A stretch of 32,222 bases of DNA from Clostridia bacterium (lineage in GTDB: Bacteria > Bacillota > Clostridia > Oscillospirales > Acutalibacteraceae). The DNA is taken from contig JAFUQS010000070.1 of NCBI GenBank assembly GCA_017472225.1, positions 1 to 32,222 of the forward strand, in the 5' to 3' direction. The position numbers and the translations under genes are program-made. Position 1 is the stretch's first letter. Each line of letters starts with the position of its first letter. Below are positions 1 to 32,222 of the stretch, piece after piece. The notes below the pieces were generated by a model. It was not told the origin of the DNA. It worked only from the letters and a program-made list of their open reading frames with translations, and searched no databases.

Positions 1-66
1 CTTCTGCTCTTGACAACTCAAACATTCTATGCTGTGTAGAAAATACGAGGGCGATGCCCTCAATGT

Positions 67-83
67 ATAACCAAATTGGTTAT
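67..83. promoter_or_regulatory. Perfect 17-bp palindrome, possible operator upstream of the sugar genes
   Basis: ATAACCAA and TTGGTTAT flank a single central A, an uninterrupted inverted repeat 63 bp before the first start codon. A looser element of the same half-site, TTGGT-gtaa-ACCA, follows at about 104-117. A small GC-rich hairpin (GAGGGC/GCCCTC) lies at 47-61. A TTGACA at 10-15 has no good -10 box after it. Palindromes of this size upstream of glycoside-hydrolase genes are often bound by a sugar-responsive regulator, but none is encoded nearby and the assignment is inference. Confidence 0.4.
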
Positions 84-145
84 CAAAAATACAAAAAAAT
101 ACAGCAAGTTGGTGTAAACCACTTGACTTTTTATAGGAGTATTAT

Positions 146-2188
146 ATGAAAAAGGTTATTGTTGTTTCAAAAACTCACCTCGATCTCGGCTTTACCGATT
201 ATGCCGAAAACATAAGAATGCAATACATAAACCGCTTCATTCCCGAGGCTATAAATCTTGCAAATCAGGTGAACAGTGAAAATGAAAAAAGCTTCATCTG
301 GACAACCGGCTCGTGGATACTTAAGGAGGCCTTGTTGTATTCTGAGCCGTCAGGCAAAGAAAAGCTGACAAAAGCATTACAAGAGGGCAACATAGTTCCC
401 CATGCAATGCCTTTCACACTGCACAGTGAGCTTCTTGATTACGATACCTTTGATTACGGACTTTCAATAGTTGACGAAATTGATAAATTAACAGGCAGAA
501 AAACCGTTGCTGCAAAAATGACCGATGTTCCCGGCCACACTAAGGGCATTATAAAGCCGCTTGCCGAGCACGGAATCAAGCTTCTGCACCTTGGCGTGAA
601 CGGGGCTTCTGCCCTCCCCGAGGTGCCGGAATGCTTTTTGTGGAAAGACGGCAAATATGAAATAGTTGTCATATATTCAGGTGCTTACGGCGGTGCCTTC
701 AGAAGTGACCTTGTTGATGAAATTCTTTATTTTGACCATACTCTTGACAATCACGGTGCTCCGTCACCCGAAAAGGTAAAAGAAAAAATCAACTCCATCA
801 GAAATGAATATCCCGGTTACGAGGTCACCGCCGGTACTCTTGACGAGTATGCGGAGGTTATATGGGAAAAGAGGGACAGACTGCCCGTTCTTGAATGTGA
901 AATCGGTGACACATGGATTCACGGCAGCGCAACCGACCCTTATAAATCAGGCTGTCTGAGAGAGCTTATGAGATTGAAAAGACAGTGGATAAAAAACGAC
1001 AGCATGGTTAAAGGAAGTGCCGAATACATTGCCTTTTCAGATGCCTTACTCTGCATTGCAGAGCATACCTGCGGTATGGACTCCAAAATCTACTTTTCCG
1101 ATTATGAGCATTATCTCAAAAAGGATTTTCAAAAGGCAAGAAAGGCAGATAAGGTAAAAATCCGTCACCCCTTCAGAGATTTTCCGCAGAGTATTCTTCC
1201 CGTTGTGGGAAGGCTTGACGGCAGAAGAAAAAGAGGATATTACAGTGTTATTGAAAAAAGCTGGAGGGAGCAAAGAGCCTACATTGACCTTGCACTTTCC
1301 GTGCTCAGTGACGAACACAAGGCAGAAGCTCAAAATGCAATTTCGTCACTTATCCCCCTGTCAGCTCTGAAATTAAAAAACGGCAACAACACACAAAAGG
1401 AAATATCGTGTGGAAAATGGGTCTTCAGACTCAATGAAAAAGGCGGAGTCGGATATCTCGCCCACGGTGGCGATGTTGTGATTAAAGAAAACGAAAAGGC
1501 AGCAGTGGACTACTTCTCCTTCACGAATGATGATTATAACTATTGGCTCACTCATTACACAAGAGACTTAAAGGAAACAGCAAAATGGTCAATCGGTGAT
1601 TTTGCAAGACCTGCATTAAAGCATACTGACGGAAAATTTCCGTCGGGCAGATTTGAATACTGGCTTGATTGCTTCGATTTTTCCGCAGAGGAAAACAGCA
1701 TAATTGCCAACCTGAAATGTGACAAAAAGCTTTGTGAGGAGCTTGGCGCACCCGAATTGATTCAGATAATTTATTCACTTTCCGAAAAAGGGCTCAGAAT
1801 TGATTTGTCATGGTACAAAAAGGATGCGAACCGCATTACGGAAGCAATATATTTTCATCTGTTTCCGTGTGCCGATGAGCTGAAATACAGAAAGCTCGAC
1901 ACCCTCATTGACCCGACGGATATAGCTTCAATGGGAGGCAGAAACCTAAATGTTGTGCAAAGCATACAGGTAAAGCTCAGTGAGAACCGATACACAATTG
2001 AAAATCTGCACTCCCCTATCGTTTCGGCGGGCAAGGGAAAGATTCTTCACTTTGACAACAAGTATGAGGACATTGAAAAAGACGGTCTGACCTATGTTCT
2101 TTATAACAATGTCTGGGGAACAAATTTCCCGCTTTGGTATGAAGAAAATGCACATTTTGGTTTTTGTATCGGATGCTCCGACAATTAA
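146..2188 (+). CDS. DUF5054 family protein, GH38-like putative glycosidase
   Basis: A 680-residue protein that I recognise as the DUF5054 family, which resembles the N-terminal part of GH38 alpha-mannosidases. The N-terminus has a Thr-His-Leu-Asp-Leu stretch (residues 10-14), like the His-x-Asp metal pair of GH38. Near residue 125 is T-D-V-P-G-H, and near residue 250 is T-W-I-H-G-S, both plausible active-site segments. There is no signal peptide, so it should act in the cytoplasm on an imported saccharide. Start: AGGAG lies 7 nt before this ATG. The downstream neighbour is a GH36 alpha-galactosidase on the same strand, which fits a glycan-use locus. The catalytic activity and substrate are not proven for the family as far as I know; the mannosidase link is inference from the fold-like motifs. 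Confidence 0.75.
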   Translation: MKKVIVVSKTHLDLGFTDYAENIRMQYINRFIPEAINLANQVNSENEKSFIWTTGSWILKEALLYSEPSGKEKLTKALQEGNIVPHAMPFTLHSELLDYDTFDYGLSIVDEIDKLTGRKTVAAKMTDVPGHTKGIIKPLAEHGIKLLHLGVNGASALPEVPECFLWKDGKYEIVVIYSGAYGGAFRSDLVDEILYFDHTLDNHGAPSPEKVKEKINSIRNEYPGYEVTAGTLDEYAEVIWEKRDRLPVLECEIGDTWIHGSATDPYKSGCLRELMRLKRQWIKNDSMVKGSAEYIAFSDALLCIAEHTCGMDSKIYFSDYEHYLKKDFQKARKADKVKIRHPFRDFPQSILPVVGRLDGRRKRGYYSVIEKSWREQRAYIDLALSVLSDEHKAEAQNAISSLIPLSALKLKNGNNTQKEISCGKWVFRLNEKGGVGYLAHGGDVVIKENEKAAVDYFSFTNDDYNYWLTHYTRDLKETAKWSIGDFARPALKHTDGKFPSGRFEYWLDCFDFSAEENSIIANLKCDKKLCEELGAPELIQIIYSLSEKGLRIDLSWYKKDANRITEAIYFHLFPCADELKYRKLDTLIDPTDIASMGGRNLNVVQSIQVKLSENRYTIENLHSPIVSAGKGKILHFDNKYEDIEKDGLTYVLYNNVWGTNFPLWYEENAHFGFCIGCSDN

Positions 2189-2216
2189 ACATTGCCCGTA
2201 AGATTTTCCTTATCTG

Positions 2217-2245
2217 TTGACAAACAAAAAATGCATTGATATACT
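2217..2245 (+). promoter_or_regulatory. Promoter of the GH36 gene
   Basis: TTGACA (2217-2222), a 17-nt spacer and TATACT (2240-2245) lie in the 112-bp gap before the alpha-galactosidase, so this gene can be transcribed on its own. A 7-bp inverted repeat, CCGTAAG (2196-2202) and CTTACGG (2261-2267), brackets the promoter. Confidence 0.6.
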
Positions 2246-2300
2246 GAAAAAACAAAGCCGCTTACGGTCAGATATTATATAATAACAGAGGTAATACATT

Positions 2301-4397
2301 ATGAAAATACTTGAAAGCAACGGAGTATTTATCCTTGAAACAGAAAACACACATTATGTTATAGCAGTTGACAATGAAGGCGTACTGAATCATCTTCATT
2401 GGGGCAAGAAGTGTAATGATGAGGATTATGTTTCAACCTATGTATCATGGGAAAGAAATTCAAATCACTCCTCAAGGGATTTATCAAAAACTGAGTACAT
2501 TCCCTATGGCGGCACAGTTTACAGACCTGTTTGCTTTATGGCAAATTATCCCGACGGCTGCAGAGAAGCTGTGCTTACTTACAAGGACTTCAGCATAAGT
2601 GAGGTTGACGATGCCTTTCTTCTTGAAATTATTCTTGAAGATAAGCCCTATAATCTTGAAGTGACACTTTGCTATAAATTAAGAGAAGGCACCGATATAA
2701 TCGAAAGATTTGCAAGAGTGAAAAACAATTCCGATTCCCTTGTTGTACTCGGCAAAATATCTTCAGCCGAATTCAATTTCCCTTCCCTTAGACCTTATAC
2801 ATCAACGAATTTCAACGGTGCATGGGCTTCTGAATTCAGAATGGAAAGCACTGAAGTAAGAAACGGTGTTCTCAGCTATGACAGCAGAAAAGGCGGAAGC
2901 AATCACACTGTAAACCCCGTGTTTATTCTTTCACAGAATGCCGACGAAAAGCAGGGTGATGTTTTCTTTGGCGCACTTGCCTGGACAGGTAACTTCAAAA
3001 CAGAAATTTCAAGAGATTTTGCAGGCATCACAAGAGCCGTTATCGGCATCAATGACTTTGACTTTTCATATAATCTTCATCCCGGTGAAGAATTTGTTGC
3101 TCCCTCTGTTTTCTGCGGATACACAAAGGGCTTTGCACAGATGAGTAATCAGATGAATTCCTTTGCCACTGAGCATATTCTTCCGAAAAGATACGCAAAA
3201 GAGCCTCTCCCCGTGCTTTATAACAGTTGGGAAGCAACAGGGTTCAATGTAAGCTCAGAGGGGCAGCAGAAATTGGCTGAAATTGCCGCAGATATCGGCT
3301 GTGAGCTTTTCGTTATGGACGACGGTTGGTTCGGTCAGCGTAAGGATGACCATGCGGGTCTCGGCGATTGGTATGTGAACAAGGATAAATTCCCCGAGGG
3401 ACTTAAACCGCTTATTGATAAAGTAAAGAGCCTTGGTATGAGATTCGGACTCTGGTTTGAGCCTGAAATGGTTAATCCCGATTCCGACCTGTACCGTACT
3501 CACCCCGAATGGACTTATCACTATGACACAAGAGTTCCTTCGCTTCTCAGAAATCAGCTTGTGCTTAACCTCACAAGGGCTGATGTTCAGGAATATGTTT
3601 TCAGGTGCATGGACGATATGCTTTGTGAATATGACATCAGCTACATCAAGTGGGATATGAACAGAGCATACTCTGAAACGGGCGGAGAAAACCTTGAAAA
3701 TCCGCAGGAATTGTGGTATCGCCACATTAAAGCAGTTTATGAAATTGCCGATAAGCTCAAGGCAAAGCACCCTGACCTTCAGATTGAGTGCTGTGCTTCA
3801 GGCGGCGGCAGAGTTGACCTCGGCTCGCTTTCTCACTTTGACATGGTATGGACAAGTGACAACACAGACCCCATTGACAGACTTGAAATTCAGCACGGAT
3901 TTTCACTTCTTTACCCCATTAAGTGTATGCGTGCATGGGTTACAGATACCAACAGAGGCTCACGCCCCAATGATTGGGATTTCCGTTTCAATGTTACCAT
4001 GCAGGGCTCACTTTCAATCGGCGGCAATCTTCTCAAATACAGTAAAGATGAGCTTGAGATTCATAAGAAATACATCACAATGTATAAGGAAATCAGAAAC
4101 ACCATTCAATTCGGTAAATTCTATCGCCTTGCAAACTTCTCGCAGGACAGCATTTATGCAACACAGTATGTTGACGAAAATCAGAGTGTACTTTTCCTTT
4201 GCACAAGCGTAAACACCTTCTTCAATGATAAGTTCTATCACATATGCCTTGACGGTCTTGATGAAAACGCACAGTATCTGCTTACATACAACGGAAAAGA
4301 TGAGATTTACGGCGGTGCATATCTTATGAATGTAGGTCTTGACTTTGATATGGGTGGCACACTTCAATCAAGGATAATAATTCTCAAGAAGCTCTGA
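2301..4397 (+). CDS. Alpha-galactosidase, glycoside hydrolase family 36
   Basis: A 698-residue GH36 alpha-galactosidase that releases terminal alpha-1,6-galactose from raffinose-type oligosaccharides or galactomannan. The order is an N-terminal beta-sandwich (about 1-300), a TIM barrel (about 320-620) and a small C-terminal beta domain. Visible signatures are M-D-D-G-W-F-G (about 340), the nucleophile Asp452 in K-W-D-M-N-R, E-C-C-A-S-G-G-G-R (about 495), and the acid/base Asp520 in W-T-S-D-N-T-D. Length and spacing match tetrameric bacterial GH36 enzymes. There is no signal peptide, so the substrate must be imported first. GAGGT precedes the ATG. It has its own promoter and a strong terminator behind it. 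Confidence 0.95.
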   Translation: MKILESNGVFILETENTHYVIAVDNEGVLNHLHWGKKCNDEDYVSTYVSWERNSNHSSRDLSKTEYIPYGGTVYRPVCFMANYPDGCREAVLTYKDFSISEVDDAFLLEIILEDKPYNLEVTLCYKLREGTDIIERFARVKNNSDSLVVLGKISSAEFNFPSLRPYTSTNFNGAWASEFRMESTEVRNGVLSYDSRKGGSNHTVNPVFILSQNADEKQGDVFFGALAWTGNFKTEISRDFAGITRAVIGINDFDFSYNLHPGEEFVAPSVFCGYTKGFAQMSNQMNSFATEHILPKRYAKEPLPVLYNSWEATGFNVSSEGQQKLAEIAADIGCELFVMDDGWFGQRKDDHAGLGDWYVNKDKFPEGLKPLIDKVKSLGMRFGLWFEPEMVNPDSDLYRTHPEWTYHYDTRVPSLLRNQLVLNLTRADVQEYVFRCMDDMLCEYDISYIKWDMNRAYSETGGENLENPQELWYRHIKAVYEIADKLKAKHPDLQIECCASGGGRVDLGSLSHFDMVWTSDNTDPIDRLEIQHGFSLLYPIKCMRAWVTDTNRGSRPNDWDFRFNVTMQGSLSIGGNLLKYSKDELEIHKKYITMYKEIRNTIQFGKFYRLANFSQDSIYATQYVDENQSVLFLCTSVNTFFNDKFYHICLDGLDENAQYLLTYNGKDEIYGGAYLMNVGLDFDMGGTLQSRIIILKKL

Positions 4398-4445
4398 TAA
4401 AAGTCAGTATTAAACCAATATATAATAAACATCTGATATGGCAAT

Positions 4446-4490
4446 TAAAAAATACAGACACACCACAAAACGGTATGTCTGTATTTTTAT
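4446..4490. terminator. Bidirectional terminator between GH36 and Rrf2 genes
   Basis: ATACAGACA (4452-4460) and TGTCTGTAT (4476-4484) pair, with ACC/GGT continuing the stem after one mismatch and a 7-nt loop. T5 follows on the plus strand, and A6 precedes it, giving a T-run on the minus strand, so it can serve both convergent genes. The Rrf2 stop codon lies in the T-run. Confidence 0.8.
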
Positions 4491-4924
4491 ATCATATAAT
4501 CATCGGCAGGGTTTTCCTTGTGCTTATCCAGAATATCCTGCAGTGTGATACCGTCAAGATACTCGGTTACCACACTGTATAAGCCCTGCCACACAGGGAG
4601 AGTAATGCACTCTGCGCACCGTTCACATTCATTCGGCTCATATTCCAGACAGGAAACAGGGGCAAGTGTACCTTCAGTTAATCGGAGAATTTCCCCAACA
4701 GTATATTTTTCCGGAGCTTTTGCAAGCTTGTAGCCACCCTGAAAGCCTCGGTTTGTTCTTAAAAAATCAGTTTTATTGAACACGGGAATAATCTGTTCCA
4801 GATATTTTTTTGAAACATTCTGACGCTGAGCAATGTCCTTCAAAGCAATGTAGCCATCATCCTTATGCTCAGCCAGGTCAAGCATCATGCGTAATGCATA
4901 TCTTCCTTTGGTTGAAATCTTCAT
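4487..4924 (-). CDS. Rrf2 family regulator with IscR-like cysteines (CymR/IscR type)
   Basis: A 145-residue Rrf2-family winged-helix DNA-binding protein. The family hallmark M-K-I-S-T-K-G-R-Y-A-L-R is at the N-terminus, and the recognition helix is around S-K-K-Y-L-E-Q. The start is set at 4924 because GAGGAG lies 8 nt upstream; an extension to 5011 would read through the cysK terminator and its own promoter. Cysteines occur at 92, 100, 103 and 106, the region where IscR carries Fe-S ligands (Cys92, 98, 104), whereas the cysteine regulator CymR lacks such a cluster. The neighbours are cysK and metY, so control of cysteine or sulfide assimilation is likely. Whether it senses an Fe-S cluster or a CysK complex, as CymR does, is open. 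Confidence 0.88.
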   Translation of the reverse strand: MKISTKGRYALRMMLDLAEHKDDGYIALKDIAQRQNVSKKYLEQIIPVFNKTDFLRTNRGFQGGYKLAKAPEKYTVGEILRLTEGTLAPVSCLEYEPNECERCAECITLPVWQGLYSVVTEYLDGITLQDILDKHKENPADDYMI

Positions 4925-4952
4925 TTTCAATCTCCTCAAAGATTTTAATAAT

Positions 4953-4984
4953 CCTATAATAACATATTTTTTATAGGTTTTCAA
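4953..4984 (-). promoter_or_regulatory. Promoter of the Rrf2 gene with CCTATAA/TTATAGG half-sites
   Basis: On the minus strand TTGAAA (4984-4979), a 17-nt spacer and TATTAT (4961-4956). The half-site AAAACCTATAA begins next to the -35 box and TTATAGG overlaps the -10 box. The AAAACCTAT half-site also occurs in the metY operator, suggesting autoregulation, though the spacing between half-sites differs (15 nt here, 7 nt there). Confidence 0.55.
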
Positions 4985-4990
4985 GTTCAC

Positions 4991-5028
4991 ATAAAAAGTC
5001 ACCGATGCCATAATTTACAGCATCGGTG
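4991..5028 (-). terminator. Terminator of the metY-cysK operon
   Basis: CACCGATGC (5000-5008) and GCATCGGTG (5020-5028) form a perfect 9-bp stem with an 11-nt loop. Read on the minus strand it is followed by ACTTTTTA. It lies 15 bp after the cysK stop codon. Confidence 0.8.
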
Positions 5029-5042
5029 GTTTTGCAATATAA

Positions 5043-5975
5043 TCAATCGGCAAAAAGCGAAGTGGATAAATACCTGTCCCCCGTGTCAGGCAGAAGCACA
5101 ACAATAGTTTTCCCTTCATTTTCGGAACGCTTTGCAAGCTCTATTGCTGCCCGGACTGCGGCTCCTGAGGAAATTCCCACAAGAATACCCTCACTTTTAC
5201 CGATAAGTCTTCCCGTCGCAAAGGCATCTTCGTTTGACACCGGAACAATCTCGTCATAAATATTTGTGTTGAGAACCTCGGGAACAAAGCCTGCACCGAT
5301 GCCCTGAATTTTATGAGCACCTGCTATCCCTGTGGAAAGCACGGCTGAATCAGCAGGCTCAACAGCAACCACCTTAATGTCGGGATTCTGCTTTTTCAGA
5401 TATTCGCCGACACCGGTAATTGTACCGCCTGTCCCTACACCCGCAACAAAGATATCCACCTTGCCGTCTGTATCCTCGTAGATTTCGGGGCCTGTATTTT
5501 CTCTGTGCGCTTTTGGGTTGGCAGAATTAACAAACTGTCCCGGAATAAAGCTGTCCGGAATTGCTGAAGCTAATTCTTCCGCCTTTGCAATTGCGCCCTT
5601 CATACCCTTGGCACCCTCCGTCAGAACAAGCTCTGCCCCATAAGCTTTCACTAACTGTCTGCGCTCAACCGACATTGTTTCGGGCATAACAATGATAACA
5701 CGGTATCCCCTTGCCGCAGCAACCGATGCAAGACCTATACCCGTGTTGCCCGAGGTGGGTTCAATAATAACTGAGCCGGGTTTTAATTTGCCTGTTGCTT
5801 CAGCATCGTCAATCATAGCCTTTGCAACACGATCCTTAACAGATCCGGCGGGATTGAAATATTCAAGCTTGGCAACGACCTTTGCTTTGAGTTTAAGATT
5901 TTTTTCAATATTTGTCAGCTCAAGTAAAGGAGTTTTTCCTATAAGCTGATCGGCAGATTTAAAAATATTTGACAT
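5043..5975 (-). CDS. cysK: Cysteine synthase (O-acetylserine sulfhydrylase)
   Basis: A 310-residue PLP enzyme making cysteine from O-acetylserine and sulfide in the cytoplasm. The PLP lysine is Lys47 in N-P-A-G-S-V-K-D-R, the substrate loop T-S-G-N-T-G is at 74-79, and the glycine-rich phosphate loop G-T-G-G-T-I-T-G is near 180. Length matches the CysK/CysM family. GGGAGG lies 8 nt before the ATG. It follows metY by only 17 bp, so the two are co-transcribed, and the terminator at 4991-5028 closes the unit. The C-terminus ends in S-L-F-A-D rather than the usual Ile; in other bacteria the C-terminal end of serine acetyltransferase, not of CysK, mediates complex formation, so this has no clear consequence. 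Confidence 0.95.
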
Positions 5976-5992
5976 AACAACGCCTCCCGATA

Positions 5993-7276
5993 TTATTTCA
6001 CTGCATCAAAGCCCTTCTGAAGGTCGGCAAGGATATCATCAATATGCTCTGTGCCGATTGAAAGACGGATGGTGTTGGGCTTGATACCCTGATCTGACAA
6101 TTCTTCTTCAGAAAGCTGACTATGGGTGGTTGTTGCCGGATGAATAACAAGACTCTTTACATCTGCAACATTGGCAAGAAGTGAAAAAATCTTCAGACTG
6201 TCGATAAATTTGTGAGCTTCCTTCTGTCCGCCCTTAATTTCGAAGGTAAAAATTGAGCCTCCTCCATTCGGAAAATAACGCTGATAAAGTGAGTTATCCG
6301 GGTGGGAAGCAAGTGAGGGGTGATTTACCCTGTCAACCTGCGGATGATTCCGGAGAAAATCAACAACCTTTTTGGTGTTTTCACTGTGACGCTCAATGCG
6401 AAGGGACAAGGTTTCAATGCCTTGCAAAAGAAGAAAAGCAGCAAAGGGAGAAATTGTTGCACCGGTGTCACGAAGAAGAATAGCACGTATATAAGTCACA
6501 AATGCAGCAGCACCGACAGCTTTAACAAAGGATACACCGTGATAGCTTGGGTTAGGCTCTGCAATTGCAGGATATTTGCCTGATTCTGCCCAATCAAATT
6601 TGCCTGAATCAACGATAATTCCGCCAAGAGTAGTACCATGACCGCCAAGGAATTTTGTTGCAGAGTGAACGACGATATCTGCACCGTGTTCAATGGGACG
6701 GATAAGATAAGGCGTACCAAAGGTATTATCAACAACAAGAGGCAGACCATGCTTATGAGCCAGCTCGGCCAAGGCATCGATATCGGGAATATCGCTGTTA
6801 GGGTTACCGAGAGTTTCAATATAAATCGCTCTTGTATTTTCCTGTATTGCAGCTTCGACTTCATCAAGGTTGTGAATGTTTACAAATGAAGCAGTAATAC
6901 CGAAATTTGGCAGAGTATGAGCAAGAAGATTGTAGCTGCCGCCGTATATGGTTTTCTGAGCCACAAAGTGACCTCCGTTTTGTCCGAGTGCTTCAAGAGT
7001 ATAAGTAATTGCCGCAGCTCCGGAAGCGAGAGCAAGTGCCGCCACACCACCTTCAAGGGCTGCTACACGCTGTTCGAGAACATCCTGAGTGGAATTTGTG
7101 AGTCTGCCGTAAATATTACCTGCATCTGCAAGACCAAAGCGTGCCGCTGCGTGGGCAGAATTTTTGAAAACATAAGATGTTGTTGCATAAATGGGTACAG
7201 CACGGGCATCAGTTGCAGGATCGGGGTTTTCCTGACCTACATGTAGCTGGAGAGTTTCAAATTTAAGTTCTGACAT
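5993..7276 (-). CDS. metY: O-acetylhomoserine sulfhydrylase (aminocarboxypropyltransferase)
   Basis: A 427-residue Cys/Met-metabolism PLP enzyme of the MetY type, which makes homocysteine from O-acetylhomoserine and sulfide. The PLP lysine is Lys208 in [12 protein letters not shown]. Other features are Y-G-R-L-T-N-S-T near 56-63 and a long insertion in the G-K-F-D-W region, typical of MetY rather than MetB/MetC. It is the first gene of the metY-cysK operon, so sulfide can flow to either homocysteine or cysteine. Its start is preceded by AAAGGAAA. The 140-nt leader shows no S-box or T-box consensus that I can recognise. Control is probably through the palindrome on its promoter. Confidence 0.93.
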
Positions 7277-7421
7277 AATTATTATTTCCTTTCGAATTAT
7301 ATTTTGAATATGATGTTTTGTCTTATTTCAAAAATCACATTCGTCCGAAACGGAAATTAGCCCTCACAAGCTTTTCAAAATTATTTTCCATTGAACATTA
7401 CCTGCCTTTGAGAATGATTGA

Positions 7422-7458
7422 ATTATACCACTCAAAACCTATAAAGTCAATAGGTTTT
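7422..7458 (-). promoter_or_regulatory. metY promoter overlapped by a perfect palindromic operator
   Basis: On the minus strand TTGACT (7450-7445), a 17-nt spacer and TATAAT (7427-7422). The inverted repeat AAAACCTAT / ATAGGTTTT (7434-7442 and 7450-7458, 7-nt spacer) is perfect and covers the -35 box. This is the layout of a repressor site. The nearby Rrf2 regulator is the obvious candidate ligand, because its own promoter repeats the half-site. The rest of 7277-7510 holds no gene. Confidence 0.7.
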
Positions 7459-7510
7459 ATATATTTTATTTTTTTTAAAAATTTTTTCTGTAAGTCTTGT
7501 TAATTGAAAT

Positions 7511-7543
7511 AAAAAAACTGACCTCGAAAAACCGAAGTCAGTA
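7511..7543 (-). terminator. Terminator of the ABC importer operon
   Basis: ACTGAC (7518-7523) and GTCAGT (7538-7543) pair, extended by TCG/CGA after one mismatch. On the minus strand it is followed by seven T. It lies 40 bp after the stop of the ATPase gene. Confidence 0.75.
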
Positions 7544-7582
7544 ATTTAAGCTTTTAATTTTCTGCATTTACAGGTTACGATT

Positions 7583-8332
7583 TTATTGACCCAAAGCATC
7601 ATGAAGTCTGTTCCATGTTTCACCGTAGCCTTCACTTGCAGGAGTGACAGGCTTGGGAATTCTGTTCTGCTCATCAATGATGATATTACCCTTTTTATCC
7701 ATCACAAGAACCCGTGTTCCGAGAACAAGAGCCTCCTGAATGTTGTGGGTAATGAAAATAACGGTTACACCCGATTGTTCATGAATAAGGTGCAATTCAG
7801 CCTGAAGCTTATTTCTCGTCATGGCATCAAGAGCTGCAAAGGGTTCATCCATAAGAATAATATCGGATTTAAGAGCAAGAGCCTTTGCTATTGCAACCCT
7901 CTGCTTCATGCCGCCTGAAAGCTCATGAGGATAATTCTTCTGCTTGCCGTCAAGGTCAACCTTTCTGAGTGCATCATCAGAAATTTCCTTGAGCATTTTT
8001 TTATCCTTCATCCCCTGAACCTTTAGCGGATATTGGATATTCTTTTCAACAGTCTTCCACGGATAAAGCTGATTGAAATCCTGAAACACCATCATTCTGT
8101 CTGTTCCGGGCTTTTTAACCTCTTTGCCGCAGGCTGTGATTTTTCCTTCAAAATCCTCAAAGCCTGCAACACAGCGAATCAGCGTTGATTTGCCGCAGCC
8201 GGAAGGACCGAGTATACAGACAAATTCACCTTTCTCAATTGTAAGGTTAATATTTTTGAGAATGGTGGCTGATACATTCTGAGAGTGATAGGTTTTGGTG
8301 AGATTTTCAATCTTAAGAATTTCTTTGTTCAT
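7583..8332 (-). CDS. ABC importer ATPase, SsuB/TauB/NrtD family
   Basis: A 249-residue ATP-binding subunit when started at the ATG at 8332, whose codon overlaps the permease stop codon in an ATGA junction. The reading frame is open further upstream, but that part is the permease gene in another frame. Walker A G-P-S-G-C-G-K-S-T is at 42-50, the Q-loop near 84, the signature L-S-G-G-M-K-Q-R at 138-145, Walker B I-L-M-D-E-P near 159-164, and the switch His in F-I-T-H-N. The P-W-K-T-V segment after the Q-loop is usual in sulfonate, taurine and nitrate importers. It powers uptake through the adjacent permease. The substrate cannot be read from this subunit. Confidence 0.92.
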   Translation of the reverse strand: MNKEILKIENLTKTYHSQNVSATILKNINLTIEKGEFVCILGPSGCGKSTLIRCVAGFEDFEGKITACGKEVKKPGTDRMMVFQDFNQLYPWKTVEKNIQYPLKVQGMKDKKMLKEISDDALRKVDLDGKQKNYPHELSGGMKQRVAIAKALALKSDIILMDEPFAALDAMTRNKLQAELHLIHEQSGVTVIFITHNIQEALVLGTRVLVMDKKGNIIIDEQNRIPKPVTPASEGYGETWNRLHDALGQ

Positions 8333-9111
8333 CTGACCATACCCCACTTTCTGACAGTGTGTTTTTCGATATTGGCAAAAATACCGTATTCCACAATTAC
8401 ACCGACAAGAATAATGAGAATCAATGCGGCATAAACACTCGGAAAGCTGAGCCACAGGGTACGGGCGTTGTTGATATATGTGCCGATACCTGCTGAGGAG
8501 GCAACACCGAAAATCATTTCTGCCGAAATGAGACCTCGCCAGGCTCTTGCCCAACCAACACGAACACCTGAAATAATGCTTGAGAAGGATGAGGGAATAT
8601 AAATTCCGAAAATGAGTCCTGTTCTGCTCAAGCCGATGTTTCTGCCTGATTCAACGTGCATTTTCGGAACGGACTTGAAGCCGTCAATAATGCTTCGTGA
8701 CATTGGCCACACAACGGAATGAACAACAAGAACGATTATAGTTGTGTCTGTTGCGCCGATTGTAATCATAAGAATCGGCATAAGTGCCACAGCGGGCAAA
8801 AGATCGCAAATCGAAACAATCAGGTTATAAACCGTGTTGAAAATTTCACTTGCAACAGAAAGTCCTGAGAAGGCAAAAGCCAGAGCCATACCGATACCGA
8901 GACCTTCTGCAATGAGAAGCAATGACTTGCCGAGATATTGCAAAATAGGGCGAACATCGCTTATGAACATATCTTCATAAAGTGTTTTCAGAATTACGCC
9001 GAGTCTCGGAACTGCCATAATATCTCTGTGAACGGCATACAATTCCCAAAGGACCAAAACGGCGACAATAAATAACACTTTTATTATCAGTTTCTGATAT
9101 TTTTTCATCAT
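8329..9111 (-). CDS. ABC importer permease, SsuC/TauC family
   Basis: A 260-residue integral membrane permease with about six helices. It has the BPD-type EAA loop, here in the region G-L-S-R-T-G-L-I-F-G-I-Y-I-P (about 160-175), which docks to the ATPase. Two ATG codons stand in tandem at 9111 and 9108. GGGAG is 4 nt from the first and 7 nt from the second, so the second may be the true start. Its stop codon overlaps the ATPase start, and the binding-protein gene ends 12 bp upstream, giving a binding protein-permease-ATPase operon. Confidence 0.92.
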   Translation of the reverse strand: MMKKYQKLIIKVLFIVAVLVLWELYAVHRDIMAVPRLGVILKTLYEDMFISDVRPILQYLGKSLLLIAEGLGIGMALAFAFSGLSVASEIFNTVYNLIVSICDLLPAVALMPILMITIGATDTTIIVLVVHSVVWPMSRSIIDGFKSVPKMHVESGRNIGLSRTGLIFGIYIPSSFSSIISGVRVGWARAWRGLISAEMIFGVASSAGIGTYINNARTLWLSFPSVYAALILIILVGVIVEYGIFANIEKHTVRKWGMVR

Positions 9112-9123
9112 AGTCTCCCGTTG

Positions 9124-10095
9124 TCAGTTGCCTTTTACATTGGAAAATGTAAGCTCAGCAAAATCGACTTCCTTTTCAATAAATTCTGCACGGAACATAA
9201 ATTCTGCCATTTGTGTTGCACCCTTAAGCTCAGGGAAGAACATACAGGTTTCATCCTGAAGGTCACTGAGGGTGGTTTCAACATCCTGACTTAAATAGCC
9301 TGCAATAATTTCTGCGGCCTCCTGCTCGTTTTCATTGATAAAGGTGATGGCTTCGGCAAAGCCTTCCGTTACTGCATTGAAAAGTGCCTCATTTTCCGCC
9401 TGAAGGGAGGTTGAAGCAAGTGCAACAAGGAATGTGTTACCGTCGGGCCAGATTTCATTTACAGCCGTGATTTCTGTAAACTTTTCATTTTCTCTTTCTC
9501 TGTTAATAAAGGGAGAAGATGTGAGATGAAGCTTATAGGTGCCCGCTTCAAGGGCTGCAAAGCCTTCAGCATGTGACATCTTTACAATGTTACTGTCGAG
9601 AGCATGAGCATCGCCAAGCTCCTTTTCAGCCGCCATTGCAAGAAGGATATGCTGAATTGAACCGATATTGACAAGAGCAATCTGCTCACTTCCGATATCG
9701 GAGAGAGTTTTGATTGAAGGATCATTGGTCATGAGTCCATGGGTCTGTGAGCAAAGACCCGTGAGAACCTTTGCGGGAACACCGCTTGAAACAGCCGAAA
9801 CAGCGGGCGCAATACCCATGCAGCCGATATCAATTGTTCCGCCAATGATACCTGTGTTTATATCTGCACCGGAATCAAGCTTCTGGAAGGTTACCTCGAC
9901 CTGTTCACCGGTTGCTTGCTTATAATTTTCCTGTATAAGTGATTTGGCTTCGAGAATGTGTACCGGAGCATAGCCGATACCACCCTGATAAGCAATTGTG
10001 ATTTGTTCTGCTCCGGCTTTTTCACCGTTGCTGCCGCAAGCGGCAAAGGTAAGCAGAATACCGGCGATTAACAAAGCTGACAAAATTTTTTTCAT
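9124..10095 (-). CDS. ABC importer substrate-binding lipoprotein, SsuA/TauA/NMT1-like
   Basis: A 323-residue binding protein. I start it at the ATG at 10095, which gives a clean lipoprotein signal peptide: M-K-K-I-L-S-A-L-L and a lipobox ending T-F-A-A-C with Cys20. GGAG lies 9 nt upstream. A TTG five codons earlier is less likely. The mature part opens with I-T-I-A-Y-Q-G-G-I-G-Y-A-P, typical of the NMT1/SsuA fold, and continues with G-G-T-I-D-I-G-C-M-G. It should be anchored outside the membrane and deliver ligand to the permease. Proximity to metY-cysK makes an organosulfur ligand such as a sulfonate possible, but no monooxygenase or sulfonatase is present, so that is only inference. Confidence 0.88.
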   Translation of the reverse strand: MKKILSALLIAGILLTFAACGSNGEKAGAEQITIAYQGGIGYAPVHILEAKSLIQENYKQATGEQVEVTFQKLDSGADINTGIIGGTIDIGCMGIAPAVSAVSSGVPAKVLTGLCSQTHGLMTNDPSIKTLSDIGSEQIALVNIGSIQHILLAMAAEKELGDAHALDSNIVKMSHAEGFAALEAGTYKLHLTSSPFINRERENEKFTEITAVNEIWPDGNTFLVALASTSLQAENEALFNAVTEGFAEAITFINENEQEAAEIIAGYLSQDVETTLSDLQDETCMFFPELKGATQMAEFMFRAEFIEKEVDFAELTFSNVKGN

Positions 10096-10176
10096 TTCAT
10101 TCGACTCCAATCTAAAAAAATTATCACAAGGTAATATAGCTTTTTACTACCATTACTTTAGACGAGCCGATTTTTT

Positions 10177-10209
10177 ATGAAATAAGCTGATTTTTTCAGC
10201 TTATTTCAT
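10177..10209. repeat. Perfect 14-bp inverted repeat at the end of the SGNH gene
   Basis: ATGAAATAAGCTGA (10177-10190) and its exact complement (10196-10209) enclose five T. The right arm encodes the last codons and stop of the SGNH gene. Read in the direction of that gene the hairpin is followed by A6, not T, so it is not a standard intrinsic terminator. It may protect the 3' end of the operon transcript or shield the ABC operon promoter. Confidence 0.6.
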
Positions 10210-11341
10210 CCCCTGTTATTTCCGGTTTTGTTTCATCTGTTTCATCACTGATAAGCTTGGTTGTTTCCTCCTGAGTTGTTTCTTCCGGAACAACTTCAAC
10301 CGAAACATATTTGAGATCTTCCTCGGTAAGATAAGGAGAAATCAAATTGTAATACTTTTCCCCTGCCCTGTCCCACGAAGCCAATCTTTCGGTGCCTCTC
10401 TTATCCTTAAAGCCGTAGTTTTCAATAAGATAGCGTGAAAGATAGTCCGTGAACTTGATTGAGCCGTGAATGTTGGTGTGGTCACCGTTATAATAGTCCG
10501 TCGTCAAATCGAGGTCCATTTCTTCAACAAGCTCATGCATATTGAGAACATCAAAGCCTCTTGAACGGATAAGCTCCATAACTGTATTCTGCTGACCACG
10601 CTTTTCTTCATCGGTAAGACTCTGCGGAGTTACAACGAAAAGTACCTTAACCTGCTCCTGCTCACAATAATCCATAAGGTCATTAAGACCGGTTGTGAGA
10701 GTTTCGGAAATGGGCGCTGTTTCTTCATAATCAAACAATCCGCCGCTTACATCTTCAACCTTGCTGAGGAAGCTCTTATAGCTGCTTGCACTTTTATAAG
10801 CATCGGTTGTTTTCTTGAAATCAAAGGATACAAGGTCACTCCAACGGTCATGGAAGCGGATTATCGGGAAATAAAATTCCATTCTGTCAGAAAAAGACAT
10901 TCCGCCCAATTCTGAAAGATAATTTATCATATCATATTTGTTTTCAGTATAAGGATAACCGAAAATCAACCTGTGAGTGTTGATTGCATTATATTGCTCA
11001 GTAACCGATGCCACATTGACAATATATAATGCGTCAGGCTGGGTTTTTCTCGCATCTGCAATCAGATACTTTGCAGCAAGAATCTGCTGCTTTGAGGAAG
11101 AAAGAGAATACACGGTAAGTCCGTATTCCACCCATGCCACAGGGGCAGTCCAGAATGCATAGGTTGCACTTGAACCGAGAAAAACTGCGTCAAGAGAATT
11201 CTCTTTTTCATCAAAAAAGCCTTCTATTCTTTTATGGTCTCTTGTATCCGCATCGCCCGTGAGCAAATTCTGAACACCGACAAAGCAGAAAGCAAATATG
11301 AGTACAAATATAACAACTTTGAAAAATCTTTTAATCTTCAT
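10196..11341 (-). CDS. Membrane-anchored SGNH protein, DltD/AlgJ-like (last gene of the acyl-transfer operon)
   Basis: A 381-residue protein with a single N-terminal membrane helix (about 8-24) and an extracellular SGNH/GDSL-like domain. Block I is D-A-V-F-L-G-S-S (51-58), where G-S-S replaces G-D-S as in DltD. Block V is D-H-T-N-I-H-G (287-293), with His288 in the position of the catalytic His; the Asp three residues before it is Asn285, so the triad may use another Asp. The C-terminal tail (about 355-381) is Thr/Glu-rich and low complexity. Its start overlaps the end of the ligase gene by 11 bp. In Dlt and alginate systems such a protein acts with an MBOAT partner to place or move an acyl group on an envelope polymer. 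The same role is inferred here. Confidence 0.8.
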   Translation of the reverse strand: MKIKRFFKVVIFVLIFAFCFVGVQNLLTGDADTRDHKRIEGFFDEKENSLDAVFLGSSATYAFWTAPVAWVEYGLTVYSLSSSKQQILAAKYLIADARKTQPDALYIVNVASVTEQYNAINTHRLIFGYPYTENKYDMINYLSELGGMSFSDRMEFYFPIIRFHDRWSDLVSFDFKKTTDAYKSASSYKSFLSKVEDVSGGLFDYEETAPISETLTTGLNDLMDYCEQEQVKVLFVVTPQSLTDEEKRGQQNTVMELIRSRGFDVLNMHELVEEMDLDLTTDYYNGDHTNIHGSIKFTDYLSRYLIENYGFKDKRGTERLASWDRAGEKYYNLISPYLTEEDLKYVSVEVVPEETTQEETTKLISDETDETKPEITGDEIS

Positions 11342-12812
11342 TTTGACTTCTCAGTGCCCTTCTTAAAAGTTTTCCGTTAAAGGAACGGGGAATTACATCA
11401 ATCTGTTCGATAATTGCCGGAACCTTATAAGGCTCAAGGTTTGAGGCAAGGTGATTTCTTATTGATACTGAGTCAAAATCAGCGCCCCTTTTCACCTGTA
11501 TGTAAAGCTTGGGCACACTGCCTTTGAGAGCATCCTTTATTCCTATGCAGCCGCAATCCTCAACATCGGGATGCTTCTTTGCAACATCTTCAATTTCATC
11601 AGGCGAAACCTTGTTGCCGCCGACATTGATAACATCACCCTTACGGCCGAGAAGCACAATGTCACCGTCCTCATCAAAATAGGCTTCATCGTTTGAATAA
11701 ATTCCGCCTTCGATGAGAACTCTCTTGGTTTCTTCCTCATCCTTCCAATAGCCACTCATGTTCATTTTTCCGAATGAAGCAAGAAGACCTGTATTTTCTG
11801 CAGAGGAGGTGATTTCATTCCGGTTTTCATCCACAATGATGATTTTTGCATTGTAAGCAGGCTTCCCTATGCATTTAGGCTTATCATTATCAGTGTTGAA
11901 GTCGTAAATACAGATGCAGCCGCTTTCGGTACTGCCGTAGAAATTATAAAGCCTGGTATCAGGAAGCAATGAACGGAGTGAAGCCTTGTCGCCGTCTGCC
12001 AAGGGGGCTGAGCCGAACTGAATATAACGCATAGTATCCTTGTACTCGGCAAATTTGCCCTTTGAAAGGCGAAGAAGAACAGTCAGTGCTGTGGGAACAA
12101 GGCAGATTGAATTGACACCGTAGGTATCCATCATTCTGAAAAATCCCATAACATTCATAACACCTGTTACAAGCACCACTGTTGAGCCGTTGACCATGTT
12201 GCCGTAATATCTTCTGAGACCGAAGGAATGATTCAAGGGAGAAGGATCCATTTCAACATTATCCGGAAGCATTTTAACGCCATGTATAATGTTTTCGGCA
12301 ATGGCAATATCATTCTTGTGTGAAATTACAATACCTTTTTCCTTGCCTGTTGTACCCGTGCTGAAAAGAAGCTCGGATACAGTATCCTCTTCAGGAAGCT
12401 CATAAGAGCTGAGAGGCTCACATGACCTTGCTGCTTCTGTTATTTCATCAACAGCAAAATTTCTGACTTCATCAGATGAATCATGCTTTTTGAGGGTGAC
12501 AGCAAATTTTGCTTCAGCCGAGGAAGCTATTCTTAAGGTCTTGTCCCATGCACAATTTCTTTCAACAGGAACAAAAATTGCCCCGATAAGCTGAATTGCA
12601 AGCTCCAAAGCAAGAAAATCAATCGTCTGCGAAGCTTCAACAACAATCTTTTCACCCTTTTCAATGCCAAGGGTACCGAGTGCCGAAGCCAAACGGCAAA
12701 TTTCAGCCTTGTACTGTGAATATGTTACTGTGCGGGCTTCGTCAATAAGGCAAAGCTTATCAGGCTGTGCTTCAGCATGGCTGAAAACAGCTTCAACAAT
12801 GGATCTGAACAT
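11331..12812 (-). CDS. AMP-forming acyl ligase that probably loads the operon's carrier protein
   Basis: A 493-residue ANL-superfamily adenylating enzyme starting at 12812, where GGAGGT lies 8 nt upstream. Motif A3 L-F-S-T-G-T-T-G-K-E-K-G is at 149-160, A5 Y-N-F-Y-G-S-T-E at 289-296, the hinge region L-L-G-R-K-G-D at about 387-393, and A10 N-G-K-L-L-R-R with catalytic Lys481. Motif A4 is P-L-N-H-S-F-G-L (192-199), the form seen in acyl- and aryl-acid ligases, not the Phe-Asp-x-S form in which DltA and NRPS domains bind an alpha-amino group. The substrate is therefore probably a carboxylic acid without that amino group. It sits between an SLC13-type transporter and the SGNH gene and is predicted to charge the 73-residue carrier protein. 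Confidence 0.85.
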   Translation of the reverse strand: MFRSIVEAVFSHAEAQPDKLCLIDEARTVTYSQYKAEICRLASALGTLGIEKGEKIVVEASQTIDFLALELAIQLIGAIFVPVERNCAWDKTLRIASSAEAKFAVTLKKHDSSDEVRNFAVDEITEAARSCEPLSSYELPEEDTVSELLFSTGTTGKEKGIVISHKNDIAIAENIIHGVKMLPDNVEMDPSPLNHSFGLRRYYGNMVNGSTVVLVTGVMNVMGFFRMMDTYGVNSICLVPTALTVLLRLSKGKFAEYKDTMRYIQFGSAPLADGDKASLRSLLPDTRLYNFYGSTESGCICIYDFNTDNDKPKCIGKPAYNAKIIIVDENRNEITSSAENTGLLASFGKMNMSGYWKDEEETKRVLIEGGIYSNDEAYFDEDGDIVLLGRKGDVINVGGNKVSPDEIEDVAKKHPDVEDCGCIGIKDALKGSVPKLYIQVKRGADFDSVSIRNHLASNLEPYKVPAIIEQIDVIPRSFNGKLLRRALRSQNED

Positions 12813-12829
12813 AGAGATATACCTCCGAT

Positions 12830-14254
12830 TTAAACCGTACTGTATGCCGGCCAATATGTTAACATAAGATAACTTGCAACACTCATAAGTATAATAACTA
12901 TCAAGGTAAGAAGCAGTCCTTCCTTGAACATATACTTCGGCTTAAGGCCGTATCCGACAGGAATTGCACGGATTGATGTTGGAAGTGTGTAAGAAAGATT
13001 TACACCGATTGATGCTATGTAAATATAAGGAATAGGATTTTTTCCCATACCGCTGATAATGCTTATGACAATGGGAATTGCCACGGCAGCAGTTGCAGTG
13101 TTGCTTGTAACATCCGACAGAATAATTGTGAAGGTTACAATTATCAACACAGTAAGGAAGCCGCCTGAAAGGTCAGCAGCGGAAACAAGTGAGCCGATCA
13201 CCTCAGCCGCACCGCTGTTGTTGATGAGAGTACCTGCAGCCATACCGCCTGCAAAGATATAAATAAGATCCCAGATGATTTTACCCTGAGTTACCTTCCA
13301 CTTCATAAGGCGCTCGCCGTCTTCCTTCTTGATGAAAAAGGAAAGAACTGCACAAATTATGAACACATAAGCAGGCTTGAGCCCCGGAAGGAATGATTGG
13401 TAAAGCTGACGGGTAAAGGAAAGGATTGTAGCCGTTGCAAAAAGTGCAAGGGACCACTTTTCTTCCCTTTTCATTTTCGGGAACTCCTTATAAACATTTG
13501 CAAAGTATTCCTTTGAGCCTGCGAGTCTTTCACCCTTCTTGCAGTGCCTGAGAACAAGATAAAGAATGTTGCTCACAACAAGAATCAGGAAAATGGGGAA
13601 GAAGCGGATAACCCATGAGGTATACATATATTCCTCACCGGTGAGCTGCTCAATATAATCCACCGTAACGAGGTTCATTGCCCCGCCAAGAGGCGTAGCA
13701 ATTCCGCCGACACCCGCAGCGTAAGCGATTGTCAGAAGAATAAGTGAACCGCTTTTGCTTTTTGAAATATCATTTTCACCAATGAATTTAAGCATTGAAA
13801 CGGCAATCGGGGTAATAGTTGCGCAAACAACCGCATTCGGCAGCACTGATGAAAGCAAAGCCGAAAGCAGATACCAGAAAATCACCTGTGTGCTGAGCTT
13901 TCCTCCGATGAGCGAAAGGCACTTTGCGGCAATTCTTTTGTCAAGACCCGTAACCTCCATGGAAACATCAAGAATTGATGCACCGAGCAAAAGGAGAATT
14001 GTTTCAGAAGCATAGTTCGATATAATCGCAGACATATCAACCAGGCTGAAAAGTGCATTCACCACAATGGGAAGAAATGCCGTTACAGCATAGTCAACGG
14101 GGCCTGTTACCCACCAGAACGCCATCCATATAACCGTTCCTATTGCTCCCCTTGCCGACTGAGTGGGAAAAACACTTTCAGGCAACAGAAGATAGCACAT
14201 AAGGAACAGCGCCGGGCCTAACAGCAAGAATACTATATTTCTTTTAGACTTCAT
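12830..14254 (-). CDS. SLC13/DASS-family anion transporter with altered signature motifs
   Basis: A 474-residue membrane protein with about 11-12 helices, of the divalent anion:sodium symporter (DASS, SLC13) family that imports succinate, malate, citrate or sulfate. The second Ser-Asn-Thr sodium-site motif is intact (T-S-N-T-A-T, 383-388). The first is replaced by L-P-N-A-V (138-142). The usual T-P-P-N loops are also changed, to A-T-P-L-G-G-A-M-N (186-194) and L-P-T-S-I-R-A-I-P (424-432). The substrate or the ion coupling may therefore differ from classic members. It starts 4 bp after the carrier-protein gene and ends 17 bp before the ligase, deep inside the operon, so it most likely supplies the acid that the ligase activates. 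A transport role unrelated to the ligase cannot be excluded. Confidence 0.85.
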   Translation of the reverse strand: MKSKRNIVFLLLGPALFLMCYLLLPESVFPTQSARGAIGTVIWMAFWWVTGPVDYAVTAFLPIVVNALFSLVDMSAIISNYASETILLLLGASILDVSMEVTGLDKRIAAKCLSLIGGKLSTQVIFWYLLSALLSSVLPNAVVCATITPIAVSMLKFIGENDISKSKSGSLILLTIAYAAGVGGIATPLGGAMNLVTVDYIEQLTGEEYMYTSWVIRFFPIFLILVVSNILYLVLRHCKKGERLAGSKEYFANVYKEFPKMKREEKWSLALFATATILSFTRQLYQSFLPGLKPAYVFIICAVLSFFIKKEDGERLMKWKVTQGKIIWDLIYIFAGGMAAGTLINNSGAAEVIGSLVSAADLSGGFLTVLIIVTFTIILSDVTSNTATAAVAIPIVISIISGMGKNPIPYIYIASIGVNLSYTLPTSIRAIPVGYGLKPKYMFKEGLLLTLIVIILMSVASYLMLTYWPAYSTV

Positions 14255-14258
14255 TTTT

Positions 14259-14480
14259 TTACATCAACTCCTCAACCATTTCCCACATTGTTTCAACAGA
14301 CTGAAAATAGGGAGGCTGAATATACTCCATAGTAACTGAAATATCAAAGGTTTCCTCAAGCTTTGAAATGATGGTCACAACATCAACCGAATCGATGATA
14401 CCGTCATCGTAAAGGTTCTTTTCCTTGTCGAAATCGATGTCGGGATAAGCTTCCTGTAATGCTTTTTTGAGTTCTTCCAT
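14259..14480 (-). CDS. Acyl carrier protein, DltC-like
   Basis: A 73-residue four-helix carrier protein. The phosphopantetheine site is Ser31 in D-D-G-I-I-D-S-V-D, close to the D-G-L-L-D-S form of DltC and the D-S-L of fatty-acid ACPs. It is acidic and lacks any signal peptide, so it acts in the cytoplasm or at the inner face of the membrane. AGAGGT lies 8 nt before the ATG. It sits between the MBOAT gene (24 bp away) and the transporter gene (4 bp away). No phosphopantetheinyl transferase is in the window, so a housekeeping one must serve it. It is too far from any fatty-acid genes to be the FAS ACP. Confidence 0.9.
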   Translation of the reverse strand: MEELKKALQEAYPDIDFDKEKNLYDDGIIDSVDVVTIISKLEETFDISVTMEYIQPPYFQSVETMWEMVEELM

Positions 14481-14504
14481 GTTTTTTACCTCTTTTCGTT
14501 AGAA

Positions 14505-16082
14505 TCAGAATTGGTCGTATATAAAGCTGCTTGCATTATAACCGGGTCCGTAGATACCGAAAATAATGACAGCAAAAATACCTAAGAAAATCATGAGCCA
14601 TCTGAACACAATACCCTGCTTGTGCAGCTCTTCTCTTACAGACATACGTTCCTGAAGCATATCCACAACCCACAGAACGAGAATTGCCGATATTACCAAA
14701 ACAAAGTTTTTCCAATCAAGACCGTATTCAAATATAGCGTCTCCCGTAACATATTCCATATGCAGACCGGAGAACATACCAATGAAAATTTTAAGCGCTG
14801 CCTTGAGTCCGTTGGCTCTGAAGAACACTCTGCCAATGCAGCAGATTGTGAAGGTTCTTGCCATCTGCCAAAGCTTCCACGAAAAGCTTTCGGTGTTGAT
14901 TCCGAGCTTCTCATTTGCCTTTTTGCAGAAGGGCTCAAATACTGTTCCTGCAATCATTATTGCCGCATAGAACAAGCCCCATGCAACATAATTCCATGAT
15001 GCACCATGCCATGTTCCCGTTGTTATCCACACAATGAAAATCGGGAAGCAGGAAGCAAACAGCTCACTGAATTTTTTGCTTTTTGAATTCTTTTTAACCT
15101 TCTTGACAAGTCTGCTGACGGAAATGGGATAATAGATATAATCCTTGAACCATTCACCCAGAGACATATGCCAGCGTCTCCAGAATTCGGGGATATTTTT
15201 TGAGAAATAGGGGTGGTCGAAGTTTTTCTGCAGCTTAATGCCGAGCATTTCCGAAACACCTGAAACAATGTCAATGCAGCCGGAGAAATCAGCATAAATC
15301 TGAATTGAATAAAGCACTGTGGCGATTACAAGAATCAAGCCTGCATATTCTTCGTAATTTCCATAAATTTCACTCACGAAAATATTGAGTCTGTCTGCAA
15401 TTACAAGCTTTTTGAATAAGCCCCATATAAGAAGCTGGGCACCGCTTGAAACAGCCTTACCGTCAAAGGCGATACCGTCATCGGATAGCTGCTGCCTGAA
15501 TCTGTTGAACCTGTCAATGGGTCCCTGAACAACATGAGGGAAATAAGTGAGATAAATTGCATAATTGAGGAAAGAGCTTTCTGCCTTATAACGCTTCCAA
15601 TAAATATCAAGAACATAGCTGACAGCCATGAAGGTATAAAATGAAACGCCCAAAGGTACTATCATTTTGAACATTCCGAGCTGAGGGAAATTTATTGCTG
15701 AAAGAAGACCGTTGACATTGGTAAGTGCAAAAACCGTGTACTTGCACACAACAAGCAGACCAACGGCAACAACAAGAGCAAGAATAAGAGACTTCTTCGC
15801 CTTAGCCTTACACTCGGCTCTGACCTTCTTTTTTTCTGCCGGAAGATTACATTCCTTTAACAGAGCTGCCTCCTGCTCATATATTTTGCCCATGGATCTT
15901 CCTGCAAAAAAAGTTGCCAGAAGAGTGGCTGTGATAAACGGCACATACTTTATATCTGCATAAACATAGAAGAATACATTTGCAATAAGCATAATATACT
16001 TCTGAAATTTCTTCGGAACGGCGTAATACAGAAGAACCACAATTCCGACAAACAGCAGAAACGAAAAAGACTGATAACCCAT
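14505..16082 (-). CDS. MBOAT O-acyltransferase, DltB/AlgI-like
   Basis: A 525-residue polytopic membrane protein starting at the ATG at 16082; an upstream ATG at 16148 lies at the -10-like box and has no ribosome site. The MBOAT hallmarks are E-F-W-R-R-W-H-M-S-L with His305 and T-G-T-W-H-G-A-S-W with catalytic His359. The segment V-P-L-G-V-S-F-Y-T-F and the Y-F-P-H-V-V-Q-G-P-I segment are typical of the AlgI/PatA/DltB branch. These proteins take an acyl group from a carrier on the inside and pass it to an acceptor outside. It is the first gene of a five-gene operon and would use the carrier protein encoded next. The donor is inferred from context; the acceptor polymer is unknown. Confidence 0.92.
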   Translation of the reverse strand: MGYQSFSFLLFVGIVVLLYYAVPKKFQKYIMLIANVFFYVYADIKYVPFITATLLATFFAGRSMGKIYEQEAALLKECNLPAEKKKVRAECKAKAKKSLILALVVAVGLLVVCKYTVFALTNVNGLLSAINFPQLGMFKMIVPLGVSFYTFMAVSYVLDIYWKRYKAESSFLNYAIYLTYFPHVVQGPIDRFNRFRQQLSDDGIAFDGKAVSSGAQLLIWGLFKKLVIADRLNIFVSEIYGNYEEYAGLILVIATVLYSIQIYADFSGCIDIVSGVSEMLGIKLQKNFDHPYFSKNIPEFWRRWHMSLGEWFKDYIYYPISVSRLVKKVKKNSKSKKFSELFASCFPIFIVWITTGTWHGASWNYVAWGLFYAAIMIAGTVFEPFCKKANEKLGINTESFSWKLWQMARTFTICCIGRVFFRANGLKAALKIFIGMFSGLHMEYVTGDAIFEYGLDWKNFVLVISAILVLWVVDMLQERMSVREELHKQGIVFRWLMIFLGIFAVIIFGIYGPGYNASSFIYDQF

Positions 16083-16092
16083 TTTTCTGCAA

Positions 16093-16110
16093 ATCCTCAC
16101 TTTCCTTGAA
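16093..16110 (-). repeat. 18-nt leader shared with the GH43 gene (copy 1)
   Basis: TTCAAGGAAAGTGAGGAT on the minus strand lies just before the MBOAT start. An identical 18-mer stands before the GH43-like gene at 31152-31169. Both contain the GAGGA ribosome site, and this identity supports the start at 16082. Confidence 0.7.
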
Positions 16111-16157
16111 AAAATGAAATATTTTCCTAAGTTTACATAATTACCCATAATAATACT

Positions 16158-16163
16158 ATTATA
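16158..16163 (-). promoter_or_regulatory. Possible -10 box for the acyl-transfer operon; the rest of 16149-16485 is gene-free
   Basis: A perfect TATAAT on the minus strand, about 75 nt before the MBOAT start. The -35 position is A-rich with no TTGACA match, so activator help or another promoter is possible. The 340-bp gap between the divergent MBOAT and hemolysin III genes otherwise holds no open gene; I see a C-rich patch (about 16273-16280) and scattered short repeats only. Confidence 0.35.
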
Positions 16164-16427
16164 AGGTAATATTTTAAATCTTTTTTATGACATATTTATG
16201 AAATATATATGAATATTCGGAGTTGTCGCCAAAGAAGATGACACTCTTTGACTTTTAACGGCAAAACTTATACCCCCCGAATGTGATTTTTGTGTGAAAA
16301 AAATCCTTTTCTGAGCATATTTTTTTCAGAACACATAAAAAATGCCTCAAAGCCCATGAACAGGACATTTCTACTGTGAGTAGAGAGCATCGGAACGGGT
16401 TGTAGAGTGCATGGAAGCAGGGGTAGG

Positions 16428-16456
16428 GTGACTTTTTTCTTCATAGTAGGTATGAT
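16428..16456 (+). promoter_or_regulatory. Probable promoter of the hemolysin III-like gene
   Basis: GTGACT (16428-16433), a 17-nt spacer and TATGAT (16451-16456), 30 bp before the start codon. AAGGAGG follows as the ribosome site. Confidence 0.45.
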
Positions 16457-16485
16457 AGGAGTACAGACACTAAGGAGGAAAACAT

Positions 16486-17136
16486 ATGAAGCTTCAGAAG
16501 GTTACCTTACCAACCTACACAAAAGGTGAAGAAATTTTCAACGCAATATCTCACGGACTCGGCATTCCCTTGGGAATACTCGCTTTGATAGTCTGCCTTC
16601 TCAAGGCATCAGACGTGAACACAATTGTCGGCTCCGTGGTTTTTGCACTGTCCGTGGTTGTGCTTTACACCTGCTCAACACTTTACCACAGCCTTAAAAG
16701 GTCAGATGCAAAAAAGGTTATGCGTATTCTTGACCACTCAACAATTTTTATTCTCATCACAGGCACAAGCATCGCCATGACGGTTATCTGCGTTTATCCC
16801 TATCACAAAGTATTGGCAATTGTTATGAGCTCACTCAGCTTTATTCTCAGCACCGTCGGCACTGCCCTGACCTTTATCGACCAGGAAAAATACAAAAAGG
16901 CTCAGATGACTCTTTATATGGTAGTCGGATGGATTACGGTTGTGCTCATATATCCAATTTATAAAAACTGCGGAGGTACAATTGTTGCCCTCATTGCCGT
17001 CGGCGGAATAATTTATACTGTGGGAGTTATATTTTATGCAATGGGTAAAAAGAAAAAGTATTTCCACAGCATATTCCATCTGTTTGTTCTGTGCGGAACA
17101 ATTCTGCACTTCCTTTGCATTTACAATGCGATTTGA
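16486..17136 (+). CDS. trhA: PAQR/hemolysin III family membrane protein (TrhA)
   Basis: A 216-residue seven-helix membrane protein of the PAQR/hemolysin III family. Diagnostic segments are N-A-I-S-H-G-L-G near residue 20, S-T-L-Y-H-S near 65, L-D-H-S-T-I-F near 85, and H-S-I-F-H-L-F near 190; the conserved His, Ser and Asp residues form the metal site of the family. Bacterial members affect membrane fluidity homeostasis; the hemolysin name is historical. AAGGAGG lies 8 nt before the ATG. It stands alone, closed by a terminator. Confidence 0.92.
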   Translation: MKLQKVTLPTYTKGEEIFNAISHGLGIPLGILALIVCLLKASDVNTIVGSVVFALSVVVLYTCSTLYHSLKRSDAKKVMRILDHSTIFILITGTSIAMTVICVYPYHKVLAIVMSSLSFILSTVGTALTFIDQEKYKKAQMTLYMVVGWITVVLIYPIYKNCGGTIVALIAVGGIIYTVGVIFYAMGKKKKYFHSIFHLFVLCGTILHFLCIYNAI

Positions 17137-17154
17137 TGAGGTTTGATTATAAAC

Positions 17155-17200
17155 AAAAATAACCGGTACGGGCTGAAACCGTATCGGTTATTTCTTTTTA
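17155..17200. terminator. Bidirectional terminator between convergent genes
   Basis: AATAACCG-g-TACGG (17158-17171) pairs with CCGTA-t-CGGTTATT (17179-17192), with one G-U pair and a 7-nt loop. T-rich tails lie on both sides. The last codons of the XRE regulator are within the stem. Confidence 0.85.
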
Positions 17201-17802
17201 ACAACAAAGTAAGCGAACACATAAGCTAAAATACATGCCACCTGCAAAATTGCACAGGGTATGAAAATATATTTGAGGTTTTCTATATTGAAGGAAAAAT
17301 ACACTGCAAATGCCGATGTCCAGATGATGAGAGAAACAAAAATGCAACGGTAAACCATCCGCCACCAAAGCGAAGAAAAAATCGTGAGCACAATTGCCGC
17401 AGCAGGCACAGCATAAAGGAAAGCAAAGTGGGCATAAGCACTCCATGAATCAACATTTTTCATCACAAGGAAAATGACCGAGGCTATGAAAAAAACGCTC
17501 ACTGCAGTGATAATCGGAACGAAAAGCCTTGAAGGCTTCAGCCCGTCAGCAGTCGGCTTGACCTCCTTCAGGTCTAATTCCTTTCCGGGAGAAAGCATTT
17601 CATCAACAGAAACTCCGAAAAGCTCTGCAATTTTATAAACGGTGTAAGAATCGGGAACGCTCTCCCCTCTTTCCCATTTTGAAATTGCCTTGTCACTGTA
17701 ATTAAGCTGATAGCCGAGTTCACTCTGGGTCATGCCACGCTGTTTTCTTAAAGTGTTAAGCTTATTGCCGAAGTTCTTTTTGAAGTTGGTTTCATCCGTC
17801 AA
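17188..17802 (-). CDS. Membrane-bound XRE-type transcriptional regulator
   Basis: A 204-residue protein: a Cro/cI-type HTH at about 10-68 (M-T-Q-S-E-L-G-Y-Q-L-N-Y-S-D-K-A-I-S-K-W-E-R-G) followed by four predicted membrane helices (about 92-112, 125-142, 147-170, 178-200). The start is a TTG at 17802 with AGGTG 7 nt upstream; the next in-frame ATG would remove half the HTH. Many Firmicutes have such HTH-membrane fusions beside membrane stress genes. It is divergent from the DUF2975 operon, which it may control together with its own gene. What it senses is unknown. Confidence 0.85.
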   Translation of the reverse strand: MTDETNFKKNFGNKLNTLRKQRGMTQSELGYQLNYSDKAISKWERGESVPDSYTVYKIAELFGVSVDEMLSPGKELDLKEVKPTADGLKPSRLFVPIITAVSVFFIASVIFLVMKNVDSWSAYAHFAFLYAVPAAAIVLTIFSSLWWRMVYRCIFVSLIIWTSAFAVYFSFNIENLKYIFIPCAILQVACILAYVFAYFVVKKK

Positions 17803-17835
17803 GCTGCTTCACCTGCCCTTCTGTTGTTAAAAAAT

Positions 17836-17876
17836 CTGATTTCTATCAGTTTAACATATTTAAAGATTTTCTGCAA
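17836..17876 (-). promoter_or_regulatory. XRE regulator promoter with small palindrome on the -10 box
   Basis: On the minus strand TTGCAG (17876-17871), a 17-nt spacer and TAAACT (17853-17848). CTGAT-agaa-ATCAG (17836-17849) overlaps the -10 box and could be an autoregulatory operator for the XRE protein. Confidence 0.5.
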
Positions 17877-17953
17877 GAATGATTTTATTGACAGATATTT
17901 TTTCATATAATTTAAAAAACAGTAAAAAATTTTCGTTTTTCTTGATTTTTTTA

Positions 17954-17998
17954 TTGACAAACGATAAATACTGTGCTATATTGAGCCCATAAAGCACA
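17954..17998 (+). promoter_or_regulatory. Promoter of the DUF2975 operon with operator-like repeat
   Basis: TTGACA (17954-17959), a 17-nt spacer and TATATT (17977-17982). TGTGCT (17972-17977) and AGCACA (17993-17998) form an inverted repeat bracketing the -10 box and start site. A second TTGACA at about 17889 has no well-spaced -10. Confidence 0.7.
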
Positions 17999-18060
17999 AT
18001 AAATTATTTGTTTTTTATTCACGGCGGCTTATCACCGCAACAGTAAAGGAGGAAAAAATT

Positions 18061-18501
18061 ATGTACACATCAATCAAAAGCACAAAGCTCACCTTAATTG
18101 TTACATACATCTTCTACATTCTTCTTGTGTGGATGATGTTTGCCTGCTATCCCATTGCACAGTGGGTAATAGGCCCCGGACAGAGAGCTTCAACCCTCGC
18201 AGCAGTGATAGCCTTTTACAGTTGTTGTCCTGCGGCATGGGTAGCTCTTCTCGGTATCACAAAAATCCTTAAAAATGTGCTCAAGGATGAGGTTTTCACC
18301 CATGAAACAGTTAAAACGCTCCGTGTTCTTTCATGGTGCTGCGCCTTTGTTGCCCTCGTCAGCTTCATCACCTTCTTTTTCTATAAGCTGTTCATTGTCT
18401 TTTCCCTTGGTGCAGCACTCATGATGCTGATTCTTCGGGTGCTGAAGAATGTTATGGCAAGAGCAGTTGAAATCAAAGAAGAAAATGAGCTTACAATATA
18501 A
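18061..18501 (+). CDS. DUF2975 family membrane protein
   Basis: A 146-residue protein with four predicted membrane helices (about 10-32, 50-70, 88-110, 115-135). It matches the DUF2975 family in size, topology and context: members are usually followed, as here, by a small YozG-type HTH protein. Function is unknown; a membrane sensor or partner of the HTH protein is a common suggestion. AAAGGAGG lies before the ATG, and a strong promoter 80 bp upstream drives the operon. Confidence 0.8.
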   Translation: MYTSIKSTKLTLIVTYIFYILLVWMMFACYPIAQWVIGPGQRASTLAAVIAFYSCCPAAWVALLGITKILKNVLKDEVFTHETVKTLRVLSWCCAFVALVSFITFFFYKLFIVFSLGAALMMLILRVLKNVMARAVEIKEENELTI

Positions 18502-18515
18502 GGAGGGCGATAAAA

Positions 18516-18728
18516 ATGTCAATTATTGTCAACCTTGATGTTATGATGGCGAAAAGAAAAATTTCTTCAGGTGAGCTTGCCGATAAAATCGGTATCACTC
18601 AGGCAAATCTTTCAATTCTTAAAACCGGCAAAGCCAAGGCAGTGCGTTTTTCAACCCTTGAAGCAATCTGCAAGGCACTCGATTGTCAGCCCGGTGATAT
18701 CCTTGAATTCCGTGATGAGGAGGATTAA
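18516..18728 (+). CDS. Small YozG-like HTH transcriptional regulator
   Basis: A 70-residue protein that is almost only a Cro/cI-type HTH: I-S-S-G-E-L-A-D-K-I-G-I-T-Q-A-N-L-S-I-L-K-T-G (about 16-38) and the tail C-Q-P-G-D-I-L-E-F typical of the YozG group. It follows the DUF2975 gene by 14 bp with its own AAGGAGG, and its last codons contain the ribosome site of the next gene. It probably regulates this operon, perhaps via the TGTGCT/AGCACA repeat. Confidence 0.88.
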   Translation: MSIIVNLDVMMAKRKISSGELADKIGITQANLSILKTGKAKAVRFSTLEAICKALDCQPGDILEFRDEED

Positions 18729-18731
18729 ATT

Positions 18732-20777
18732 ATGTATGGCGAAAAACAGATTATAAACCCCGGTGGCATAAACGAATCCGATAAGCTGCAGGAGGATATA
18801 CCTGTCGCTCCCCTGACCCCCGACAAAAAAATTATCAGAACAGATATTGCTGACCTTTTGGCGCCGTTCATAAGCTTTGCTGCACTGCTTGGTATTGTTA
18901 CCTTTGTGTTTTACAATATCGGCTTCGGTGTTACGGCAACTTATCTCGGCTTTTTAACCTTCACCACCTTTTATATTGTGACAAAACACAAAAAATTCCC
19001 CGTGAAGGCTATTTTTCCGCTTTGCCTTTGCATTATAACAGCTCTTTGCTACAGCCTTCGTTATATTGACACATTCTCACTCACAATTCCTTTTCTTTTC
19101 TACCTTTCGGGACTTTTTTGCATGAGCCTGACAGATACTGCAGGCTCGGAATTTAACAGCTACATCAGTCTTTATAATCAGCTTAAGGCTTCGCTTTTTC
19201 TGCCGATAGCAAAGCTGTTCGTTCCCCTTACGAGCCTTTGGAAGAACCGAAAAAGATTTGGCAAAAGCAAAAAGCATCCCGGTATTTTAATCGGTATTAT
19301 TTGCGGTATTCCTGTGTTCATTATTGTGGCGAAGCTTCTTACAGAAGGTGATGCCGCATTCAGTGGAGTTATGAATGGATTTCTAAGCAAGTTCTCTGAG
19401 CTTGTTGAAAAAATATTCAGCGATGTTGCCGATGCTCATGATCCGATTATAATACTGATAGCTTTGATTTTCACCCCATGGGTTGTGTCAACAATTTTTG
19501 CATTCCGTCACGGTATTGTTACAGAAAAGCTTGAAAAAGACAGAACAGAAGAAGCGGTGAAAAGCTTACGCTTTGTTTCCGGCTGTATTCTCGGCGGATT
19601 TTACGGTGTGGTTTCGATTTGCTATGTGCTTTATCTTGTGTCACAGTTTTCTTATCTTTTCGGTGCATTTTCAGGTGAAGTTCCCCTTGGCATAAGTATC
19701 AGCATATCGGAATATGCAAGGCGGGGCTTTTTTGAAATGAGTGCAGTTGCAGTTATAAATCTTTGCCTTATCGGTGCAGGTACCATTCTTTCAAAAAGAG
19801 ATGAAAAGAATAAGCTTCCGGGAATTTTCAAAGCCTTTTCTGTGTTCTTCTGCATTTTCACAATATTGCTTATCGTTACTGCTATGAGCAAAATGGGGCT
19901 TTATATCACAGAATTGGGACTGACACAAAAGAGAATTCTTGTTTCGGTTGCAGATATAATTCTTCTTGTCACATTCATTTGTGTGCTGATTAAAATTTTC
20001 AAGGGAAATTTCCCCTATATGAAAATAATTATGTATACGGCACTGTCCCTTGTGACTCTTTATTTTGTTGTCTCCCCTGAAACGATGATAAGCCACTTTA
20101 ACACGTGGGCTTACCTTTCGGGTTATCACAAAACAATTGATATGTATACCTTACAATTTGAAGACGATTACCAATCGGCAATGGCTTTTGACAAGCTAAC
20201 TCAAAGCAAAAATGAGGTGGTTGCCGCAAGTGCAAAAAATGAGCTGTATGAAATTTACAATATGTATGCATATGATATTGAACATGGCAACTCCTTCTCT
20301 GACTTAAGCTCGGTTAAGCTTGTTAAGTTCTTAAAGGAAAACGAAGCAAAAATCAAGGAATATTCTATCTTCAGCTATTATGATGTTTATTATAAATATG
20401 ACCTTAATAAATTGACAGCTCTCACCGAACGAAACGGCGGTCTTATTGAAATTGAAAAGGTAAATTTAACTTTCTCAATTAACACAGAAAAAGAAATCGA
20501 CGAGCTTTATATCACAAATAATTATTGCACTCAGCTTCTTGATAATTTCAACGGAATGAAATCGTTCACCTTCGAATGGGAGTATTCCACAAGCAAATAC
20601 GAGGTTTTTGCCGATGTGGAAATTGAATACGGCGGACAAATATACTATAAGAAGATTTTCTTGCCCGATTATTCGGGATATGCATCTCCTGAAAATTCAA
20701 CCTATATCCAAAATAACACCTTCAGCTTCGAGCTTCGTGACAGTAAAGACGGTGAATTTGTGATAGCAGAGGTTTAA
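18732..20777 (+). CDS. Large DUF4153/DUF4173-type membrane protein
   Basis: A 681-residue protein with about 11-12 membrane helices in its first 450 residues and a soluble C-terminal half (about 460-681) rich in acidic and aromatic residues. The segment S-Y-L-F-G-A-F-S-G and the following E-Y-A-R-R-G-F-F-E are the signature of the DUF4173 region. Function is unknown. It starts 3 bp after the HTH gene, so translation may be coupled. The C-terminal domain looks like an outward-facing, beta-rich region, by analogy only. Co-transcription with DUF2975 and the HTH protein is expected. Confidence 0.8.
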   Translation: MYGEKQIINPGGINESDKLQEDIPVAPLTPDKKIIRTDIADLLAPFISFAALLGIVTFVFYNIGFGVTATYLGFLTFTTFYIVTKHKKFPVKAIFPLCLCIITALCYSLRYIDTFSLTIPFLFYLSGLFCMSLTDTAGSEFNSYISLYNQLKASLFLPIAKLFVPLTSLWKNRKRFGKSKKHPGILIGIICGIPVFIIVAKLLTEGDAAFSGVMNGFLSKFSELVEKIFSDVADAHDPIIILIALIFTPWVVSTIFAFRHGIVTEKLEKDRTEEAVKSLRFVSGCILGGFYGVVSICYVLYLVSQFSYLFGAFSGEVPLGISISISEYARRGFFEMSAVAVINLCLIGAGTILSKRDEKNKLPGIFKAFSVFFCIFTILLIVTAMSKMGLYITELGLTQKRILVSVADIILLVTFICVLIKIFKGNFPYMKIIMYTALSLVTLYFVVSPETMISHFNTWAYLSGYHKTIDMYTLQFEDDYQSAMAFDKLTQSKNEVVAASAKNELYEIYNMYAYDIEHGNSFSDLSSVKLVKFLKENEAKIKEYSIFSYYDVYYKYDLNKLTALTERNGGLIEIEKVNLTFSINTEKEIDELYITNNYCTQLLDNFNGMKSFTFEWEYSTSKYEVFADVEIEYGGQIYYKKIFLPDYSGYASPENSTYIQNNTFSFELRDSKDGEFVIAEV

Positions 20778-20789
20778 GGAGATACGCAT

Positions 20790-21113
20790 ATGAACAACAA
20801 AAAATACAAAGCCTTCTCTTTATTAAGCTTAATCGTAACATCAATATACTGCATTTTGAATGTGTGGTCCTGTCTTTCTCTTCGCTTTGGCATATTAAGC
20901 AGTCCCATTTTGGAAATTGTACTTCCGCTTGATGTTTACACCTGGCATGTATACGGATTGTTTGCTGTATTTTCTTTGATAATAAAATTTATTATGGTAA
21001 TTAAGAACCGAAAATCAATCAACAGTCTGTTTTTAACAGATTTAATACTTCACTTTGCATTCTCTTCAGTGAGTCTGTTTATGATATATGATATATTTTT
21101 AATTACCTATTAG
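20790..21113 (+). CDS. Small hypothetical membrane protein
   Basis: A 107-residue protein with three predicted helices (about 10-30, 45-68, 82-105), 12 bp after the DUF4173 gene and preceded by AAGGAG. I do not recognise a family. It is probably the last gene of the DUF2975 operon. No terminator with a U-tract follows before the next gene. Confidence 0.65.
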   Translation: MNNKKYKAFSLLSLIVTSIYCILNVWSCLSLRFGILSSPILEIVLPLDVYTWHVYGLFAVFSLIIKFIMVIKNRKSINSLFLTDLILHFAFSSVSLFMIYDIFLITY

Positions 21114-21155
21114 ATGGAAATACATTATGATACGAATCTGAAAAAAGTAAAATAA

Positions 21156-21195
21156 AACCTTCACTTTCGGGAATGATAAAACCGAGGTGAAGGTT
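21156..21195 (+). promoter_or_regulatory. Hairpin that buries the ribosome site of the SleB-like gene
   Basis: AACCTTCAC (21156-21164) pairs perfectly with GTGAAGGTT (21187-21195), and TCGG (21167-21170) with CCGA (21182-21185), around an 11-nt loop. The 3' arm contains the GAGGTGAAGG ribosome site and ends directly at the ATG (21196). Translation should be low unless the stem opens. No U-tract follows, so it is not a terminator. Confidence 0.6.
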
Positions 21196-21891
21196 ATGTT
21201 TTTGATTAAAACAAAAAATATGCGAAAATTAAAAGCTTTCCTGTCTTTATGCCTTGTTTTTGTGCTGCTCATTGCAACGGTTCAGATTGCTTATCATGAC
21301 AACAGTATTGAAGCACTTTCAAAGCTCGGCTCAAGAGGTAACGAAGTGAGGAAAATTCAACAAAAGCTTAAAAGTCTCGGCTACTATAACGGCTCCGTTG
21401 ACGGGATTTACGGCACAGGTACGCAAAAAGCAGTGAGGGCTTTTCAGAAAAACTGCGGAATTACTGCCGACGGCATAGCAGGTCCGAAAACGCTGAAATT
21501 TCTGGGACTTTCCGGCAGTACTTCTTCAGGCGGATATTCGGGCAGTGATGTGACATTACTTGCAAAGCTCATTGCCGCAGAAGCCCGTGGCGAAAGCTAT
21601 AAGGGTCAGGTTGCCGTCGGTGCAGTTGTTCTTAACCGTGTTGACCACCCATCCTTTCCTGACACAATTGCCGGTGTGATTTATCAGAAGGGTGCTTTTT
21701 CCTGTGTCAATGACAGCAATTGGAATGTTGCCCCCAACTCAACATCAATGAAAGCGGCACAGGACTGCATCAACGGTTGGGACCCGAGCGGCGGTGCTAT
21801 TTATTATTACAATCCTTCAAAAACCTCGAACAGCTTTATGCATTCGAGACCGACAATCACTGTTATAGGAAGGCATTATTTCTGCAAATGA
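21196..21891 (+). CDS. Cell-wall hydrolase, SleB-like (peptidoglycan-binding plus Hydrolase_2)
   Basis: A 231-residue exported protein: signal/anchor helix (about 12-32), a PG_binding_1 domain (about 44-104, L-K-S-L-G-Y-Y-N-G-S-V-D-G-I-Y-G), a Ser/Gly linker, and a Hydrolase_2/SleB domain (about 118-231) with the putative catalytic Glu129 in A-A-E-A-R-G-E. The family includes spore-cortex lytic transglycosylases and their vegetative relatives. The ATG at 21196 is chosen over a GTG three codons earlier because GAGG lies 8 nt before it. Spore cortex lysis would suggest a spore-former, but without SleL or YpeB beside it a general wall role is equally possible. Confidence 0.88.
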   Translation: MFLIKTKNMRKLKAFLSLCLVFVLLIATVQIAYHDNSIEALSKLGSRGNEVRKIQQKLKSLGYYNGSVDGIYGTGTQKAVRAFQKNCGITADGIAGPKTLKFLGLSGSTSSGGYSGSDVTLLAKLIAAEARGESYKGQVAVGAVVLNRVDHPSFPDTIAGVIYQKGAFSCVNDSNWNVAPNSTSMKAAQDCINGWDPSGGAIYYYNPSKTSNSFMHSRPTITVIGRHYFCK

Positions 21892-21903
21892 AAAACAGGG
21901 TGT

Positions 21904-21948
21904 AAAAAATGAGCTGTAAAAAAACCTGAGTTTTTTACAGCTCTTTTT
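21904..21948. terminator. Bidirectional terminator after the SleB-like gene
   Basis: GAGCTGTAAAAAA (21911-21923) pairs with TTTTTTACAGCTC (21931-21943), followed by T5; on the minus strand ATTTTTT follows, serving the metallophosphoesterase gene. The stem is identical to that at 23754-23789. Confidence 0.85.
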
Positions 21949-21961
21949 CAGTTTACATCAT

Positions 21962-23647
21962 TTAAAAAGGTAAGAAAGCAAAGAGTGTTCTTACTGTAGT
22001 GAAAAGCATTTCAAAAAATGCAACAAGCTTTTCCCAGAAGCTGAGCTCCTTTTCTTCCTCCTTAAGCTCGTCATAGCCGGGAAGAGTTGCGTCCTTATCA
22101 GCAGGAGCATCGTCAACGGTAAATTCAACAATTAAGGGAAGAATTGCAGTTGTAACAAGAATTTCAATACCCTCAAAGCGTTTCAGACCGTCGCCTGCAT
22201 AAGTGAGGAAATCAACAGGAATTGTAACACCTGTCAGGCTTGTGAGGAAAGAAAGCACCTTTGCATATTCTTCTGCTGTGACATCCTCAAGTGAATAGCT
22301 GAGAACTGCAGCAAGACCTCTTGTTAAAGCGATAACTTCATCCGAATATGCAGGGAAGTTTTCATCACCGATATTGTGAGCCTGATACAATGCAACTGCA
22401 AGGTCAATCATGCTCTTATAATCAGTATCGGGAATTATTGTGTCATACTTTGCAACAATTGACTCAATGCTCTTACCGGCTTCGGTTTCATCCTCTTTTT
22501 CAAGAGGCATATTGAGAGCTTCGTTGAGCTTTCCGCCAACCTTGTCAATGATTGCATTCATCTCTTCATCTTCAAGTTTCAGAAGCTTCTTGAGAGTCGC
22601 AGGCTTTGTATAGCTGTTGAAAAGGATCTCACAGCTGAGATTGGTTGTTTGTTTTGTGTATTCAAGGAAATTGCTTTCTGCAAGAGCAAGTGCATTTTCA
22701 CTGATTCCTTCGGGAAGGATTGAAGTGTCAATTGCATCAACGCTTCTTGTTTCGATTTTAACCTCATCGCCAAAGGTAACAACTCTGTAAGGGCACATAT
22801 AACCATCAAGAGTTGCAGTTACAGCGTCATAAATTACAGTGCCGTCTTCGGCAGTGTAGGACTTGATATCATGGTCATGGGTATGACCTGTGAAGATATA
22901 CTTTGCGCCTGCTTTTGCAAGAGCATCTGCAAGAGGAAGCTCTTCGCTGTTGACAATTGCGCCGGAATGAATTTTTGTTCCGAGAACAAAGTGCTCAAGA
23001 AGGTTATGGTGCATCATTGCAACAAGCTTTTTGCCGTCTTCCTTTGCCTTTTCACCCTGCTCGGCAATCCACTGTATTCTTTCGGTTGTCATACCGTGGG
23101 GGCTTTCACCGGGGTCGCATGAGTCAATTGCAAGAAGTCTGTAATCATCATTGAGATCAACTGTATAGGAAGCTGAAAGTGTATCCTTTGCAAGTGCCTC
23201 AGCATAACCGAATTCAGCATAAATTGTTCTGAATTCATCAACAGTAGTTTTATAAAGGTCATGGTTGCCGGGAACAACATATACCTGCTTTTTTGCCGTT
23301 GCTTCAAATTCCCTGAGCAACGCTGCAAAAATCATATTTTCTTCTATTGTACCAAGCTCTGTAAGGTCACCGGGAAGGATGACAACATCAGATTCATTGG
23401 TTGCTGCCTTTTCAAGGAATGCCTTGATAATTGCAACAGATTCATTAACCATTCTGCCTGAAGAACCGATGTGAGAAAAATCCTCACTGATATTGTTACG
23501 TTTTGTAACAGTTGTTGAAGCCTTAAGATTATAGTGCAGGTCATTTGCAACCGTGATTGTAAGCTCTGCACTTTCAGCAGAAGCTGTTACGGCAAACATA
23601 CCGAACACCATAATTAAAGTGAGAAGAACCGATATAACTTTTTTCAT
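21962..23647 (-). CDS. Secreted calcineurin-like metallophosphoesterase
   Basis: A 561-residue exported phosphoesterase. The signal peptide runs to about residue 24 (A-S-A before the cleavage site). The five metal-binding blocks are in order: N-D-L-H, G-D-L-T-E-L-G, G-N-H-D-L-Y, M-H-H-N-L and G-H-T-H-D-H-D, so a two-metal phosphoesterase site is complete. The C-terminal half (about 300-530) is helical, without a recognised domain, and the last 28 residues are hydrophobic, which could attach it to the membrane. The substrate (nucleotide, phosphodiester or teichoic-type polymer) cannot be read. AGGAGGG precedes the ATG, and a TTGACA-17-TAAAAT promoter lies just upstream. Confidence 0.88.
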   Translation of the reverse strand: MKKVISVLLTLIMVFGMFAVTASAESAELTITVANDLHYNLKASTTVTKRNNISEDFSHIGSSGRMVNESVAIIKAFLEKAATNESDVVILPGDLTELGTIEENMIFAALLREFEATAKKQVYVVPGNHDLYKTTVDEFRTIYAEFGYAEALAKDTLSASYTVDLNDDYRLLAIDSCDPGESPHGMTTERIQWIAEQGEKAKEDGKKLVAMMHHNLLEHFVLGTKIHSGAIVNSEELPLADALAKAGAKYIFTGHTHDHDIKSYTAEDGTVIYDAVTATLDGYMCPYRVVTFGDEVKIETRSVDAIDTSILPEGISENALALAESNFLEYTKQTTNLSCEILFNSYTKPATLKKLLKLEDEEMNAIIDKVGGKLNEALNMPLEKEDETEAGKSIESIVAKYDTIIPDTDYKSMIDLAVALYQAHNIGDENFPAYSDEVIALTRGLAAVLSYSLEDVTAEEYAKVLSFLTSLTGVTIPVDFLTYAGDGLKRFEGIEILVTTAILPLIVEFTVDDAPADKDATLPGYDELKEEEKELSFWEKLVAFFEMLFTTVRTLFAFLPF

Positions 23648-23680
23648 TAAATAATCCCTCCTGAAATAATATTATATTTT

Positions 23681-23709
23681 ATTTTAACAATTATTTTCTT
23701 TTCTGTCAA
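23681..23709 (-). promoter_or_regulatory. Promoter of the metallophosphoesterase gene
   Basis: On the minus strand TTGACA (23709-23704), a 17-nt spacer and TAAAAT (23686-23681), about 35 bp before the start codon. Confidence 0.65.
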
Positions 23710-23750
23710 TAAAAAACTGTGAATTATATTATTTATTTATAGTAATACAC

Positions 23751-23789
23751 AAAACGAGCTGTAAAAAACTTTGGTTTTTTACAGCTCGT
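23751..23789 (-). terminator. Terminator of the GH3-family gene
   Basis: A perfect 15-bp stem, ACGAGCTGTAAAAAA (23754-23768) with its complement (23775-23789), 6-nt loop, followed on the minus strand by TTTG. Its core matches the terminator at 21904-21948. Confidence 0.75.
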
Positions 23790-23804
23790 TTATCTTAAGC
23801 TTAA

Positions 23805-25475
23805 TTATTCATCAATATGTGCGAAGAAGAATTCTTTTCTTTCATCGGTGTTGATAACGGTAACCGGCTTAATCTGATTGAGGATTCTGCCCTGCTTTTT
23901 GAGCATATCCTTGTAATCATTATATGTATCCTTCTTGAGTAAGGTAACCTTTGCGGGACCGATCATACCCCAACGACGGTACTTGAAGTACTTTTCGTTA
24001 CTTTCGCTGAGCCACTTATCAAGACTTGCTTCAATTTCAGGAAGCTTATCCTTGGAAATTTCGCCTTCCGGCTCAACAAACATTACATAGCGTACGGGAT
24101 CGCTCTGAAGGTCATCATAGAAGCTGTAGCCCTTGAAGGAAACACCCATTTCCTCCTGAACCTTCTGGGCTGCCCAGTCAACCATCTGAGTAGTTGTCTT
24201 TTCGTTTGCGATGTTCATTGCAAGATTATTTCTGTAAAGGAATTCAATCTTCGGGGTCTTGTTATAGAAGCCTGTTACACGAACAACGTCTTCAATCTGA
24301 TAACGGTAAAGACCTGAGAAGTTTGTAACAACAAGCTCATAATCCTTGCCCACTTCAACCTCACCGATTGTGAGAGGTCTTTCACATTCGGGATCATCAA
24401 CGGGAATAAATTCAAAGAAGATTGAACGGGGAAGAAGAACTGCATCGTTTACATCAAGCTCAACGGGCATTGCCATGTAGCCTTCTGCTGCTGCATAACC
24501 CATGTTATGAATGGGAGCATCACCGATATGCTTACGAAGCTTCTGAACATAGAACTTAAGGTTTGAACCAACCATACCGTAAGACCATACGAAATCAGGC
24601 CAGATTCTCTTTGCGATGGGGTCATCAAAGCCCTTTTCACATTCTCTGCGGATTTCAGCAGCTCTTTTGGGCATGGGCTTGAACTTCTTTTCCCACTTTG
24701 CACGAAGCTCCGGCGGACATTTAACGCTCGGATCAATTGTGCCCATTTCGATATCCTTGCACATCATTTCCCAATTTGCTTCAAGATAGTCAAACATACC
24801 TGTAAGGAGTGTTACAACCATTGAGCCGAGGAAGGTAACATCACGGCGCTGAAGAGCAAAACGAAGATGGAAATATGTTGAATCAACTGCATCCTCATTT
24901 TCGGGATACATGAAATCATTGGGAGTTGTCATGAAGAACTTTGAAATAGGCTTAAGGTATGTGAAGGGAACCTGACCTGCACCGTTACCCATCTTGCCGT
25001 CCTTCATTTTGTGTCCTGTGAGAATAATTGCAACGGGACCTATCTGCTTCGGGAACTTTCTTCCATGCTTTTCAAACCAGATTTTTGCACAGGCGGGAGT
25101 TGCAGCAAAGCCCATGGACTGCATATTGAAAAGTGCCTTTGCAGACTGAGGAAGCACCTTAGGCTTACCGACTGAACCTGAAGATGTGCAATATCTTACG
25201 CACTTTCTTGCCATCATAAGATTCTTTTCGCCATTGAGCATACGGTCTACATAATCTGAATATGTATCATAGGTTGAAAGGGGCACGATTCTCTGGAACT
25301 CTTCAACAGAGTGAACATCCTTGAAGCCGATTTTTTTACCGTATTCAGTGTCCTTATTTTCATCCATAATCTGAAGAAGGATTTTTTCCTGAGTTTCAAC
25401 AGGAACAGATGTGAAATGGTTAACGCCCTTGAAAACTATTTCACCAAGCTTTACGCCGATATCTGACATTGCCAT
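23805..25475 (-). CDS. GH3 auxin-responsive-promoter family acyl-adenylating enzyme
   Basis: A 556-residue protein of the GH3 family, known in plants for joining auxin or jasmonate to amino acids via acyl-adenylates. The ATP motifs are present in bacterial form: C-T-S-S-G-S-V-G-K-P-K (96-106), G-Y-A-A-A-E-G near 340, and Y-R-Y-Q-I-E-D-V-V-R-V-T-G-F near 410, followed by a C-terminal domain. No signal peptide is present, so it is cytoplasmic. GAGG stands 8 nt before the ATG. It is monocistronic with its own promoter and terminator. The acid and the amine partner are unknown; bacterial members are common in Clostridia and Bacteroidetes but little studied as far as I know. Confidence 0.9.
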   Translation of the reverse strand: MAMSDIGVKLGEIVFKGVNHFTSVPVETQEKILLQIMDENKDTEYGKKIGFKDVHSVEEFQRIVPLSTYDTYSDYVDRMLNGEKNLMMARKCVRYCTSSGSVGKPKVLPQSAKALFNMQSMGFAATPACAKIWFEKHGRKFPKQIGPVAIILTGHKMKDGKMGNGAGQVPFTYLKPISKFFMTTPNDFMYPENEDAVDSTYFHLRFALQRRDVTFLGSMVVTLLTGMFDYLEANWEMMCKDIEMGTIDPSVKCPPELRAKWEKKFKPMPKRAAEIRRECEKGFDDPIAKRIWPDFVWSYGMVGSNLKFYVQKLRKHIGDAPIHNMGYAAAEGYMAMPVELDVNDAVLLPRSIFFEFIPVDDPECERPLTIGEVEVGKDYELVVTNFSGLYRYQIEDVVRVTGFYNKTPKIEFLYRNNLAMNIANEKTTTQMVDWAAQKVQEEMGVSFKGYSFYDDLQSDPVRYVMFVEPEGEISKDKLPEIEASLDKWLSESNEKYFKYRRWGMIGPAKVTLLKKDTYNDYKDMLKKQGRILNQIKPVTVINTDERKEFFFAHIDE

Positions 25476-25549
25476 TGGTATTACCTCTTTTCTTTAGTTT
25501 GTTTATATTTTTGCCGAAGTTTTTCTATCCTCGCACAACACACTATGTT

Positions 25550-25596
25550 ATATTATCATTTTTACAATATATTTGTCAATGAATTGTTAAACAATT
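25550..25596 (-). promoter_or_regulatory. Promoter of the GH3-family gene with upstream palindrome
   Basis: On the minus strand TTGACA (25579-25574), an 18-nt spacer and TAATAT (25555-25550). A near-perfect palindrome AATTGTT/AACAATT (25582-25596) adjoins the -35 box and may be an operator, or part of the 3' end of the gene upstream. Confidence 0.5.
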
Positions 25597-25618
25597 GTGC
25601 AAAAGTCGTTTTTATTGT

Positions 25619-26593
25619 TTATTTCCATACAATTTTCCAGCTTTCGTCGATATAGCCTTCCATGGAAGCTGTTGCAGTGATTCCGAAGGCGTTGCCTTCT
25701 CCCACACCGTCCATATCAATATGCTCGCTGTAGCCGACAACCTTACCGTCTTTATCAAGAGTGACCGTAACGGTTGCACCGGGGTAATTGAAATCGGATT
25801 TTGTAATTTCGCCCGCCGGAATATCAAAAAGTGAAAAATTGAGCGTATCACAGGCAACACCGTGATGAGTGGGCTTCGGCTGCTGATATGTTCCCGTTTC
25901 AGGCACAAGGGTAACGCTGTACTTTGTGTTGTCCCCTATTTTTTCATATGATGCCGAGGCAACGCCCTCAGCAGTAAGAGCAAAGGGAGTTCCCACGGGA
26001 GGAATCGTATTCATTGCAGAAACTTCAACATTTTCCTCAGGGTCAATGCACACTCCGTTTGTGAAGTCATAATCCAGAACCTCTTCATTGGCAATCATCT
26101 TCACAACGCCGTTGATTATTCCGAGAAAGGCAGGATATGAGCAATCTGTAACATCAATAACTATGTTCTGAGTTTTGGTTCCCACATATGAGGCATCCGA
26201 TGCCTTGAGAGCATTAACTCCGTCGGTTACGATTTTCAGTATTTCCTCTTTCGTCGGCTCACCCTTTGTTGTGGGCACTTCAGTTGTGGTCGGCGCTGTG
26301 GTGCTTTCAGACGGAAGCACAGTTGTAGGTACAACGGAAGCTGTTGTTGATGTATCGGATAACTGAACGCTCTGAGTTGTTGTGATTGTTGTTCCTGCGG
26401 TTGTGGAAATATCGGAAGCGGTGCTGATTACCGTACCACTCACCCAAGGAGTCTCAGGCTCATTCTCAGTCACCAAGGCACCAAGTCCCAGCGAAACCAG
26501 AGCCAAAGCTACAATAGCAAGAGCTACAACGGCAACAATACCTATTTTGTCATTTTTATTAAGCTTTGGAGTTTTGTTTTCTTTGTTTTTCAA
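25619..26593 (-). CDS. Membrane-anchored protein with Thr-rich stalk, unknown function
   Basis: A 324-residue protein: a lysine-rich N-terminus, one membrane helix (about 18-42), a Ser/Thr/Pro-rich stalk (about 48-112) and a globular extracellular domain (about 113-324). I do not recognise the domain; repeated beta-strand patterns and a D-M-D-G-V-G-E-G segment are visible. The start is a TTG at 26593 with GGAGGG 6 nt before it. It has its own promoter and no clear terminator. The build suggests a cell-surface display protein, with possible glycosylation of the stalk. Function is not assigned. Confidence 0.7.
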   Translation of the reverse strand: MKNKENKTPKLNKNDKIGIVAVVALAIVALALVSLGLGALVTENEPETPWVSGTVISTASDISTTAGTTITTTQSVQLSDTSTTASVVPTTVLPSESTTAPTTTEVPTTKGEPTKEEILKIVTDGVNALKASDASYVGTKTQNIVIDVTDCSYPAFLGIINGVVKMIANEEVLDYDFTNGVCIDPEENVEVSAMNTIPPVGTPFALTAEGVASASYEKIGDNTKYSVTLVPETGTYQQPKPTHHGVACDTLNFSLFDIPAGEITKSDFNYPGATVTVTLDKDGKVVGYSEHIDMDGVGEGNAFGITATASMEGYIDESWKIVWK

Positions 26594-26623
26594 AATAAAC
26601 CCTCCGTGTTCATAATCATACTA

Positions 26624-26652
26624 ATTATACCATCATTTAAAGGTTAATTCAA
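26624..26652 (-). promoter_or_regulatory. Promoter of the Thr-rich surface protein gene
   Basis: On the minus strand TTGAAT (26652-26647), a 17-nt spacer and TATAAT (26629-26624), 30 bp before the start codon. Confidence 0.65.
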
Positions 26653-26740
26653 CCATTTTTGACCATAAATTATTTTTGTTATAAATGTCTGTGCAGAAAT
26701 ACTGCTTTCTTAAGATTTTCTGAAGATACCCTGAAAATTA

Positions 26741-26778
26741 TTGATTGATATATACTTTGCTTTTATAATCAAAGTATA
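26741..26778 (+). promoter_or_regulatory. Promoter with palindrome spanning the -10 box, upstream of the PstS-like gene
   Basis: TTGATT (26741-26746), a 17-nt spacer and TATAAT (26764-26769). TATACTTTG (26751-26759) and CAAAGTATA (26770-26778) are perfect inverted repeats with a 10-nt spacer that encloses the -10 box. This is a good repressor-site layout. Confidence 0.65.
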
Positions 26779-26801
26779 AAGTTCAGAAAGGAGCTTTTAT
26801 T

Positions 26802-28352
26802 ATGGAAGAAAATATTATCATCACTAAAAAGCATCTGAGTCTGCCGGTAAAAATTATTCTGTTTGTTTTTTATTCTGCACTATATATTTTGCCTTTGATT
26901 TTCGGTTTTTGTGCTGAAAGCATTGTCAGTGAGCTATGCCTGAAGCTGAATTTAGGCTATGAACACGGTATCGGAGCAACACTCACCGTTGCTGCTTTCA
27001 TCGTCGTTATACTGACAGGTTTACTTATACTTCTTATTACTGAGATCACATTTTACAAAAAGACAGATATACCGGACTTCTTCTTTGTTCTTTCACCTTT
27101 GTTTCTTGTTGTTTTCACAGTTGCAGATTTCATTTATCTCTTGGATTTCAAAGGCTCTTACTATGCCAACGATAACGGCATTCTTATTTTCTATATAGCA
27201 GCATCGGGCACTATAAAGGCCGTTGCCGACGGTGTGAGATTATTGAAAAATAAAAGCTTCCGGCTTTTGCCACTTTGTCTGGTATCAGTTTTTTTATGTT
27301 GTTCCTGCAGCTTCGTTTGCGAGTGGTATGAAAGCTTCGTTTATGCAAATAAAATCGGCGAAGGTGACCGCACTTCTTCATGGGACTCAATAAATCAGCT
27401 TGTTGACCGTGATGCCTCCTGGCAGGAAATTGTAACTGACACCGAATTCACCTTAGGTCAGATTACCGAAAAAATAACTGATTACGGAGAAAAGGAATAC
27501 TATTGCGATAAAGGTTCTTATCCCAACATTGACGGCTCAACGGTCTGCGTACCTATGGCTGTGGAATTTGCACGGCAGCACCTGAACTTTGACGACCATC
27601 AGAGCCGTAATTTAACAAGCTTTTCAACAACCCATTGGGCTTATATGAACCTGATTGATAAAACCGATTGCGGTCAGGTAGGCTTTATATATGACCCGAG
27701 CTTTCTCAATGTGACTCTCGGCTCTGTTGACCTTGTCATTGCAACACATCCATCGGAAGAGGAGCTTCGCTCTGCCAAAGAAAAGGGTGTTGAGCTTATA
27801 CTGAAGCCTGTCTGCTATGATGCCTTTGTTTTCATCACCCACAAGGATAACCCGGTGGAAAGTCTCACCGTTCAGCAAATAAAAGATATATATTCAGGCA
27901 AAATAAAGAATTGGAAGGAAGTCGGCGGCAAGAACGAAAAAATCCGTGCCTTTCAGCGTGAAGCAAACTCCGGCAGTCAGACCGCAATGGAGCGTCTTGT
28001 TATGGGCGGCACAAACATGATTGACCCGATTGAGGTCACCGTGATTGAAGGTATGGGTGAGCTTGTTGAAGCTGTTGCAGAATATGAAAACGAAACGGCA
28101 AGTCTCGGCTATACCTACCGCTACTATATCGATAACCTTTATAAAAATGATGAAATCAAAACTATTGCCGTTGAGGGTATCTTACCTACAGATGAAAACA
28201 TCAGAAGCGGCGCTTACCCTTACACCACAAATTACTACGGTGTAATCCGAAAGCAAGACGAAAACAATACGGGCGGAAAATTCCTTTCCTGGATGTTATC
28301 GGAAGAAGGGCAAAAATGCATTGCACAAGCAGGCTACATCTCAATTGAATAA
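26802..28352 (+). CDS. Multi-helix membrane protein fused to a PstS-like binding domain
   Basis: A 516-residue protein. The first 175 residues contain about five membrane helices; residues about 220-516 form a periplasmic-binding-protein domain of the phosphate-binding PstS type. Visible features are D-L-V-I-A-T-H-P near 305, then P-V-C-Y-D-A-F-V-F-I near 335, the conserved Q-I-K-D-I-Y-S-G-K-I-K-N-W-K-E-V-G-G (about 360) and A-N-S-G-S-Q-T-A-M-E near 385, which is the phosphate-loop region in PstS. No permease or ATPase gene is nearby, so it may be a receptor or buffer and not a transporter part. AAGGAG precedes the ATG. The ligand is unproven. Confidence 0.8.
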   Translation: MEENIIITKKHLSLPVKIILFVFYSALYILPLIFGFCAESIVSELCLKLNLGYEHGIGATLTVAAFIVVILTGLLILLITEITFYKKTDIPDFFFVLSPLFLVVFTVADFIYLLDFKGSYYANDNGILIFYIAASGTIKAVADGVRLLKNKSFRLLPLCLVSVFLCCSCSFVCEWYESFVYANKIGEGDRTSSWDSINQLVDRDASWQEIVTDTEFTLGQITEKITDYGEKEYYCDKGSYPNIDGSTVCVPMAVEFARQHLNFDDHQSRNLTSFSTTHWAYMNLIDKTDCGQVGFIYDPSFLNVTLGSVDLVIATHPSEEELRSAKEKGVELILKPVCYDAFVFITHKDNPVESLTVQQIKDIYSGKIKNWKEVGGKNEKIRAFQREANSGSQTAMERLVMGGTNMIDPIEVTVIEGMGELVEAVAEYENETASLGYTYRYYIDNLYKNDEIKTIAVEGILPTDENIRSGAYPYTTNYYGVIRKQDENNTGGKFLSWMLSEEGQKCIAQAGYISIE

Positions 28353-28373
28353 ATAAATGCAGGGTTTATGGGC

Positions 28374-28419
28374 GTGATATCCTTAACAGAAATTGATGAA
28401 CCGATGAGTTTAATATCAC
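28374..28419. repeat. Outlying GTGATAT/ATATCAC inverted pair
   Basis: GTGATAT (28374-28380) and ATATCAC (28413-28419) match the linker motif of the hairpin ladder 220 bp downstream, suggesting the repeat element begins here, right after the PstS-like gene. Confidence 0.45.
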
Positions 28420-28457
28420 CCTGATGGCAGTCGGCACATCACTTACAGATAAAAAAG

Positions 28458-28496
28458 AAAGAGAAGTCTCGTTGAAAAAACGAAGCTTCTCTTTTC
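28458..28496 (+). terminator. Terminator of the PstS-like gene
   Basis: AGAGAAG (28460-28466) and CTTCTCT (28486-28492) pair, with an inner CGTT/AACG stem, then T-rich sequence. It lies about 105 bp after the stop codon. Confidence 0.7.
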
Positions 28497-28549
28497 TGTT
28501 GTCAGTGGTTTCGGGCTGCATCTGTGAGTACAAATGCGGTTGCCGGCTC

Positions 28550-28788
28550 TTTATCGGATTCACATTCTCCGATAAAAACAACACCCATTAGCCGAGTGTT
28601 CGTAAGGACACTCGGCAGTTTTATTCGCCATACGGCGAGTGATATTGCTTCGCAGTTTTATTGTGCTTGCACAGTGTTATTGTCCTGCGGACAGCTTTTG
28701 CGAATAAAATAAAACTGAAGCCGCAAGGCTTCAATATCACTTTTGATTTATCAAAAATATCACTGCAAATTTTAATTTGCAATATCAC
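28550..28788. repeat. Ladder of short hairpins joined by GTGATATT/AATATCAC linkers
   Basis: The 620-bp stretch 28353-28976 has no credible gene. From 28550 it holds consecutive small stem-loops: TTTATCGG/CCGATAAA (28550-28576), GCCGAGTG/CACTCGGC (28591-28616), CGCC/GGCG, TGC/GCA, TGTGC/GCACA, TGTCC/GGACA (28681-28693), GAAGCC/GGCTTC (28717-28732), TTTTGA/TCAAAA (28741-28756) and TGCAAAT/ATTTGCA (28764-28781). Linkers on the left read AGTGATATT, on the right AATATCAC three times (28733, 28756, 28781), so the halves are complementary. TTTTATTCGC (28619-28628) also pairs with GCGAATAAAA (28700-28709). This looks like a non-coding repeat element, MITE-like or transcribed. Confidence 0.75.
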
Positions 28789-28853
28789 TTATACATACTG
28801 AAAAAAATGTTTTCAGATTGGCATAATTGCTTTCAAAGTATATAACCCACTAT

Positions 28854-28885
28854 GACACTTTCAAGCCGAAAAGTGTCTGTTTTTA
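28854..28885 (+). terminator. Terminator-like hairpin at the end of the hairpin ladder
   Basis: GACACTTT (28854-28861) pairs with AAAGTGTC (28870-28877), then TGTTTTTAAC. It could end a plus-strand transcript of the ladder. Confidence 0.55.
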
Positions 28886-28886
28886 A

Positions 28887-28924
28887 CAAAAAAATGTGAG
28901 ACACCTTACAAAAAAGTGTCTCAC
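28887..28924 (-). terminator. Terminator of the GH43-like gene
   Basis: GTGAGACAC (28896-28904) and GTGTCTCAC (28916-28924) form a perfect 9-bp stem; on the minus strand ATTTTTTTG follows. It is 53 bp after the stop codon. Confidence 0.8.
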
Positions 28925-28976
28925 AACTGTACGACTATTTATTTCTGTCCTTAGCAACCTTCTGCTTTATATTTTC

Positions 28977-31145
28977 TTATTCTGTAACTGCTGTGAGTTG
29001 GTTAATCATCCATTTTGCATGCTTATCAATAAGAGTCTGTGAGGGGTTGTTCTTCATTTTTTCAATGCGCTTTGCAACCTCTGAGGCTGTTTCGCCTTCA
29101 CATTTTTCATAAAGATAATAGAATGCATCAGTATAAAGTCCCGTTACAGAGGAAAGATTCTTCTTGCCCCAGATTGTGCTGCCGTCGGCACCCGTGCCCA
29201 CAAGCACAATGCTGCCCTCAGAAAGCTCCCAATCCCACAGGGTCCGTGCATAAACGGTATATTGAACACCGTCAATAGTCACAGTAAACTCCTTGCCGCT
29301 TTTTGCAAAGGAGCAGCCCTGATTGATTTCTGTTTTTTCTTTGATATCCTTTTGTGAAATAACGGCTTTTGCGAAAATTGAAACAATGCCGGACTGACTT
29401 CTTTCAACTGCTGTGTAATCATCATTATTGCCATTTTTATCAAACACAATTATATCCCAATTGCCGTAAAGCTCTTTCAGCTTAACACCGCTTTTTGCAG
29501 CTTCACCCGAATACATTTCAGGCATTGCCATGGGCCAGCCCTGAGCATTCCAGAGAAGCTCTCTGACTTCAAGGCAGGGTGCAGAATTTGTGACAATACC
29601 ATTCTGCTCTGCCATAAGGCTGCTTGTTGTGATTGTTGAGCCAACCTTGAAATAAAGCTGAGACTGTGAGGCGATGAACCATGTGCCGTCGGAAGCTTTT
29701 ATAACCTTTGGTGAACCGATTGAGGCTCTGCCCACATTAGTGTAGGACACACGGCCTGCAGAGCTGTTTGTGAAGTTATAGCCGCCAAGGAGCAGATAAC
29801 CCTTATCATACATATTCTTTGAAAAATCAGCCATTGACTGACCGTTGTAATCGGTGTAAGGCCCTGCAACATCCCTTGAACGTGCAACCCTGATGTTGTA
29901 ATTGGTGCCCTCGCTTCCGTAGGTTACAAACAGATAGTAATATCCCGTATCCTTATTGTATGTAAGGTCTGCACCTGAAACGAGGCTGCCGTCATTTCCT
30001 GAAAGTGCCGGAATTGCACCGGGATCAGCAACCACAGTGCCGGAGGTGAAGGTATTTTTGCCGTGAGCTGTTGAAATTTCATAGCCTGCTGAATTAAGGG
30101 CACTCGCCTGCTTGAGAAGACCGTTTTTGACACTGAGCTCAATAAGATTTATTTCGCCGGCAATGTTACCGTTGGAATAATATCCGCCGTATACCATATA
30201 CATTTTATTATCATGATACAAAACGCTCGGATGCACGGCATTTGCCTTATCGCCGCTGCAGGAGCTGATAACAAGTCCGACATCCTCCCACTGCTTCGTT
30301 TCAATTGCAGAAGCGAGGTCATCAGTTTTCACGCAGAAAATTGCGGATTCATTGCTGCCGCTCACCTTTGAAAGGGCAAAATACATAAAGTATGTATCCC
30401 CCACCTTAACAATTTCAGGCGAAAGAGGAGTTCTGTCATTATTCTTATCCGAAAGGGTTACATCCTCATCATAGCCATGATTTTTTGCCCACTTTGAAAC
30501 ACTTTCAAACTGATTGAAGGAAATCACCGCATTGCTGGTTGCATTTTCCGGATGCTCAAAATAAGTGGTTCTGCCTGACCAGTTCACAAGATCCGTTGAC
30601 CTGACAACAACATTGTCAGATCCGAAGCAATAATAGTATCCGCTTTCTTCATCGTAAAAAATGCTGGGATCCTTGATGTCATATGCACCGTAGGAGCCGA
30701 TGTAGCTGTCGGCGGCAGCTTTTTCAATCTGAGGAGCCTTTGCACTGACGGAGCCACTGTCCTCAGCAGAATTTTCAGGTCTTTTGCCTTTTTTGAAGGT
30801 TGCAATAACAGTGAGCTTTGATTCAACAACTGTTTTATACTGAAGCATATTAACCTGATCCGTCACATTTTCACCGTTGACGGTGAGCTTATTAAGAACA
30901 TAATAAGTGTCGTCTGTTCTTTCGGGATTGATGTTGATTGTGATTTCACTGCCCTTTTTGACCATAACACGGAATTTTTTGTCATTACCTATTGTATCGT
31001 CGCTGTCAACGGTCATAACACCGTGGTCATAGCTTTCAATGAAAACACCGTAGGAGCTTACATGAATGTATCTCATATACATTCCGAACACAATTGCAAA
31101 AAGCAGAAGCGTAGCACCCAAAAAGCCTAAAACTTTTCCTTTCAT
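28977..31145 (-). CDS. Membrane-anchored GH43-family-like glycosidase
   Basis: A 722-residue protein with an N-terminal membrane helix (about 5-24), a small beta-rich repeat-like domain (about 32-118), a linker, and a five-bladed propeller of the GH43 type (about 150-530), followed by an arabinanase-like C-terminal beta domain (about 550-680). The propeller opens with Y-D-I-K-D-P-S-I-F-Y, where Asp159 is the expected catalytic base, and continues with L-S-P-E-I-V-K and the V-H-P-S-V-L-Y region. The acid Glu cannot be fixed by eye. The family cleaves arabinan or related arabinosides and xylosides outside the cell. It follows DUF4364 by 31 bp and shares an 18-nt leader with the MBOAT gene. Confidence 0.82.
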   Translation of the reverse strand: MKGKVLGFLGATLLLFAIVFGMYMRYIHVSSYGVFIESYDHGVMTVDSDDTIGNDKKFRVMVKKGSEITININPERTDDTYYVLNKLTVNGENVTDQVNMLQYKTVVESKLTVIATFKKGKRPENSAEDSGSVSAKAPQIEKAAADSYIGSYGAYDIKDPSIFYDEESGYYYCFGSDNVVVRSTDLVNWSGRTTYFEHPENATSNAVISFNQFESVSKWAKNHGYDEDVTLSDKNNDRTPLSPEIVKVGDTYFMYFALSKVSGSNESAIFCVKTDDLASAIETKQWEDVGLVISSCSGDKANAVHPSVLYHDNKMYMVYGGYYSNGNIAGEINLIELSVKNGLLKQASALNSAGYEISTAHGKNTFTSGTVVADPGAIPALSGNDGSLVSGADLTYNKDTGYYYLFVTYGSEGTNYNIRVARSRDVAGPYTDYNGQSMADFSKNMYDKGYLLLGGYNFTNSSAGRVSYTNVGRASIGSPKVIKASDGTWFIASQSQLYFKVGSTITTSSLMAEQNGIVTNSAPCLEVRELLWNAQGWPMAMPEMYSGEAAKSGVKLKELYGNWDIIVFDKNGNNDDYTAVERSQSGIVSIFAKAVISQKDIKEKTEINQGCSFAKSGKEFTVTIDGVQYTVYARTLWDWELSEGSIVLVGTGADGSTIWGKKNLSSVTGLYTDAFYYLYEKCEGETASEVAKRIEKMKNNPSQTLIDKHAKWMINQLTAVTE

Positions 31146-31151
31146 TTATAT

Positions 31152-31169
31152 ATCCTCACTTTCCTTGAA
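31152..31169 (-). repeat. 18-nt leader shared with the MBOAT gene (copy 2)
   Basis: Identical to 16093-16110 on the same strand, ending 6 nt before the GH43 start codon and supplying its GAGGA ribosome site. Confidence 0.7.
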
Positions 31170-31176
31170 GCTGATT

Positions 31177-31731
31177 TTATTCAACGGTCAGAGATGAAAT
31201 CACACCCGAATAAATGCTGACAGCATTGCTGTAGAAATTCTTCTTGGCAATTTCAATCTGACTTTCATCGGCAACATAAACCGTGATTTTAAGTAGCTCT
31301 GTTTCCATATCCATAACGGTAAACTGAACATGGTATCCATGGTCGAGCCTGATAACATCAACCTTGCTTTCCCTTTCAATCCGTTCACGTTCAAGAATCT
31401 TCAAAGCACTTTTAACCGCCTTTTCTCTTACGGTTTTAGGAAGGTCTTTTTCAATATATCTTATCTGATATTCTGTTTTTCCGCTGAGAGTGATTTCCTC
31501 GTCACCGTTAATAAGCTGAGTACTGACGCTGCCTGCCGTTATCAGCTCACTTATAGCACCGTTCAATTCAAAATAATTTGCAATGCTGTATTCCTGCAAA
31601 ATTTCATTTATCTGTGTTCTTGTCAGGGGTCTGCCCAATGTTTTGAGAAGATAACAAATCAGAAGCTTGATTTCTGCCTTGTCACGGAGTCCGCCGGGGG
31701 CTACACCTTCACTGAAGCTGTAATTTTCCAT
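31177..31731 (-). CDS. DUF4364 family protein
   Basis: A 184-residue cytoplasmic protein that I recognise as DUF4364, a family of Firmicutes. The first half (about 18-95) reads like a winged-helix DNA-binding fold (L-L-I-C-Y-L-L-K-T-L and T-R-T-Q-I-N-E-I-L); the second half is a beta-rich domain ending in V-S-I-Y-S-G-V-I. A transcriptional role is plausible but unproven. The ribosome site is weak (GAG 8 nt upstream of the ATG). A TTTACT-16-TAAAAT promoter lies at 31814-31787. It may be co-transcribed with the GH43-like gene. Confidence 0.82.
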   Translation of the reverse strand: MENYSFSEGVAPGGLRDKAEIKLLICYLLKTLGRPLTRTQINEILQEYSIANYFELNGAISELITAGSVSTQLINGDEEITLSGKTEYQIRYIEKDLPKTVREKAVKSALKILERERIERESKVDVIRLDHGYHVQFTVMDMETELLKITVYVADESQIEIAKKNFYSNAVSIYSGVISSLTVE

Positions 31732-31786
31732 AATTTTAACTCATATTTTCCTTTCTGCAGCCATGCCGCATAGTTATACATTATTT

Positions 31787-31814
31787 ATTTTACCACAAGA
31801 GTGAAAAAAGTAAA
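31787..31814 (-). promoter_or_regulatory. Possible promoter of DUF4364
   Basis: On the minus strand TTTACT (31814-31809), a 16-nt spacer and TAAAAT (31792-31787), 56 bp before the start codon. Confidence 0.4.
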
Positions 31815-31887
31815 TAGATAAGATGAAAATTTATGAATTTGTAATATTCATAACAAGCACAATATAACGCTGCCGCAAAACAATCTG

Positions 31888-31916
31888 TTGACAGCAAAAG
31901 AAAAATCAAGTAAAAT
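31888..31916 (+). promoter_or_regulatory. Strong promoter for the right-end non-coding RNA
   Basis: TTGACA (31888-31893), a 17-nt spacer and TAAAAT (31911-31916). No coding frame follows within 300 bp, so the transcript is probably non-coding or a long leader. Confidence 0.65.
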
Positions 31917-31922
31917 TGAATT

Positions 31923-32222
31923 GCAGATAAAATCTGAAGAAAGGTAAACAGGTATAAGTTGGCGGGAGCCGAACCCGATATGGTTTAATGAGGTCTATTT
32001 TCCCCGTAACTGCGTTAAAATTCTCGAAAGACGCAAGTCTTCCATCGAATTTATGTCTTGTTACAGAAAAAATATCCTCTCATTAAACTTTGAAAAATCT
32101 CAAATGTTCGAGTTTATATGCATTTGAGATTTTCTTCGACGAAGGAATACTTGCGTATTGCAAGGAGAAAAAATTTCAAAGGCGTGTGAAATCGGACATT
32201 TGAGACATATCGTGTTCGACTC
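31923..32222 (+). ncRNA. Candidate structured non-coding RNA or leader with competing stems
   Basis: Starting about 7 nt after the promoter I see a 5' hairpin CAGAT-aaa-ATCTG (about 31925-31937), UUGGC-GGGA-GCCGA (about 31959-31972), a long stem GTTTAATGAG (31983-31992) with CTCATTAAAC (32079-32088), a tetraloop hairpin AAGAC-GCAA-GTCTT, and a terminator-like stem at 32094-32133. ACGCAAGTCTTCC (32031-32043) also matches the complement of 32144-32156 at 12 of 13 positions, which crosses the 31983/32088 stem. The 5' terminator arm has a second partner at 32191-32205. No known riboswitch consensus is recognisable; a 6S-like RNA or an attenuator for a gene beyond the window are alternatives. It continues to the window edge. 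Confidence 0.5.
32094..32135 (+). terminator. Terminator-like hairpin in the right-end RNA
   Basis: AAAATCTCAAATG (32094-32106) pairs with CATTTGAGATTTT (32121-32133), a 13-bp stem with a 14-nt loop; the T-run is partly inside the stem and CTTC follows. Confidence 0.55.

Follow-up and report, generated by a model that had tools for sequence, protein, structure and literature searches.

Teichoic acid D-alanylation by the Dlt system (viz. DltA, DltB, DltC, DltD, and DltX) combines an AMP-forming ligase, a carrier, an MBOAT protein, and an anchored SGNH-like protein, and the locus described here carries a similar set in one operon. Known MBOAT-SGNH pathways, as presented in PMC12148441, use either a carrier protein together with a shuttle that is a microprotein of its own (Dlt), or an acyl-CoA with a shuttle fused to the MBOAT protein (PatA type). 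According to the same paper, the acyl-shuttle motif of these systems is FxYxxF, which in Dlt is found on DltX, and pathways of the PatA/PatB type draw on acyl-CoA and have no carrier protein (PMC12148441). The operon reported here joins a carrier with a fused shuttle, and adds to them a ligase other than DltA and linked importers, a combination unlike both of the types given there. If our interpretation of it is correct, these bacteria could rely on an externally acquired acid for their surface chemistry, and the exchange of importers between related loci would offer a route to identifying that acid.

The operon lies on the minus strand of the window (the whole stretch of 32,222 nucleotides of DNA, from a Clostridia bacterium, that was analysed), where the following features were recognized, given in transcription order.

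14505..16148, minus strand: MBOAT acyltransferase (PF03062, 59.9 bits, E 3.4e-16)
14259..14480, minus strand: acyl carrier protein (PF00550, 26.4 bits, E 8.6e-6; phosphopantetheine Ser31 in a DS motif)
12830..14254, minus strand: DASS/SLC13-type anion transporter (PF03600, 157.7 bits, E 5.3e-46; PF00939, 124.9 bits, E 5.9e-36)
11331..12812, minus strand: AMP-forming ligase (PF00501, E 1.5e-56; PF13193; probable ATG at 12812)
10196..11341, minus strand: membrane-anchored SGNH-like transferase in the position of DltD (one N-terminal TM-like segment, 9-27)
9124..10095, minus strand: SsuA/TauA-like solute-binding protein of an ABC importer (PF13379; probable ATG at 10095)
8329..9111, minus strand: permease of the ABC importer (PF00528, E 7.4e-17)
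7583..8554, minus strand: ATPase of the ABC importer, coordinates of the listed ORF, which runs into the permease gene (PF00005 match from residue 99, E 8.9e-31)
7517..7542, minus strand: terminator-like stem with a run of T, downstream of the ATPase gene (consensus scan)

The order of the first five genes and their spacings of 24, 4, 17, and -11 bp, as given in the preliminary description of this DNA, were reproduced when counted with the ligase ATG at 12812; the listed ligase ORF (11331-12854) extends to a TTG at 12854, and the ATG corresponds to the start position of most relatives. The five genes were all present; missing from that description is an SsuA-like ABC importer (7583-10110), which follows them on the same strand, with a gap of 100 bp between the SGNH gene and the ABC genes. 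A search for the five-gene order in other genomes, which had been suggested as a check, located it in G014, G002, and G010, and also in G025, where it is split over two contig pieces. Cassettes that contain DASS occur in three gene orders, viz. that of the window, SGNH-MBOAT-carrier-DASS-ligase (G560), and MBOAT-SGNH-DASS-ligase-carrier (G304), and the ligase, MBOAT, SGNH, and carrier genes stay together across several gene orders. In one genome (G006) the carrier-DASS-ligase portion is kept, and MBOAT and SGNH are absent with no remnants found. Judged from their sequences, the five genes constitute a Dlt-like MBOAT-SGNH acylation cassette that is not Dlt itself, from which the operon differs, among other features, in the inclusion of transporter genes.

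The ligase scores 117.9 bits against the DltA model TIGR01734, for which the cut-off is 559.85, and it is without the A4 Asp of DltA, both of which mark it as other than DltA and uphold the earlier proposal of a parallel Dlt-like pathway. The A4 Asp of DltA binds the amino group of D-alanine. The ligase carries motifs of the A3, A5, A8, and A10 types, and in the A4 region H-S or H-A is present in 24/24 cassette ligases, in the same columns where all three usable DltA-like rows have F-D; the Asp of these rows occupies the column that follows the A4 His, not the column of the His. All 24 cassette ligase rows, and none of seven controls, also have an Arg-Arg/Lys pair beyond this His (Arg214-Arg215 after His209 in the window ligase, numbered from the TTG). 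This pair is compatible with a dianionic acid substrate; however, it is also present in ligases with other neighbours, and therefore it may have no part in recognizing the acid. In a phylogenetic tree the ligase groups apart from the DltA-like rows, and all of the DASS-linked and SsuABC-linked ligases, together with that of G778, form one group of 11 rows (support 100/99). By itself, the SsuABC label shows no more clustering on the tree than chance would give (an equally low value arose in 53 of 500 shuffles). Family score, motif, and tree thus all show that the ligase is not DltA.

These comparisons are based on 28 related ligase loci, of which 27 were retrieved at E 1e-75 or better and one (G560) was found through its DASS gene, and 24 of them were aligned; the rows left out are G025 (split between contigs), G019 (a fragment), G013:C94 (a repeat of C28), and G184 (its ORF hidden by the ORF caller in L078), and the DltA-like row L086, which is out of frame, was excluded from the controls and the tree. 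The wide ligase searches scored three candidates per genome, and weaker relatives can be missing from these counts. Scans of viral contigs yielded one distant ligase only with the ligase alignment and no match with the DASS alignment. E. coli MenE was considered as a guide to an acid-binding Arg near A4 and dropped; its Arg after A4 is Arg195, it has no Arg-Arg pair, and no paper containing R222, the residue first considered, was among those listed by a literature search. AlphaFold modelling reached a pLDDT of 40.8 for the ligase (3 sequences) and 41.4 for the SGNH protein (2 sequences), too low for either model to be used.

The MBOAT protein carries at its C-terminus an acyl-shuttle motif of its own (FIYDQF), a feature that had been overlooked in the preliminary account of the pathway, as well as a WHG histidine at position 380. 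Among 25 MBOATs that were checked, WHG is present in 24, FxYxx[FY] in all, and the strict FxYxxF in 21. The FxYxxF tail thus resides on the MBOAT itself, unlike Dlt with its separate DltX, and no DltX-like microprotein was seen in the window, where just one ORF of 20-90 aa ends in or close to an FxYxxF pattern, and that ORF runs antisense to the gene for the binding protein. The score of the window MBOAT against the DltB model TIGR04091 is 169.3 bits, below the equivalog cut-off of 375. In the C-terminal shuttle hexapeptide of its MBOAT, and in its putative separate SGNH protein, the operon resembles the PatA/PatB-type O-acetylation pathways, as these are described in PMC12148441, and it differs from them in having ligase and carrier genes. 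Residues D30 and S31 are invariant in 12/12 aligned carriers, and the best curated match of the window carrier is a weak one to DltC (NF003464, 32.4 bits vs. a cut-off of 68). The SGNH-like proteins share invariant G56, S58, D282, and H288 in 11/11 sequences (the GxS and D..H marks). At a threshold of 0.001, neither Pfam nor NCBIfam models match the window SGNH protein; unlike Dlt, it is without a match to the DltD family (PF04914, for which one protein among the 11 in the alignment gave E 0.11), and the SGNH profile found no credible counterpart in the PDB.

The transporter is matched above cut-off by both PF03600 and PF00939 (Na_sulph_symp/CitMHS domain), and PDB profile matches to NaDC and VcINDY cover nearly its whole chain; its score against TIGR00785 (158.7 bits) is below the cut-off of 198.6. 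Members of the SLC13/DASS family typically have two SNT motifs. The window transporter shares the second of these with symporters such as VcINDY and NaDC3. It departs from them in two features common to the nine homologues of the alignment: PNA replaces the first SNT, and Arg429, which is invariant, falls where the TPPN loop aligns. Close relatives were found in 4/398 family genomes (E 1e-25 or better) and 3/394 order genomes (E 1e-40 or better), six of them distinct, in searches that scored four candidates per genome and from which weaker relatives can be missing. The DASS gene lies directly upstream of a ligase in five of these six (one of the six, G588, adjoins an ATP-grasp gene), in 8/9 across three gene orders when loci found through the ligase are added, and in 8/8 cassette loci that have DASS. 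Two distant relatives, from Hydrogenedentota (41%) and Bacillus (29%), are located outside any cassette. The preliminary description had made the transporter a part of the pathway, and had named its absence from most homologous loci as something that would count against this. The outcome is divided: DASS is present in 7/7 close loci (ligase identity of 54% or more), and 17/24 aligned ligases are without a close relative of DASS in their neighbourhood, contig ends having truncated some of these loci. As an observation for which no linkage is claimed, ligases outside the 11-row group have importers of other families nearby, viz. SSF (G420), MFS (G193:C135), CitMHS (G193:C158, G092, and G088), and, on the other strand, DctM (G1047).

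The ABC genes of the window encode the same type of binding protein, permease, and ATPase as the SsuABC/TauABC sulfonate importers, and unlike these they score below the curated cut-offs (87.6 bits vs. 163.5 for the binding protein against SsuA TIGR01728) and are linked to acylation cassettes. The SsuA-like binding protein was found in 3/34 genus genomes and in 1/300 genomes of a family sample, and it adjoins a Dlt-like cassette in all four known loci (the window included; G1061 was reached through its ligase). Homologues in L038, L039, and L080 are 54-65% identical for the permease and 57-59% for the ATPase, whose true start is probably near 8330, to judge from where the family matches begin. 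In three sister cassettes, DASS is missing and a complete SsuABC-like importer stands in its place, and because of this replacement the supply of the acid by a transporter gains weight. SaoX/SaoP were also tried as a clue to the substrate of the ABC importer, and gave none.

These characteristics are best accounted for, with a probability of about 0.62, by an operon for the acylation of an envelope polymer that is fed by its own importers. The gene content, the catalytic motifs, the linkage of ligase and importers across relatives, and the distinction of the ligase from DltA are the established part of this explanation. Weighing against it are the 17 ligases that lack a close DASS neighbour, the two distant DASS relatives outside cassettes, the close DASS gene of G588 next to an ATP-grasp gene, the reduced set in G006, the absence of an importer from the stretch read in G778, the acyl-CoA ligase matches of the ligase, and the 100-bp gap before the ABC genes. 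In the proposed pathway, the DASS transporter, and probably the SsuABC-like importer too, would bring in a small organic acid, if both work inwards; the ligase would adenylate this acid and load it onto the operon's carrier protein; the MBOAT protein would place the acyl group, on the outer side of the membrane, on the Tyr residue within its C-terminal FxYxxF tail; and from there the anchored SGNH protein would transfer it to a hydroxyl group on a surface polymer that may be teichoic-acid-like. The acid is probably other than D-alanine, and is presumably no amino acid but a compound whose far end is anionic. A more specific version, which we regard as tentative and somewhat doubtful, is that an imported dianionic acid (a dicarboxylate or sulfo-carboxylate) esterifies a teichoic-acid-like polymer and adds negative charge to it, the opposite of D-alanylation, with importer families being exchanged while the ligase lineage remains constant.

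Membership of the ABC genes with the sulfur genes downstream of them in the window (OAH sulfhydrylase, CysK, and Rrf2), and not with the acylation operon, would suit their position between the two and the SsuA/TauA-like character of the binding protein. We consider it unlikely, since the same ABC genes adjoin a cassette in three other loci, with none of the three sulfur genes in the stretches covered (the contig of G033 stops 197 bp beyond the ATPase gene), and since in the window a terminator-like site and a promoter-like site lie between them and the sulfur genes. The stem at 7517..7542 likely marks the end of a transcription unit, although as a pattern match from a scan that found 25 sites vs. 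12.5 expected in shuffles. It is rather less likely that the acid is made in the cell and that the importers salvage it, or a breakdown product, after release from the surface polymer. Salvage would produce identical gene linkage, and the differing kinds of importers (DASS, SsuABC-like) and the absence of an importer from the stretch read in G778, a member of the same ligase group, speak for it; however, DASS lies immediately before the gene for the pathway's first enzyme wherever a cassette has it, and no acid-synthesis gene was recognised among the neighbours scanned in the DASS or SsuABC operons.

It appears improbable that the ligase serves as an acyl-CoA synthetase in the breakdown of the imported acid, with the cassette genes as mere neighbours. 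Acyl-CoA ligases are its best curated matches, so it might use CoA, and DASS carriers often feed catabolism; against this, the carrier gene is within the operon and overlaps the ligase gene in the sister loci of G023 (1 bp) and G033 (4 bp), and the ligase keeps company with MBOAT, SGNH, and carrier through changes of gene order. A variant of D-alanylation or other aminoacylation, with an incidental transporter, would agree with the overall resemblance to dlt, with the match of the DltB model to 12/12 aligned MBOATs, and with the weak DltC match of the carrier. The low DltA score of the ligase, its H-S or H-A at A4, and its separate tree group make this very improbable, as does a second, more DltA-like cassette in the same genome (contig C75), whose ligase at 293.8 bits is also below the DltA cut-off. 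Envelope acylation fed by dedicated importers hence remains our preferred reading. The G778 cassette bears on this reading in both directions: in its favour, an IspD-type cytidylyltransferase gene and three genes for CDP-glycerol glycerophosphotransferases adjoin the cassette; against it, the ligase gene there is oriented opposite to those of MBOAT, SGNH, and carrier.

The preliminary description proposed a five-gene Dlt-like operon with a built-in carboxylate transporter and an acid other than D-alanine, and its core idea holds: the pathway is Dlt-like, putative acid import is linked to it through the association of a DASS-type transporter with the ligase, and the ligase is not DltA as judged by model score, motif A4 and phylogeny. 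Our analyses have extended this description to an ABC importer, an apparent exchange of ABC and DASS importers, a fused shuttle and a link to a teichoic-type cluster. The relevant features of the window are as follows (below, G, C and L numbers denote genomes, contigs and locus stretches, respectively, G000 being the window's own genome).

10196-16148, minus strand, MBOAT, acyl carrier protein (ACP), DASS/SLC13 transporter, AMP-forming ligase (LIG), anchored SGNH-like protein
7583-10110, minus strand, SsuABC/TauABC-type binding protein, permease and ATPase
7542-7517, terminator-like stem 3' of the ATPase gene (pattern match only)
4487-7276, minus strand, Rrf2 regulator, cysteine synthase (CysK), O-acetylhomoserine (OAH) sulfhydrylase
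23805-25475, minus strand, GH3-family protein (PF03321, PF23571, PF23572)

The position, strand and spacings (24, 4, 17 and -11 bp) of the five genes were confirmed on gene coordinates. Four of the five are named by Pfam (viz. MBOAT, phosphopantetheine carrier, DASS-type transporter with CitMHS and Na_sulph_symp, and AMP-binding ligase), while the fifth protein is without a Pfam match. This protein has one N-terminal TM-like segment, and the GxS and D..H residues, which are the marks of an SGNH protein, are invariant across 11 aligned SGNH-like proteins including it; in sequence terms it looks as an SGNH protein would be expected to. All five genes are present as described, but the unit appears to be longer, as the importer genes continue on this strand 100 bp past the SGNH gene (gap counted from the likely ATG). 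The OAH sulfhydrylase, CysK and Rrf2 genes lie beyond the terminator-like stem and a promoter-like site (pattern match only) ahead of the gene next after the ATPase gene; they look like a separate transcription unit, probably a cysteine/sulfur unit adjoining the SsuA-like importer.

Against the DltA model, whose cut-off is 559.85 bits, the window ligase reaches 117.9 bits. A more DltA-like ligase (293.8 bits, also below the cut-off) is encoded on contig C75 of the same genome, in a second Dlt-like cassette (L033, G000:C75:8000-23000) that also comprises a GNAT, an ACP, an MBOAT with an FxYxxF tail and an SGNH-like protein; G006 has a cassette similar to it (L104). A 31-row tree puts all 24 cassette ligases in a single group (support 100/99) that excludes the DltA-like rows; branches to the controls are long in this tree, and its root serves display alone. 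The A4 aspartate of DltA holds the amino group of D-alanine; motif A4 reads F-D in all three usable DltA-like rows and H-S or H-A in 24/24 cassette ligases. Five and six residues past this histidine, an Arg followed by Arg/Lys is found in all 24 cassette ligases, whichever importer adjoins them, and is missing from the 7 controls, namely MenE, CaiC, FadD and EntE of E. coli and three DltA-like ligases. One of these three has Lys in the first of the two positions, and an eighth control row, being out of frame, was excluded. The Arg-Arg/Lys pair suggests, at the level of sequence, a substrate acid with a second negative charge. The cassette is not Dlt in the strict sense.

Searches with the DASS protein on its own identified close relatives in 4/398 family genomes (E 1e-25) and 3/394 order genomes (E 1e-40), six distinct, and five of these (G000, G002, G006, G304 and G560) carry the transporter gene immediately 5' of the ligase gene; in the sixth (G588) it stands after an ATP-grasp gene instead. 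Three further loci (G014, G010 and G025) were reached via the ligase. The claim that the transporter is conserved with the ligase stands in so far as each of the eight cassette loci with DASS has it 14 to 70 bp ahead of the ligase, but 17 of the 24 ligases in the alignment lack an adjacent close DASS relative. The gene order is MBOAT-ACP-DASS-LIG-SGNH in G000, G014, G002 and G010, SGNH-MBOAT-ACP-DASS-LIG in G560 and MBOAT-SGNH-DASS-LIG-ACP in G304; the G025 cassette lies in two pieces on separate contigs. In G006:C23 (L035), ACP-DASS-LIG stands alone between neighbours sized as in G014, with no MBOAT or SGNH remnant at the locus; the nearest other MBOAT (39% identical) is paired with an SGNH gene ~17 kb off (L103), and the ORFs of that 19-kb stretch gave no ligase or carrier match. 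Two remoter DASS relatives from the contig scan, one in a Hydrogenedentota MAG (41%) and one in a Bacillus (29%), are not surrounded by a cassette, hence the ligase linkage is limited to the close DASS subfamily. In L061 (1892-4639), the ATP-grasp gene next to a close DASS relative (70-72% identical) weakly matches an L-amino-acid-ligase C-terminal domain, and an ATP-grasp gene with similar matches occurs near the ligase in L074.

Cassettes of the order MBOAT-SGNH-LIG-ACP, in which DASS is absent, were found in G023 and G033 (same genus) and in G1061 (another family of the class), each next to a full set of ABC importer genes whose products share 40-65% identity with those of the window (homologous loci L038, L039 and L080). 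The SsuA-like binding protein was found in 3/34 genus genomes and 1/300 of the family sample, beside a cassette in 4/4 known loci. The DASS and SsuABC ligases and that of G778 form one 11-row group (100/99) in the tree; each importer label needs two changes, the SsuABC label alone being equally clustered in 53/500 shuffles. The two importer types of the window appear to be exchanged between cassettes. In the more distant operons of G005 and G015 (L040 and L041), genes for a LIV-type ABC system, an isochorismatase-family hydrolase, an amidohydrolase and MmgE/PrpD precede the ligase, again suggesting acid supply; they may make another acid for it. Counting against such supply are the 17 ligases without an adjacent close DASS relative, and G003, G010:C32, G002:C13, G013 and G778, where no importer was recognised among the subset of ORFs scanned in the stretches read, on contigs that are in part short.

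The window MBOAT ends in FIYDQF, and FxYxx[FY] is C-terminal in 25/25 MBOATs checked (strict FxYxxF in 21/25). The G003 MBOAT (L047:7071-8678) lacks the WHG motif and has an intact FxYxxF tail. In the Dlt pathway a carrier is the donor to the MBOAT, and the Tyr in the FxYxxF of the DltX microprotein bears the acyl group, whereas other MBOAT-SGNH pathways have no carrier and a hexapeptide fused to the MBOAT (PMC12148441). By comparison, the window cassette shares the carrier with Dlt, but bears FxYxxF on the MBOAT itself instead of a separate DltX, and it shares the fused hexapeptide with the other pathways, but differs from them in having a carrier; hence it combines carrier and fused shuttle. 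We found no description of this combination in the open-access literature, surveyed mostly at title level.

The G778 cassette, whose ligase is on the strand opposite to the rest, adjoins three CDP-glycerol glycerophosphotransferase genes, an IspD-type cytidylyltransferase and an epimerase, a teichoic-acid-type cluster, and the G1047 cassette adjoins a polysaccharide flippase-like gene. Histidine kinase and response regulator genes lie upstream of the cassette in G010 and G023 (Pfam), and ORFs of similar size, known by size alone, occupy this position in G002 and G033. In view of the teichoic-type cluster and the flippase-like neighbour, the acyl acceptor is probably a surface polymer. Elsewhere in the window, the GH3-family protein belongs to a family of acyl-adenylate amido synthetases known from plants.
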